A DNA stretch of 64,000 bases, taken from contig JAAYTK010000019.1 in NCBI GenBank assembly GCA_012523775.1, positions 1 to 64,000 of the forward strand. The letters are read 5' to 3'. Source of the DNA: Clostridiales bacterium. Its GTDB lineage: Bacteria; Bacillota; Clostridia; Lachnospirales; Lachnospiraceae. Below, piece by piece: positions 1-64,000 of this stretch (positions are counted from its first letter, which is position 1; every line of letters begins with the position of its first letter). The notes under the pieces were generated by a model that saw only the letters and a list, made by a program, of their open reading frames with translations, was not told where the DNA came from and searched no databases. Made by a program: the position numbers and the translations under genes.

Positions 1-109
1 CTGAACGAAAGCAAATAGCCCACTGTCTCACAGCAGGCTACTTACTAAAAAGGGGAGGATAAGTATTTAATTTTTCTTTAGTGATCATAATTGGAGGGGG
101 AATCCAATT

Positions 110-211
110 ATGAAAGAGCATACGCATTCATCCCATACAGAATACTCTATATTAGGATATTACTATTATGATACAGCTTTACTTAATTTATACATAATTT
201 ATTTATTTTAG
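110..211 (+). CDS. possible 33-aa small protein ([33 protein letters not shown])
   Basis: ATG at 110 preceded by GGAGGGGG; open to TAG at 209-211; SD lies in the loop of a perfect 9-bp hairpin. Could be chance. Confidence 0.3.
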
Positions 212-297
212 TAAAATATTTGGTGTTGGAAATTACTATTCTTATATGCTATACTATCCGCATATTCATATACACATTACAGGAAAGGATGAAGCAT

Positions 298-804
298 ATG
301 AGTCTACTACAAGAGTGGAGAGATTTTGCCTATGCTTATGATATGAACAGCAAGCAGGGTCAGCTGTTTTGGGCGAATTATTTTAATATTGAGAAGGAAA
401 TCTATCGGAAGCTCCTTGCAAATCCGGACAAGGTCTGGGAGGGAACCGTAGAGGAGCTGGCCAAGGAATTTGATACAGAGCTTAAGTATTTTGTTGGTTT
501 TCTGGATGGAATAAATGACAGCCTTGTTAAAGCCAATCCTATCGATGAGATGGATAAGAATACTAAGGTCAGCCTGGCATATGATAAAGAGAAGCTATAT
601 TATAATATGGTTGGTGCTAAAGCAGACTGGCTTTACAATCTGGAGGAATGGGAACCTCTGCTTACGAAGGAGCGTAGGAAAGAGCTATACAGAGAACAGA
701 AGAGTTCGAATACAATAGTTAAGGGTAAGAAAATAGGAAGAAACGATCCCTGTCCCTGCGGCAGTGGTAAAAAATATAAGAAATGCTGTGGTTTTAATTC
801 ATAA
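298..804 (+). CDS. SEC-C motif-containing protein
   Basis: C-terminal [23 protein letters not shown] zinc motif; ATG at 298 preceded by AGGAAAGGATG, more plausible than the 220 start. Confidence 0.85.
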
Positions 805-857
805 CATAAGGAATTCACCCTAAGTAATTAGGCCGAAACTCTATTTTATGTAAAAAG

Positions 858-906
858 AAAGCTGTCGCTTCAGGATTTATCTATTGTTAATGCGACAGCT
901 TTTTTA
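858..906 (+). terminator. Rho-independent terminator
   Basis: AAAGCTGTCGC ... GCGACAGCTTTTTT. Confidence 0.8.
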
Positions 907-918
907 ATCATATTAATT

Positions 919-1290
919 TCAATTTTTCAGATTATTCTTTAATGACTGATTTTGTTTATATAGAAGATAATCAAGATATATTTTAAGTTCATCTATGTAT
1001 TCCTGATCTAACTGTCGATACATATCAAAGATTTCGATTATATCTTTATCCAGAACTTCTCCTCCGACCGGTAAATATGAATCCGTAATGCCCAACAGGT
1101 AATCACAGGACACCTCGAAATACTCGGAGAGAATTATTAACTTTTCAAGGGAGGGTTCATTTCTTTGTGATTCGTAATTTGATATTGCTGTCGGTTTTAA
1201 TCCAAGTACATCTGCCAAATCGCTCTGTGTAAGCTTATTCTTGATACGAAGCTGCTTTAATCTAGTGTGAAATTTCATAAGAACCTCCAT
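919..1290 (-). CDS. XRE-family helix-turn-helix transcriptional regulator
   Basis: N-terminal HTH_3: LKQLRIKNKLTQSDLADVLGLKPTAISNYESQRNEPSLEKL. Confidence 0.9.
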   Translation of the reverse strand: MEVLMKFHTRLKQLRIKNKLTQSDLADVLGLKPTAISNYESQRNEPSLEKLIILSEYFEVSCDYLLGITDSYLPVGGEVLDKDIIEIFDMYRQLDQEYIDELKIYLDYLLYKQNQSLKNNLKN

Positions 1291-1350
1291 AATATAATGA
1301 TAATCACTTTTATTATATATATAGGAAAATATTATGTCAATAATATGCTA

Positions 1351-1379
1351 TTGACAATCTTACCCTGTCAAAATATTAT
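1351..1379 (+). promoter_or_regulatory. putative sigma-A promoter of the histidine kinase gene, overlapped by inverted repeats
   Basis: TTGACA (1351-1356), 17-nt spacer, TATTAT (1374-1379). Confidence 0.55.
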
Positions 1380-1402
1380 ATATTTAAGAAAAATGTGGAA
1401 AA

Positions 1403-2932
1403 ATGTCAAAAGATAAGGATGTATTTATGACGAATCTGGCAGGTACTAAAATAAAATATAAATTAATAATGGAATACAGTAGGGACATCGTTTTATTCTT
1501 TCAAAAGGACGGCAGGATTATTGATTGTAACAAAACAGCAAAAGATATTCTGGGTTATGGTAACGATATCTATGGAATATCCATATCAGATGTTTTTAGA
1601 GATGCTATAAAGCTTCAGAACAGTCAACTCAAAATTAATCCCAAATATAAAAAAGCAGTTTATGAAGCGACAGCTTATAAGAGAGACAAGACATGTATTT
1701 CAGTAGAAATGAAGATTGTATCGGCAGATGTGGGTAGTAACCGTATTGGAATGTGTATAGCAACCGACATAACCCTTCAGAAGAAGCTTACCAGTATGAT
1801 AAAACGTTTAAGAAGCGATATGAGAAAGTTGCTGGGACTTAAGAATAATATTATCAGGAATATTACCCATGAACTTAAAACTCCGGTAAACGGTATTTTG
1901 GGTATGTCTGAAACCCTGATGGAAATGGAGCTGAATGCGAAGCAAAGAGATAATGTCAGTTTAATATATGAGTGCTGTAAGAACATTAATTCATTAATAA
2001 ATGACCTGTTAGATGTTATAAGACTAAAATACAATAAGCTGGTGCTGGATGAGAATGCATTTAACTTATATATGATGATTGAGAGTATAATGAAGCTAAA
2101 CATTAAGCATATTAAGGAAAAGGGACTTACTCCTATAGTCAATATATCCGGGGATATTCCAAAGATTTTGGTGGGTGATGAGTACCGGCTGACACAGATA
2201 ATAAACAACCTGCTTTCCAATGCAATTAAGTTTACCGACAGGGGGAAAATCGTACTGGATGTATCTATGACTGAGTATATCGATGATGAGGTAGAGCTGT
2301 TATTTATGGTAATGGATACAGGAATAGGAATCAGTGATAAGGAGAAAAACAAACTTTTCATGAGCTTCTATCAGGTAGATAAATCCACCACCAGAGGATA
2401 TGGTGGAGTCGGTCTTGGCCTCTCAATCTGTCAGTTGCTTATTAGGGCAATGGGAGGAAGAATTACTGTAGAAAGTGAAATGAATAAGGGAAGCACCTTT
2501 TCATTTACGGTAAGGCTTAAGACCAAGGATAAGCGTATATCGGGTAACACAGAAGACAAAGATACAGATATGGACGATGTATATAAGAGCTTTCAGGAGG
2601 ATCATGTGGACAGGCTTCTTGGGGATTTGGCTATTCCATCCGATATAAGGATGGTGGATTATAGCAGTGATATTATAGCATATGATAATACAGTCAGCTC
2701 ATCTGAGCAGTATCTTCAGCTTATTATAGAGAGACTAAAGGCAACCATAGATATGAAGAACTGGAAGCACGCCGAACAGCTGACTCAATTGGTTCGTTGT
2801 ATGATTACTCATGAGGACAAGTTAGTAACTAATAAAGCTCTACAGCTATTGTTCAGTATTCGAAAGGAGGACCACGAGCTTAGTATTGAGCAGGCAAAGG
2901 AGCTGGACCGATTATTAAGAAATATAAGATAA
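1403..2932 (+). CDS. PAS domain-containing sensor histidine kinase, apparently cytosolic
   Basis: PAS-like N-term; HisKA box NITHELKTPVNGILGMSE; HATPase N/G boxes (NNLLSNAIKFTD, DTGIGI, GVGLGLSI); no obvious TM. Confidence 0.9.
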   Translation: MSKDKDVFMTNLAGTKIKYKLIMEYSRDIVLFFQKDGRIIDCNKTAKDILGYGNDIYGISISDVFRDAIKLQNSQLKINPKYKKAVYEATAYKRDKTCISVEMKIVSADVGSNRIGMCIATDITLQKKLTSMIKRLRSDMRKLLGLKNNIIRNITHELKTPVNGILGMSETLMEMELNAKQRDNVSLIYECCKNINSLINDLLDVIRLKYNKLVLDENAFNLYMMIESIMKLNIKHIKEKGLTPIVNISGDIPKILVGDEYRLTQIINNLLSNAIKFTDRGKIVLDVSMTEYIDDEVELLFMVMDTGIGISDKEKNKLFMSFYQVDKSTTRGYGGVGLGLSICQLLIRAMGGRITVESEMNKGSTFSFTVRLKTKDKRISGNTEDKDTDMDDVYKSFQEDHVDRLLGDLAIPSDIRMVDYSSDIIAYDNTVSSSEQYLQLIIERLKATIDMKNWKHAEQLTQLVRCMITHEDKLVTNKALQLLFSIRKEDHELSIEQAKELDRLLRNIR

Positions 2933-3050
2933 AATAATTGTCTACTGCCTTGACTATCTTAATATAAGACCTTATCATATAGCTATGCTTTGGTTAGATG
3001 ATATATGTGGATTTAGAGGATAATATAAGAAATCAAGGTACGGTGTAAAA

Positions 3051-4358
3051 ATGAGAAGAAGAAAAAAATCTGACATGTATATAGATTATAGGAAATCCTA
3101 CCGAAGGCGGGGAAGAAACCGTAACAGTACACTTATCGGAATTATTACTGTTTTAATTTTGGCGACTGTTTTTGGAATAGGTACTTATTATGCTATACGT
3201 ATTAAGGCGGGTGGTGAGTACCGCTTGAACAAGAATAGAGATATTTCTGATAATAGCGAGGAGAACGCTGATGATCCCAATATTATTCCGACGCCGCAAG
3301 TTACGGTTGCTCCAACAGTTGAACCGGAAGTGGAACAGATAATAGAGGAGGTAGATCCCAGGGTTCCTGTCAGGGCCAGAGGAATTTATGTTACATCTCG
3401 GGCGATTATGGATAGGCGGGACGAGCTGATAGAGATTGCCGATACCACTGAAATAAATACTATGGTTATCGATGTGAAGGATGACAACGGAAGAATAACC
3501 TTTAATATGGACAGTGAGATGGCACGGAATATCGGAGCAACGACTAATACAATTTCCGATATTGCTGATTTACTTAAGCTGTTGAAGGAAAAGGAAATTT
3601 ATCCTATAGCAAGAATTGTAGCTTTTAAGGACCCATATCTTGCAGAGCAGAGGCACGATTTGGCAATAAAGAATAAGGATGGTTCTCTTTACAGGGATAA
3701 TAACGGAGAATGTTGGATAAACCCTTATGAGAAAGAGGTTTGGGATTATTTAATTGAGGTTTCCACTAAGGCGGCAGAGGTGGGCTTTATGGAAATCCAA
3801 TTTGACTATATCCGTTTTTCTACCGGAAAGGGTATGTCCGAGGCTTATTTCGGACCTTTAGCCGAAGAAAAGTCAAAAGAGGATATAATTATCGAGTTTA
3901 CCAAGTATGCCTATGAGAAGTTAAAGCCCTTAGGGGTTTTTGTGTCAGCGGATGTATATGGTACTATAATAAGCAGTGATATAGATGCAGGTCTGGTGGG
4001 GCAAAATTATGTGGAACTGGCCAAACACCTGGATTATATCTGTCCTATGATTTACCCTTCTCATTTTGCCGAGGGTAATTACGGAGTAGAGTATCCGGAT
4101 TTGGAGCCGTATAAAATTGTCCGTAAGGTTCTGACCGCATCAAGAAATAAATTAGATGATATACCTGAGGGAGAGCACAGAGCTATAGTCAGACCATGGC
4201 TTCAGGATTTTACCGCAACCTGGATTAAGAATTATCAGGTATATGGTGGGTTGCAGGTCCGTGAGCAGATTGTAGGAGTATATGGTGTGGGTTACAGGGA
4301 ATGGCTATTATGGAATGCCTCCTGTAATTATTCTGTGGACGGGCTCTATAGTGATTAG
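3051..4358 (+). CDS. putative glycoside hydrolase (DUF4015-type), membrane anchored
   Basis: Single N-term TM; RARGIYVTS...IDVKDDNG...FDYIRF...SADVYG TIM-barrel-like motifs. Confidence 0.75.
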   Translation: MRRRKKSDMYIDYRKSYRRRGRNRNSTLIGIITVLILATVFGIGTYYAIRIKAGGEYRLNKNRDISDNSEENADDPNIIPTPQVTVAPTVEPEVEQIIEEVDPRVPVRARGIYVTSRAIMDRRDELIEIADTTEINTMVIDVKDDNGRITFNMDSEMARNIGATTNTISDIADLLKLLKEKEIYPIARIVAFKDPYLAEQRHDLAIKNKDGSLYRDNNGECWINPYEKEVWDYLIEVSTKAAEVGFMEIQFDYIRFSTGKGMSEAYFGPLAEEKSKEDIIIEFTKYAYEKLKPLGVFVSADVYGTIISSDIDAGLVGQNYVELAKHLDYICPMIYPSHFAEGNYGVEYPDLEPYKIVRKVLTASRNKLDDIPEGEHRAIVRPWLQDFTATWIKNYQVYGGLQVREQIVGVYGVGYREWLLWNASCNYSVDGLYSD

Positions 4359-4434
4359 CTAATGATAATAATAGAATGAATAATTTGTACCTCCTTATAA
4401 TATATTCTAGTATAGGTTGGCTCGGAGGTGTCAA

Positions 4435-4809
4435 ATGAATAATCCGTTTTCCAAGAACACAAGAGTAATATATATATTGGAGGGTCTGGTATTTTCCTAT
4501 ATTATAACGGGATTGCTTCTATTATTAATATCGTTTTTAATGCTAAAGCTGGAGCTTTCCAGTGCTGTTATCAGTGCAGGAATTAACATTGCTTACATTA
4601 TTTCGTCATTATCCGGAGGTTTTTTCATAGGCAAGAAGATGGAGCAGAAGAAATTCATATGGGGATTAATTATCGGAGCCCTTTACTTTATCATTCTTTT
4701 ACTGGTATCATTGATAATGAACAGTGGGGGTACCCTACCTCTCGGAAACTATTTTACAGTATTTATTATCACAAGCCTAAGCGGAATGCTGGGTGGTATG
4801 ATCAGCTGA
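4435..4809 (+). CDS. small integral membrane protein (TIGR04086-like)
   Basis: Four hydrophobic segments; ATG 4435 preceded by CGGAGGTG. Confidence 0.6.
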   Translation: MNNPFSKNTRVIYILEGLVFSYIITGLLLLLISFLMLKLELSSAVISAGINIAYIISSLSGGFFIGKKMEQKKFIWGLIIGALYFIILLLVSLIMNSGGTLPLGNYFTVFIITSLSGMLGGMIS

Positions 4810-4886
4810 TATTTATATATAATATGCTATGGGTCACTGATATTCTTTTATTAGAATAACGGTGTCCCTAAGCCTAAGGAGAGAAA

Positions 4887-5762
4887 ATGAAACGCATTTT
4901 TATTACAGGAGCAAAAGGACAATTGGGACAGGCTTTACATAAGCTGTTAAAGAATGAGCAAGATTATCTGCTATATCTTACGGATTTACAACCGGATGAA
5001 GATGATTCGGTTAAAAAACTTGATATTACCGATGAAGCCGCTGTTATTTCTGAAATAGAAGGCTTTAATCCGGATATTATTATTAACTGTGTGGCAATGA
5101 CGGCTGTGGATTTATGTGAGAGCGAACAGGACAAGGCATATAGTATCAATGCCCTGGGACCGAAATATATAGCCAAAGCGGCCAATAGGATCGGAGCTAA
5201 GCTTATTCATCTATCTACGGATTATGTTTATGACGGACAAGCTGAGGTTCCTTATACTGAGGAGGATGATCCCAATCCGATTAACATATATGGTAAGACG
5301 AAGATGGAAGGGGATAATTATGTCGTTAAGTACTGCAAAAAATCGTTTATTCTTCATACAGCCGGGGTCTATGGAGAGGGGAATAACTTTGTCAGAACCA
5401 TGTTAAGACTCGCAGATGAGGGCAAAAAAATCCGTGTGGTATCCGATCAGACAGTGACACCGACCAGTGCCATTGAGCTTGCAAGGGTTATATTATTCCT
5501 GATGGATACAGACAGCTATGGTAAATATCACGCCACCTGTGAAGGTAGCACCAATTGGTATGAATTTGCATTAAAGATATTTGAACTGACAGGAAAGGAA
5601 GTTGACGTTGAAGCTATTTCTGCTGCGGAATATCCTACTCCTGCAAAACGCCCCATGTATTCGGTTCTGGATAATAAGAAGCTAAAAGAACTTCATGGTT
5701 ATCGAATGATGGAATGGGAACAGGCATTAAAGGAATATTTGGATGGTGAAATAATCAGATAA
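4887..5762 (+). CDS. rfbD: dTDP-4-dehydrorhamnose reductase
   Basis: FITGAKGQLGQAL Rossmann motif; LSTDYVYDG; YGKTKMEG YxxxK. Confidence 0.88.
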   Translation: MKRIFITGAKGQLGQALHKLLKNEQDYLLYLTDLQPDEDDSVKKLDITDEAAVISEIEGFNPDIIINCVAMTAVDLCESEQDKAYSINALGPKYIAKAANRIGAKLIHLSTDYVYDGQAEVPYTEEDDPNPINIYGKTKMEGDNYVVKYCKKSFILHTAGVYGEGNNFVRTMLRLADEGKKIRVVSDQTVTPTSAIELARVILFLMDTDSYGKYHATCEGSTNWYEFALKIFELTGKEVDVEAISAAEYPTPAKRPMYSVLDNKKLKELHGYRMMEWEQALKEYLDGEIIR

Positions 5763-5785
5763 TTACTCGCAGAAAGGTAGAAGCC

Positions 5786-6529
5786 ATGAGATATGAGGAA
5801 TATACAATAGAAGGCAGAAATGCTGTGTTGGAGGCCATTCGAGCCGGTAAAACAATAGATAAGCTGTTCATACTTAGTAATAGTCAGGATGGTCCTATCA
5901 GAACCATAACCGATAAGGCTAAGAAAATGGATACTATAATATCCTTTGTAAGCAAGGAACGCTTGGATCAGCTGTCGAAAACGGGAAAACATCAGGGCGT
6001 TATAGCATTTGCAGCGGCTTATGAATATGCAGAGGTGGAGGATATACTGGCCTCTGCACATGAAAAGAATGAAGCCCCATTTATAATACTGTTAGACAGT
6101 ATTGAGGATCCGCATAATCTGGGAGCTATAATCCGTACTGCTCATCAGGCGGGAGCACATGGTATAATTATTCCGAAGCGTCGTGCAGTAGGACTTACTG
6201 CCACGGTAGCCAGAACCTCTGCAGGCGCGATTAATTACCTGCCTGTCGCTAAGGTCACTAATTTGTCCGTAACCATTGAGGAATTAAAGAAGCAGGGACT
6301 ATGGTTCGTGTGTGCGGATATGGATGGGGAAATGATGTATGATTTGGACCTAAGAGGCCCCATAGGGTTGGTGATAGGCAGCGAGGGTGAAGGTGTCGGC
6401 AGACTCATAAAGGAGAAATGTGATTTTATCGCGAAGATTCCTATGTACGGACAGGTGGATTCATTAAATGCATCTGTGGCAGCAGGAATACTGGCATATG
6501 AAATTGTCAGACAGAGATTGAGTAACTAA
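5786..6529 (+). CDS. rlmB: 23S rRNA (guanosine(2251)-2'-O)-methyltransferase
   Basis: SpoU motifs: LDSIEDPHNLGAIIRTA, IGSEGEGV, SLNASVAAGI. Confidence 0.93.
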   Translation: MRYEEYTIEGRNAVLEAIRAGKTIDKLFILSNSQDGPIRTITDKAKKMDTIISFVSKERLDQLSKTGKHQGVIAFAAAYEYAEVEDILASAHEKNEAPFIILLDSIEDPHNLGAIIRTAHQAGAHGIIIPKRRAVGLTATVARTSAGAINYLPVAKVTNLSVTIEELKKQGLWFVCADMDGEMMYDLDLRGPIGLVIGSEGEGVGRLIKEKCDFIAKIPMYGQVDSLNASVAAGILAYEIVRQRLSN

Positions 6530-6559
6530 GATAACATGACTGCTTGAGGAGGTGGTTGG

Positions 6560-7207
6560 ATGAATGCTAAGGTAAATTATAAGGCTATGTCTGATGAAGA
6601 TATTGTTAGCCGTATACAGGCCGGGGATCGTCCTGCCATGGACTTTATATTTGAGAAGTATAAGTATCTTGTGAGAAATAAGGCGAAGGCATTATTTTTA
6701 ATTGGGGGAGACAGGGATGATTTAATCCAGGAGGGAATGATAGGGCTCTACAAGGCAATCCGTGATTTTCAGAGAGACAGGCAGAGCTCCTTCTTTAATT
6801 TTGCCGATTTATGCATATCAAGACAGATATATAGCGCGATCAAGGTTTCCAACAGAAAGAAGAACATTCCTCTTAATACTTATATATCAATATACACGCC
6901 CTTGACAGGAGAATATGGGGAGGGAACGGAGAAGGAAACACTGGTTGACATAATGTATCATGAGAAGGGATCAAATCCCGAAGAATTGGTTATTGACAAA
7001 GAGAATACCAGTATGATAGAATATGAACTTGTAAGACGCTTAAGCGACCTAGAAAAGAAGGTTCTCAGCTTGTATATGCAGGATTTGAAGTACGTGCAGA
7101 TTGCCGAAGAGCTTGGCAAGGAGCCTAAGATGATAGACAATGCATTGACAAGAATTAAGAATAAGCTTAATCAGGTACTGAGAGATATTGATAATCAGAA
7201 TGCATAA
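6560..7207 (+). CDS. sigH: RNA polymerase sporulation sigma factor SigH
   Basis: Sigma region 2 (GDRDDLIQEGMIGLYKAIRDF) and region 4; directly follows rlmB. Confidence 0.9.
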   Translation: MNAKVNYKAMSDEDIVSRIQAGDRPAMDFIFEKYKYLVRNKAKALFLIGGDRDDLIQEGMIGLYKAIRDFQRDRQSSFFNFADLCISRQIYSAIKVSNRKKNIPLNTYISIYTPLTGEYGEGTEKETLVDIMYHEKGSNPEELVIDKENTSMIEYELVRRLSDLEKKVLSLYMQDLKYVQIAEELGKEPKMIDNALTRIKNKLNQVLRDIDNQNA

Positions 7208-7248
7208 GCCGTCATTTTAATGTAAGGACATGTGTCCTGATGCAAATT

Positions 7249-7321
7249 GCTGTTGTAGCTCAGATGGTAGAGCACCTCATTGGTAATGAGGAGGTCAGCG
7301 GTTCAAGTCCGCCCAACAGCT
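7249..7321 (+). tRNA. tRNA-Thr (GGT)
   Basis: Full cloverleaf; GCTGTTG/CAACAGC acceptor; anticodon loop TTGGTAA. Confidence 0.95.
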
Positions 7322-7342
7322 TATCCGGAAAAGCCGGAATAT

Positions 7343-7417
7343 CGAGGTGTGGCTCAGCTTGGCTAGAGCGCTACGTTAGGGACGTAGAGGCCGCAGGTTC
7401 AAATCCTGTCACCTCGA
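7343..7417 (+). tRNA. tRNA-Pro (AGG)
   Basis: CGAGGTG/CACCTCG acceptor, D-stem GCTC/GAGC, anticodon stem CTACG/CGTAG with loop TTAGGGA, T-loop TTCAAAT, A73. Confidence 0.92.
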
Positions 7418-7475
7418 TTTTTTTATTGAAAAATTCATGGCAAGCGAAACTCTTTCTTGTATGGAAATTCAGATA

Positions 7476-7504
7476 TTGACAATAGTTTTTCCATAAGGTA
7501 TACT
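7476..7504 (+). promoter_or_regulatory. sigma-A promoter of the metNIQ leader
   Basis: TTGACA (7476-7481), 17-nt spacer, TATACT (7499-7504). Confidence 0.75.
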
Positions 7505-7575
7505 ACTTCCAACAATCGTATTTGATTAATTGGAATAAACATGAGCCGATAGGGCTTTCGGAAAGGAGTTTATTG

Positions 7576-7674
7576 ATGAGAACATCTGCTTTCATCATGT
7601 GCAATATGACTGACATGCTTGGTATGTGTACTATGTGTAACATGCCTAGTGTTATATTGTGCTCTGATAGATGA
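7576..7674 (+). CDS. Met/Cys-rich leader peptide MRTSAFIMCNMTDMLGMCTMCNMPSVILCSDR
   Basis: 32 codons with 7 Met and 4 Cys; SD GGAAAGGAG just upstream; followed by terminator then metN. Confidence 0.75.
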   Translation: MRTSAFIMCNMTDMLGMCTMCNMPSVILCSDR

Positions 7675-7738
7675 ATGTGGTGTTTTCATGATAAATATAA
7701 ACTCATACTATTTGTCATAATATAGGACTATGAAAACC

Positions 7739-7770
7739 AACAGGAGGCTATCGGCTATCCTGTTTTTTTT
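7739..7770 (+). terminator. leader terminator (putative attenuator) before metN
   Basis: AACAGGA - 12 nt - TCCTGTT followed by TTTTTT. Confidence 0.75.
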
Positions 7771-7816
7771 CGATAATCAATGATTGTTACATAATAAAAG
7801 CTAGCGGAGGTGTGTT

Positions 7817-8824
7817 ATGGCTAATCGGGAGCCTATGATTGAACTAATTGGGCTGGGGAAGACATTTGAGAGTAAGAATAGTTATGTTAAGGCCTTAGAG
7901 GATATTAACCTGACCATTTATGAGGGTGAAATCTTTGGTATTATAGGACTTAGCGGTGCCGGAAAGAGTACCCTGGTCAGATGCATTAATTATTTAGAGA
8001 GGCCAACGACAGGGAAGGTTATATTTGATAAAACTGATTTATCCGAGGTAGGAGATCGGGAATTATTGAAGATAAGACAGTCCATGGGCATGATATTTCA
8101 GCAGTTTAATCTTCTGATGCAGCGTAATACACTACAGAACATATGCTTTCCTTTAGAAATTGCGGGAGTATCTGTAAAGGATGCAAAGAAACGTGCTTAT
8201 GAGCTTTTGGATGTTGTAGGACTAACGGATAAAGCAAAGGCGTATCCTGCACAGCTGTCCGGCGGACAGAAACAGAGAGTCGCCATAGCAAGAGCACTGG
8301 CCACTAAGCCAAAGGTTCTCCTATGCGATGAAGCCACCAGTGCACTGGACCCCACTACCACGAGATCGATTCTTGAACTGTTAAGAGAAATCAACAAAAA
8401 CTTAGGTATTACTATAGTCGTGATTACCCATGAAATGAGTGTTATTGAAGAAATATGTAATAGGGTTGCAATCATTGATGAGAGCCGAATAGCTGAAATA
8501 GGCGATGTGGAGGAAGTCTTTATGCGACCGAAATCAAAGATTGCCAGACAGCTTGTCTTTTCAGGGGCTAATCATATCGACTCCTTTGTAGGTGAGGACA
8601 AATGCCGTATTATATTTGACGGACGAACCTCGTTCGAGCCTGTAATAGCCAATATGGTATTGGAATGCAGAACACCGGTGAATATTCTGTTTGCAGATAC
8701 AAAGGATATAGACGGAAAAGCATTCGGACAGATGGTTATACAGCTTCCTGAGGATGAATCCAGTAAGAAGCGTATATTCGCATATCTCGAGATGCATAAA
8801 ATACCCCATGAGGAGGTGCTATAG
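7817..8824 (+). CDS. metN: methionine ABC transporter ATP-binding protein
   Basis: Walker A GLSGAGKST, LSGGQKQRVAIARAL, C-terminal NIL-like domain; followed by permease and lipoprotein. Confidence 0.93.
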   Translation: MANREPMIELIGLGKTFESKNSYVKALEDINLTIYEGEIFGIIGLSGAGKSTLVRCINYLERPTTGKVIFDKTDLSEVGDRELLKIRQSMGMIFQQFNLLMQRNTLQNICFPLEIAGVSVKDAKKRAYELLDVVGLTDKAKAYPAQLSGGQKQRVAIARALATKPKVLLCDEATSALDPTTTRSILELLREINKNLGITIVVITHEMSVIEEICNRVAIIDESRIAEIGDVEEVFMRPKSKIARQLVFSGANHIDSFVGEDKCRIIFDGRTSFEPVIANMVLECRTPVNILFADTKDIDGKAFGQMVIQLPEDESSKKRIFAYLEMHKIPHEEVL

Positions 8825-8825
8825 C

Positions 8826-9485
8826 ATGTTTAGTCAGGCAATGTTGGAATTAATCGGTATCGGAATTTTGGAGACGCTATATATGACTATATTGTCCTCT
8901 GTATTGGCTTATATACTTGGACTTCCTCTTGGAATACTGTTAGTGATAACTGACAAGGATGGGATAGCTCCCATGGTGACTATAAACCGAATCATAGGAT
9001 TTATAGTTAATATATTTCGTTCTATCCCGTTTGTCATACTATTGGTAGCCTTACTCCCCTTTACAAGGATGGTTGTCGGAACTACACTTGGACCAAACGC
9101 ATTGGTTGTACCATTGGTTATAGGATCGGCACCCTATATTGCAAGGCTTGTGGAATCCTCTTTAAAGGAAGTGGACCATGGAGTAATAGAGGCGGCACAG
9201 TCTATGGGAGCTTCTCCTTCTCAGATTGTGTTTAAGGTACTTATTCCCGAGGCTATGCCATCGCTTATCATGGGAGGAGCCATTGCGGTAATAACCATTC
9301 TTAGTTATTCGGCAATGGGCGGATTTGTCGGAGCAGGAGGTCTGGGGACCTTAGCTATTAACTATGGATATTACCGGTATCAGGTTAATATTATGCTAAT
9401 AACCATAGCCATACTGGTGCTTATCGTACAGGGCTTTCAGGAGCTCGGAGGAAGGCTGATGAGGCGATTCGACAAGAGATTATAA
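8826..9485 (+). CDS. metI: methionine ABC transporter permease
   Basis: MetI family (GLPLGILL, RSIPFVILLVALLPFTR); ATG at 8826 after metN stop. Confidence 0.93.
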   Translation: MFSQAMLELIGIGILETLYMTILSSVLAYILGLPLGILLVITDKDGIAPMVTINRIIGFIVNIFRSIPFVILLVALLPFTRMVVGTTLGPNALVVPLVIGSAPYIARLVESSLKEVDHGVIEAAQSMGASPSQIVFKVLIPEAMPSLIMGGAIAVITILSYSAMGGFVGAGGLGTLAINYGYYRYQVNIMLITIAILVLIVQGFQELGGRLMRRFDKRL

Positions 9486-9523
9486 AAAATAGAATAAATC
9501 TAAAATATATTGGAGGGATTAAT

Positions 9524-10342
9524 ATGAAAAAAATTATAGTTATCTTAACACTTATAGCACTATTTGTAGGCGTGCTTGGAGGATGCGCCAACAGTAAGGA
9601 TAAGGGGAAGCCGAAAAAGATAGTTGTAGGTGCGAGTATTACACCTCATGCTGAAATCCTTGAAGTAGCTAAGGGTGTATTGGAATCAAAAGGCTTTGAG
9701 CTTGAAATCAAAGAATATAATGATTATGTTCAGCCTAATGTAGCCTTGGATGCAGGGGATCTAGATGCGAATTATTTCCAGCATCAGCCGTATCTGGATC
9801 AATTTAATGCGGATAGGGATATGGATCTTGTGTCTGTGGCAATTATCCATTATGAGCCCTTTGGCGTATATCCTGGTAAGACAAAGAGTATAGAAGAGCT
9901 TAAGGACGGAGCCGAGATATCCATTCCTAATGACGGAACCAATGAGGCAAGAGCGCTTCTTTTATTAGAGGCTCAGGGACTGATTAAGCTTGCCGACGGC
10001 GTAGGTATGGAAGCAACCGTAATCGATATCGTGGAGAATCCCAAAAATCTTGTTATCCATGAAATTGAAGCCGCTCAGCTTGCCCGTTCACTACAGGATG
10101 TGGATTTAGCCGTAATCAACGGTAACTTTGCCATACAGGCAGGACTAAATGTTGCTAAGGATGCCATAGCCGTAGAGGATAAGGATTCGGTAGCGGCAGA
10201 AACCTATGGAAATGTTATCGCGGTAAGAAAAGGCGATGAAAACAGAGAGGAAATTAAAGCTCTTGTAGAAGCCCTAAAGAGTGACGAGGTTAAAGAATTT
10301 ATTGACTCCACATATGAAGGGGCAGTCGTTCCGAAATTTTAA
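9524..10342 (+). CDS. metQ: methionine-binding lipoprotein (MetQ/NlpA)
   Basis: Lipobox GVLGGCA; NlpA motifs (DANYFQHQPYLDQFN, VINGNFA). Confidence 0.93.
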   Translation: MKKIIVILTLIALFVGVLGGCANSKDKGKPKKIVVGASITPHAEILEVAKGVLESKGFELEIKEYNDYVQPNVALDAGDLDANYFQHQPYLDQFNADRDMDLVSVAIIHYEPFGVYPGKTKSIEELKDGAEISIPNDGTNEARALLLLEAQGLIKLADGVGMEATVIDIVENPKNLVIHEIEAAQLARSLQDVDLAVINGNFAIQAGLNVAKDAIAVEDKDSVAAETYGNVIAVRKGDENREEIKALVEALKSDEVKEFIDSTYEGAVVPKF

Positions 10343-10367
10343 TAATGATATAAATACCAATTATGAC

Positions 10368-10397
10368 GAGGGGGATGTTTTCTAAAACATCCCCCTC
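10368..10397 (+). terminator. terminator after metNIQ
   Basis: GAGGGGGATGTTTT-CT-AAAACATCCCCCTC, 14-bp perfect stem. Confidence 0.75.
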
Positions 10398-10506
10398 ATT
10401 TGTAAAAAATTACATAGGCATATTATCGTTGATTTATTGCGGGAAAGAGTATTATATGCTACTATTAACTTGGGATGTAGCACTAATTAGATAAGGGGGG
10501 ATACAG

Positions 10507-11622
10507 ATGAGAAGACTATTAAAGCTTAAGCGGAATTATCTGTTATTTTTATTTCCGTTATCTTTTTTATTGATTTTTATAGCAAGAAAGAGCAGTGTAT
10601 TTGCTGAAAATATATATGCTTTACGTATCTACAAATGGTTATCACAATTTGTTTCCCTTATTACCGGTCTCGTACCGATATCCTTAGCAGAGCTTCTTAT
10701 TATTTTTCTTCCGATTATCCTGATAATATTATTGACAAGATTTATAATACGCCTAATAAAGGACAAAGACAACAGGGGAATAAATGCCGCTAAGGGCCTG
10801 ATAAATATACTATGTGCTCTAAGTGTGGTCGTGTTTGCATTTACCCTTTTGGGCGGTCTTAATTATTACAGGTATAACTTTAGCTATTATTCTAATCTTG
10901 AGGTTGATAAATACTCAGTGGAGGAATTATACGGTTTAACCAAGACGCTGGCAGAACAGGCCAACGATCTTAGGAGCAAAGTGCCAGTGGTAGATGATAA
11001 TGGAGTATTCAAGTTGTCAATGAACAATTTTGAGCTTGCTAAGGAGGCTAACAGGGCAATGAAGAGCCTGTCGGAAGAATATCCTGTCTTTAGGGGCAGG
11101 TATGCTCCTCCCAAGCCGGTTCTTCTGTCGTCACTCATGTCATATGCTGAGATTACGGGAATATTTATACCCTTTACAATGGAAGCCAATGTGAATGTCG
11201 ATATAGAGGATTTCTCAATACCTTATACCATGTTGCATGAGATGGCGCACCAACGGGGATTTATGAGAGAGGATGAGGCGAACTTTATTGCATATTTGGT
11301 AGGTATAAAATCCGGTAATGTGGAATTTATGTACAGCAGTACGATGCTTGCTCTGATTTCATCCGGTAACGCACTGTATAAACAAAATAGTGATATGTAT
11401 TTTGAAATCAGAAGCTCGTATTCGGAGGGAGTGGTAAAGGATATACGGGCACAAATCGAATACTGGACAAAATATGAGGATACGGTAGTTAGTACGGTAT
11501 CTAACAGGATTAACGACACCTACCTAAAGGCTAATGCCCAAGCGGATGGAGTAAAGAGCTATGGTCGAATGGTGGATTTGCTATTGGCCATGTATAGAGC
11601 AGAGCTTATAAAAGAAGAATAA
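10507..11622 (+). CDS. DUF3810-like membrane metalloprotease-type protein
   Basis: Three N-term TMs; HEXXH (YTMLHEMAHQRGF). Confidence 0.75.
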   Translation: MRRLLKLKRNYLLFLFPLSFLLIFIARKSSVFAENIYALRIYKWLSQFVSLITGLVPISLAELLIIFLPIILIILLTRFIIRLIKDKDNRGINAAKGLINILCALSVVVFAFTLLGGLNYYRYNFSYYSNLEVDKYSVEELYGLTKTLAEQANDLRSKVPVVDDNGVFKLSMNNFELAKEANRAMKSLSEEYPVFRGRYAPPKPVLLSSLMSYAEITGIFIPFTMEANVNVDIEDFSIPYTMLHEMAHQRGFMREDEANFIAYLVGIKSGNVEFMYSSTMLALISSGNALYKQNSDMYFEIRSSYSEGVVKDIRAQIEYWTKYEDTVVSTVSNRINDTYLKANAQADGVKSYGRMVDLLLAMYRAELIKEE

Positions 11623-11642
11623 ATCAACTTCACAAGCATATG

Positions 11643-11676
11643 AACAGCCCTAAAAATTTTAGGGTTGTTTTTTTTA
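11643..11676 (+). terminator. Rho-independent terminator
   Basis: AACAGCCCTAAAAATTTTAGGGTTGTTTTTTTT. Confidence 0.85.
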
Positions 11677-11763
11677 TAAGTTATGATATAATTATTAAGT
11701 AAATATTAACAAAATGTTATGTAATTTTCAAAGTTGTAACATTTTGAATTCAAGGAGATTGTT

Positions 11764-12564
11764 ATGAATGCTATAAAGAAACTATTCGTTGCTGCTTTAG
11801 CATTACTGCTGGTTACTGTAAGTCTTAGTGAAGCGACATATGCGGCGGAGCTTACTGACATAGATGCCGTTGCAGATACATATAATGTAGCCGATTCTGA
11901 GACCGACGAGACTGACGCTGAAGCCGTAACCGAGAATATTGAAGACATCGAAGCTGATACGGATTCTGAGGATATATTTGACCCCGAGTTATATGAAATA
12001 TATATTGATGAACAGGGACAAGTATACTATATAGAAAAAGAGCCTAAAGAACCGGAAACCGATGAGGTTATTCAGGAGGAAGAGGCTAAAGAGGAGAAGA
12101 AAGAGCCTACATACTCCAAACTGGATCTCAGACTTTTGGCATGTCTCGTTTATACTGAGGCAGGAAACCAGCCCTATGAGGGAATGCTGGCGGTTGCCAA
12201 TGTGGTATTGAACAGAGTAAAAAGCGATGCTTACTACCATGTGAATACCATTGAGGAAGTAATATTTGATAAAATGTGGGCGGTTCAGTTCTCGGTCACT
12301 ACTAAGAATAAGAAGACTGGAAAGAGCATGATGGATAAAGCACTGGAATCTTATGATTCGGGTAAGTTCTCAGGCAAGAATCCTAAAGCCGAGAAAAAGG
12401 CCATGGAGAAGGCGATAAAGGCAGCAAAAGAGGCCCTTAACGGCAAGAATAACATAGGCGATTACTTATGTTTTAGGCTGAACAACAGCGGAGCCAAAAA
12501 AATCAAGAAGAAATATAGTGATTATAGGATAATCGGTGACCACATTTTCTATCGTACCAAATAA
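11764..12564 (+). CDS. secreted cell wall hydrolase (SleB/CwlJ-type hydrolase_2 domain)
   Basis: Signal peptide; acidic linker; LLACLVYTEAGNQPYEGMLAVANVVLNRVKS. Confidence 0.88.
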   Translation: MNAIKKLFVAALALLLVTVSLSEATYAAELTDIDAVADTYNVADSETDETDAEAVTENIEDIEADTDSEDIFDPELYEIYIDEQGQVYYIEKEPKEPETDEVIQEEEAKEEKKEPTYSKLDLRLLACLVYTEAGNQPYEGMLAVANVVLNRVKSDAYYHVNTIEEVIFDKMWAVQFSVTTKNKKTGKSMMDKALESYDSGKFSGKNPKAEKKAMEKAIKAAKEALNGKNNIGDYLCFRLNNSGAKKIKKKYSDYRIIGDHIFYRTK

Positions 12565-12585
12565 TTTAATTAAATAAGTATAAAT

Positions 12586-12640
12586 AGGCTGATGCATAAC
12601 AAGTACAGGATTTTTCGGTACTTATTGTATCAGCCTTTTA
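12586..12640 (+). terminator. long-stem terminator
   Basis: AGGCTGATGCATAACAAGTAC ... GTACTTATTGTATCAGCCTTTT. Confidence 0.75.
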
Positions 12641-12776
12641 AAATATCACTTTAATCTTAGTCGATAATGTGCTATTATATGTAATGAACCCATATATGGA
12701 TAATAGTACCGTAATTGGTAATACATATAGAAGACATTTATATACATACAAAAGAATCTTTACAGGAGGTATTTTC

Positions 12777-13616
12777 ATGGATAATTTATTTTCAGGCCTA
12801 GAGGAGTTCGGACTTGACAATTTATCAAATATTAATATATATGACGAGGAAGAAAAGCAGGAGGCTGAGGTTAAGAAAAAAGCGGGCAATACCTTTTCTG
12901 AAGAGGATATTATATTTGATAAGACATTTTCCTGTCCGGTATGCGATACTGACTTTAAAGCAAAGAGCGTCATGACCGGTAAGGTTAAGCTACAAAAGCT
13001 TGATACCGATTTAAGACCAAAATATCTAAAGGCCGATCCCTTAAAATACGATGCTATTCTATGTACCAATTGCGGGTATGCATCCTTAACCAGATTTTTT
13101 AAATATGTTACATATAAACAAGCAGAATTAATTAAAAATACCATATCGGTTAATTATAAGCCAACCGCTGAAACAGAAGGTATATATAGCTATGATGATG
13201 CCATAGCCAGACATAAGATGGCATTGGTAAGCTCAATTGTTAAGAAATCCAAAACATCTGAAAGAGCTTATACCTGTCTGAAGACAGCATGGGTAATCAG
13301 AGGAAAGGCGGAGACACTGCCCGGCGATACTCCAAATTATAAGCAGGTTATAGCTCAGCTTCGTAAAGAGGAATTGGAGTTCATACAGAATGCGTATGAT
13401 GGCTTTTGTGAGGCGTTTATGAAAGAAACATTCCCTATGTGCGGAATGGATGAGAACACGGTTACATTACTTGTGGCTGAGTTGGCGAGAAAAATCGGTA
13501 AATATGATGAATCTTCCAGATGGATATCGAGAGTATTAATCTCCAGAGATGCCAGTGAAAGAATTAAGGACAGAGCAAGAGAAATTAAGGAACTAATAAA
13601 AGAGGGAAAAAATTGA
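12777..13616 (+). CDS. DUF2225-like protein
   Basis: Paired CxxC (CPVCDTDF, CTNCGY); ATG 12777 after AGGAGGT. Confidence 0.75.
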   Translation: MDNLFSGLEEFGLDNLSNINIYDEEEKQEAEVKKKAGNTFSEEDIIFDKTFSCPVCDTDFKAKSVMTGKVKLQKLDTDLRPKYLKADPLKYDAILCTNCGYASLTRFFKYVTYKQAELIKNTISVNYKPTAETEGIYSYDDAIARHKMALVSSIVKKSKTSERAYTCLKTAWVIRGKAETLPGDTPNYKQVIAQLRKEELEFIQNAYDGFCEAFMKETFPMCGMDENTVTLLVAELARKIGKYDESSRWISRVLISRDASERIKDRAREIKELIKEGKN

Positions 13617-14338
13617 AGGAAAAATTACACACAATACCGGTAAACGAAGCATTTGATATTGGTGGTGAATGTCCGGTCTGCAACATGAGAAAAGAACTGG
13701 AAACCAAAGCGATAGACTTCACCATGGGACCCAGTTATATGGAGGATGATGTCCGAGGGGAAACATCCAGGCTGGGCTTTTGCGAAAGACATATCGAGCT
13801 TCTATATAAAAATCAAAACCGCCTTGGACTATCTCTGATTCTAAAAAGTCATATGGATAGAGTGATAAAGGATATAGAAAAGCTTACGGGCAGTAGTTCA
13901 AAGCTTCCTGCACCGGGCATATTTAGAAAGCAGAGCGAGAATTCCGGTGTTGTATCTTATATTGAAAAGCTGGAGGACTCCTGCTATATATGCGAGATGA
14001 TTAACAGGACCTTTGATCGGTATATAGCCACTATATTTTATCTGTACCGGCAGGAGGAAAGCTTTAGGAAGAAGTTCAGAGCTTGCCTTGGCTTTTGTAA
14101 CAGGCATTATGGTATACTTTATAAGCAGGCACCGAAGCATTTAAGCGGCGGACAGCTTAAGGATTTCATCAGTGAATTAAATTCGCTGTATCTCGATAAC
14201 ATGAAAAGAGTCAATGAGGACTTGGAATGGTTTATTAATAAATTTGACTACCGTTATGCAGATGAGCCATGGAAAAATTCAAAGGATGCCTTACCACGGA
14301 CTATCAACAAGACCAATAGCATAATAAAGAGTTCATAG
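13613..14338 (+). CDS. conserved Cys-rich protein (DUF6062-like)
   Basis: TTG start overlapping the previous stop; CPVCNMRKE, CYICEMI, FCNRHYG motifs. Confidence 0.65.
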   Translation: MKEKLHTIPVNEAFDIGGECPVCNMRKELETKAIDFTMGPSYMEDDVRGETSRLGFCERHIELLYKNQNRLGLSLILKSHMDRVIKDIEKLTGSSSKLPAPGIFRKQSENSGVVSYIEKLEDSCYICEMINRTFDRYIATIFYLYRQEESFRKKFRACLGFCNRHYGILYKQAPKHLSGGQLKDFISELNSLYLDNMKRVNEDLEWFINKFDYRYADEPWKNSKDALPRTINKTNSIIKSS

Positions 14339-14655
14339 GATTTGTAACGTTTTGGTATAGAGTTTCTAATTCAGCATATACTAAAAAAGTATAATATACT
14401 AATAATAGTATATTTATATAAATATGGTATATATAGGAATATGAAAAGTTATTACCATAGGGTGATAACTTTTTATTGTTGGAGCGAAACTCTTTCAAAT
14501 ATATGAAATCCCACCTTTATAGAGGTGAAAATTTAAAAAAATGAGAAAAATAGAGAAAACAAGAGATTTTAAGAGCTTTTAACAATATTGCGGTAGAAAT
14601 TTACTAGAAAAGAAGTTGCATATTTAAGATAAATTTACTAATATATTAAATATCT

Positions 14656-14682
14656 TTAGCACTCATTCAGCAAGAGTGCTAA
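14656..14682 (+). promoter_or_regulatory. CIRCE operator (HrcA binding)
   Basis: TTAGCACTC-N9-GAGTGCTAA. Confidence 0.97.
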
Positions 14683-14717
14683 TAATTATCAAAAATTGGA
14701 TATAAGGAGGAATATTA

Positions 14718-16645
<1,928 letters not shown>

Positions 16646-16661
16646 ATATCAATTTATATCC

Positions 16662-16691
16662 GGAGGGTGCAAAGCACCCTCCATGTTTTTT
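16662..16691 (+). terminator. terminator after groESL
   Basis: GGAGGGTGCAAAGCACCCTCC + T tract. Confidence 0.9.
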
Positions 16692-16727
16692 GTAACTTTC
16701 TTTTTTATACCAAGCCGTTTTTATATG

Positions 16728-16756
16728 TTGACAATTGTTTAGGGATTATATATGAT
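16728..16756 (+). promoter_or_regulatory. sigma-A promoter of riboswitch-thiT
   Basis: TTGACA, 17 nt, TATGAT. Confidence 0.7.
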
Positions 16757-16789
16757 ATAACAGAAACTAAATACAATACATATTTTATT

Positions 16790-16890
16790 AGCTAGGGGAG
16801 CACATGCTGAGAGGTATGCACTGCATACTGACCCTCATTACTTGATCCGGGTAATACCGGCGTAAGGAAGCAATCTAGTGTCCCCTCCTA
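16790..16890 (+). promoter_or_regulatory. TPP riboswitch (thi-box)
   Basis: GGGGAGC...CTGAGAGG...GACCCT...ACTTGATCCGGGTAATACCGGCGTAAGGAAG...TCCCCT. Confidence 0.96.
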
Positions 16891-16913
16891 ATTAAATCTA
16901 AGGAGGATTTTTT

Positions 16914-17582
16914 ATGTTTAAAAAACTATTTGATTTTTTCGTTGTAACTGATATCGAGAACCAAAGCTTTTATCCCACCACTGCGGGAAATATAGCATTA
17001 TTGGTTATCATAGCACTTCTTTTCGTGGCTATACTGGCTATCGGCGGAGGAAAGAAAAAGCTCAGTGCTAAGCAATTGGCCTTTTCGGCTGTTGCTATGA
17101 CACTGGCTGTTATCACATCGATATTTACGGTATATGAGTTGCCCTTTGGCGGTTCTATTACTTTATTCAGAATGTTCTTTATTTGCTTTATCGGGTATCT
17201 ATATGGGACAAAGGTCGGTGTTATAACCGGAGCGGCCTATGGAATATTGGACTTTATACTAAAGCCCTTTGCGATAACCCTTATACAGCCACTTCTTGAT
17301 TATCCCGTTGCATTTGGATGTCTGGGACTGGCAGGATTGTTCTCTAAATCAAAATATGGAATAATTAAGGGCTATCTCTTAGGTGTTACCGGAAGATTTA
17401 TCTGTCATGTATTAACAGGAATAATATATTTCTATGAGTATGCCGATGGGAAAAATGTTGTTATATATTCTCTGACATATAATGCATCCTATATAGTTCC
17501 GGAAGCAATACTTACAATATTAATTCTTCTAATACCTGCGGTAAGACAGTCGCTTGGCGAAATAAAGAAGATGGCACAGTAA
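16914..17582 (+). CDS. thiT: energy-coupled thiamine transporter ThiT
   Basis: ThiT/YuaJ-like 6-TM protein downstream of the TPP riboswitch. Confidence 0.92.
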   Translation: MFKKLFDFFVVTDIENQSFYPTTAGNIALLVIIALLFVAILAIGGGKKKLSAKQLAFSAVAMTLAVITSIFTVYELPFGGSITLFRMFFICFIGYLYGTKVGVITGAAYGILDFILKPFAITLIQPLLDYPVAFGCLGLAGLFSKSKYGIIKGYLLGVTGRFICHVLTGIIYFYEYADGKNVVIYSLTYNASYIVPEAILTILILLIPAVRQSLGEIKKMAQ

Positions 17583-17589
17583 GGAGTCG

Positions 17590-18873
17590 TTAACCCTCAG
17601 CCATTCTGGTAACCGCCACATATATGCCTGATAGTCTGTACCAGGTAGGTAAGTCCACAATGCCGGTTACGGGCATGTTAAAGATGCTCTGAAAAGTTCT
17701 GACGGCTTCTGCAGTCTGTTCATTGTATTGACCGGTTACCGCAACCTTTGGAATCAGACTATAGGCATTTCCGATAGCATTAAGCTGTTCCTGTATCATT
17801 CTTACATCGTCTCCGCTGGCTCCTATATTTAGGTTATAGCCGGGCCACGATGCAGGAACTCCGGATACCTGTGGTGCGGTATTGATAAAAATTGAGTTGC
17901 CGTAAAAATGTCTGAGGATACTGATTGCATCATATCCCTGATCGCCTAAATCCTTTGAACCCCATTGTGTCATCCAGTTGGGGCATTGAACTCTGATACC
18001 GTCACAATACTGGGTGAGGATGGGCTGCTTGACATTAGGTCTGGACAGATAATTTACGAATAATGCATCCACAATTAATCCTATATTATCGAAGATATTA
18101 CGTCCGGGTATCCATTTATGGTCAAATGCTGTAGAAGAGGTAAGTGTGAAATTGAAACCCTGGTTGCGATACCATTCAGTAAAGACTCTGTTTAGAGTAA
18201 AAGAAAGAATGGCGAGGACATTAGCCTGTATGGTCGATTCAGGCCAGGTTGCATATATCTCACTTGAAGCAACATTTTTAATATAATCTCTGAATTTAAC
18301 ATAATAATTGGCGGCTGTGGTATCCGTCGGTGGTCCGTCATGTACAATAACATATTCGGGAATAACAACCTGTCGTAATACTATTTCACCTGTTTCTGCC
18401 TCCGGATTTATTTCAGGCTCGGCTATCTTTGGTGGATAGTCGCCCCACAGGGTATGGGGACCAATGACAAACAGAGACCCCTGAGCGTTTGGATCATCAG
18501 TTTCCTCCATGGTTGCGCTTTGTATTGCCGTTACATCTGCAAATACCTGTAGGTTTGAGATACTTACAGGAGTATAATTGGGCTGCATGGTATGGATGTT
18601 ATATTCTGAATAGGGCTGCACATCCGAAGGGGCAAGACTGTAGTCAATAGGCGGAGCAGGCAGCTCTACCTGAGGCGTTATCCCCGAAACATCTGTAGTC
18701 AGTTCTTCCAGCACTACATCCGGCCGTGCAGGAGACGAAATTCTGACAGTGGCGCCTTCCACCGGAAACATATTTGGTGTAACACAACGAATCTGCAATC
18801 TTCCAAGGGATTGAGTCGTTAACTCAGTGGGATATACTCTTATATTCTTATTCCTTTTAGTAATTTTATTCAT
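17590..18873 (-). CDS. peptidoglycan-binding protein, SleC-like spore cortex-lytic enzyme family
   Basis: C-term PG_binding_1 (GDDVRMIQEQLNAIG...VRTFQSIFNMPVTGIVDLPTWYRL); N-term GRLQIRCVTP...VDLPAPP-type region. Confidence 0.75.
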   Translation of the reverse strand: MNKITKRNKNIRVYPTELTTQSLGRLQIRCVTPNMFPVEGATVRISSPARPDVVLEELTTDVSGITPQVELPAPPIDYSLAPSDVQPYSEYNIHTMQPNYTPVSISNLQVFADVTAIQSATMEETDDPNAQGSLFVIGPHTLWGDYPPKIAEPEINPEAETGEIVLRQVVIPEYVIVHDGPPTDTTAANYYVKFRDYIKNVASSEIYATWPESTIQANVLAILSFTLNRVFTEWYRNQGFNFTLTSSTAFDHKWIPGRNIFDNIGLIVDALFVNYLSRPNVKQPILTQYCDGIRVQCPNWMTQWGSKDLGDQGYDAISILRHFYGNSIFINTAPQVSGVPASWPGYNLNIGASGDDVRMIQEQLNAIGNAYSLIPKVAVTGQYNEQTAEAVRTFQSIFNMPVTGIVDLPTWYRLSGIYVAVTRMAEG

Positions 18874-18954
18874 AATTTATACTCCTATCCGGGCTACTTC
18901 TACATATTAATAACTTATGTTTATGTAGCCGGAATGTGATTATGATAATAAGAA

Positions 18955-18990
18955 TAAAAAAATGGCAACCGCTCTTATGAGCGACTGCCA
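18955..18990 (-). terminator. terminator of the Ig-like domain gene
   Basis: Minus strand TGGCAGTCGCTCATAAGAGCGGTTGCCATTTTTTT. Confidence 0.85.
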
Positions 18991-19027
18991 AATTTCATAT
19001 ACATATAAACATATAATTATTAAATAC

Positions 19028-20062
19028 TTATCTTATGGGCTTTAAGCCTACGTGTAAGGAACTTAACTGAGTTTCAGTTATAGCTAAGAATCTTTCCTCA
19101 TATTTTTGCTTTAATTCTGCCATATCAAACCTTGAACTTAAATGTCTGTCCAGTGCTTCTATTAAAGCCTGACCGCTCAGAATATCGGGCAACTCCGAAG
19201 TGTCTTCATTTTCCGATAGGGTACTTGCGGTCGTATTGGTTGTAGATGTGGAATTATCGGTACCTGCACCGGTATCTGTGGCCTGTGCCGCATCTGTAGT
19301 TGAAGCGGAGGTATCGACTGGTTCTACTGAATTAAAAAAATCAAATAAAGCACTTGTCAACTCAACTTCAGACAATATATTGAGTTCGGGATGCTGCTGA
19401 AAATAATCGATTAACAGCGGCACATCCTCGGGATTAGTTACGATAACACTACAGGTAGAAAATTTACGGCTGCCATCCTGATACGTAGCATCGATTTCAG
19501 CAAACACGAATGTCATGCCGTGACTTCTGGCGGTTACGCGTCCACCGGTACTAACCGAAGCAATAGTGGGATCAAAGCTTGAAAATTTAGGTGACTCGGC
19601 AGTATTATAAGGCTTCATTACAACCTCCAACAGGAAGCTCTGTTCAAGACCTATAAACAGTCTGGACCGTGTAAGCTTAACACTGAATGCCGGCGGTCCC
19701 ACAGTAACTTCACAGGTAAGCGGCGTGGTATTAAGACCTCTTCTTACTGTCGCAGTAATAGTTGTTGTTCCCACTTTATTTGCAGTAAAGACACCATCAT
19801 CATTAACAGATGCTATTTCAGGATCAGCTGACCTAAATGTAACCTTAGCATCATTTTCAAGGTTATATACTCTAAGGGTAAATGATTTACCATTTACCAG
19901 AGTAATTGACCTAAGGTTAAGTCTGTATTCGTTATTTTTCTCCTTTTCAATTTCTGATGCCTGGGCTATACTAACTGGAGTCTGCATAATATGTGGCAAA
20001 AAGGTAAAGAAAAGAAGTAAGCCAAGGGAAATTATACATTTAAATAAAAATTTCTTTTTCAA
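19028..20062 (-). CDS. secreted protein with bacterial Ig-like (Big_2) domains
   Basis: Signal peptide; two Big_2-like repeats (DPEIASVNDDGVFTANKVGTTTITA; DPTIASVSTGGRVTARSHGM); low-complexity T/S/A/D linker. Confidence 0.78.
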   Translation of the reverse strand: MKKKFLFKCIISLGLLLFFTFLPHIMQTPVSIAQASEIEKEKNNEYRLNLRSITLVNGKSFTLRVYNLENDAKVTFRSADPEIASVNDDGVFTANKVGTTTITATVRRGLNTTPLTCEVTVGPPAFSVKLTRSRLFIGLEQSFLLEVVMKPYNTAESPKFSSFDPTIASVSTGGRVTARSHGMTFVFAEIDATYQDGSRKFSTCSVIVTNPEDVPLLIDYFQQHPELNILSEVELTSALFDFFNSVEPVDTSASTTDAAQATDTGAGTDNSTSTTNTTASTLSENEDTSELPDILSGQALIEALDRHLSSRFDMAELKQKYEERFLAITETQLSSLHVGLKPIR

Positions 20063-20375
20063 GGCACTTCCTCCGATTTATGGAAATACTATGTCACATC
20101 CTATTTATTCTATACCATACTATATCAACTGTTTTTGTCAGAAACGTGTCATAATCGGGTTTATATTTTAATAAATTGTTACAGAATATGAGAACTGGAA
20201 TTAAGTGTAAACAGAATAAAGTTTTACTACTTGTTTTCCGATATACAATTAATATATAATAATACTATATGTTAACTTCTTAATGGTTTTGTATTTTATA
20301 GTTAGTCTTTGTAAAAAAATTAAATATATTCAGATACCAAGGATAATGTTTAGCAATAAAAAGGAGGTAACTATT

Positions 20376-21071
20376 ATGCAACATATCTTAATAGCAGACG
20401 ATAATCGTGATATTACGGATATATTATCGACCTATTCCAAAATGGAGGGATTTGAGCCTTTAGTTGCCGCAGATGGAGAGGAAGCCATCCGATTATTCAA
20501 CGAATATAAACCGGATGTTGTATTATTGGATGTCATGATGCCAAAGGAGGATGGTTATGAGGTATGCAGAAAGATAAGAAAGAAATCGAATGTACCGGTT
20601 ATTCTCATAACTGCCAGAGGTGAGGATTTTGATAAGATAATGGGACTCGACATAGGAGCTGATGATTATATAGTAAAACCATTTAGTCCGAGAGAGGTTA
20701 TGGCAAGAATAAGGGCTGTTCTTAGAAGGATGGCAAAGACGGACAAGGATAGCACTTCGGAAAACGTTATTACCATAAGTAATCTGGAGATTAATTTAGA
20801 GGAATACACCTTACATATTGGTGGGAAGAAAATTGCCCTTACCAAAAAAGAAATTGAAACGATGTGGACATTAGCATCTAATCCTAACAAAGTGTTTACA
20901 AGAGATAACCTACTTGACAGCCTTTGGGGATTTGATTATTTCGGTGACAGCCGAACGGTGGATTCCCATATCAAGCGTCTTCGTGCTAAGATAGATGCCG
21001 TGGAACATCCTGAATGGAGCATTAAAACCATCTGGGGTGTAGGGTATAAATTCGAATTGCTCGAAGATTAG
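20376..21071 (+). CDS. OmpR/PhoB-family response regulator
   Basis: Receiver (DVVLLDVMMP) and winged-helix C-term; ATG 20376 after AAGGAGGT. Confidence 0.93.
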   Translation: MQHILIADDNRDITDILSTYSKMEGFEPLVAADGEEAIRLFNEYKPDVVLLDVMMPKEDGYEVCRKIRKKSNVPVILITARGEDFDKIMGLDIGADDYIVKPFSPREVMARIRAVLRRMAKTDKDSTSENVITISNLEINLEEYTLHIGGKKIALTKKEIETMWTLASNPNKVFTRDNLLDSLWGFDYFGDSRTVDSHIKRLRAKIDAVEHPEWSIKTIWGVGYKFELLED

Positions 21072-21102
21072 CCAGCCCATAAGGTGAAGGAGTAAATTAG
21101 TT

Positions 21103-22596
21103 ATGGCAAAGGAAAACAAGGTTCGTGTATATAACCGACTGTTTTTTAAGCTGTATTTAAACTATGCAGTAATGTTACTACTTACTGCAGTTTTAATATG
21201 TTTGATTTTTATTCAGCTGTATAAAGACACTGCAATGAAAAATGAGCAGGAAAAATTAAAACAACAGGCAATAAACATATCTGAGATAATGACGACTAAC
21301 TATATAAATACTAACAACTATAGTGGTTTTTTGGATTTTCTGATCACTTTGCAAAAGAGTATGGACCTGGATATTTGGAGCATATCAAATCCCAATGCCA
21401 TCATTCCGATGGATGAAAGCATGGAAACGAATTCCTTCGAGGAGTTCTCTGTTGATTATAGAGAGTATGCTGCCTTGGTTACTAGTGCTTTTCAAAACAG
21501 ATATGAATTTTCTATTGCCGATGATGAGATATATCAGACACAGACTATAACCATGGCAGTTCCCATATATGGAGCCAACAGAGAGGTTGTAGGAGCCTTG
21601 CTTATGAAGACTCCTGTCAAAGTGCTTAAGGATATTATCGATGACAGCCTTTCACTCATAGTCATAAGCAGTGTGGTTGGCCTGGCAATCTCGTTTATCA
21701 TAGTTATTATATTTGCGACTGAGCTGTCATTACCTATAACCAGAATGCGTTCGACTGCCCTGTCACTTGCGGCGGGAAATTATCATTCAAAGACAGGAAT
21801 AAAACGTAATGACGAAATAGGCGATTTGGCTAAGACCGTGGATATACTGTCAGAAAAGCTTTTAGAAAACGAAATTCAAAGAAAAAACCTGGATCAGATG
21901 CGGCTTGATTTTTTTGCGAATGTCTCCCATGAGCTTAGGACTCCGATTACGGTTATAAGAGCATATACCGAAACCCTGGTTGACGGGGTGGTAAAGGATG
22001 AGGAAAAGGTAAATCAATATTATGAAAGAATGCTTTTAGAATGTAAGAGCATGGAGCGTCTTGTAGGTGACCTTATGCTTCTGTCAAGGATGCAGAATCC
22101 TGATTTTGCTATTGATAAAGAGCCTGTTAATCTGGTGCAGGTATTTGATGATATAAATCGAAGCATTACCACTTTGGCCGAGAAGAAAAACATCAAGATA
22201 GATATCACTAAGGAACAGCCGGTCATCATGATGTCAGGTGATTATGACCGATTGAGACAGATGTTTATCATTATATTGGATAATGCCATAAAATTCTCTG
22301 ATGAGGGAAAAACTGTTTACATAAATATATCAAAAACGGACAAGATAACAGTATCTATAAAGGATGAAGGCATAGGAATAGATACCAATGATTTAGAGAA
22401 TATATTTGAGAAATTTTACAAGTCGAATTTACGACAAAATGCTTCAGGAACAGGTCTTGGTTTAGCTATAGCCAAGCAGATTGCCATCAAGCATGAGGGA
22501 AGTATCGATGTTGATTCCAAATTAGGTGAAGGAAGCTGCTTTACTTTTACATTTCCTATATATAATATGGATGATATGGACGATTCATCCCTGTAA
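21103..22596 (+). CDS. HAMP-domain sensor histidine kinase
   Basis: Two TMs, HAMP, HisKA (FFANVSHELRTPITVIRAYTE), HATPase. Confidence 0.94.
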   Translation: MAKENKVRVYNRLFFKLYLNYAVMLLLTAVLICLIFIQLYKDTAMKNEQEKLKQQAINISEIMTTNYINTNNYSGFLDFLITLQKSMDLDIWSISNPNAIIPMDESMETNSFEEFSVDYREYAALVTSAFQNRYEFSIADDEIYQTQTITMAVPIYGANREVVGALLMKTPVKVLKDIIDDSLSLIVISSVVGLAISFIIVIIFATELSLPITRMRSTALSLAAGNYHSKTGIKRNDEIGDLAKTVDILSEKLLENEIQRKNLDQMRLDFFANVSHELRTPITVIRAYTETLVDGVVKDEEKVNQYYERMLLECKSMERLVGDLMLLSRMQNPDFAIDKEPVNLVQVFDDINRSITTLAEKKNIKIDITKEQPVIMMSGDYDRLRQMFIIILDNAIKFSDEGKTVYINISKTDKITVSIKDEGIGIDTNDLENIFEKFYKSNLRQNASGTGLGLAIAKQIAIKHEGSIDVDSKLGEGSCFTFTFPIYNMDDMDDSSL

Positions 22597-22659
22597 ATAC
22601 CATCAAAAATTATGATAAAAACCTTGAAATACAATAGCTAATCTATTATAATATAGTTA

Positions 22660-22836
22660 AAGAAGTTCCTGAGATGTTCGACACTCCTGTAATTTTGAAC
22701 CTACATGATTAAACAGGGATTCCTACATTTGTAGGTGGATGTCAAGCCGCCGTATGTAGCGGAAGGCAGAAGCTTACATGCGGTTACCCACCTAGCTTTG
22801 CTAGGAGTCAAAATGCAGGAAACGGCATTTCGGGTA
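22660..22836 (+). ncRNA. ssrS: 6S RNA (SsrS)
   Basis: GTTCCTGAGATGTTCG...CTCCTGTAATTTTGAACCTACA...AAGCCGCCGTATGTAGCGGAAGGCAGAAGCTTACATGCGGTT resembles Lachnospiraceae 6S RNA as I recall it; closing stem CCTGAGATG/CATTTCGGG; promoter TTGAAA-17-TATAAT at 22624-22652. Confidence 0.82.
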
Positions 22837-22851
22837 TATACTAAAGATGAG

Positions 22852-22874
22852 AGCGGCTACGGCCGCTTTTTTTT
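22852..22874 (+). terminator. terminator downstream of 6S RNA
   Basis: AGCGGCTACGGCCGCTTTTTTTT. Confidence 0.9.
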
Positions 22875-23001
22875 GTAATAGGGAAGATCGTCTTATTACG
22901 TCGTTAAATCACCGTGTTTGGAGATAGTGCTTGTATTTTACCGAATAAAATTCTATAATATGCTTAATATATGCTTAATACAGTGTGAAATGGAGAAGTC
23001 T

Positions 23002-24933
23002 ATGAAGCATGGATTTATAAGGGTAGCCGCCACCAGCCCCAAAATCAGGCTGGCCGATTGCAGCTACAACGGAGAGCAAATAATCAAATGCATAGAGAAT
23101 GCGGCCCATAGTCAGGTAAAGCTTCTGGTTTTTCCTGAGCTTTGTGTTACCGGGTATTCCTGCGGAGATTTGTTCTTTCAGGATATCCTTATTAGCCATG
23201 CAATGGAACAGGTGAAGAACATAGCGAGGTCTACCGCGGATAAGGATCTGATCGCGGTAATTGGATTTCCTTATGAGAATAAGGGAAGGCTGTATAATAC
23301 GGCGGCCGTCCTGTACAGAGGAAAGATATTGGGACTGGTACCCAAAATGAGTATACCTAATTACGGCGAGTTTTATGAGACCAGGTATTTTTCCATAGGA
23401 CCGAAGAATCCTATAAAGGTTGATTTTCTTGGGGAAGAAGTATATTTTGGTTCAAGGTTATTATTCGAATCAACAGATATACCTGATTTTGTATTAGCCG
23501 TTGAGATCTGTGAGGACTTATGGATTCCTATGTCTCCGAGTAATTCCCATTGTATTGCAGGAGCCACCGTGATAGCCAATTTATCTGCCAGCAATGAGAT
23601 AATTGGAAAGGCAAGATACAGAAGAGAGCTGGTACAGAGCCAGTCGAGAAGACTGATTTGCGGATATGTATATTCCGATGCCGGGGAAGGAGAATCAACC
23701 ACGGATTTGGTCTTTTCCGGACATAGCCTTATTGCCGAGAACGGAGTATTGCTTTCGGAAGCAGAACCCTTTCAGAATAGAATGATTATAAATGAGATTG
23801 ACTTAGGAATCATAAAAAGCGAGAGAAAGAGAATGAATACCTACAAGGAGCATGACGGTGCAGAGCATATCCGTATTAAGTATTCATTTTCCAATGATAA
23901 TAGAGTGCTTAGGCCTTATGATTTAATTAGAAGAATTGACCCCTCTCCCTTTGTTCCGGAGAAAATTTCAGAGCGAAAGGACCGTTGTAAGGATATCTTT
24001 ACAATTCAGGCCATGGGACTGAAGGCAAGGCTTTCTCATGTGGGAGCAAAGTGTGCCGTTTTGGGTGTATCGGGAGGCCTAGACTCGACTCTCGCTCTAT
24101 TGGTAACTCATAAGTCCTTTGAGATGCTTGGGCTCGACAGTAAGGGAATACTTGCTGTTACCATGCCGTATCATGGTACGTCCGACCGTACCTATAATAA
24201 TGCCGTATCCCTTGCAAAGTATCTTGGTGCAACGCTTATAGAAATACCCATAAAGGATGCGGTGGAGCAGCATTTTAATGATATAGGCCACGATAAAGAC
24301 GCCCATGATATAACCTATGAGAATTCCCAAGCAAGAGAAAGAACTCAAATACTTATGGATCTTGCAAATAAACATAACGGACTGATGGTAGGCTCCGGTG
24401 ATTTGTCCGAACTGGTTCTGGGATGGGCCACCTATAACGGAGACCATATGTCTATGTATGGAGTTAATTCCTCCGTTCCAAAGACTTTAATTCGATCCAT
24501 AGTGGAATGGTATGCAGATTCTACTGATAATAATAATCTGGCAGAAGTTTTAAGGGATATAATAGATACGCCTGTAAGTCCGGAGCTTATACCACCCACA
24601 GAGGGGAAAGAGCATCAGCTTACTGAGGATTATATAGGACCTTATGAGCTACATGATTTCTTTATCTATTATGTTCTTAGGTATGGATTCTCTCCGGAAA
24701 AAATTTATCGAATGGCTAAGGCAGCATTTGCGAATAAGTATAAGGATGAGGAAATATTAAAATGGCTGCAGCTGTTTTATAACAGATTTTTTGCACAGCA
24801 GTACAAGAGATCCTGCCTGCCTGACGGACCGAAGGTGGGTATAGTGGCTGTTTCTCCGAGAGGAGATTTAAGGATGCCAAGTGATGCCAAGGCAAAGCTA
24901 TGGTTAGATGAAGTAAAACGCATATCAAAATAA
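23002..24933 (+). CDS. nadE: glutamine-dependent NAD(+) synthetase
   Basis: N-term nitrilase domain and C-term NAD synthase (GVSGGLDSTLALLV); ATG 23002 preferred over 22918. Confidence 0.95.
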   Translation: MKHGFIRVAATSPKIRLADCSYNGEQIIKCIENAAHSQVKLLVFPELCVTGYSCGDLFFQDILISHAMEQVKNIARSTADKDLIAVIGFPYENKGRLYNTAAVLYRGKILGLVPKMSIPNYGEFYETRYFSIGPKNPIKVDFLGEEVYFGSRLLFESTDIPDFVLAVEICEDLWIPMSPSNSHCIAGATVIANLSASNEIIGKARYRRELVQSQSRRLICGYVYSDAGEGESTTDLVFSGHSLIAENGVLLSEAEPFQNRMIINEIDLGIIKSERKRMNTYKEHDGAEHIRIKYSFSNDNRVLRPYDLIRRIDPSPFVPEKISERKDRCKDIFTIQAMGLKARLSHVGAKCAVLGVSGGLDSTLALLVTHKSFEMLGLDSKGILAVTMPYHGTSDRTYNNAVSLAKYLGATLIEIPIKDAVEQHFNDIGHDKDAHDITYENSQARERTQILMDLANKHNGLMVGSGDLSELVLGWATYNGDHMSMYGVNSSVPKTLIRSIVEWYADSTDNNNLAEVLRDIIDTPVSPELIPPTEGKEHQLTEDYIGPYELHDFFIYYVLRYGFSPEKIYRMAKAAFANKYKDEEILKWLQLFYNRFFAQQYKRSCLPDGPKVGIVAVSPRGDLRMPSDAKAKLWLDEVKRISK

Positions 24934-24984
24934 AAAGCAAAACACAGCGAATAATAGGAAGTGTTAAAGGAGAGGAAGATTAAT

Positions 24985-25869
24985 ATGGCACTAAAGATTG
25001 TTACAGACTCCGCATCAGATACACCGGTTTGGATTATTGAGGAATTTGGACTACATGTAATACCTACGCCCGTAGTTATAGAAGAGAAGGATTATTTTGA
25101 CGGAAAGACAATATTTCCCGAGGAATTCTATAGTATACTTCAAAGCGGTAAGGATATTAAGACTTATCATATCAATGCTCAGATGTTTTATGATAATTTC
25201 TTGCCCTATGCTCAGAATAACGATGAGGTAATCTACATATGCTTCTCAACCGGAATCGCAGGGACTTACAATGCGGCAAATATTGCAAAGACAGAGCTTC
25301 TGGAGGAATACCCTGATTTTGATTTAACTATAATCGATTCTAAGTGTGCCTCATTGGGCTTTGGACTGGTTACATATTATGCTCTGATGATGCAGAAAAA
25401 CGGAGCAAGCAAAGAGGAAATCATAGAAGGAATAAGATGGCATTGTGACCATATGGAGCATATTTTTACGGTTAAGACCCTGGAATATCTGTTAAAGGGA
25501 GGCAGGCTAAGTAAGACCTCAGCCATAGCAGGAAGTCTGCTGGATATTAAGCCTATTATTCAGGTTAATGACTTGGGTGCACTTGAAGCAATAGAGAAGG
25601 TCAGAGGCAGACATAAGTCCTTGAAACGCCTTGTGGAAATCGTAGGTGAAAGAGGTAAGGATCTGTCTAATCAAATCATAGGTGTTGTCCATGGTGATGA
25701 TGCAGAGACTATGGAGGAAGTTAAGAAAATGCTTAGAGAGGCTTATGGTTGTAAGCATTTTATAGACAATTATGTAGGCTGTGCAATCGGAGCACATACC
25801 GGACCGGGAATAATCGGTATTATATTCTTGGACGATAAATCCCCATATATATCTAATATAGATAAATGA
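24985..25869 (+). CDS. DegV family fatty acid-binding protein
   Basis: MALKIVTDSASD...FSTGIAGTYNAA...LKGGRLSK...GAHTGPG. Confidence 0.93.
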   Translation: MALKIVTDSASDTPVWIIEEFGLHVIPTPVVIEEKDYFDGKTIFPEEFYSILQSGKDIKTYHINAQMFYDNFLPYAQNNDEVIYICFSTGIAGTYNAANIAKTELLEEYPDFDLTIIDSKCASLGFGLVTYYALMMQKNGASKEEIIEGIRWHCDHMEHIFTVKTLEYLLKGGRLSKTSAIAGSLLDIKPIIQVNDLGALEAIEKVRGRHKSLKRLVEIVGERGKDLSNQIIGVVHGDDAETMEEVKKMLREAYGCKHFIDNYVGCAIGAHTGPGIIGIIFLDDKSPYISNIDK

Positions 25870-25884
25870 TATAGAGTAAACGAT

Positions 25885-25942
25885 AGAACAACGTTCTATA
25901 AGTAAACGACCATAATTGGTGTTACTTGCAGAACGTTGTTCT
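25885..25942. repeat. 13-bp perfect inverted repeat AGAACAACGTTCT / AGAACGTTGTTCT
   Basis: Arms 25885-25897 and 25930-25942 between convergent genes. Confidence 0.8.
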
Positions 25943-25965
25943 AAGAAGGTGCTATGTAAGTATGG

Positions 25966-26400
25966 TTAAGGTGTGACCTTGGCTTTGTCGAGTGCAACCT
26001 TAATCGCTTCAATCAGGAGAGTCTGTGTATATCGGCTGTCGTCCCTTAATTCTATCTCATCTATTGGAACATCGTTGCTTAACTGAGCCGAAATCTCATC
26101 CAGGGCGGTGGGAACAAGAGGATACATAGTAGTAATTGTCTCGTCAATATTTACGATTCGAACCGAATTGATATGGTTTTCATCCACTATCACCTCGAGA
26201 TTGATTACCGTATCGCTTAGTGGAATGGAGGAGGTCCATACTCCCGCTTTATATAACTTAGTTTCAGAGGCAACATCTTCTTTATCCTTACCACTGAACA
26301 TAAATATCAACAGAAGAATCAGAAGAATACCTAATGCAGCAAAAATTACCGTATATATAATTTCTTTTAATTGAATAACGACTATTTTCGTCTTTGCCAT
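25966..26400 (-). CDS. membrane-anchored hypothetical protein
   Basis: One N-term TM followed by an extracytoplasmic domain; likely start MAKTK. Confidence 0.55.
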   Translation of the reverse strand: MAKTKIVVIQLKEIIYTVIFAALGILLILLLIFMFSGKDKEDVASETKLYKAGVWTSSIPLSDTVINLEVIVDENHINSVRIVNIDETITTMYPLVPTALDEISAQLSNDVPIDEIELRDDSRYTQTLLIEAIKVALDKAKVTP

Positions 26401-26515
26401 TTCTATCCTCCGGAGCATAATAGCTTCATTATCTAAAATCTTATTATATATTATTAATCAGTATAATAAATTATGCCGACAAGTTGAGAGAAATCGATGA
26501 ATAGAAGGTGTGGTT

Positions 26516-29500
26516 ATGTCCTTACAACTATATCTTGGAAGTGCCGGATCCGGTAAGTCCTATCAGATGTATAAAAATATCATAGAGGAATCGCAGAAAA
26601 ACCCGGGAACCAATTATCTGATTATCGTACCTGAGCAGTTCACTCTGCAGACCCAGAAGGATATCGTGTCCATGCATCCGAATCATGGAGTTATGAATGT
26701 GGATATCCTGTCTTTTATGCGCTTTGCATATCGCATCTTTGACGAGGTAGGCGGGAATAATTTTCCCATACTGGAGGATACCGGTAAGAGTATGGTTATA
26801 CGAAAAGTCGTGGCTGAAAAGAGGAAGGAACTTATACTGTTCGGTGCCGGTGTTAAGAAGACAGGCTTTATCAATGAGCTAAAATCCCTTCTGTCTGAGT
26901 TCTATCAATATAACATCAGGCCGGAGGATTTTGAAAAAATGATGGATATAACTGCAAAAAAGCCGGTCCTTAAGGCGAAGCTTCATGATATCCGTACCAT
27001 ATTCGAGGGCTTTGCAGATTTTATGAAGGAACGGTATATAACCGCTGAGGAGATTCTCGTTGTACTGAGTAAGGTCATTGACAAATCCGAGTGGCTTAAA
27101 AACAGCATTATCTGCCTCGATGGCTTCACAGGTTTTACCCCCTGTCAGAATGAAATACTGGCAAAGATGATGTCACTGGCCAAGAAGGTCATGGTTACCG
27201 TTACGATTGATCCCAGGGAGTCTTTAGAAGCTGAGGAATTGGAGTACCGGCTGTTTGGATTAAGTCACAAGACCATTAATAAGCTAAAAGAGATTGCGGA
27301 TGACACTAATACCGAGATTGAGGAGCCAATCTATGTACAGCAAAAGAATAAATACAGTGTACCTTATCGTTTCCGAAATTCGCCCACGTTGGCATTCTTA
27401 GAGAAGAATCTGTTCCGTTATCCATATGATACATATAGTGAACAGCAGGATGAGATAAGTATTCACAGTGCCAAAAATCCTGAATCCGAGATTGCATTTG
27501 TGGTCAGAGAAATTAAAAGACTTATAAGAGATGAAGGGTATAGGTATAAGGATATTGCAGTTGTTACGGGTGATATTGAAAGATACGGACGCATAGCAAA
27601 ATATTATTTTAATAAGGCAAATATTCCGTGCTTCATTGATTATAAAAAGGAGATACTCGGCAATCCCCTTGCAGTGTTTCTTCGTTCGGCAACTCAAATC
27701 GCCACGGAAGACTACAGCTATGAAGGGGTATTCGGTTATCTGAGAACTGGGCTTAGCGATATACCACAGGAGGATGTGGATCTTTTGGAGGACTATGTAA
27801 TTGCCACGGGGATTCGCGGGGCGAAGCGATATCTGGAGCCTTTTAAAAGGTCGTACAAGAGGAAGAAAGCAGTGGATTTGGAGAGGCTTAATCTCATACG
27901 GGAAAAGCTTATAAGCGAGGTTCATCCCCTGTATGAAGTCTTGAAGGATAGGGATAAAACGGTAAGGGATTATACAAAGGCTCTATATGAGTTGGGGATT
28001 CGGCTGAATGTATGTATTAAGCTCGAAGAGCTGAATGCATATTTTAAAGAGCAGGATATTCCGATTATGTCGAAGGAATATGAACAGGTATATCGGATTG
28101 TAATGGATATTTATGATCAGTTAGTCCTACTTCTCGGAGATGAGAAAATAGGTCTCAAGGAATATACAGAGATACTTGAAACAGGTCTTGTGGAGGCCAA
28201 GGTAGGCTTGATACCTCCCGGAATGGATGAAATAGTAATCGGCGATACTCAACGAACCAGGCTAAAGGATATAAGGGCTCTGTTTTTTGTCGGTGTTAAT
28301 GAGGGGATTGTTCCCAAGGTAATCGGTAGCGGAGGAATCCTATCGGATATTGAGAGACAGCTTCTTACCGACTATGGCATTGAGCTGGCTCCCACTAAGA
28401 GGCAGCAGGCATTCACAGAGAATTTCTACATATATCTGAGCATGACAAAGCCAAAGGATAAGCTCTATATTACTTATCATAGAGTAAATGAGGAGGGTAA
28501 ATCGGTGGCTCCCTCATATCTTATAGGTAAGCTTTTAACATATTTTAAGAGTCTTAAGATTATAAATGAGGATGAGCAATATGATGATATAGAGTGTATT
28601 CTCCAGGATGACGGAATAGCCTATCTGGCTGAAAGACTCAGAAAACGTCGGACAAATATGCAGGACGATAACGACAGGGATAAAAGGGATTCTTTGATTT
28701 TCAGAGAGCTATATCATCATTATTATGATAATGATGAGAGAAGAAGGATTCTTGAGCTTATTAAGACAGGCGCATACTATGAGAATACTGAAAGGGGAAT
28801 ATCAAAGGAAGTTGCACTTTTGCTGTACGGAGAGAATTTAAGCGGAAGCGTTACAAGACTGGAGCGATATGCAGGCTGTGCATTTGCCCATTTTATGTCC
28901 TATGGATTATCTCTCGAGGAACGCAGAGAGTATAAGCTGGCAGTACCTGATATCGGAAACATATTTCATAATGCCATCGATGAGTTTTCCAAAATGCTAA
29001 GTAAAAGCGAATATAACTGGCATACCATACCGGATGATATCAGAGAGGAATGGGCAATAAAGAGTGTGGAAAGTGCCGTGGAGAATTTTGAGGGCAGCTA
29101 TATAAGAAGCAATAAGAGAAATGAGTATTTGATTAAGAGAATCGAAAGGATTACGGTAAGAACCCTGTGGGCTCTATGCAACCAGATACGTCAGGGCTCC
29201 TTCGAACCGACCGCATATGAAATGCCTTTCTATCATATACCTGATGTGGGCGTATCTCTAACTGGGAGAATCGATAGAATGGATCTGTACGAGACAGCGG
29301 ACAGAGTATATGTCCGAGTCATAGATTATAAGTCCGGATCAACGGCTTTTGATATTCATAGTATATATTATGGTCTTCAGCAGCAACTGGCCATATATTT
29401 AAGTGCTGCCATGGATTATTTAATGAAAGAACACAGGGGCAAGGAAATAGTCCCGGCGGGAATATTCTATTATAATATAGATGATCCCATTGTTGCTAAA

Positions 29501-29944
29501 TCTGATGAGGCCGATGAGGAAATATACAAGAGCCTTAAGATGAACGGACTCGTAAATGATGATAAAGAGATTATTGCTCATATGGACAGTAAACTCGCAG
29601 GACCTGACGGCACCCTTAGAGAATCCGTGAAGTCGGATATAATTCCCGTAGATACCAACAAGGAAGGGGAACTGTCAAAACGGTCATCTGTGGCCAGCAG
29701 TAAGCAGATTGAGTCATTGCTTAATTATGTTAATGAAAAGCTGGTTGATGATAAGAGCAATATATTGAATGGAGATGCAAAGCTTAACCCATATAGGATA
29801 GGAGACAGGATAGCCTGTGATTATTGTGAGTTTAAGAGTGCCTGTGGATTTGATCCACGACTTCCGGGATATTCATACCGCAACCTTACCAAGCGACCGG
29901 TTGAGGAACTGATGCAGGAAATCTGGGGAGATAAGGATAATTAG
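26516..29944 (+). CDS. addB: helicase-exonuclease AddAB subunit AddB
   Basis: LYLGSAGSGKSYQMY; C-term PD-(D/E)XK and CDYCEFKSACGFD Fe-S region. Confidence 0.95.
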   Translation: MSLQLYLGSAGSGKSYQMYKNIIEESQKNPGTNYLIIVPEQFTLQTQKDIVSMHPNHGVMNVDILSFMRFAYRIFDEVGGNNFPILEDTGKSMVIRKVVAEKRKELILFGAGVKKTGFINELKSLLSEFYQYNIRPEDFEKMMDITAKKPVLKAKLHDIRTIFEGFADFMKERYITAEEILVVLSKVIDKSEWLKNSIICLDGFTGFTPCQNEILAKMMSLAKKVMVTVTIDPRESLEAEELEYRLFGLSHKTINKLKEIADDTNTEIEEPIYVQQKNKYSVPYRFRNSPTLAFLEKNLFRYPYDTYSEQQDEISIHSAKNPESEIAFVVREIKRLIRDEGYRYKDIAVVTGDIERYGRIAKYYFNKANIPCFIDYKKEILGNPLAVFLRSATQIATEDYSYEGVFGYLRTGLSDIPQEDVDLLEDYVIATGIRGAKRYLEPFKRSYKRKKAVDLERLNLIREKLISEVHPLYEVLKDRDKTVRDYTKALYELGIRLNVCIKLEELNAYFKEQDIPIMSKEYEQVYRIVMDIYDQLVLLLGDEKIGLKEYTEILETGLVEAKVGLIPPGMDEIVIGDTQRTRLKDIRALFFVGVNEGIVPKVIGSGGILSDIERQLLTDYGIELAPTKRQQAFTENFYIYLSMTKPKDKLYITYHRVNEEGKSVAPSYLIGKLLTYFKSLKIINEDEQYDDIECILQDDGIAYLAERLRKRRTNMQDDNDRDKRDSLIFRELYHHYYDNDERRRILELIKTGAYYENTERGISKEVALLLYGENLSGSVTRLERYAGCAFAHFMSYGLSLEERREYKLAVPDIGNIFHNAIDEFSKMLSKSEYNWHTIPDDIREEWAIKSVESAVENFEGSYIRSNKRNEYLIKRIERITVRTLWALCNQIRQGSFEPTAYEMPFYHIPDVGVSLTGRIDRMDLYETADRVYVRVIDYKSGSTAFDIHSIYYGLQQQLAIYLSAAMDYLMKEHRGKEIVPAGIFYYNIDDPIVAKSDEADEEIYKSLKMNGLVNDDKEIIAHMDSKLAGPDGTLRESVKSDIIPVDTNKEGELSKRSSVASSKQIESLLNYVNEKLVDDKSNILNGDAKLNPYRIGDRIACDYCEFKSACGFDPRLPGYSYRNLTKRPVEELMQEIWGDKDN

Positions 29945-29964
29945 CTATATGAAGGAGGATACCC

Positions 29965-32900
29965 ATGGGTATGGTGTGGACAGCAGCACAGAAGAAGGTA
30001 ATCGATACCAGGAATAAGAATCTGCTGGTTTCGGCGGCAGCCGGTTCGGGCAAGACCGCCGTTCTGGTAGAACGAATAATATCTATGATTTCTGAAGGGG
30101 AGAACCCTCTGGACATAGATAAGCTTTTGGTGGTTACCTTTACGAAAGCAGCCGCCACCCAGATGAAGGAGAGGATAGGCAAAGCACTGGATAAAAAGCT
30201 TACTGAAAATCCAAGTAATGCCCATCTTCAGAAGCAGGTTTCCCTACTCCAAAGTGCCCATATCACCACTATACATAGCTTCTGTCTGACTGTTATAAGA
30301 AACTATTTTCATCATATAGATTTGGATCCGTCATTTAAAATGGCTGAAGAATCAGAGATTACCCTGTTAAAATCAGACATTATTGCCGAGGTGCTTGAGA
30401 AATGGTATGAGGAAGGAAGAGAGGATTTCCACCGCCTTATCGAAAGCTATTCCTACTCTAAATCTGATGTTCCCATAGAGGATTTGGTACTGAATCTATA
30501 TAATTTTGCCATGAGTAATCCATGGCCTAAGGCATGGATAGACGGTATCGGCAGGTCCTTTGAGCTGGACACCGTAGAGGACATGAACAGATCACCTTGG
30601 ATGAATAAGCTTTTGGATTATGTGTCCATGGTGATTTCAAATTTAATGAAGAAGATCGAAGAAGCAATAGATATATGTAATGAGGCAGACGGACCGAACG
30701 CTTATCTTCCGGCACTAATCAGCGACCGTGAAATGCTTTCAGGATTAATGAATATAGATTCCTATGAGGGCTATTCAAAGGCATTTTCAACCATAGCATA
30801 CACCCGTCTGTCATCCAAAAGGCAGAGTGAAGTCTCGGAGAGTAAGAAGGAAAAGGTTAAAGGTTTAAGAGAAGAAATGAAGAAAGGCATTAAGGACCTT
30901 ACATCTTCGTTCTTTTTCCAGCCCATAGAGGACACTTTGCAGGATATGCAGTCTGTAGGCAGTGTTATGGAGGTGCTTGCCGAGCTTACCAAGGAGTTCA
31001 TGGATGCCTTTGCGGCTAAGAAGGAAGAAAAGAACCTTATAGACTACAATGATTTGGAGCATTTCGCCCTTCGTATACTGATTGAAGAAAATGAAGGGGA
31101 AATTGTCCCCACTAAGGCAGCTATAGAGCTAAGTGAGCAGTTTGATGAGATACTGATAGACGAGTATCAGGACAGTAACCTGGTACAGGAGACTATACTC
31201 AGAATTGTATCGAGAGAGCATAGGGGCGAAGCAAACAGATTCATGGTAGGCGATGTAAAGCAGAGTATTTATAAATTCCGTCTGGCAATGCCTGAATTAT
31301 TCCTTGAGAAGTATAAATCCTATAGCATATCTGATGAGGATGAGGACGGCAAGATTAATGTAAATCAGCGAATTGACCTAGATAAAAATTTCAGAAGCCG
31401 AAAGACAATACTGGATTTTGTGAATGTTATATTCGAACAGATTATGACCGAACACATAGGTGGTATTCATTATGATGATGCGGCATCATTAAAGTACGGT
31501 GAGCTTTTTGAAGAATTGATGCTTAAGAAGGATGAAGAGCTGCCCTCCGAAATAAGTAATAGAATAGCTCAGGATGTGGAGCTTATATTAGTGACGGAGG
31601 ACGAGTCGGTTGAGGAGGATGTAGAGGAGGAAATACAATATACCAGGAAGGAGCTGGAGGCAAGAGCGATAGCAAAGCGAATAAAGGAGCTTACAGACCC
31701 CGAAAAAGGTCTTCTCGTATTCGATAAGGATGAGGAAGGTAATTATATTCATCGTCCGGTAATGCTAAAGGATATTGTGATACTCCTTCGTACCATGACA
31801 GGATGGTCGGATGTATTCGTAAACACCCTGATGCAGGAGGGTATTCCGGCTTATGCCGATACAGGTACGGGATATTTTCAGACCATCGAGATAATGACGA
31901 TTTTGAACATGCTAAAGATTATCGATAATCCCAGGCAGGATATTCCGTTTACAGGGGTATTGTATTCTAAGATAGGTGGCCTGACCACGGATGAGCTTGC
32001 TCAGATAAGGCTTATGGACAAAAATGAAACCATGTATAAAGCCTGTCAGATATATACCAGGGAAGGAAGCAATGAGGAGCTTAGGAATAAGCTAACAGTA
32101 TTCATGGACATGCTTCATAACCTTCGCGACATGATAAGATATACGCCGATACATGAGCTGATACAGAAGATTCTTGACATAACCGGATATTCATACTATG
32201 TAATGGCCATGCCTGGTGGAGACAGAAGAAAAGCCAATATAGATATGCTGGTTTCTCTTGCGGTAGGATTCGAGAAGGGAAGCTACAGCAGTCTGTTCCA
32301 TTTTATCAGATATGTGGAGAAGCTTCAGAAGTATGATGTGGATTATGGGGAAGCCACCGTGTCGGGTGAGCAGGAGAATACCGTAAGGATTATGAGTATC
32401 CATAAAAGCAAGGGTTTAGAGTTTCCCGTTGTGTTTGTGGGTGGATTAAGCAAGCAGTTCAACATGCAGGATCAAAGGAGTAAAATCCTGTTTGATGTAG
32501 ACTATGGTGTCGGACCTGATTATATAGATATAGATAAGCGAACCAAGGTTCAGACCTTACTGAAGAAGGTCATCCAGAAGAAGATTCAGATAGATAACCT
32601 CGGTGAAGAGCTTAGGGTGCTTTATGTAGCCATGACGAGAGCTAAGGAAAAGCTTATAATGACGGGTTATTTAAAATCTGTAGAGGATATGGATATACAG
32701 AAGGATTTTTCCTTCTACACGCTGATGTCGGTCAAAAACTATCTTGAGCTTGTACTTCCGGCCATGAATAATGCTTTAACCGATTATATGAAAATTAAAG
32801 TAATATACAAAAGCGATATAATAGATGAGGAATTGGTAAAGCAGAATTTCCTTCAGCAGGATTATAAGGATTTGGATTCTTATATAACCGGCGGTGAAAG

Positions 32901-33651
32901 AAATAAGGATATTCAGAAGGAAATTGAAAGAAGATTATATTACAAATATCCTTATGCCGATGAAGCCAGATTTAGAGTCAAGTTGTCTGTGTCAGAGTTA
33001 AAGAGGCTGAGTCAGTCAATAGATGATGAGGACGGTGAGCTTCTATACGATGAAGCGAATATGGATACAGTAACGCCGGTCGATACAGACGGGATTCAGT
33101 ATGTACCTGAGTTTATCAGAGGCCCTAAGGCAGAGATGGCGGGTACAGACAGGGGAACACTGTATCATAAGGTATTAGAGCTTCTAAAGCTTTCAAATGT
33201 AGGCAGTTATGATGATCTTCTAAAAGAGATGGAGGATATGGTTCAAGCAGGAAGAATCGAAAGGGATGATATCGGAAGGCTGAATATCCGGAACATATAT
33301 AAATATACCCAAAGCGATGTCGCTAAGCGTATGATTATTGCTGAGGCTGATGGAAAGCTATATAAGGAAAAGCAGTTTGTAGTTGGTTTAAAGGCTTCTG
33401 ATATATACCCCGAACAGGACAGTGATGAGATTATACTGGTACAGGGAATAATAGATGTGTTCTTCGAAGAGGATGGAGAGCTGGTACTACTGGACTACAA
33501 GTCTGATGTTGTTCGGGATGAGGCTCAATTGATTGAAAGGTATAAGGTTCAGCTGATTTATTACAAGAAGGCTTTGGAGCAGATATTGGGAAAAAGAGTT
33601 AAGGAGATGATTATATATTCGCTATATTTAGGTAAGGAGATAGCAGTATAA
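29965..33651 (+). CDS. addA: helicase-exonuclease AddAB subunit AddA
   Basis: SAAAGSGKTAVLVERI; IDEYQDSN; C-term LLDYKSD nuclease motif. Confidence 0.96.
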   Translation: MGMVWTAAQKKVIDTRNKNLLVSAAAGSGKTAVLVERIISMISEGENPLDIDKLLVVTFTKAAATQMKERIGKALDKKLTENPSNAHLQKQVSLLQSAHITTIHSFCLTVIRNYFHHIDLDPSFKMAEESEITLLKSDIIAEVLEKWYEEGREDFHRLIESYSYSKSDVPIEDLVLNLYNFAMSNPWPKAWIDGIGRSFELDTVEDMNRSPWMNKLLDYVSMVISNLMKKIEEAIDICNEADGPNAYLPALISDREMLSGLMNIDSYEGYSKAFSTIAYTRLSSKRQSEVSESKKEKVKGLREEMKKGIKDLTSSFFFQPIEDTLQDMQSVGSVMEVLAELTKEFMDAFAAKKEEKNLIDYNDLEHFALRILIEENEGEIVPTKAAIELSEQFDEILIDEYQDSNLVQETILRIVSREHRGEANRFMVGDVKQSIYKFRLAMPELFLEKYKSYSISDEDEDGKINVNQRIDLDKNFRSRKTILDFVNVIFEQIMTEHIGGIHYDDAASLKYGELFEELMLKKDEELPSEISNRIAQDVELILVTEDESVEEDVEEEIQYTRKELEARAIAKRIKELTDPEKGLLVFDKDEEGNYIHRPVMLKDIVILLRTMTGWSDVFVNTLMQEGIPAYADTGTGYFQTIEIMTILNMLKIIDNPRQDIPFTGVLYSKIGGLTTDELAQIRLMDKNETMYKACQIYTREGSNEELRNKLTVFMDMLHNLRDMIRYTPIHELIQKILDITGYSYYVMAMPGGDRRKANIDMLVSLAVGFEKGSYSSLFHFIRYVEKLQKYDVDYGEATVSGEQENTVRIMSIHKSKGLEFPVVFVGGLSKQFNMQDQRSKILFDVDYGVGPDYIDIDKRTKVQTLLKKVIQKKIQIDNLGEELRVLYVAMTRAKEKLIMTGYLKSVEDMDIQKDFSFYTLMSVKNYLELVLPAMNNALTDYMKIKVIYKSDIIDEELVKQNFLQQDYKDLDSYITGGERNKDIQKEIERRLYYKYPYADEARFRVKLSVSELKRLSQSIDDEDGELLYDEANMDTVTPVDTDGIQYVPEFIRGPKAEMAGTDRGTLYHKVLELLKLSNVGSYDDLLKEMEDMVQAGRIERDDIGRLNIRNIYKYTQSDVAKRMIIAEADGKLYKEKQFVVGLKASDIYPEQDSDEIILVQGIIDVFFEEDGELVLLDYKSDVVRDEAQLIERYKVQLIYYKKALEQILGKRVKEMIIYSLYLGKEIAV

Positions 33652-33723
33652 TATCAGGTGTTTAGAATATTCCCGTATAAGATGGTTACACTCTAGAAAA
33701 GCATTAAGAAAGGGTGTAACAGG

Positions 33724-33927
33724 ATGGCAAAGAAAACCGAAAAGAAGATTGATTTGAACAATTTAAAGCCAGGGGAGGAAATGAAATATGAGATAGCAAG
33801 TGAGTTGGGTTATCTCGACAAGGTTCTTTCCACCGGGTGGAAATCTTTAACTGCAAAGGAATCTGGAAGAATCGGTGGATTAATCACTAAAAGAAAGAGG
33901 GAGCAAAAAAGAAAGGACCATCACTAA
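33724..33927 (+). CDS. small acid-soluble spore protein, alpha/beta type
   Basis: YEIASELG GPR-type site; GWKSLTAKESGRIGGLITKRKRE. Confidence 0.88.
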   Translation: MAKKTEKKIDLNNLKPGEEMKYEIASELGYLDKVLSTGWKSLTAKESGRIGGLITKRKREQKRKDHH

Positions 33928-33936
33928 AAACATATT

Positions 33937-33974
33937 AGGCTGTCGGATCATTTTGATTCGGCAGCCTTTTAAAC
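33937..33974 (+). terminator. Rho-independent terminator
   Basis: AGGCTGTCG...CGGCAGCCTTTT. Confidence 0.75.
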
Positions 33975-34009
33975 TCTATTATAAACGGTCATCCATAATT
34001 GAAAGGAAT

Positions 34010-35185
34010 CTAGAACGGTGACTGATATTTGGTATTATTGAGCTTTAGATTATTGATTCCTAAGAAGCCCTTAATTGCTACACATGCCCCTCCCAACAGT
34101 ATGGACGTGTCCCTGAGAACTGAGGGAACAATTCTTATATAGCTGTTCATTTTGCTTTTTAGGGCATCCTCGATTTTTTGCAAAACGAGGGGATAGTGGA
34201 TGGTAAAGGAGCTGTTAATAATTACGATTTCAGGGTTATAAGCATTTAGTATATTATTTATTCCAACTGACATATATTTGATGAACTGGTCCATTATCTG
34301 TATGGCTATCGGATCATTTTCTTCGAACATGCGGCAATAAGTGTCGAAGTCCACCTTCTCTAAACCCTTTAATTTCGCAAATTCATTCAGAAGAACCCGC
34401 TCCGATACATATTGCTCTAAGCAGCCGAGGTTCCCGCAGGGGCAAGGCCTACCGTCTATCTCGACAATAGTATGACCGAACTCACCCGCACGTCCGCTAT
34501 ATCCGGTAAAGAGTTGGCCATTAATTATTATCCCGAGTCCTATGCCGGAATGTACGCTTATATTGGCGATATTGGCATAATCATATTGAAATGTTTTTTC
34601 ACCGATTACCGATAAATTAGCTTCATTTTCCAAATAAATAGGAACACCAAAATGACGGTTTAAGCCTTCCGCCAGATTTGCACCTGCAAGATTATAATAG
34701 GGTGCAAATGATACTTCGTTATTATTGGTAACACCATGTATGCCTATGGTGATTCCTACCAGTCCGTATGGTGAATCCATAGGAAACTTCATGGATTCAA
34801 TGAGATTTATTATTTCATCTACCATGCTGAAGGCATTTTTGGGGGTCTTGATTTGCTTTAAGCTGCAATCCTCCCCTGCCAGGTCCGATACAAGTGCTGA
34901 TATAATATCGACTCCAAGATCGATTGATATCACATATCCTGCCTTTTTGTTCAGACTAAGAAGTATGGGCTTTCTTCCCAGGCTTGTGTCATCGCTGCCT
35001 ATTTCTATTACCAATTTACGGTTGATAAGGTCCTGAACAATTGCCGAGACGGTAGCCTTAGTTAATCCAAGATGTTTAGCCGTAGATGCCCTTGATATGG
35101 TAGCCTGATTAATGATAGTCTCCAATATAAGATGAGTATTGATATCCCGTATAAGTTCTTTACTGCCTGTAACCATAAGATTCAC
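34010..35185 (-). CDS. ROK family transcriptional regulator (XylR-like)
   Basis: N-term HTH; ROK motif GRPCPCGNLGCLEQYVSE; divergent from xylB. Confidence 0.9.
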   Translation of the reverse strand: MNLMVTGSKELIRDINTHLILETIINQATISRASTAKHLGLTKATVSAIVQDLINRKLVIEIGSDDTSLGRKPILLSLNKKAGYVISIDLGVDIISALVSDLAGEDCSLKQIKTPKNAFSMVDEIINLIESMKFPMDSPYGLVGITIGIHGVTNNNEVSFAPYYNLAGANLAEGLNRHFGVPIYLENEANLSVIGEKTFQYDYANIANISVHSGIGLGIIINGQLFTGYSGRAGEFGHTIVEIDGRPCPCGNLGCLEQYVSERVLLNEFAKLKGLEKVDFDTYCRMFEENDPIAIQIMDQFIKYMSVGINNILNAYNPEIVIINSSFTIHYPLVLQKIEDALKSKMNSYIRIVPSVLRDTSILLGGACVAIKGFLGINNLKLNNTKYQSPF

Positions 35186-35343
35186 CTTTCGAAATATACA
35201 TCATAACTAAAAAGCAGATCAGAAAACCAATCTGCTTTTTAATAATAACATAGATTACAGTATTTGAAAAGTAATTACCAATTATTAATAAGTAATATAC
35301 ATAATCAGGTGGATTTTCTGTGATTCAGAGTGATGATTGCACC

Positions 35344-35372
35344 TTGACATAAACAGGCCATCTTGTTATATT
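35344..35372 (+). promoter_or_regulatory. sigma-A promoter of xylB
   Basis: TTGACA, 17 nt, TATATT. Confidence 0.6.
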
Positions 35373-35479
35373 TAAATTAATATAGTTTAATCAATTAACA
35401 TGAGAAATTGTATTCATTTACCAGGGAGGAATAACTAAACGGGTGCAAAATTTCATAGAATGAAAGGAGTTATATACAG

Positions 35480-36952
35480 ATGTTGTATATTGGTGTTGAT
35501 TTAGGTACATCCTCGGTCAAGCTTTTGCTGATGGACGAGAACGGAAAAATCGAAAATATTGTTACAAAGGAGTATCCGATATATTATCCGAAAACCGGAT
35601 GGTCTGAGCAGAATCCGGAGGACTGGTACAGTGCTTTAGTCGAAGGTATTAAGGAACTGATAAAGGACTGTAATAAGGATGAAATCGATGGTATCAGCTT
35701 CAGCGGACAGATGCATGGTATGGTAATCCTGGATGAGAATGATAAGGTTATTCGTCCTGCCATTCTATGGAATGACGGACGTACCCAGGCTGAATGTGAT
35801 TACCTGAACAATGAGATAGGAAGAGAGAAGATTTCCGGTTATACTGCCAATATGGCACTGACAGGCTTTACCGCTCCTAAGCTTCTATGGGTTAGAAAGC
35901 ATGAGCCTGAGAATTTTGCAAAGATTAAAAAGGTTATGCTGCCTAAGGATTATGTGGCATACATGTTATCGGGAGTTCATTGCACAGATGTATCCGATGC
36001 ATCGGGAATGCTTTTATTTGATGTTAAGAATAAACGCTGGTCTAAGGAAATGCTTGATATTTGCGGTCTGAAGGAAGAACAGATGGCAAAGATTCATGAA
36101 TCCTATGAAGTGGTTGGTAATGTATGCAAGAGAGCATCCGAGGAGACAGGACTACCCACAAGCGTTAAGGTTATTGCTGGCGGTGGTGACCAGGCTGTTG
36201 CATCTGTTGGTACAGGAACCGTAGGTAAAGGTAAATGTAATATATCTCTTGGAACCTCCGGTGTTGTATTTATATCATCACAGGAGTTTGCCGTGGATGA
36301 TAATAATGCACTTCATGCATTCTGCCACGCAGACGGAAAGTATCATTTTATGGGTGTTATGCTTTCGGCGGGCGCAAGCAACACATGGTGGATGAATGAT
36401 ATTCTCGGCACCAATGAATATGCCAAGGAAGAGAGTAAAATCACAAAGCTGGGTGAAAATAACGTATTCTTCCTTCCTTATCTGATGGGTGAAAGAACAC
36501 CGCATAACAATCCTAATGCAAGAGGAACATTTATCGGAATGACCATGGATACAACCCGTTCCGATATGCTACAGGCTGTTCTCGAGGGTGTGGCATTTGC
36601 GCTTCGTGATTCCTTTGAGATTGCCAAATCTCTTGGCGTTAATATTGAAAGAACCAGAATCAACGGTGGCGGAGCTAAGAGCCCGTTATGGTGTAAAATA
36701 GTAGCTAACATTCTTAATGTTAAGGTTGATAAGATAAATTCCAAGGAAGGCCCTGCATTTGGAGCTGCTATATTGGCAGCAGTCGGATGCGGTAAGTATT
36801 CATGTGTGGAGGAAGCGACAGAGAAGCTGATTAAGGTAATCGATACTGTTGAGCAGGATCCTCAGATTGTAGAACTTTACAATAAAAAGTATGAGGTATT
36901 TAAGTCGCTGTACCCGGCACTAAAGGATATGTTTGATAAGATGAGTGAATAA
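35480..36952 (+). CDS. xylB: xylulokinase
   Basis: FGGY kinase: GVDLGTSSVK, SGQMHGMV, NDGRTQAECDYLN. Confidence 0.94.
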   Translation: MLYIGVDLGTSSVKLLLMDENGKIENIVTKEYPIYYPKTGWSEQNPEDWYSALVEGIKELIKDCNKDEIDGISFSGQMHGMVILDENDKVIRPAILWNDGRTQAECDYLNNEIGREKISGYTANMALTGFTAPKLLWVRKHEPENFAKIKKVMLPKDYVAYMLSGVHCTDVSDASGMLLFDVKNKRWSKEMLDICGLKEEQMAKIHESYEVVGNVCKRASEETGLPTSVKVIAGGGDQAVASVGTGTVGKGKCNISLGTSGVVFISSQEFAVDDNNALHAFCHADGKYHFMGVMLSAGASNTWWMNDILGTNEYAKEESKITKLGENNVFFLPYLMGERTPHNNPNARGTFIGMTMDTTRSDMLQAVLEGVAFALRDSFEIAKSLGVNIERTRINGGGAKSPLWCKIVANILNVKVDKINSKEGPAFGAAILAAVGCGKYSCVEEATEKLIKVIDTVEQDPQIVELYNKKYEVFKSLYPALKDMFDKMSE

Positions 36953-36987
36953 GGAAAAGTCTTTCTATAATATATGATTTCAATATG

Positions 36988-37014
36988 AAAAGGTGCGATT
37001 TTATGCACCTTTTT
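36988..37014 (+). terminator. Rho-independent terminator
   Basis: AAAAGGTGC-GATTTTAT-GCACCTTTTT. Confidence 0.9.
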
Positions 37015-37151
37015 GTATTAGAATGATTGTAAAGAATGGGTTATATATTGTATTAAAAGACTGAATTTTATAAGTAAAGCAAGAGTTCACAATTCTGTAC
37101 TTGTGGTATATAATAGGAGATATAATTTTGTAATTATGAAGGGAGCCGGCG

Positions 37152-37943
37152 TTGGACAAGTATACCGATTTTGCCTTAGTGTATGATACGTTGATGGGGC
37201 ATATACCCTATGATGAATGGGCAGATTATATAGATGGGATATTAAAACAGCATGGAATTGATAAAGGGCTTGTATTGGAGCTCGGCTGTGGCACCGGTAG
37301 CATGACAAGAAGGATGGCTGCAAGGGGCTATGATATGATAGGTATAGATATATCCGAAGATATGCTTTCCCTTGCACGACAGAGAAGTGAGGGTAAGGAT
37401 GATGGCATATTATATCTTTGCCAGGACATGAGAGAATTTGAGCTATACGGAACAGTGGCTGCGGTGTTTTGTGTCTGCGACAGTATAAACTATATGCTCA
37501 CACAGGAAGATTTATCAAAGGTTTTTCGCCTGGTAGCTAATTATCTTGATCCGGGCGGATTATTTATATTTGATATGGATACCGTGTATTTATATGAGAA
37601 TATACTTGGGGATAATACAAGTATAATGTGCCATGAGACAGGGGATTTTATATGGGAGAACAACTATTATCCTGAAGAAATGATTAATGAGGTTAATCTT
37701 ACTATATTTCTTAAGCAGGAGAACTCATTATATAGGAAGCATCAGGAGAGCCATGTGAGAAGAGCGTATAATTTGGAAACGGTTAAAAGGCTTCTGGATG
37801 AAGCAGGACTCAATATGCTGGGTGCTTATCATGAGCTGACAGATGAAGAGCCCAGACAGGATAGCGAAAGGATATATATAATAGCTAGGGAGAAATATCA
37901 ACCAAACAAATTATATACGAAAACGAAAGAAAGGAATTACTGA
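37152..37943 (+). CDS. class I SAM-dependent methyltransferase
   Basis: VLELGCGTGSMTRRMAARGYDMIGIDIS. Confidence 0.9.
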   Translation: MDKYTDFALVYDTLMGHIPYDEWADYIDGILKQHGIDKGLVLELGCGTGSMTRRMAARGYDMIGIDISEDMLSLARQRSEGKDDGILYLCQDMREFELYGTVAAVFCVCDSINYMLTQEDLSKVFRLVANYLDPGGLFIFDMDTVYLYENILGDNTSIMCHETGDFIWENNYYPEEMINEVNLTIFLKQENSLYRKHQESHVRRAYNLETVKRLLDEAGLNMLGAYHELTDEEPRQDSERIYIIAREKYQPNKLYTKTKERNY

Positions 37944-37946
37944 TAT

Positions 37947-38828
37947 ATGACAGATTATATTATTAGGGCAAGTGCTGCAAACAATCAAATACGTGCATTT
38001 GCTGCGTTGACCAGAGATTTAGTAGAGCATGCAAGGACTATTCATAATACAAGTCCTATTGCGACAGCTGCTTTAGGAAGGCTTCTTACGGCAGGAGCCA
38101 TGATGGGAATAATGATGAAGGGCGAAAATGACTTATTAACCCTACAAATAAAGGGAGAAGGCCCCATAGGCGGATTAACCGTAACAGCAACTTCAAAAGG
38201 GACTGTTAAGGGATATGTAAATAACCCCGGAGTTATGCTTCCTCCAAGCTCAAAAGGAAAGCTGGATGTCGGAGGAGCCATTGGAGAGGGTATGCTTACC
38301 GTAATAAGGGATTTAGGGCTAAAGGAACCTTATGTGGGGCAGACAAAACTTATATCAGGAGAAATAGCAGAGGACTTGACATATTACTATGCGACCAGTG
38401 AACAGGTCCCCTCGAGTGTGGCACTTGGAGTATTAATGAATAACGATAACACGGTGCGTCATGCGGGAGGGTTCATTATACAGCTTATGCCATTCGCCGA
38501 TGAACAGGTTATCGGTAAACTGGAGGAGAATCTCAGTAAAATAGAGGGAGTAACGGATCTTTTGAATAAGGACATGACCCTTGAAATGATATTGGAACAG
38601 CTTCTGGGTGAATTTGATTTGGAAATCTTAGATAAAAGCCCAACGGCATTTGAGTGTAACTGCAGTAAGGAAAGAGTAGAAAAGGCTGTAATTTCCATAG
38701 GAAGGAAGGATATACAGGAAATGATTAATGACAATGAGCCCGTTGAGGTTAATTGCCATTTTTGCAATAATAATTATATATTCAGTATTAAGGAGTTGGA
38801 GGGACTCTTATCTAAGACTACCCATTAA
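37947..38828 (+). CDS. hslO: Hsp33 family redox chaperone
   Basis: Hsp33 fold; C-term CNCSKERV...CHFC zinc motif. Confidence 0.95.
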   Translation: MTDYIIRASAANNQIRAFAALTRDLVEHARTIHNTSPIATAALGRLLTAGAMMGIMMKGENDLLTLQIKGEGPIGGLTVTATSKGTVKGYVNNPGVMLPPSSKGKLDVGGAIGEGMLTVIRDLGLKEPYVGQTKLISGEIAEDLTYYYATSEQVPSSVALGVLMNNDNTVRHAGGFIIQLMPFADEQVIGKLEENLSKIEGVTDLLNKDMTLEMILEQLLGEFDLEILDKSPTAFECNCSKERVEKAVISIGRKDIQEMINDNEPVEVNCHFCNNNYIFSIKELEGLLSKTTH

Positions 38829-38936
38829 ATATGAGTATGATATTACAAAAAGAGGATAAATAACCCCATTGTATCCGGTACCAATAAATAATAGAGTATA
38901 GGATGAGATTTTATAAATATATAGGAGGGTTTGGCA

Positions 38937-39239
38937 TTGAAGGGTGCATTTTATACCGGTGAGTACAGGAATATTTTTAAGGAATTGGGCTATAGTGAGG
39001 ACGAGATTCAAAAGAAGTTGGATGATGATGTGTGTCCAAAATGATTGGCAGGTCCTGTTGCTATCATAGCCACAAATGCTCAGGTGTCTCTGGCGGCCAA
39101 TGATACCGATAACCTTAGGGAATGTGTTGAGTTATTCTGGAATACACCACTAAGAAAAGGTGACCGCCGCTATTATGACAACTGCTTATATCTGTTTGCT
39201 CTATTGGCATTAAGCGGAAACTATCGTATTTATAAATAA
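38937..39239 (+). pseudogene. internally deleted GH8-like (reducing-end xylose-releasing exo-oligoxylanase) remnant
   Basis: TTG after AGGAGGGT: LKGAFYTGEYRNIFKELGYSEDEIQKKLDDDVCPK*; same frame continues LAGPVAIIATNAQVSLAANDTDNLRECVELFWNTPLRKGDRRYYDNCLYLFALLALSGNYRIYK. The two parts look like the N- and C-terminal ends of GH8 Rex enzymes. Confidence 0.72.
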
Positions 39240-39286
39240 AGAAAAACTTAAGGGAGTAAGAATAATAATTAAAGGAGAGGTTTATA

Positions 39287-41695
39287 ATGAGGTACGGATA
39301 TTTTGATGAAGTGAATAAGGAGTATGTTATTACAAGACCGGATACTCCTGCCCCTTGGGCCAACTATTTAGGTTCTCCTGAGTACGGAGCCATAATATCC
39401 AATAATGCAGGGGGTTACAGTTTTGTAAAAAGTGGAGCCAGCGGCCGTATATCCCGTTACATATTCAACCAGGAGGATAAGCCAGGTAGATATATCTATC
39501 TTAGGGATGATGAGGACAATGATTATTGGTCCGCATCCTGGCAGCCGGTTGGTAAACCCCTGGGTGAGGGATATGGAGAGTATCAGGGAGAATGTCGTCA
39601 TGGTACAGCTTATACTGTAATTAGCGGAAAGTATAAAGATGTTTTCTCAGAGGTTCTTTATTATGTTCCTCTTAATAAGACCCATGAAGTATGGAGAGTC
39701 AGGATTACAAACAACAGTAACAGAAATAGAAAACTTTCTGCATTTGGATTTATCGAATTTACAAATGAGGGATTTTATGAGAACGATTTAGTAAATCTGC
39801 AATATACTCTATTTATTACTAAAACTTATTTAAAAGGAAACAAAATACTTCAGACTGTTAATGAAAATGACGGAAAGGACAAAAAAGAAGGTACGAATTA
39901 CAGAGAGCGCTTCTTTGGGATGGTTGGAGCACCTATTACTTCATACAACGGAAATAAATCCTCCTTTATAGGAAGCTATCGAAGCTATAACAATCCCATA
40001 GCAGTAGAGCGTGGCAAATGTGATAATGTTCTGAACTATAATTCCAATGCCTGCGGAGCATTACATACCGATATGGTTTTACAGCCGGGAGAAACCAAGG
40101 AATTTGCATTTATTATGGGACAGAAAAATGACAGACAGGCAACTGAGATTCTTAACGGATATTCTGATTTAGGCGTTATAGAGAAAGAGCTTAAGGAACT
40201 CAGGGACTACTGGCATGGTAAACTGTCCAATTTCCAGGTAAACACTCCGAGCGAGGAATTCAACGTAATGATAAATACCTGGAACGCATTTCAATGCTTT
40301 ATTACATTTATATGGTCCAGAGCGGCATCCTTTATGTATGCAGGATTGCGTAACGGATACGGGTATCGTGATACAGTACAGGATATACAGGGTATTATTC
40401 ATCTTGACCCGTCCATGGCAAAAGAGAAAATCCGCTTCATGCTTTCCGCACAGGTTGATAACGGCGGCGGACTTCCTCTTGTAAAGTTTGACCATAAAGC
40501 CGGTCATGAGGATACTCCCGATGATGCATCCTATGTTCAGGCCACGGGACATCCGGCATACAGAGCCGACGACGCTCTTTGGCTGTTCCCTACAGTATAT
40601 AAATACATGGCAGAGACAGGGGACAAGGAATTCCTGGACGAGATTATTCCATATGCAAACCGTGACGAGGGAACGGTATACGATCACCTTAAGAGAGCCA
40701 TCAACTTCTCAATGGAGAGGCTTAGCACTCATAATATGCCTGCCGGGCTTCATGCTGACTGGAATGACTGCCTGCGTCTTGGTAAGAAGGGTGAATCGAC
40801 ATTTGTAGCCTTACAGCTGTATTATGCCATGTCAGTAATACATGATATAGCCATTGATAAGAAGGATGATGAATATGTGGCTTATATTGATAAGGTGAAG
40901 AATGAGCTGAAGCAGACCATAAATGAGAATTGCTGGGAGGGCGACCGTTTTATACGTGGATTTAAGGAGGACGGTCAAGTAATAGGGTCTAAGAAGGACC
41001 CTGAGGCAAGCATGTGGCTCAATCCACAGACATGGTCGGTAATCAGCGGTCTGGCCACGGAGGAACAGGCAAAGAAGGCTTTGGACAGCGTTTATCGTGA
41101 GTTAAATACTAAATACGGAGCAAGAGTCATGGCTCCTTCATATGTGGACCATGCCTTTGACGGTGCCCTTGCCATATTGTTTAATCCTTCAACCAAAGAA
41201 AACGGAGGTATATTCTCACAGCCACAGGGCTGGCTTATACTTGCAGAATCTTTTATGGGACACGGTGACCGTGCATTTGAATACTTTATGGAGACGTGTC
41301 CGGCAGCAATGAACGACCATGCGGAAATCCGTGTGATAGAGCCTTATGTTCATGGACAGTTTACAGAAAGTGTCGACAGTCCTTTCGAAGGAAGGTCCAA
41401 TGTCCACTGGCTGACAGGTACGGCTTCAACGGTTATGGTTGGCTGTGTCGAAGGAATTTTGGGAATGAGACCTGATCTTTACGGCCTTAAAATTGCACCG
41501 AGTATTCCAAGCGAGTGGAAGGAGTTTACCATAGATAAGAAATTCCGTAACAAAACGCTTCGTATTCATGTAAAGAACGAGTCCGGTGCTCAGAGCGGAT
41601 ATAAGGAATTATATTTAAACGGTAATAAGCTGGACAGTAATTATATACCGGAAGCATTGATGAAGGAAGACAATGAAATAGTCTTAGTCATGTAA
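39287..41695 (+). CDS. GH94 cellobiose phosphorylase
   Basis: MRYGYFDEVNKEYVITRPDTPAPWANYLG; NGYGYRDTVQDIQGI; HADWNDCLRLG; WLTGTASTVM. Confidence 0.93.
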   Translation: MRYGYFDEVNKEYVITRPDTPAPWANYLGSPEYGAIISNNAGGYSFVKSGASGRISRYIFNQEDKPGRYIYLRDDEDNDYWSASWQPVGKPLGEGYGEYQGECRHGTAYTVISGKYKDVFSEVLYYVPLNKTHEVWRVRITNNSNRNRKLSAFGFIEFTNEGFYENDLVNLQYTLFITKTYLKGNKILQTVNENDGKDKKEGTNYRERFFGMVGAPITSYNGNKSSFIGSYRSYNNPIAVERGKCDNVLNYNSNACGALHTDMVLQPGETKEFAFIMGQKNDRQATEILNGYSDLGVIEKELKELRDYWHGKLSNFQVNTPSEEFNVMINTWNAFQCFITFIWSRAASFMYAGLRNGYGYRDTVQDIQGIIHLDPSMAKEKIRFMLSAQVDNGGGLPLVKFDHKAGHEDTPDDASYVQATGHPAYRADDALWLFPTVYKYMAETGDKEFLDEIIPYANRDEGTVYDHLKRAINFSMERLSTHNMPAGLHADWNDCLRLGKKGESTFVALQLYYAMSVIHDIAIDKKDDEYVAYIDKVKNELKQTINENCWEGDRFIRGFKEDGQVIGSKKDPEASMWLNPQTWSVISGLATEEQAKKALDSVYRELNTKYGARVMAPSYVDHAFDGALAILFNPSTKENGGIFSQPQGWLILAESFMGHGDRAFEYFMETCPAAMNDHAEIRVIEPYVHGQFTESVDSPFEGRSNVHWLTGTASTVMVGCVEGILGMRPDLYGLKIAPSIPSEWKEFTIDKKFRNKTLRIHVKNESGAQSGYKELYLNGNKLDSNYIPEALMKEDNEIVLVM

Positions 41696-41723
41696 TATTA
41701 AACATTTAATTGATAATAATATG

Positions 41724-41757
41724 CGGGGTATGATGAAGATAATCATACCTCGTTTTT
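41724..41757 (+). terminator. Rho-independent terminator
   Basis: CGGGGTATGAT...ATCATACCTCGTTTTT. Confidence 0.85.
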
Positions 41758-41893
41758 AAATTGGGTGCATCTTTTTATTGCAACAAGGCCCATACTCTGT
41801 TAAAATCAGATTGTTGTATAGGGATTTAATGGGGAAGGAATTTATGGATGAAGGTGGAGTGGCAAGCATCTTGTTTAGAAAGGATGAATAATC

Positions 41894-43303
41894 ATGAGTA
41901 TGGATTGCTATATTACCGATGAGATGCGTGAAGAGTGCGGAGTCTATGGTGTTTATGATATCGAGGGTAAAGACGTGGTATCGACCATATATTACGGACT
42001 CTTTGCACTTCAACATCGAGGACAGGAAAGCTGTGGAATTGCTGTAAGTGATACCAACGGGCCTAAGGGCAAGGTGATGTCCTGCAAGGGTATGGGATTA
42101 ATCAGTGAGGTATGTACCGATGAGAATATGGAGAACCTTAGAGGCAATATCGGAGTCGGGCATGTACGTTATTCGAGAACAGGAGAAAACAGCATCCATA
42201 ATACCCAGCCCCTGGTCCTAAATTATTTTAAGGGCACATTATCGATAGCTCATAACGGTAGTATTATAAATACGGCTGAGCTTAGAAGAGAGCTTGAATA
42301 TACCGGTGCAATCTTTCAGACGACTATTGATACGGAGGTAATTGCATATCATATAGCCAGAGAAAGGCTGACATCTAAAACGGTTGAAGAGGCCGTAGTT
42401 AAAGCCATGGGAAAACTGGTCGGTGCATATTCATTGGTTCTAATGAGCCCAAGAAAGCTTATTGGTGCACGGGATCCATTCGGATTTCATCCTCTGTGTA
42501 TTGGTAAAAAGGGAAGCTCCTATATTCTGGCATCCGAAACTGCAGCGTTAAATGCTGTGGATGCTGAATTCGTAAGAGATGTACTTCCCGGAGAAGTAGT
42601 GATGATTAACAAGGAAGGGATTCATTCGGACACATCCCTTTGTACGAATAATCATGCCAGATGTATATTCGAATATATTTACTTTGCCCGTCCTGACAGT
42701 CATATCGATGGTGTCAGTGTATATAATTCAAGAATTATGGCAGGAAGAATTCTCGCACAGACTCATCCTGTGGAAGCAGATGTCGTCGTGGGAGTACCCG
42801 ATTCGGGTAATGCGGCCGCATTAGGATATGCTTTGGAATCGGGGATACCGTTTGGGATGGCATTTGTTAAGAACAGCTATGTGGGAAGGACATTTATCAA
42901 ACCCAAGCAGGCGGTCCGTGCCTCCGGGGTCAGAATCAAATTAAACGTTCTTCCGGAAGTGGTAGAGGGCAAGCGTGTCGTAATGATAGATGATTCCATT
43001 GTACGGGGAACCACCAGTGCAAAGATTGTTAAAATGCTTAAGAAGGCAGGGGCAACCGAGGTTCATGTAAGGATAAGCTCCTCACCCTTCCTATATCCCT
43101 GTTATTATGGAGTGGATGTGCCTACGAAGGACCAGCTAATAGCAAGAAATAATTCCATCGAGCAGATCCGCGATATGATTGGAGCGGATTCGCTGGGCTA
43201 TCTTTCACTGGACCGAATAGGAGATTTAATTGGAAAAGGCATGGGATACTGTGATGCCTGCTTTACAGGTAAGTATCCTACCGAGATACCGAAGAAAGAA
43301 TAA
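41894..43303 (+). CDS. purF: amidophosphoribosyltransferase
   Basis: EECGVYGVYD Ntn-type GATase; MIDDSIVRGTTS PRPP motif. Confidence 0.97.
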   Translation: MSMDCYITDEMREECGVYGVYDIEGKDVVSTIYYGLFALQHRGQESCGIAVSDTNGPKGKVMSCKGMGLISEVCTDENMENLRGNIGVGHVRYSRTGENSIHNTQPLVLNYFKGTLSIAHNGSIINTAELRRELEYTGAIFQTTIDTEVIAYHIARERLTSKTVEEAVVKAMGKLVGAYSLVLMSPRKLIGARDPFGFHPLCIGKKGSSYILASETAALNAVDAEFVRDVLPGEVVMINKEGIHSDTSLCTNNHARCIFEYIYFARPDSHIDGVSVYNSRIMAGRILAQTHPVEADVVVGVPDSGNAAALGYALESGIPFGMAFVKNSYVGRTFIKPKQAVRASGVRIKLNVLPEVVEGKRVVMIDDSIVRGTTSAKIVKMLKKAGATEVHVRISSSPFLYPCYYGVDVPTKDQLIARNNSIEQIRDMIGADSLGYLSLDRIGDLIGKGMGYCDACFTGKYPTEIPKKE

Positions 43304-43330
43304 AATTAAAATCATACTTGATATTTAATA

Positions 43331-43390
43331 AGGAGGCTGCTGAGCTTATGTCCTTTTCAGAATGTAAGCGGACATTATCAGCAGCCTCCT
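43331..43390. terminator. bidirectional stem-loop between convergent purF and ABC permease
   Basis: AGGAGGCTGCTGA...TCAGCAGCCTCCT with inner ATGTCC/GGACAT stem. Confidence 0.7.
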
Positions 43391-43421
43391 ATTATAATTT
43401 TAATTATGTTCACAATTGCGC

Positions 43422-44222
43422 TTATAAGGGGAGGTCTCTCTTTTTGAATATATTAATGCCCAGTCCGTACATTACCATAGCAATAACAATCAGGGCTATA
43501 AACTGTGGGATATATGATTCCCCACTGATAATTTTATCTGAATCAAATAGAGTAAACATAGTGAAATTCTTTAAGAAGCGGGTCTTTTCTCCAACATCGG
43601 AAATCATCTGTATGACAAGAAAGATAACAGGAAGTCCTGCACCGACCATTAATGAGCTCTTGGTGTCATTAAACAGACAGGAAGCGAAGAATCCTATTCC
43701 CGTTACTGCAAAATATAGCAGCAAGGCACCCAGATTAAGGAGCAGAAAAGTCTTAACATCCAGTTCACCGGGGAAGCTGACATTACTTAGGACTATGCCG
43801 ACGATTGTACCAATTCCAATCATAATAGTCATACTTATAATAATGAACAGAGCCTGAGTTCTCGCTATTTTCCCTCTGTTATTGGGAGTAGACAATAGAT
43901 ATGCCATAGAACCCTTATCGACATGGGAGGCAATACATCTGTTACAGGCGATTATGGAATATATCATAGGCAGTAATAGTATTAGAAAACCGTAAAAGTA
44001 GCTCCCAATGAAATCAATAAGGCTTCCTCCTATTTCTTTAAAGCCCATGGCCGCAATCAACCCCTGAGGCATTGTTTCCAAAATTTTATTTAATGAATCC
44101 TGTGCGGAAGGGTCATACATGGTTATTATTATAGGAAGATACACCATAAGAACCGCGACGATTATTATAAATACCATAAAATTCTGTTTAATTGTAGCTT
44201 TTAATAGTGATTTACTTAACAT
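43422..44222 (-). CDS. ABC-2 type transporter permease
   Basis: Multiple TMs; adjacent to an ABC ATPase. Confidence 0.85.
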   Translation of the reverse strand: MLSKSLLKATIKQNFMVFIIIVAVLMVYLPIIITMYDPSAQDSLNKILETMPQGLIAAMGFKEIGGSLIDFIGSYFYGFLILLLPMIYSIIACNRCIASHVDKGSMAYLLSTPNNRGKIARTQALFIIISMTIMIGIGTIVGIVLSNVSFPGELDVKTFLLLNLGALLLYFAVTGIGFFASCLFNDTKSSLMVGAGLPVIFLVIQMISDVGEKTRFLKNFTMFTLFDSDKIISGESYIPQFIALIVIAMVMYGLGINIFKKRDLPL

Positions 44223-44237
44223 TAGACTTCCTCCCTT

Positions 44238-45143
44238 CTACATGTTCGATGCACTCTGGGGCTTGTTACCGTAATAGTGCATGAATATATCCTCAAGACT
44301 GCTGATTTCCGTATTTAGGTCCAAAACAGTGTAATTATGCAGAGTCTTAATAAATTCGGACACATTACCTAATACACTGAGTTTTACTATATTATTTTCA
44401 ACCTCTAAGATATCAAACCCGCTCGAATCGGCAAAATGAGATGCTGAAGCCGGAGTATCAAAGGTTACAAGATATATTTTTCTTCTTTTTTGCTTTAGGT
44501 CGTGCATATTTTCGATTGCTACAAGCTCTCCCTGTCTGATTATTCCTACACGGTCGCATGTCCGCTCGATTTCTTCAAAGCTATGGGAGGACATGAGAAT
44601 TGTCTTACCCTTTTTCTTCTCCTCGAGTATCATATCGGCAAAGTTTTTTTGCATTAATGGGTCCAGTCCGCTTGTAGGCTCATCAAGAATCAGAACCTTA
44701 GGGTCATGCATAAATGCACATACAATTCCAAGCTTCTGTTTCATTCCCTTAGACATTTTTCGAATCTTACCCTTAGTGTCAAGTTCAAACAACTTTATCA
44801 GCTTATCTCTAAGAGTGGTATCAGTTAATCCACGCATTTCAGCCATAAAATTTAAGAATTCCATTCCGCTCATTCCATCGAAAAACGCAATCTCACCCGG
44901 GAGATAGCCGAGATGTTTCATAATATCTGCACTGCTTTTTGTACAGTCCAATCCGAGAATATGAGCCTCGCCCTTATCCGGTGTCAAAAAGCCCATTAGA
45001 TGTCTGATGGTTGTGGTCTTACCAGCCCCGTTTGGTCCCAAATAACCAAACACTTCACCCTCCTCGATATTGAAGGTAAGGTCGAAGATGCCTTTATGAT
45101 CCCCATAATCTTTGGTCAAATCTTTGATTTTTATTATGGTCAT
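44238..45143 (-). CDS. ABC transporter ATP-binding protein
   Basis: GPNGAGKTTTIRHLMG; LDEPTSGLDP. Confidence 0.94.
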   Translation of the reverse strand: MTIIKIKDLTKDYGDHKGIFDLTFNIEEGEVFGYLGPNGAGKTTTIRHLMGFLTPDKGEAHILGLDCTKSSADIMKHLGYLPGEIAFFDGMSGMEFLNFMAEMRGLTDTTLRDKLIKLFELDTKGKIRKMSKGMKQKLGIVCAFMHDPKVLILDEPTSGLDPLMQKNFADMILEEKKKGKTILMSSHSFEEIERTCDRVGIIRQGELVAIENMHDLKQKRRKIYLVTFDTPASASHFADSSGFDILEVENNIVKLSVLGNVSEFIKTLHNYTVLDLNTEISSLEDIFMHYYGNKPQSASNM

Positions 45144-45194
45144 TGATGATATCCCCTTTCAATATTTTATCTATAACTACTTTACAGCCGTTAA

Positions 45195-45866
45195 CTACAG
45201 GTACTCTTCCTTATAAAAATTCCTTTTAATCATATCAACATACTTGTCATATAACTGTATGACCTCGTTATAATCTAATTCAGTGTTTTTATCTTTTTGA
45301 CTTATCAGATTTTTAAGTTGAATTTGGTTTACCACTCCCTCAGAGCACCAGGATATTAGCTGCAGCACCATATACGGGTCTACACCATCCTTGAATTTGT
45401 ATACATCCAGATTATCAAAAAAATCGGTGATTCTTTCATGTGCAAGTCTTTGATTAATTAACTGAATATCCTTATAGACATCCTTCGCTGCTTCAAAAGG
45501 TGCTTTCTTTATAAAATCCCCCATGTAAGGATGTAGAATCGTCATCTTCATCTTCCTGTTTTTTATATCCTCTAAACGTTCAAAGAAATCGGTCTTATCC
45601 AAATAGGACGAGATTCTGTCCTCACCGGGGCCGTCAACCAGTTGTTTCATCATGTTGGCAGCGTATTCGTAAAGGAAAAGAAAATAATTCTTCTTAGATC
45701 CAAAATAGTAGAAGAGACTACCCTTTGAGATTCCGGCTTCCTTTACCATATCCTCTATAGAAGCCTTAGAGTAGCCATATTCACCGAATATCCTAAATCC
45801 GGCGTTCAATATGGCATGTTTTTTAGCCTCGTCCAGATTTTCAAATCTTTCGTAGATACATATCAC
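45195..45866 (-). CDS. TetR/AcrR family transcriptional regulator
   Basis: N-term HTH: FGEYGYSKASIEDMVKEAGISKGSLFYYFGSKKNYF. Confidence 0.93.
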   Translation of the reverse strand: MICIYERFENLDEAKKHAILNAGFRIFGEYGYSKASIEDMVKEAGISKGSLFYYFGSKKNYFLFLYEYAANMMKQLVDGPGEDRISSYLDKTDFFERLEDIKNRKMKMTILHPYMGDFIKKAPFEAAKDVYKDIQLINQRLAHERITDFFDNLDVYKFKDGVDPYMVLQLISWCSEGVVNQIQLKNLISQKDKNTELDYNEVIQLYDKYVDMIKRNFYKEEYL

Positions 45867-45885
45867 CTCTCTTTATAACAGGGCA

Positions 45886-45934
45886 TTGACCACTTTGGTC
45901 AATTTAATATTATCACATATGACCAAATTGGTCA
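45886..45934. promoter_or_regulatory. putative tandem TetR operators
   Basis: TTGACCACTTTGGTCAA (45886-45902) and TGACCAAATTGGTCA (45920-45934). Confidence 0.6.
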
Positions 45935-46039
45935 ATATATATTTAAGGATAATAATTGTAATTTTGAGTTTAACAACGATAAGTTATTGTGATATACTGA
46001 TATCAAATGACAATCATAAACTCCATAAGGAGAAATTAT

Positions 46040-46927
46040 ATGGATATTAATATGGAATACTATAAAATATTTTATTATGTGGCTAAGGAGGGGAGCTTCA
46101 CAAAGGCCGGTGAGGAGCTTTGTGTTTCACAGCCTGCCGTGAGCCAGTCAATAAAGAGTCTGGAGGAAAGCCTTGGCACAAAGCTGTTCATGAGGGTTCC
46201 TAAAGGGGTCAAGCTGACACCGGAAGGGGAAGCCTTATATTCCTATGTAAAGCGTGGCTATGAATATATCAGGCTTGGAATAGAGCAGTTCAAGAAGATG
46301 CTGGATCTTGAGCATGGTGAAATCAGAATCGGTGCCAGTGATATGACTTTGCAGTTTTATCTTCTGCCTTATCTGGAGCGTTTTCATGAGAAGTATCCCA
46401 ATATTAAGGTAATAGTAACGAATGCGCCTACTCCCAGTACACTCGGACTTCTTTATGACGGAAAAATAGATTTTGGATTGGTCAGTGAGCCGTTTCAGGC
46501 AAAAGCGGGGATAAAATATAAAAGAGTAAAGAAGATTAAAGATATCTTTGTAGCCGGCAGTAAATTCAGAAATCTTAAGGGAAGGATTATGGAATACAAG
46601 GATTTGGAAAGACTACCGATCATAAGTCTGGAGCATAATACCAGTACGAGAAGATACGTTAATGATTTTCTGGAGGCAAATCATGTTATACTTAATCCGG
46701 AGTTTGAACTCGCCACCAGTGATATGATTGTTAAATTCGCGGTGAGAAATCTGGGAATCGGATGTGTGGTAAAGGATTTCGCAGATGAGGATTTAAAGAA
46801 TGGTAATCTTTTTGAACTGCAGTTTAGTAACAGCATACCTGAAAGAAACATCTGTATTGTAACCAGTAAACATAATCCTATATCGGAGGCAGCCCACAGG
46901 CTTCTGGATATGCTGAATACACTATAA
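46040..46927 (+). CDS. LysR family transcriptional regulator
   Basis: MEYYKIFYYVAKEGSFTKAGEELCVSQPAVSQSIKSLEE. Confidence 0.93.
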   Translation: MDINMEYYKIFYYVAKEGSFTKAGEELCVSQPAVSQSIKSLEESLGTKLFMRVPKGVKLTPEGEALYSYVKRGYEYIRLGIEQFKKMLDLEHGEIRIGASDMTLQFYLLPYLERFHEKYPNIKVIVTNAPTPSTLGLLYDGKIDFGLVSEPFQAKAGIKYKRVKKIKDIFVAGSKFRNLKGRIMEYKDLERLPIISLEHNTSTRRYVNDFLEANHVILNPEFELATSDMIVKFAVRNLGIGCVVKDFADEDLKNGNLFELQFSNSIPERNICIVTSKHNPISEAAHRLLDMLNTL

Positions 46928-46941
46928 TTTTAGGAGGAGAC

Positions 46942-47439
46942 ATGAAACGAATAGCACAATTTGAAAAAGTAAGCAGGGAAAGATTTAACAAGGATTGGTT
47001 TGGCGTGTTTTCATCTGACGCCAATCATATTTACGATGAAATAAAACTCCCTAAGAGGGCAACATCAGGTTCCGCAGGCTATGATTTTTACAGTCCTATG
47101 ACATTTAGCCTTGAACCGGGAGAGACAATACTCATACCTACCGGTATTCGTGTTAGGATAGAGGACGGCTGGGTACTGAAATGCTATCCCAGGAGCGGGT
47201 TGGGCTTCAAATACCGTCTGCAGCTTAACAATACCGTTGGTATTATAGACAGTGATTATTATAATTCCGATAACGAGGGGCATATATTCTGCAAGTTGAC
47301 AAATGACAGCAATGAAGGAAAAACGGTAAATATAGAAAAGGGAAGCGGCTTTATGCAGGGTATCTTCATTGAATACGGGATTACTTATGATGACGATACT
47401 GTCGATGTCAGAAATGGTGGCTTTGGAAGCACAACGTAA
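46942..47439 (+). CDS. dut: deoxyuridine 5'-triphosphate nucleotidohydrolase
   Basis: SAGYDFYSP, PRSGLGFKY, NTVGIIDSDYY dUTPase motifs. Confidence 0.9.
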   Translation: MKRIAQFEKVSRERFNKDWFGVFSSDANHIYDEIKLPKRATSGSAGYDFYSPMTFSLEPGETILIPTGIRVRIEDGWVLKCYPRSGLGFKYRLQLNNTVGIIDSDYYNSDNEGHIFCKLTNDSNEGKTVNIEKGSGFMQGIFIEYGITYDDDTVDVRNGGFGSTT

Positions 47440-47440
47440 T

Positions 47441-47474
47441 CGGTACCTGGTACATTCCGAAATTTGTCGAAAAA
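47441..47474 (+). repeat. short repeat copy A, directly after dut stop codon
   Basis: GGTACCTGGTACATTCCGAAATTTGTCGAAAAA. Confidence 0.7.
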
Positions 47475-47598
47475 CAACTATATAATTAAATACTTCTGCA
47501 TAGTAGAGTGATATCACATTAATTTAATACTGTACAAATGTATAATTATGTACTATAATAGCGGTTATAAGTGGTAATTAATTGAAGGGAGACAGGGT

Positions 47599-49161
47599 AT
47601 GGGAGATAAAGTTCAATATATTATTGCAATGACTGCGTATATTGGTGCAGTTATAGTGATTGGTTTTCGCTATGCAAGAAGAGCAAGTGAAAGCACTGCC
47701 AATTACCTGATAGGTGGAAGATCCTTAGGACCATGGGTAACAGCCATGGCTGCAGAAGCCTCTGATATGAGTGGTTGGTTACTGATGGGGCTACCCGGTG
47801 TAGCATATTGGTGTGGTTTAGGAGAAGCCATATGGACCGCAATAGGTTTACTTATCGGTACATATCTCAACTGGTTGTTTGTGGCGAAAAGACTTCGTAC
47901 ATATTCCCAGGTTGCAGGAAATGCTATAACAATTCCTGATTTCTTAAGTAATCGTTTTAAAGAGAATAAGAAAATCATACTTACGATTGCCGCACTTTTT
48001 ATTCTGGTATTTTTCTGTGTATATGCATCCAGCTGCTTCGTTACGGTAGGAAAGCTTTTTAGCACCCTATTCGAAGCGGATTATGTATATATGATGCTCT
48101 TGGGAGCGGTTTTCGTTGTTGTGTATACTTTCATAGGTGGATTTCTCGCAGAGAGCGCATCTGATTTTATGCAGGGAATAGTGATGTTTATAACATTAGG
48201 TGTTGTTGTTATAGTTGGATTAATAAAAGTAGGGGGTATCTCTGAGGTAATAGAGAATGCCAAGGCCATACCGGGCTTCCTGGATTTCTTTGGTGTGGCA
48301 GGTCCTCAGATGGCAGATGGAGTACAACAGGTATCTGCCGGCAAACCGTTGTTTGGTGAAGCCGTAAAATATGGCCCTTTGGTCATTATATCGACCCTTT
48401 CATGGGGACTCGGATACTTTGGAATGCCTCAGGTTCTTTTGAAATTCATGGCTATAAAGAATCCTAATGAGCTTAAGATGTCCAGAAGAATTGCTACTGT
48501 ATGGTGTGCTATTTCATTATTTGTGGCCGTGTTTATCGGAATAATCGGAAGAGTTTTGTATCCGGATTCATTGCTTACAAATAGTGACTCCGAAAGAATA
48601 TTTATACTAATGTCCAGTAGCTTTTTCATGCCCCTGATTGCAGGACTCATAATGGCGGGAATTCTGGCGGCAACCATAAGCTCATCAGATTCATACCTTT
48701 TAATTGCGGCATCTGCATTTTCTAAGAATATTTATCATGGAATTCTTAAGAAGGATGCGTCAGATAAGCAGGTTCTGGTTATGTCCAGAGTAACATTAAT
48801 CATAATTGCAATTATAGCCGCAATCATAGCACTGGATGAAAACAGCGTTATATTTAAGGTGGTATCATTTGCATGGGCAGGCTTTGGTGCGACCTTCGGA
48901 CCTATTATGCTGTTTAGCCTGTTTTGGAAGAGGGTTACAAGGACCGGTGCCATTGCAGGCATGGTAACAGGAGGTGCCATGGTATTCATATGGAAGCTTC
49001 TTGTAAGACCTCTGGGAGGCATAGTTGATATATATGAGTTGTTCCCTGCATTTGTGTTATCATGCGTAGCTATCGTTATCGCATCATTATTATCCAAAGA
49101 GCCTTCAGAGGAGATACAGAAGGAATTCGAATCTGTTAAGGTATACAGGCATTATGAATAA
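47599..49161 (+). CDS. putP: sodium/proline symporter
   Basis: SSS family: NYLIGGRSLGPWVTAMAAEASDMSGWLLMGLPG. Confidence 0.93.
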   Translation: MGDKVQYIIAMTAYIGAVIVIGFRYARRASESTANYLIGGRSLGPWVTAMAAEASDMSGWLLMGLPGVAYWCGLGEAIWTAIGLLIGTYLNWLFVAKRLRTYSQVAGNAITIPDFLSNRFKENKKIILTIAALFILVFFCVYASSCFVTVGKLFSTLFEADYVYMMLLGAVFVVVYTFIGGFLAESASDFMQGIVMFITLGVVVIVGLIKVGGISEVIENAKAIPGFLDFFGVAGPQMADGVQQVSAGKPLFGEAVKYGPLVIISTLSWGLGYFGMPQVLLKFMAIKNPNELKMSRRIATVWCAISLFVAVFIGIIGRVLYPDSLLTNSDSERIFILMSSSFFMPLIAGLIMAGILAATISSSDSYLLIAASAFSKNIYHGILKKDASDKQVLVMSRVTLIIIAIIAAIIALDENSVIFKVVSFAWAGFGATFGPIMLFSLFWKRVTRTGAIAGMVTGGAMVFIWKLLVRPLGGIVDIYELFPAFVLSCVAIVIASLLSKEPSEEIQKEFESVKVYRHYE

Positions 49162-49196
49162 AAATTAATTATTATAACAGGGGTTATTTAAAATAT

Positions 49197-49238
49197 AGGA
49201 GGTTACTTATCTACTATTAAGTAAATAAGTAACCTCCT
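49197..49238. terminator. stem-loop terminator between putP and convergent aminotransferase gene
   Basis: AGGAGGTTACTTAT...ATAAGTAACCTCCT. Confidence 0.75.
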
Positions 49239-49272
49239 TATATGCAATAAAATGGTACTATAGTCCCAATTT

Positions 49273-49303
49273 ATTCGACAAAATTCGAGATGTACCTGGT
49301 ACA
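49273..49303 (-). repeat. short repeat copy B, directly after aminotransferase stop codon
   Basis: Minus strand TGTACCAGGTACATCTCGAATTTTGTCGAATAA, matches copy A. Confidence 0.7.
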
Positions 49304-49305
49304 CT

Positions 49306-50400
49306 TTATGAGGTGCTCGTTATAATATCGAGGAGAGCATCATTTTGCTCCGGCTTCATGAAGCAGAATCGAATATATTTGTTATCAAGGAATGGGAAAG
49401 TTGAGCAGTCCCTTATAAGAAATCCTTTCTTTATGGCTGATTCTATCAGCTGAGTTGAGGTAACGTTTTCATTCAGTATCTTAACAAGAACAAAATTGGC
49501 GGTAGGAGTAAAGTATTTTATATTTGGGCAGTCTGCGAGGATTGACCCTACTCTTTTACGCTCAGAGGATATTAATTTTCTGGTTTCTATAATATAATCC
49601 TCGTCAGAAAACATGATCTCACCTGCTATGGCCGCCAGAGAATTTATTGTCCATGGGTTCTTACGCTGATTCATTTCCTTGAGCAGATCTTTGTTGCCAC
49701 AGATTGCATAGCCAAGCCGTAGTCCCGGGGCAGCAAAAAACTTAGATATGCCACGGAGTATGATTATATTATTATAATATTTTGTTAAGGAAACGCTGGT
49801 TATCTGATTAATGTCCTCGACAAATTCCACATAAGTCTCGTCCACCATAACGAATATCCCTTTTTTCTTGCATATATCGAGTATCCTTCGCATATCGCTT
49901 CTGGTGATGGCAGAGGAGGTGGGATTGTTGGGATTACAGATTACGAGCAGATCCACGTCCTTATCCAGTTCTTTTTCCAGGGATTCTATATCTATATTAA
50001 AATTATTCTCTTCCTCGAGTCTGTAATAAAGCGAACATCCGCCTCCCAGCGAAACCTCCCTTTCATATTCGGAATATGTTGGTCCCACAATCAGTGCTTT
50101 TTTAGGATGCTTAATCTGAATGAAAAGGGAAATTAACTCCGTAGAACCGTTCCCTACAATAATATCGTCTGTTTGGGCATTTACATATTCGGCAATTTTC
50201 TTCCTAAGGGAGGTATACTCTCTGTCGGGATAACTTCCTATGGAATCAATATGTTCACATAGGCTCTCCTTAAGCCTTGGTGAAATACCCAAAGGATTGC
50301 CATTTGCAGCAAAATTGATGATATTCTCCTTTTTTATACCGTAGATTTCTTCTATTGTTTCTAAATCACTTCCATGAAAAAGTTTACTATGTCTTATCAT
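49306..50400 (-). CDS. PLP-dependent class I/II aminotransferase (HisC/CobD-like)
   Basis: FAANGNPLGISP; NPNNPTSSAI; RGISKFFAAPGLRLGYAI PLP Lys motif. Confidence 0.85.
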   Translation of the reverse strand: MIRHSKLFHGSDLETIEEIYGIKKENIINFAANGNPLGISPRLKESLCEHIDSIGSYPDREYTSLRKKIAEYVNAQTDDIIVGNGSTELISLFIQIKHPKKALIVGPTYSEYEREVSLGGGCSLYYRLEEENNFNIDIESLEKELDKDVDLLVICNPNNPTSSAITRSDMRRILDICKKKGIFVMVDETYVEFVEDINQITSVSLTKYYNNIIILRGISKFFAAPGLRLGYAICGNKDLLKEMNQRKNPWTINSLAAIAGEIMFSDEDYIIETRKLISSERKRVGSILADCPNIKYFTPTANFVLVKILNENVTSTQLIESAIKKGFLIRDCSTFPFLDNKYIRFCFMKPEQNDALLDIITSTS

Positions 50401-50571
50401 TGTATCCTCCTGTTCTTATATTACCTATTAGGCTTTGTAGGACTAGATTTTTTTTACATGATGCATTATAATAATTATTAGTGAGTCAAAGGATAGAATT
50501 AATTATTATTTTGTACTTATTATACATTTTTTAAGATAAAAAGCAATGATTACCATACGAGAGGTGATAAA

Positions 50572-53500
50572 TTGAAGGAAAAGATTGAACAATTTGCACG
50601 AGGAGAATTCGAGTATGAGCTTCCTTTCCTTCGCCTTTCAGTAGAGGAAATCGATATAAGCGTGGAGGCGGGCAAACAGTTCGAGGGAAGCTTTATAATA
50701 AGTAATAACGCAGGCAGGACTATGAAGGGTATTCTTTATTCTTCAGAACGACTGCTTACATTAAGCCTTACGGCTTTTAAGGACAAAGAATGCATCGTTA
50801 CATATTGCTTTGATGCCTCCCATCTTAAGCCTTCTGATATGGTAAGCGGAAGTATAACTATCCTAAGTGATTGTGGTGAAATTATATTACCATTTAGGGC
50901 AAATGTAAAGGCACCGGCCATAAGCACATCTATCGGTAAGATTAAAAATCTCTTCGAGTTCGCAAATCTGGCGAGAATGGATTGGACCGAAGCGAAAAAG
51001 GTATTCCGTTCCGAAGAGTTTGAACGGATTATTTTGAAGAATGAGGAAAAATACCATATCATTTATCGTAATCTGTTAAAAAGCATCTCTACCAGTCAAG
51101 CTTTAGAGGAATTCTTGATAGCCGTAAATAAGAAATCAAGAATTAATCTTGGTATTGATAAGACACATCTGGAATATGAAATCCAAGATGAAGATTTTAT
51201 GGATAAGCTTATTCTTACCAAGGATCATTGGGGATATGCTGAAATTCGTGTAAGCACCGACGCTCCGTTTATTTTACTTGAACAGAAGTTTTTATGGGCA
51301 GACCGTTTTATTGGAAGCAATCATCAGATATCATTTGTCATTAGCTCAAAGAATCTCTCCCCCGGCAATAACTATGGTAGGATATGGATAAAAACGGTCC
51401 ATCAGACTATAACTGTTGAAGTAACCTGTAAGAAGAAGAGGGAATTAAATACCGATACCCTTAACTACAGAAAAGACACAAGACTTAATTATGCCTATAC
51501 CAGAAGTTATTTGAATTTTCGTATTGGCAGAATAAGTCTCGATAAATACATCCAGGATATAAAGGCATTATTTACCGGAGCTAATAATCCTGAAAATGAG
51601 ACTATTATAAAATTAGTAAACATACATCTGGCCATTCTCTCGGAAAACAGAAAGATGGCAACCCAGCTATTGGAAGAATTGTCGAAGGAGGAGGCTTCGC
51701 TACGGAAGCGTTCGACCTTTGAATATTGTGCATATCTTTATTTGATGGCGCTTTTTAGGAAGGACGATGAAACCATCCGTTTCGTAACCGATACCATTAG
51801 CAGGTATTATATTAGCGGTAATTATGATTGGAGAATTCTTTGGTTTCTTCTTCTTACCGATAAGCGATACGAGAGAAACCGCAATTATAAACTGGCTGAT
51901 ATCAAGGAGCAGTTTGAAGCGGGATGTCGTACACCAATTCTATATTATGAGGCAATATGCGTATACAATGAGGAGCCTTATTTACTTAGGGATTTGAATG
52001 AATTTGAAATCCATGTAATGAATTATGGTATTAAGAACAATTGCCTAAACACAGATTTGGTGCTTCAATACACTTATCTAGCAGGCAGGCTTAAGAATTA
52101 TGATTCCATTGTATTCAGAGGCCTCGCAAGGCTTTACAGATTGTATGAAAAGGACGAAATACTGTCGGCTATTTGCAGCTTATTGATCAAGGGCTTCAAA
52201 AAGGACAATAAGTATTTTGAATGGTACAACTATGGTGTAAAGGCACAGCTTAGAATTACCGAGCTTTATGAGTATTTCATGTACTCGGTAGATGAGAATA
52301 TGATGGATCCTCTCCCTCAACCGCTGTTGTTATATTTTATTTATAACAGCAGACTGAATGACAGTAAGCGTGCTTATCTGTATGCAAATATTGTTACCAA
52401 CATGAGGGAAAATGAGCAGATATACCATTTATACTATAAGAGAATAGAGGTGTTTGTCCAGGCTCAGTTGGAGGCCAAGAAAATCAGTAAAAATCTTGCG
52501 ATCCTATACAGAGAATTTATGGACAAGCCCGGTTTGCATGGGTGGTTTGCAGAATATCTGCCTGATGTAATGTTTACACAGGAGATACGCTGTGATAATC
52601 CCAATATCGTCAGCGTAGTCGTGGTGCATAAGGAGCTGGAGGAAGAAGTAACGACTGCTCTTAATAACGGCAGAGCATATATACAGCTTTATACTGACAA
52701 TGCCAATATCTTTCTGAATGATACCTTTGGCAACAGATATGCGGTTTCTATAAAATATAATCTGACACCTTTGCTCGACCCGGAGGAGCTCGATGTATTG
52801 GCGATGAATTATGAAAGTCACACGATGCTGCTTCTGCATCTTTTTGATCATTTTCATAGCAACAGAGTGATTAATGAGGCTTCCATTTCATTAAGGAAGT
52901 TTATTCTGAATGTACCGGGCTTTAACGAGGGATACTATACTGAGTGTCTTTTAACCTTAATTGAATATTATTATGATAATTATGATGCAGAGCTTTTGGA
53001 GCTGTATCTGTTGAAATTGGATTTATCAAAAGTAAAGGAGCCATATAGAATCAAATATCTGGAATATATGGTATTACGGGGATATTATGACAAGGCTTTG
53101 GAAGCATTAAGTTATTTTGGAACGGAAGGGATATCTATTAGCAGGCTTTTGAAACTGTGCTCCGGCTGGATATCATATTCGAAGTTGGATAAGAAGGAAG
53201 AGCTTTTGGTATCTTTATGTTACTATATTTATTCTCAGGGAAAATACGACGAGACCATTCTAAACTATTTGGTGAAATACTATAACGGTTCCATAACGGA
53301 GATGACTGCACTATGGCAATCGGCAAGAGATTTCGACATTGATAGCCGTGACCTGGAAGAAAGACTGCTATCACAGATATTATTCACTGAGAGTAATCAT
53401 AATGAGAATTTTGATATATTTTTGAATTATTATGACAACGTGACTAACCATCAGCTTGTCAGAGCGTTTATAACCTATTACGCATACAGATATTTGGTAC

Positions 53501-54123
53501 ATAGTCAGCATATCGATGATAAGCTGTTTCCGATTATACGACGTGAGTTGAATTATGAAGAGAATAATCTCGGTCTGTTGGCTTGGCTTAAGCATAATGC
53601 TGAAGCTGCGAATTTTTCTGAAAATGACATTAGCTTCATTTCATATCATATTGACAGACTGGAGAGGCTAGGAATAATCCTACCGTTTTTCAAAGATTAC
53701 ATGAAGCATGTAAAGCTACCAAAACGCATAACGGACAGATGCTTTGTGGAATATAAGACGAACCCCAGGAAGCAGGTCTTTATACATTATCGTTTGGTTA
53801 AGGATAATGAAGATACGGAGTATATTACCGAACGCATGTCTAATATTCTGCTGGGAGTTCATGTTAAGGAATTTATGCTGTTTTATAACGAGGAGCTTCA
53901 GTACTATATAACAGAGGAATCCGAGGACGAGGTTAGTACGACAAAGATATTCACCATTAAGTGCGATTTAAAAGATACGATACCGGAGAATTCAAAATAC
54001 AACCGTATTAATAAAATGCTAAAAGCACTTGTAATGCAGGATGACTCTACTCTTATTGATATGATGACGGATTATGTGGTATCTGAATATATTGTTGACG
54101 AGTGCTACGAACCGCTAGCTTGA
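50572..54123 (+). CDS. 1183-aa conserved hypothetical (DUF5717-like): N-term Ig-like region followed by a long helical/TPR-like region
   Basis: TTG start with upstream GAGAGGTG; N-term beta-rich repeats; long helical repeats; DUF assignment from memory. Confidence 0.7.
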   Translation: MKEKIEQFARGEFEYELPFLRLSVEEIDISVEAGKQFEGSFIISNNAGRTMKGILYSSERLLTLSLTAFKDKECIVTYCFDASHLKPSDMVSGSITILSDCGEIILPFRANVKAPAISTSIGKIKNLFEFANLARMDWTEAKKVFRSEEFERIILKNEEKYHIIYRNLLKSISTSQALEEFLIAVNKKSRINLGIDKTHLEYEIQDEDFMDKLILTKDHWGYAEIRVSTDAPFILLEQKFLWADRFIGSNHQISFVISSKNLSPGNNYGRIWIKTVHQTITVEVTCKKKRELNTDTLNYRKDTRLNYAYTRSYLNFRIGRISLDKYIQDIKALFTGANNPENETIIKLVNIHLAILSENRKMATQLLEELSKEEASLRKRSTFEYCAYLYLMALFRKDDETIRFVTDTISRYYISGNYDWRILWFLLLTDKRYERNRNYKLADIKEQFEAGCRTPILYYEAICVYNEEPYLLRDLNEFEIHVMNYGIKNNCLNTDLVLQYTYLAGRLKNYDSIVFRGLARLYRLYEKDEILSAICSLLIKGFKKDNKYFEWYNYGVKAQLRITELYEYFMYSVDENMMDPLPQPLLLYFIYNSRLNDSKRAYLYANIVTNMRENEQIYHLYYKRIEVFVQAQLEAKKISKNLAILYREFMDKPGLHGWFAEYLPDVMFTQEIRCDNPNIVSVVVVHKELEEEVTTALNNGRAYIQLYTDNANIFLNDTFGNRYAVSIKYNLTPLLDPEELDVLAMNYESHTMLLLHLFDHFHSNRVINEASISLRKFILNVPGFNEGYYTECLLTLIEYYYDNYDAELLELYLLKLDLSKVKEPYRIKYLEYMVLRGYYDKALEALSYFGTEGISISRLLKLCSGWISYSKLDKKEELLVSLCYYIYSQGKYDETILNYLVKYYNGSITEMTALWQSARDFDIDSRDLEERLLSQILFTESNHNENFDIFLNYYDNVTNHQLVRAFITYYAYRYLVHSQHIDDKLFPIIRRELNYEENNLGLLAWLKHNAEAANFSENDISFISYHIDRLERLGIILPFFKDYMKHVKLPKRITDRCFVEYKTNPRKQVFIHYRLVKDNEDTEYITERMSNILLGVHVKEFMLFYNEELQYYITEESEDEVSTTKIFTIKCDLKDTIPENSKYNRINKMLKALVMQDDSTLIDMMTDYVVSEYIVDECYEPLA

Positions 54124-54151
54124 TACTACTTCAATGATAGGGAGAAATGTA

Positions 54152-55414
54152 ATGGACAATCCTAGAAAACTAATTGTTGGATATGATCTGTGTGAGGATT
54201 ATTCACAGATAAGCTGCTACAGTTATAAGACCTTTGAGCCAATACAGATATGCCCGGCTGAGGATGAGGAGAATCCTATGATTCCGACTGTTCTTTGTCA
54301 GAGGAGTGATACGGGAATCTGGTTATATGGTAATGAGGCTATCAGCTGTGCAAAGGAAGGTTCAGGGATTATTGCCGATAAATTATTACATAAGCTTAAG
54401 CACAAAGAAGAGATGACGATTCTCGGTCAACAATACAGTGCGGTATCTCTGTTGGAGAAATTCTTAAGAAAGACTCTGACGTTGATTAAAAATCATTTTC
54501 CTACGGAAACCATTACTAAGATAGTGGTTACTCTTCATGAAATGGACCCTATAGTAATTTATGGGGTTTATGAAGCTTTGTATATGCTGGGGATTGAAAA
54601 GGACCGAGCCGACATAATAAGCCATGGCAGCAGCTTCATGTATTATGCCTTAAGTCAGGAAAGAGAGCTGTGGCTTAATGATGTGGGATTATTTGATTTT
54701 AACGACGATGGATTGAGTTATTACCAAATCAGCATAAACAGAAGAGTAAGTCCCATGATTGCAGGAATGGAGAAAAAGGATTATTCGGACACCCTGAATA
54801 AATCGATTTTAAAGAAGAAGAACGTAGATGCCGCATATACCTTTGAAACCATAGCCAATACCGTCTTATACAAGCAAATCGTATCAACCTTATATTTTAC
54901 GGGACGGGGTTTTGAAGGAGACTGGGCCGAAGAATCCATGAAGAGTTTATGTGTGGGGCGAAGGGTTTTCTTGGGACAGAACCTTTTTTCAAAGGGTGCC
55001 TGTTATGCTGCTAAGGAGCAGGCAGGGGATGAAAAGCTCGGTAATATTATTCTTTTAAATAATGAGATGATAGTAAGCTCAATATGGATAAGGGCTTATG
55101 TGGATGGGATTATTCAGGATGTGCTGTTATCCAATGCGGCGGTACCATGGTATGAGGTAAATAAGGAAGTAGAGGTAATCCCCTTTGAGGCCAACGATAT
55201 GGAGATAATTATCCGAAATATAATGACTAAGGAAATCATCAGAGAGAGAATACCTTTACATAACCTTCCTGATAGACCTGAGCGTATGACCAGGCTGAAC
55301 GTAAACGTCATGTGCCAGGACAAAACCAAATTAAAGCTAACCATTACAGATTTAGGCTTTGGAGATATTTATCCTGCTACGGGAAAGGTAGCCGAATATT
55401 TATTAGACATATAA
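54152..55414 (+). CDS. divergent Hsp70/actin-fold ATPase-like protein (DUF5716-like)
   Basis: N-term LIVGYDLCEDYSQISCYS phosphate-1-like; ITKIVVTLHEM; LYFTGRGFEGDW; GQNLFSKGACYAAKEQ resembles Hsp70 GAAxxA motif; C-term SBD-like beta region. Confidence 0.65.
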   Translation: MDNPRKLIVGYDLCEDYSQISCYSYKTFEPIQICPAEDEENPMIPTVLCQRSDTGIWLYGNEAISCAKEGSGIIADKLLHKLKHKEEMTILGQQYSAVSLLEKFLRKTLTLIKNHFPTETITKIVVTLHEMDPIVIYGVYEALYMLGIEKDRADIISHGSSFMYYALSQERELWLNDVGLFDFNDDGLSYYQISINRRVSPMIAGMEKKDYSDTLNKSILKKKNVDAAYTFETIANTVLYKQIVSTLYFTGRGFEGDWAEESMKSLCVGRRVFLGQNLFSKGACYAAKEQAGDEKLGNIILLNNEMIVSSIWIRAYVDGIIQDVLLSNAAVPWYEVNKEVEVIPFEANDMEIIIRNIMTKEIIRERIPLHNLPDRPERMTRLNVNVMCQDKTKLKLTITDLGFGDIYPATGKVAEYLLDI

Positions 55415-55445
55415 AAGCTTAACGTAAGATAAGTGAGGATAAATC

Positions 55446-56276
55446 ATGGGTAAACTAATTCTTTGCAGAGGAAAAAGAACCGAAAGACCATATGTTTTAC
55501 AGGGTACAGGTTATAGGATATATTCCATAGAGGAGCTATGCCATTACATATATAACAATATATATTCGATAGATGAAACACTCTTCACGGATTCGCTTAT
55601 AGACTGGATAGGAACCGAACTTTGCCTTCCGGAAAGGGCAGAGAAGCTTGAGATATCCCTAAGGCAGGGTGCAGACTATAAGACCCTGCTGGCAGTGGTC
55701 TTATGCAGCTCTGACTATTATTCGGAACAGGAAATTAAGAAGCTTCTGTCAGTTGTCGATGAGATAAGAGTCATGCCTGCTGTCAGACGATGGTTTATTA
55801 AGGCGAACTCATATTTAAAGAATAAACATTATGCTGAGGCAGCCGCCCAGTATGACAGACTGCTTGTATCCGATGAGGCGGTAGACTTAAGCCCAAAGGA
55901 TTATGGGGATGTGCTTCACAATTTGGCCATAGCCACGCTGCATATATATGGACCTGAAAGAGCTCTGGAGTTATTTCTTAATGCATATGAGAGAAATCAC
56001 AGAGAAGAGAGCCTGCTGCAGTATCTGTATACACTCTGGATAGTGGAGGGTAGGGAGTCGTTTAATGAGAAGGCTGCCAGATACAATATAAATGATGATA
56101 TCAGAGAGGATATAATATTAAGAATGGAGCAATTGTCCAATGATGCCAAGTTATCAAAGGACATGGATGAGATAAATAAGCTTAGTAATTTGATGATTAC
56201 CAATAAGGCTTCGGAAGCCAGAGACAGATGCAGACAAATTATCGATGGATGGATTGACGAAATAAGGAGAATATAA
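55446..56276 (+). CDS. TPR-like conserved hypothetical protein
   Basis: RWFIKANSYLKNKHYAEAAAQYDRLL...ALELFLNAYERNHREESLLQYLY TPR-type helices. Confidence 0.65.
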   Translation: MGKLILCRGKRTERPYVLQGTGYRIYSIEELCHYIYNNIYSIDETLFTDSLIDWIGTELCLPERAEKLEISLRQGADYKTLLAVVLCSSDYYSEQEIKKLLSVVDEIRVMPAVRRWFIKANSYLKNKHYAEAAAQYDRLLVSDEAVDLSPKDYGDVLHNLAIATLHIYGPERALELFLNAYERNHREESLLQYLYTLWIVEGRESFNEKAARYNINDDIREDIILRMEQLSNDAKLSKDMDEINKLSNLMITNKASEARDRCRQIIDGWIDEIRRI

Positions 56277-56277
56277 A

Positions 56278-57456
56278 ATGGGATGGCTCAGAAATCTATT
56301 TATTAAGTCCGATAGTACAGATTCCAGAAAGAAAAATCTAAACAAAGAGGATCAGAGATATACAATCCGATTGAACAGCAATTCCGACCGATTGGGATTT
56401 ATTAAGGAAAATTGTGAGATTATTGCTGAAAGCTATCGCCAAATTGAGGAATCGAAGATTGAATATCAGGCTGTGACATCATATCTAACCGATATTCAAA
56501 AAATAGATATGATTCCAAAGTCGCAAAGAGTGATTTTAGAGGATGCTGCAAGGAATATCATTAATCTTAACAAAGAAAGAAATCATATACGAAACAGAAA
56601 GTACGATATTACGGATATTCAGTATCGATTATTTGAACGGTATGAAATGCAGATTCCGAAGGAGCTGACTGTAATCAAGGATGCCGAAAACTATCAGGAG
56701 GATATCGAGAATGATATAAAGCGTCTGGAGGATGAGAAGCTTAGTTTTTTGGATGAAGAGGATGAAATAATTAATAAGCAGTCCTTCCTCAAAGGAATTG
56801 CAATTACCACAAGTATTGTCATAACAGTTCTCTTCATTATCTTTGCCGTACTGACAACCACAACCGGCTCCAATATGACTCTTCCGTTCTTGCTGACGAT
56901 ATTAATGGGAATGGGCTCAGCTCTTTATATTTTTATGGAGGCCAGGAAGAACTCCCATGATATACAGATGGTTAGAATAAAGCTGAATAAGGTTATTATG
57001 CTTACAAATAAGGTTGCGATTAAATCTGTAAATAACCGCAACTATTTAGACTATACATACAGTAAATATATGGTGGATGACTATGAACAGCTTAAGAACA
57101 GATGGGAGCAGTATGTCAAATTGAAGGACGAGAACAGAAGATTTCAAAGCAATTCAAAGCTGTTAGAATTCTATAACGACATACTCATTAAGGAGCTAAA
57201 AAAATATAACGTCGCCGATTCTGAGATATGGATTTATCAACCGACGGCCATCCTGGACGACAGAGAAATGGTTGAGGTTAGACATCGTTTAAACGTTCGC
57301 AGGCAGAAGCTGAGAGAACGCATCAAGGTGAATCAGGACCAAAAGGAAGAGGCTACCAAGGCAATAATATCTTTGGTAAAAGCATATCCGGAGAGCGAGC
57401 CGGAGGCTATACGGATACTGAAAAATTATAGAATACAACAGGAGGTCATCTTATAG
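56278..57456 (+). CDS. coiled-coil protein with central two-TM hairpin
   Basis: Heptad-rich flanks around GIAITTSIVITVLFIIFAVLTTTTGSNMTLPFLLTILMGMGSALYIFM; 1-nt gap from previous gene. Confidence 0.65.
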   Translation: MGWLRNLFIKSDSTDSRKKNLNKEDQRYTIRLNSNSDRLGFIKENCEIIAESYRQIEESKIEYQAVTSYLTDIQKIDMIPKSQRVILEDAARNIINLNKERNHIRNRKYDITDIQYRLFERYEMQIPKELTVIKDAENYQEDIENDIKRLEDEKLSFLDEEDEIINKQSFLKGIAITTSIVITVLFIIFAVLTTTTGSNMTLPFLLTILMGMGSALYIFMEARKNSHDIQMVRIKLNKVIMLTNKVAIKSVNNRNYLDYTYSKYMVDDYEQLKNRWEQYVKLKDENRRFQSNSKLLEFYNDILIKELKKYNVADSEIWIYQPTAILDDREMVEVRHRLNVRRQKLRERIKVNQDQKEEATKAIISLVKAYPESEPEAIRILKNYRIQQEVIL

Positions 57457-57483
57457 AAAAAAATGGGTAAAAATAAAAATACC

Positions 57484-57512
57484 TTGACATAAATCGTAAT
57501 ATTGAATAATAT
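57484..57512 (+). promoter_or_regulatory. sigma-A promoter of T-box-valS
   Basis: TTGACA, 17 nt, TAATAT. Confidence 0.7.
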
Positions 57513-57540
57513 AGTAGTAATATTTTAAATGATAAATGCG

Positions 57541-57785
57541 TTGACAAAGAGGAGTAGGTAAGCAACACTTAACAGAGAGGATCATCCACCGGCTGAAAGA
57601 TGGTCAATAAGAGGTCTTACCGAAGGTCGCTTTGTAGCAGTATTTCTGAAGCCTTAAAATTGGGGTGTGTAGGAAATACCGGGAGTTCCCGTTATAGACG
57701 AATAAGGTGGCATGGCATCGCTATGTTATGCTACGAATAAAGGTGGTACCACGGTTCTTCGTCCTTTGTGTCGAAGAACTTTTTT
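57541..57785 (+). promoter_or_regulatory. T-box leader, valine specifier GTC (57626-57628)
   Basis: AGAGGAGTAGGTAAGC stem I; CTTACCGAAGGTCGCTTTGT specifier loop; AAAGGTGGTACCACGG T-box; terminator GTTCTTCG...CGAAGAACTTTTTT. Confidence 0.95.
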
Positions 57786-57831
57786 GTTTAGAAATTTATA
57801 TTTCATAATTAAGGTGATAGGAGAGATAGTA

Positions 57832-60492
57832 ATGGAGAAAGAACTTGCAAAGACTTATAATCCCAAGGATATCGAGGAGAAGCTATATCAAAAATGGCTG
57901 GATAAGAAATACTTTCATGCCGAGGTTGATAGGAGTAAAGAGCCCTTTACAATAGTTATTCCACCGCCCAATATTACAGGTCAGCTTCACATGGGTCATG
58001 CATTGGATAATACCATACAGGATATCCTGATACGCTTTAAGAGAATGCAGGGCTACAATACTCTGTGGCAGCCCGGAACTGACCATGCCAGTATTGCGAC
58101 AGAGGTTAAAATTATCGAAAAGCTGAGAGAAGAGGGAAAAGAGAAAGAGGACCTTGGCCGAGAGGGCTTCCTGGAGCGGGCTTGGAAATGGAAGGAAGAA
58201 TACGGCGGGAGAATTATTAATCAGCTGATGAAGCTTGGTTCATCCTGTGATTGGGACAGAGAGAGATTTACAATGGATGAGGGCTGTAATAAAGCCGTAA
58301 ACAAGGTCTTTGTTAAGCTCTATAATGAAGGATATATATATAAAGGGTCCAGAATCATTAACTGGTGCCCGATTTGTCATACCTCAATCTCAGATGCAGA
58401 GGTAGAGTATGAAGAGCGTGAAGGACATTTCTGGCATATTAAATATCCCATAGTGGGGGAAGACGGCTTTGTAGAAATCGCTACCACAAGACCCGAAACG
58501 ATGCTTGGGGACACTGCGGTAGCCGTACATCCTGATGATGAAAGATATAAGCATTTGATCGGTAAGCATGTTATTTTACCGATAATGAATAAGGAGATTC
58601 CCGTAGTAGCAGATACTTATGTGGATATGGAATTCGGAACCGGTGTCGTTAAGATTACCCCTGCCCATGACCCTAATGATTTTGAGGTGGGTAAGCGGCA
58701 TGAGCTTCCGGAAGTCAACGTCATGAATGATGATGCAACCATTAATGAAAACGGCGGTAAATACGCAGGGATGGACCGATATGAGGCAAGAAAGGCTATA
58801 GTTAAGGAGCTTGAAGAGCTGGGACTTTTGGTTAAGGTAGAGAGTCATTCTCATAATGTAGGTACCCATGACCGCTGCAATACTACAGTAGAGCCTATGA
58901 TTAAGCCACAGTGGTTTGTTAAAATGGATGAGCTTATTAAGCCTGCCGTAAAGGCCGTAAAAACCGGTGAAATCGAGATTATTCCTGAGCGGTTCGAGAA
59001 GATGTACTTTAACTGGACCGATAATATTAGAGATTGGTGCATATCCAGACAGCTTTGGTGGGGCCATAGAATTCCGGCATATTACTGTGACAGCTGCGGT
59101 CAAACCATTGTATCCGAGGAAGAACCATCCAGATGTCATATATGTGGCAGTACAAATCTAAGGCAGGACGAAGATACCCTGGACACATGGTTCTCTTCCG
59201 CATTATGGCCATTCTCAACACTTGGTTGGCCTGAAAAAACTGAGGAACTCGATTACTTCTACCCAACCAGTGTGCTGGTTACCGCATACGATATAATATT
59301 CTTCTGGGTTATCCGTATGGTTTTCTCAGGATATGCCCATATGGGCGAGAAGCCGTTTGGCAAAGTATTATTCCATGGGCTTATCAGAGATTCAGAAGGC
59401 CGTAAGATGAGTAAATCTCTTGGTAACGGTGTCGATCCTCTTGATGTGATTGACAGATACGGTGCCGATGCCCTGCGTTTTGCACTGATAACCGGAAATG
59501 CTCCCGGAAATGATATGCGCTTTTACTGGGAAAAGGTTGAGGCCGGCAGAAATTTTGCAAATAAGGTGTGGAACGCTTCCCGCTTTATTATGATGAATCT
59601 GGAGAAGGCCAATTTATCCGAGAATATAGATGAAAGCCTCTTGACACAAGCGGATCGTTGGATATTGTCTAAGTCAAATACCTTGGTAAGGGAGGCTACA
59701 GATAACCTCGAGACCTTCGAATTGGGTATTGCCGCACAGAAGATTTATGATTTTATCTGGGAGGAGTTCTGTGACTGGTATATTGAGATGGTTAAGCCCA
59801 GATTATATAATGATGAGGATAATACCAAGACAGCAGCATTATGGACCCTACAGAAGGTACTTACGAATTCCCTAAAGCTTCTTCATCCGTATATGCCGTT
59901 TGTGACCGAGGAAATTTTCTGCACACTTCAGGAAATGACGGGACTTAAGGAGAAGGATTCAATCATGATATCCATGTGGCCTGAATATAATCCGAAATGG
60001 GAATTTAAAAAGGATTCAGAGAGCATAGAGCTGATTAAGGAAGCGGTTAAGGGCATCCGTAATGTCAGATCTGAGATGAATGTTCCTCCCAGTAGGAAAG
60101 CTTCGGTTATAGTGGTATCAAATAATGAGAGAGTAAGAGAGATATTTACTGAGAGCAAATCATTTTTTGCGACCTTGGGCTTTGCCAGCGAGGTAATAGT
60201 ACAGGAGGATAAGTCAGGAATAAGTGAGGATGCCGTATCTACGGTAATACCCGGTGCACAGATATATATTCCTTTTGCTGACCTTATAGATATTGACAAG
60301 GAAGTTGAACGCCTTAGCAAAGAGAAAGAGAAGCTGGAAGGAGAGCTTAAGCGCGTTAACGGAATGTTGTCGAATCCGAATTTCATCTCAAAGGCTCCTG
60401 CAAGTAAGATAGAAGAGGAAAAGGCTAAGCTTGAAAAGTATACCGACATGATGAATCAGGTTATGCAGAGGTTAGAGAGCTTAAAGAAGTAA
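57832..60492 (+). CDS. valS: valine--tRNA ligase
   Basis: [28 protein letters not shown]-term coiled coil; true start 57832. Confidence 0.97.
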
Positions 60493-60578
60493 AGAGCCTT
60501 GCAATTCACTCTCTTATCAATTAATATATGAATGAGATAATAATACCGATACATTATATTGAAAAGAGGATTTGAATT

Positions 60579-61055
60579 ATGATAAAGGACGATTATATTA
60601 ATTTTACAATTGAGAAGCAAAAGCATATAGCTCTTATCGCCCATGACAGTAAAAAGGATGAGATAATTGAGTGGGTGGAGGAGCACAAGGATATATTGAA
60701 GAATCATTTTCTTAGCGGTACAGGAACCACAGCCAAATTAATATCCGAAAAGACGGAGCTGCCTGTAAGAGCATATAACAGTGGTCCGTTAGGAGGAGAT
60801 CAGCAAATCGGCGCTAAGATAGTGGAGGGAAATATAGATTTTGTCATATTCTTCTGGGATCCGTTAGAGTCCCAGCCCCATGATCCTGATGTAAAAGCTT
60901 TGCTTCGAATAGCGGCAGTCTATGACATACCTATTGCCAATAACCGAGCAACCGCTGATTTTCTGATTACATCCAGGTATATGAGCGAGGAGTATGAACG
61001 TAAGGTTATAAACTTCAATAAAGTTATCAACAGCAGACTAAAAGAGATGATTTAG
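60579..61055 (+). CDS. mgsA: methylglyoxal synthase
   Basis: IALIAHDSKK; SGTTGTTAKLI-type motif (GTGTTAKLI); GPLGGDQQIGAKI; FFWDPL. Confidence 0.95.
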   Translation: MIKDDYINFTIEKQKHIALIAHDSKKDEIIEWVEEHKDILKNHFLSGTGTTAKLISEKTELPVRAYNSGPLGGDQQIGAKIVEGNIDFVIFFWDPLESQPHDPDVKALLRIAAVYDIPIANNRATADFLITSRYMSEEYERKVINFNKVINSRLKEMI

Positions 61056-61082
61056 GACAAATAATATAAATATAATGATTAC

Positions 61083-61109
61083 GGGGATGTTTTTTAAAAC
61101 ATCCCCTTT
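61083..61109 (+). terminator. terminator after mgsA
   Basis: GGGGATGTTTTTTAAAACATCCCCTTT. Confidence 0.8.
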
Positions 61110-61166
61110 AACATGGCAATTATTAGGTGGCATACGCTTCTTGTATTTTGTTTTTAATTTAGCCAA

Positions 61167-62039
61167 TTATTTAAGGCTATCGATGAAATATCTGGCTGCA
61201 TCAGATATGGGAATATCAAGATTATAAGCTGCGACAAGCTTACGGGAGGGGATTTCCTGTTCTGTCTTAATAATAGTCAGTTCATCCATGTCCTTAATAC
61301 AAAAATCAGGTACGAAGGCTATTCCAAGTCCGATTCGGGCCATATCGATTAACAGATCATTACTGGCTATCTCAATGGCAGGAACCAAATCCAGCGAATT
61401 CTCCAGGAACAGATTATGCAGGAACATACTGGTGGTCGCCCTCTTCTCAAGCATAAGAATCGGATATTTTATAAGCTCTCTGAATGAGACCGTCTGATCG
61501 CTAATAGGGAAGGCATCCTTTTTTGCAATGAATACATCATGAAAGGTCTTTACCGGAATTATTTCCATCAAATCATTCAGGGCTGAGTTCGGTGAGTTTG
61601 TAATGATTATATCAACTTCGTTCCGCTCCAGCATCTTTGCACATTGGACAGAAGTTCCGTTAGACACCTTAATATGAATATTTGGATACTCTCTGTGGAA
61701 ATTATTAAGGTAAGGTACAAGATAATATCTGCAGATTGTATCGGTGGATCCAATTCTCAATTGAATTCCGCTTTTCGGATCGGCGCAAAGCTGATTTTCC
61801 CCACGGGTAATGAGATTAATTGCAGGTTCAATATGCTTTAATAACAATTCACCTTCTTTTGTTAAGGCTACCCGCTTTGTGCTTCGTATAAACAGCGGTT
61901 GGTTTAGACGCTTCTCCAGGGTTTTAATAGATTGGCTGACTGCTGATTGTGATATGAACAGGTTCTCAGCCGCATCAGAGAAGCTTAAGCTTTTTGCCAC
62001 ATGGTAGAACACCTTATATAGCTCATAATTAATATCCAC
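61167..62039 (-). CDS. LysR family transcriptional regulator
   Basis: YELYKVFYHVAKSLSFSDAAENLFISQSAVSQSIKTLEKRL. Confidence 0.93.
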   Translation of the reverse strand: MDINYELYKVFYHVAKSLSFSDAAENLFISQSAVSQSIKTLEKRLNQPLFIRSTKRVALTKEGELLLKHIEPAINLITRGENQLCADPKSGIQLRIGSTDTICRYYLVPYLNNFHREYPNIHIKVSNGTSVQCAKMLERNEVDIIITNSPNSALNDLMEIIPVKTFHDVFIAKKDAFPISDQTVSFRELIKYPILMLEKRATTSMFLHNLFLENSLDLVPAIEIASNDLLIDMARIGLGIAFVPDFCIKDMDELTIIKTEQEIPSRKLVAAYNLDIPISDAARYFIDSLK

Positions 62040-62223
62040 AACAGTACCCCCTTACCAATAAATTACTTATTAGCTTCGCTAATAAAAGTATTTACATATA
62101 TTAATTTTTATTATAAGACAAGCTATGATATAATGCAAGAAAATGATGAGCAGAATGTATAATATTTTAATATTCAATGGATATAGTATGGCTAAATAAA
62201 CGTATATGAATAGGAGAATATGG

Positions 62224-64000
62224 ATGAGCAAGGTTAGAAGAATCTATGTGGAAAAAAAGGAACCCTATGCGGTCAATGCTAAGGAGCTGGAACAGGAACT
62301 AAAGAATTATCTGGGAATAAAAACACTTAAGTCAGTAAGAGTTCTTAATAGATATATGATTGAAAATGTCAGTGAGGAAACTTATAGGAGCGCTCTAAAT
62401 ACCGTTTTTATGGAGCCTCCGATTGACATATTGTATGAAGATGAATTAGAAACCAATCCCAATGACAGGGTGTTCTCCGTTGAGTATCTTCCCGGTCAGT
62501 TTGACCAAAGGGCAGATTCCTCAGAGCAGTGTGTTAAGCTTCTTAATGAGAAGGAGGAGCCTGTAATCCGTTCGGCAACCACTTATATTCTTTCGGGAGA
62601 CATAACTGACGAGGAGTTTGAGAAGATTAAGGCTTATTGCATAAATCCGGTGGATTCCAGAGAAACAGATGAAGCCATACCCATGACCTTGGTAACTAAG
62701 TTTGAAGAGCCTGATGAAGTAAAGATTCTTACGGGCTTTACGGCTATGGATAAGGATGAGCTGAGGAAATTACATGATTCTCTCGATTTGGCTATGACTA
62801 TGGCTGATTTTATCCATATTCAGAACTATTTTAGAGACGAGGAAGACAGAGATCCTTCTATGACTGAGATTCGCGTCCTTGATACCTATTGGTCGGATCA
62901 TTGCAGACATACGACATTTTTAACAGAACTTAAGGATATAGAGTTTGAGGAGGGTTATTATACCGAGCCTATTAAAGCCGCCTTTAGAAGTTATACGGCT
63001 AATAGGGAAATTCTATATAAGGACAGGGATGATAAATACATCTCACTCATGGATATAGCTCTTATGGCTATGAAAAAGCTGAAGGCTGACGGAAAGCTTG
63101 AAGACATGGAGGTTTCCGATGAAATAAACGCCTGCTCCATTATTGTACCTGTAATGATTGACGGTGAAACAGAAGAATGGCTGGTGCTCTTTAAAAACGA
63201 GACTCATAACCATCCGACAGAAATCGAGCCCTTTGGAGGAGCCGCCACCTGCCTTGGTGGTGCAATCCGTGATCCCTTATCAGGAAGGGGCTATGTATAT
63301 CAGGCGATGAGAGTCACCGGAGCGGCAGATCCTACAAAGCCTGTAGAGGATACCATGAAGGGTAAGCTTCCCCAAAGAAAGATATGTACGGAAGCGGCTC
63401 TTGGTTACAGCTCATACGGTAACCAGATTGGCTTGGCCACCGGTCTCGTGGATGAGATATACCATCCCGATTATGTTGCTAAAAGAATGGAAATAGGTGC
63501 CGTTATGGGGGCGGCTCCGAGAAAATATGTTGTTCGTGAAAACTGTAAACCCGGAGATGTTATTATCCTTATGGGAGGCAGAACCGGTAGAGACGGTCTA
63601 GGTGGAGCTACCGGTTCTTCCAAAAGCCATACAACACAGTCGATTGAGACCTGTGGTGCAGAAGTGCAAAAGGGAAATCCGCCTATTGAGCGTAATCTTC
63701 AGAGATTGTTCAGAAGACCCGAGGTTAGTTCTTTAATTAAAAAATGTAATGACTTCGGAGCAGGTGGTGTCTCGGTGGCAATCGGTGAGCTGGCCGAGGG
63801 ACTTAACATTAATCTGGACAAGGTACCAAAGAAATATGCCGGTTTGGACGGCACTGAGCTTGCAATATCGGAGTCCCAGGAAAGAATGGCTATTGTCGTG
63901 GATCCTAAGGATGTGGATAGGGTGCTGGGATATGCCGAGGAAGAAAATCTTGAGGCTGTTGTAGTCGCTCAGGTTACCGATAGTAAAAGATTGGTCATGC
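62224..64000 (+). CDS. purL: phosphoribosylformylglycinamidine synthase, truncated by window end
   Basis: MSKVRRIYVEKKEPYAVNAKELEQEL...LDTYWSDHCRHTTFLTEL...KNETHNHPTEIEPFGGAATCLGG; ORF open to window end. Confidence 0.94.
   Translation, partial: MSKVRRIYVEKKEPYAVNAKELEQELKNYLGIKTLKSVRVLNRYMIENVSEETYRSALNTVFMEPPIDILYEDELETNPNDRVFSVEYLPGQFDQRADSSEQCVKLLNEKEEPVIRSATTYILSGDITDEEFEKIKAYCINPVDSRETDEAIPMTLVTKFEEPDEVKILTGFTAMDKDELRKLHDSLDLAMTMADFIHIQNYFRDEEDRDPSMTEIRVLDTYWSDHCRHTTFLTELKDIEFEEGYYTEPIKAAFRSYTANREILYKDRDDKYISLMDIALMAMKKLKADGKLEDMEVSDEINACSIIVPVMIDGETEEWLVLFKNETHNHPTEIEPFGGAATCLGGAIRDPLSGRGYVYQAMRVTGAADPTKPVEDTMKGKLPQRKICTEAALGYSSYGNQIGLATGLVDEIYHPDYVAKRMEIGAVMGAAPRKYVVRENCKPGDVIILMGGRTGRDGLGGATGSSKSHTTQSIETCGAEVQKGNPPIERNLQRLFRRPEVSSLIKKCNDFGAGGVSVAIGELAEGLNINLDKVPKKYAGLDGTELAISESQERMAIVVDPKDVDRVLGYAEEENLEAVVVAQVTDSKRLVM

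Follow-up and report, generated by a model that had tools for sequence, protein, structure and literature searches.

Based on our findings, we propose that the leader of the metNIQ operon in a Herbinix-like Lachnospiraceae genome is very probably a trp-type ribosome-mediated transcription attenuator, which would sense charged elongator tRNA-Met and perhaps also charged tRNA-Cys. The leader lies between a tRNA-Thr/tRNA-Pro pair (7249–7418) and metN (7817) in the window, by which we mean the whole 64,000-nucleotide stretch of DNA analysed. Leader-peptide attenuation had been suggested in the original prediction, and it now finds support in the kept reading frame and Met codons, in a conserved terminator and antiterminator with compensatory changes, and in the co-variation of the two antiterminator arms across leaders of other genera that cannot be aligned.

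Organization of the metNIQ leader

All four segments of a trp-type attenuator can be assigned in the leader of the window. The features are as follows (SD, Shine-Dalgarno; g1 and g2, two Herbinix-type groups of leaders):

7476–7504, + strand: sigma-70-type promoter, TTGACA-17-TATACT; hexamers kept in aligned close relatives
7512–7528, + strand: 5′ element ACAATCRTATYTGATTA, 17 nt, just 3′ of the predicted start site and conserved among close relatives
7560–7568, + strand: SD GGAAAGGAG of the leader ORF, read from the sequence
7576–7674, + strand: leader peptide ORF MRTSAFIMCNMTDMLGMCTMCNMPSVILCSDR; ATG at 7576, TGA at 7672–7674, 32 codons
7591–7608, + strand: segment 1, predicted protector helix 5′ arm, UUCAUC (7591–7596) and GUGCAAUAUG (7599–7608, Met codons 8–11); from the ribosome-free fold and co-variation in g1 and g2
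7653–7675, + strand: predicted protector helix (1:2) 3′ arm, UAUAUUGUGC (7653–7662) and GAUGAA (7670–7675), overlapping the start of the antiterminator arm; from the fold and co-variation
7666–7689, + strand: segment 2, predicted antiterminator 5′ arm GATAGATGAATGTGGTGTTTTCAT, spanning the leader stop codon; from the fold, conservation and co-variation
7730–7752, + strand: segment 3, predicted antiterminator 3′ arm ATGAAAACCAACAGGAGGCTATC, which overlaps both the loop and the 5′ arm of the terminator; from the fold and co-variation
7739–7770, + strand: intrinsic terminator (segments 3:4), AACAGGA...TCCTGTT and a U-run, -11.6 kcal/mol
7817–8824, + strand: metN, methionine ABC transporter ATPase with NIL domain, by profile
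8754–9485, + strand: metI, methionine ABC transporter permease, by profile
9524–10342, + strand: metQ, substrate-binding lipoprotein, by profile

The promoter, the SD, the 32-codon Met/Cys ORF, the terminator and metN all lie exactly where the original prediction had placed them. The promoter hexamers, TTGACA (7476–7481) and TATACT (7499–7504), are separated by a 17-nt spacer and give an 11/12 match, which is among the two best matches in 7 kb. The element ACAATCRTATYTGATTA is an imperfect inverted repeat without a second exact match in the genome, and is possibly an operator or an RNA element. Seven Met codons stand at positions 1, 8, 11, 14, 17, 20 and 23 of the ORF and 4 Cys codons at positions 9, 18, 21 and 29. 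From sequence and predicted folding, the leader combines an SD-preceded short ORF, clustered conserved codons, an intrinsic terminator and a mutually exclusive antiterminator that can be masked at the stop codon. The ORF, its Met codons, the terminator, the antiterminator pairing and the order in which they stand are shown by comparing sequences.

Conservation of the leader ORF in relatives

We collected the DNA upstream of metN orthologs from 34 genomes of the same genus and from 80 loci in the GTDB collection. Within the genus, 23 genomes have both a MetN with 76% identity or more and sequence 5′ of it. All 23 carry a short ORF matching M[RK]TSxxxMCN..MCGMC.M, one of these leaders being cut by a contig end. 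Loss of the frame or of the Met/Cys codons in close relatives had been named beforehand as the refutation test for the attenuator, and no such loss was found: across 11 close relatives none of the seven Met columns varies, unlike the adjoining residues, and the Cys positions are mostly kept. Insertions and deletions inside the Met region of close relatives are multiples of three. Single-nucleotide changes lean synonymous, the synonymous/non-synonymous ratio being 0.30 in g1, 0.92 in g2 and 0.53 in g3, versus 0.14–0.20 expected from the codons. An SD is present in every leader of groups g1 to g4 except L021, whose start is lost at a contig end, and a terminator is present behind every one of them. 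The nucleotides around the stop codon are kept although the position of the stop shifts between relatives.

Antiterminator, terminator and protector helix

The original prediction had pointed to GTTTTCAT at 7682–7689 and the complementary ATGAAAAC at 7730–7737, and both are present as described. The pairing between them exists, but on its own it is compatible with the terminator; it forms the apical part of a longer antiterminator, which is incompatible with the terminator and in the window consists of GATAG (7666–7670) with CTATC (7748–7752), UGU (7676–7678) with ACA (7740–7742), and GUUUUCAU (7682–7689) with AUGAAAAC (7730–7737). All 27 leaders of g1 and g2 have the full GATAG:CTATC helix (143/143 pairs), with changes of U-A to C-G, of A-U to G-U, and a paired insertion that adds one base to each strand. 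With shuffled partners, the helix was complete in 14 of 27 leaders on average and in 21 at most. For these counts the helix strands were registered by hand and pairs were counted explicitly; since the MAFFT alignment misregistered the helix with the paired insertion, we relied on hand registration and a partner-swap test. The apical part also co-changes, UUUUCA:UGAAAA becoming UUAUCA with UGAUUAA, UGAUGAA or UGAUAA. In Hungatella-type leaders, a conserved TGTATGGATTGTGAT is complementary to the GTCGCAAGTCTGTGCA of the terminator, so that a different sequence shows the same architecture.

In the swap test, the duplex energy of each region following the Met cluster with each terminator 5′ arm was calculated for 66 non-redundant leaders and double-centred. 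Native arms were better than expected in 61 of the 66 leaders (z = -10.1, 0/2000 permutations). Kinship can inflate these z-scores, and the fairest subset is that of the 23 leaders of other genera, a few of which (L149, L158, L159, L166 and L185 among them) are Hungatella-type in sequence; here the native arm was better in 23/23 (z = -6.4). In g1 and g2 together it was better in 25/27 (z = -5.6), and in g3, where the sequences are nearly alike, there was no signal (z 0.7). The region before the ORF (z = 0.5) and the region after the terminator (z = 0.2) served as controls; as a further control, the Met-codon region showed a weak native preference for the terminator arm (z = -3.2). Antiterminator energies of single leaders were modestly better than those of shuffles (mean z -1.4). 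The protector helix, in which Met codons 8–11 pair with the region just before the stop, co-varies in g1 and g2 (z -4.9) and in g3 (z -2.4), and is unsupported in the leaders of other genera (z -0.85). The attenuator features that can be tested on sequence therefore appear to be present, save that the protector helix seems to depend on the clade.

The geometry of the leaders is also regular. The Met codons lie 5′ of the antiterminator 5′ arm in nearly every leader, this arm sits mostly on the stop codon or close by, and its 3′ partner overlaps 13–22 nt of the terminator 5′ arm. In part of g2 the ORF runs past the antiterminator arm, so that a ribosome would translate through it. When 7655–7753 of the window were folded, a state with the ribosome upstream and the terminator 3′ arm not yet made, the minimum was the antiterminator; with the sequence masked to the stop codon the terminator formed, and without a ribosome the protector helix and the terminator formed. 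For the full transcript at equilibrium, the terminator was favoured at -26.2 versus -19.6 kcal/mol for the antiterminator. Antitermination would therefore have to be kinetic and be won during transcription, as is usual for leader-peptide attenuators. A long 5′ pairing in the minimum-energy fold, AGCCGATAG:CTATCGGCT, was also considered for the role of antiterminator. It was dropped because it is not conserved, L015, L016 and L019 lacking it, and because the region before the ORF does not co-vary with the terminator arm.

Occurrence across genera and specificity for metN

We surveyed 108 metN upstream regions of Lachnospiraceae, nearly all from different genera, and found unalignable Met/Cys-rich leaders 5′ of metN in about 30 of them. 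Counting the regions with a short ORF that follows an SD and holds 5 or more Met within 14 residues gave 28/108; among dinucleotide shuffles there was 1 in 1080, and on the reverse strands none in 108. At a threshold of at least 6 per 14 residues, Met reaches it in 24 regions and the next residue, Arg, in 4; Met is the sole residue so enriched. Hungatella, Lacrimispora-type clostridia, Muricomes and relatives share the leader MNQxxAMQMNMxMMNxM..MCRMxMC, Agathobaculum has MLSIRMNMCMMCGFARFSAMQR or similar, and other genera have unrelated Met/Cys-rich leaders with terminators, such as MNKKTAIVSVQMNMMGLMCGMAMCGMIFC... (L161), MKTFNHQNTNQNMMMMVGCVNMCMMCMMNM... (L230) and MNTLSHPGFTSMNMMMCCCETMCMCNMC... 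(L223). The Hungatella-type peptide profile gave 11 matches in 11 of 299 family genomes, one in each, all directly 5′ of metN. With the Herbinix-type (A2) profile, the leader of the window is the sole match in its own genome, and among 200 genomes there was no match beyond the genus. A DNA pattern of the MCNM...MCGM core found metN leaders only, in just 5 of 34 genomes; this pattern is too strict.

Two observations on individual leaders may be added. In L211, a Met/Cys-rich leader with a terminator lies unusually far from metN, some 756 to 577 nt ahead of the end of the L211 sequence, and another short gene may intervene. In L066, L070, L072, L084, L086 and L106, which belong to g3 and are Hungatella-type, the -10 region lies inside a conserved inverted repeat, GGCGTAAAATACGCC, 5′ of the leader ORF, and this repeat resembles a repressor operator that would act in addition to the attenuator.

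The original prediction had noted no S-box, SMK-box or T-box in the leader, and Rfam covariance models bear this out: no family reached its gathering score in the window leader, and nothing relevant appeared even at E values up to 10. The genome's single S-box sits 5′ of a gene that we take, from its sequence, to be metK. Known Rfam elements were likewise found neither in 40 mostly leaderless metN upstream regions nor in 19 leader-bearing ones, and no T-box (RF00230) precedes the sampled metN genes of Lachnospiraceae. The window's only T-box, at 57532–57769, lies before a valine--tRNA ligase-like gene (ORF 57712–60492), so the host uses T-boxes elsewhere. The window also holds a TPP riboswitch (16784–16885) before a predicted membrane transport protein (16914–17582), and a 6S RNA gene (22663–22840).

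In other families of the class, Met-rich leaders are found in L272 and L273, and T-boxes directly before metN in L267, L268 and L270. The specifier position of the L268 and L270 T-boxes, read from the alignment, is AUG. The T-box genomes fall in a single family, f9, together with L272 and its Met-rich leader. Since T-box and Met-rich leader both occur at the metN operon, a tRNA-Met sensor appears to have been realised there in two ways.

Discussion

We suggest a likely mechanism for the control of metNIQ, in which we infer that the leader is translated, that the ribosome stalls on it, which signal is sensed and that antitermination takes place in vivo. When Met is plentiful, the ribosome would reach the stop codon at 7672–7674 and cover 7666–7689, the terminator at 7739–7770 would form, and metNIQ would be off. 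Under a shortage of Met (or Cys), the ribosome would stall within codons 8–23, block segment 1 and leave 7666–7689 free; this arm could then pair with 7730–7752 before the terminator 3′ arm exists, RNA polymerase would read through, and metNIQ would be on. If the leader is not translated at all, the protector helix (7591–7608 with 7653–7675) would occupy part of the antiterminator arm and the terminator would form. Of additional note, Met starvation would also be expected to lower initiator fMet-tRNA and hence translation of the leader, which would push the switch towards termination. Mild Met limitation may be the regime in which the switch works.

As for the signal, Met is the best supported. 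It is the most frequent (18–28% of leader residues after the start, with Cys at 9–13%), its columns are invariant, it is the substrate of the transporter, and it matches the Met T-box found as the alternative. Joint sensing of Met and Cys, as judged from the leaders themselves, is plausible: every group of leaders has a marked excess of Cys codons, and they are present in the Streptomyces lividans metL candidate discussed below, so that Cys-tRNA as a second input is a fair hypothesis. A variant of the attenuator, in which cysteine or general sulfur starvation is the main signal and Met is secondary, could draw on this share of Cys and on the polycysteine leaders that act as attenuators in mycobacteria (Canestrari 2020, in the account that PMC13236596 gives of it). 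We consider it unlikely, because Met is the more frequent residue with invariant columns in g1 and g2, Cys gives way to Tyr, Phe, Arg or Leu in several of its columns, metNIQ imports Met, and another Clostridia family has, at the same operon, T-boxes whose specifier is AUG. In a wider reading, dual-input attenuators that stall on Met or Cys codons and integrate the charging of Met-tRNA and Cys-tRNA would have re-evolved repeatedly across the family and would be interchangeable with Met T-boxes at the metN operon in Clostridia; this is possible, if somewhat short of probable.

Explanations outside attenuation would have to account for the same leaders. The terminator could be controlled by a metabolite-binding riboswitch of an undescribed kind (for Met, SAM or similar), with the ORF being incidental. 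The leader does outperform its shuffles in folding (z -4.8), and other Gram-positives usually place Met uptake under S-box control. We nevertheless regard such a riboswitch as very improbable: the leader has no Rfam match, its strong 5′ pairing is not conserved, and the genera share no aptamer-like core, what they have in common being the Met codons in a short ORF, the terminator and an antiterminator near the stop. Another possibility is that the ORF encodes a functional Met/Cys-rich small protein, for metal or redox binding, that stands before metNIQ by chance. Met- and Cys-rich peptides can bind metals, and MCxM motifs recur in the leaders. However, the genera share the composition alone and not the sequence, the leader peptide has no Pfam match, the linkage to metN is strict, and the nucleotides at the stop are kept despite the moved stop position, as would be expected of an RNA element; this explanation seems to us slightly more remote even than the riboswitch.

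The metN leader resembles the trp/his/leu-type attenuators in its short ORF with codons of the regulated amino acid, its exclusive antiterminator and terminator, its stop codon by segment 2 and, as predicted for the Herbinix-type and g3 leaders, a protector helix in the ORF. It differs from them in using Met (and Cys) codons, in its target, which is an uptake operon, and in its host, a member of Lachnospiraceae. In Firmicutes, tRNA is usually sensed by T-boxes. The nearest precedent is the metL leader, MSTTSDRTPATEATTTPGARCMCRRMCAF, predicted before metNIQ in Streptomyces lividans TK24 (PMC8079986). Like the Lachnospiraceae leaders, metL is a Met/Cys-bearing peptide before the same operon, but it comes from one genome of an Actinobacterium, on a leaderless transcript without a typical Rho-independent terminator, and its peptide cannot be aligned with ours by eye. 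In our search of literature available without subscription, this prediction was the sole precedent for a Met leader peptide, and no report of one in Clostridia was found. Naville and Gautheret remarked that, until they described a His leader in bacilli, leader-peptide systems had been demonstrated in Proteobacteria and Actinobacteria only (PMC2965389). That leader, before hisS/hisZ, is also a Gram-positive leader-peptide attenuator, with a T-box as the alternative in the hisS family, and the later Leu-rich attenuator of Staphylococcus aureus ilv-leu is another Gram-positive leader peptide (PMC5794164); both concern other amino acids and operons. The met transporter operon of Lactococcus lactis has a Met T-box (PMC7058034). 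Met T-boxes, there and in L268 and L270, share with the metN leader the operon type, the sensing of tRNA-Met charging and attenuation, and differ in binding tRNA directly, without an ORF, through an AUG specifier and T-box sequence. The mycobacterial polycysteine leaders (Canestrari 2020, cited in PMC13236596) also have codons of a sulfur amino acid in a leader ORF and, as far as the citing account goes, differ in their Cys codons, leaderless ORFs and other target genes.

Our findings raise the question of how an attenuator can sense Met when its own leader needs Met for initiation, and the dozens of natural leader variants are a ready experimental system. Textbooks assign the control of methionine genes in Gram-positive bacteria to repressors or to the S-box, SMK-box or Met T-box. 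Attenuation of Met uptake through a leader peptide, across many Lachnospiraceae genera, would be a further solution beside these, with T-box and leader peptide appearing as alternatives at one operon. As its design recurs across many related genera, the metN leader represents a real branch, probably an undescribed one, of a classic control mechanism.
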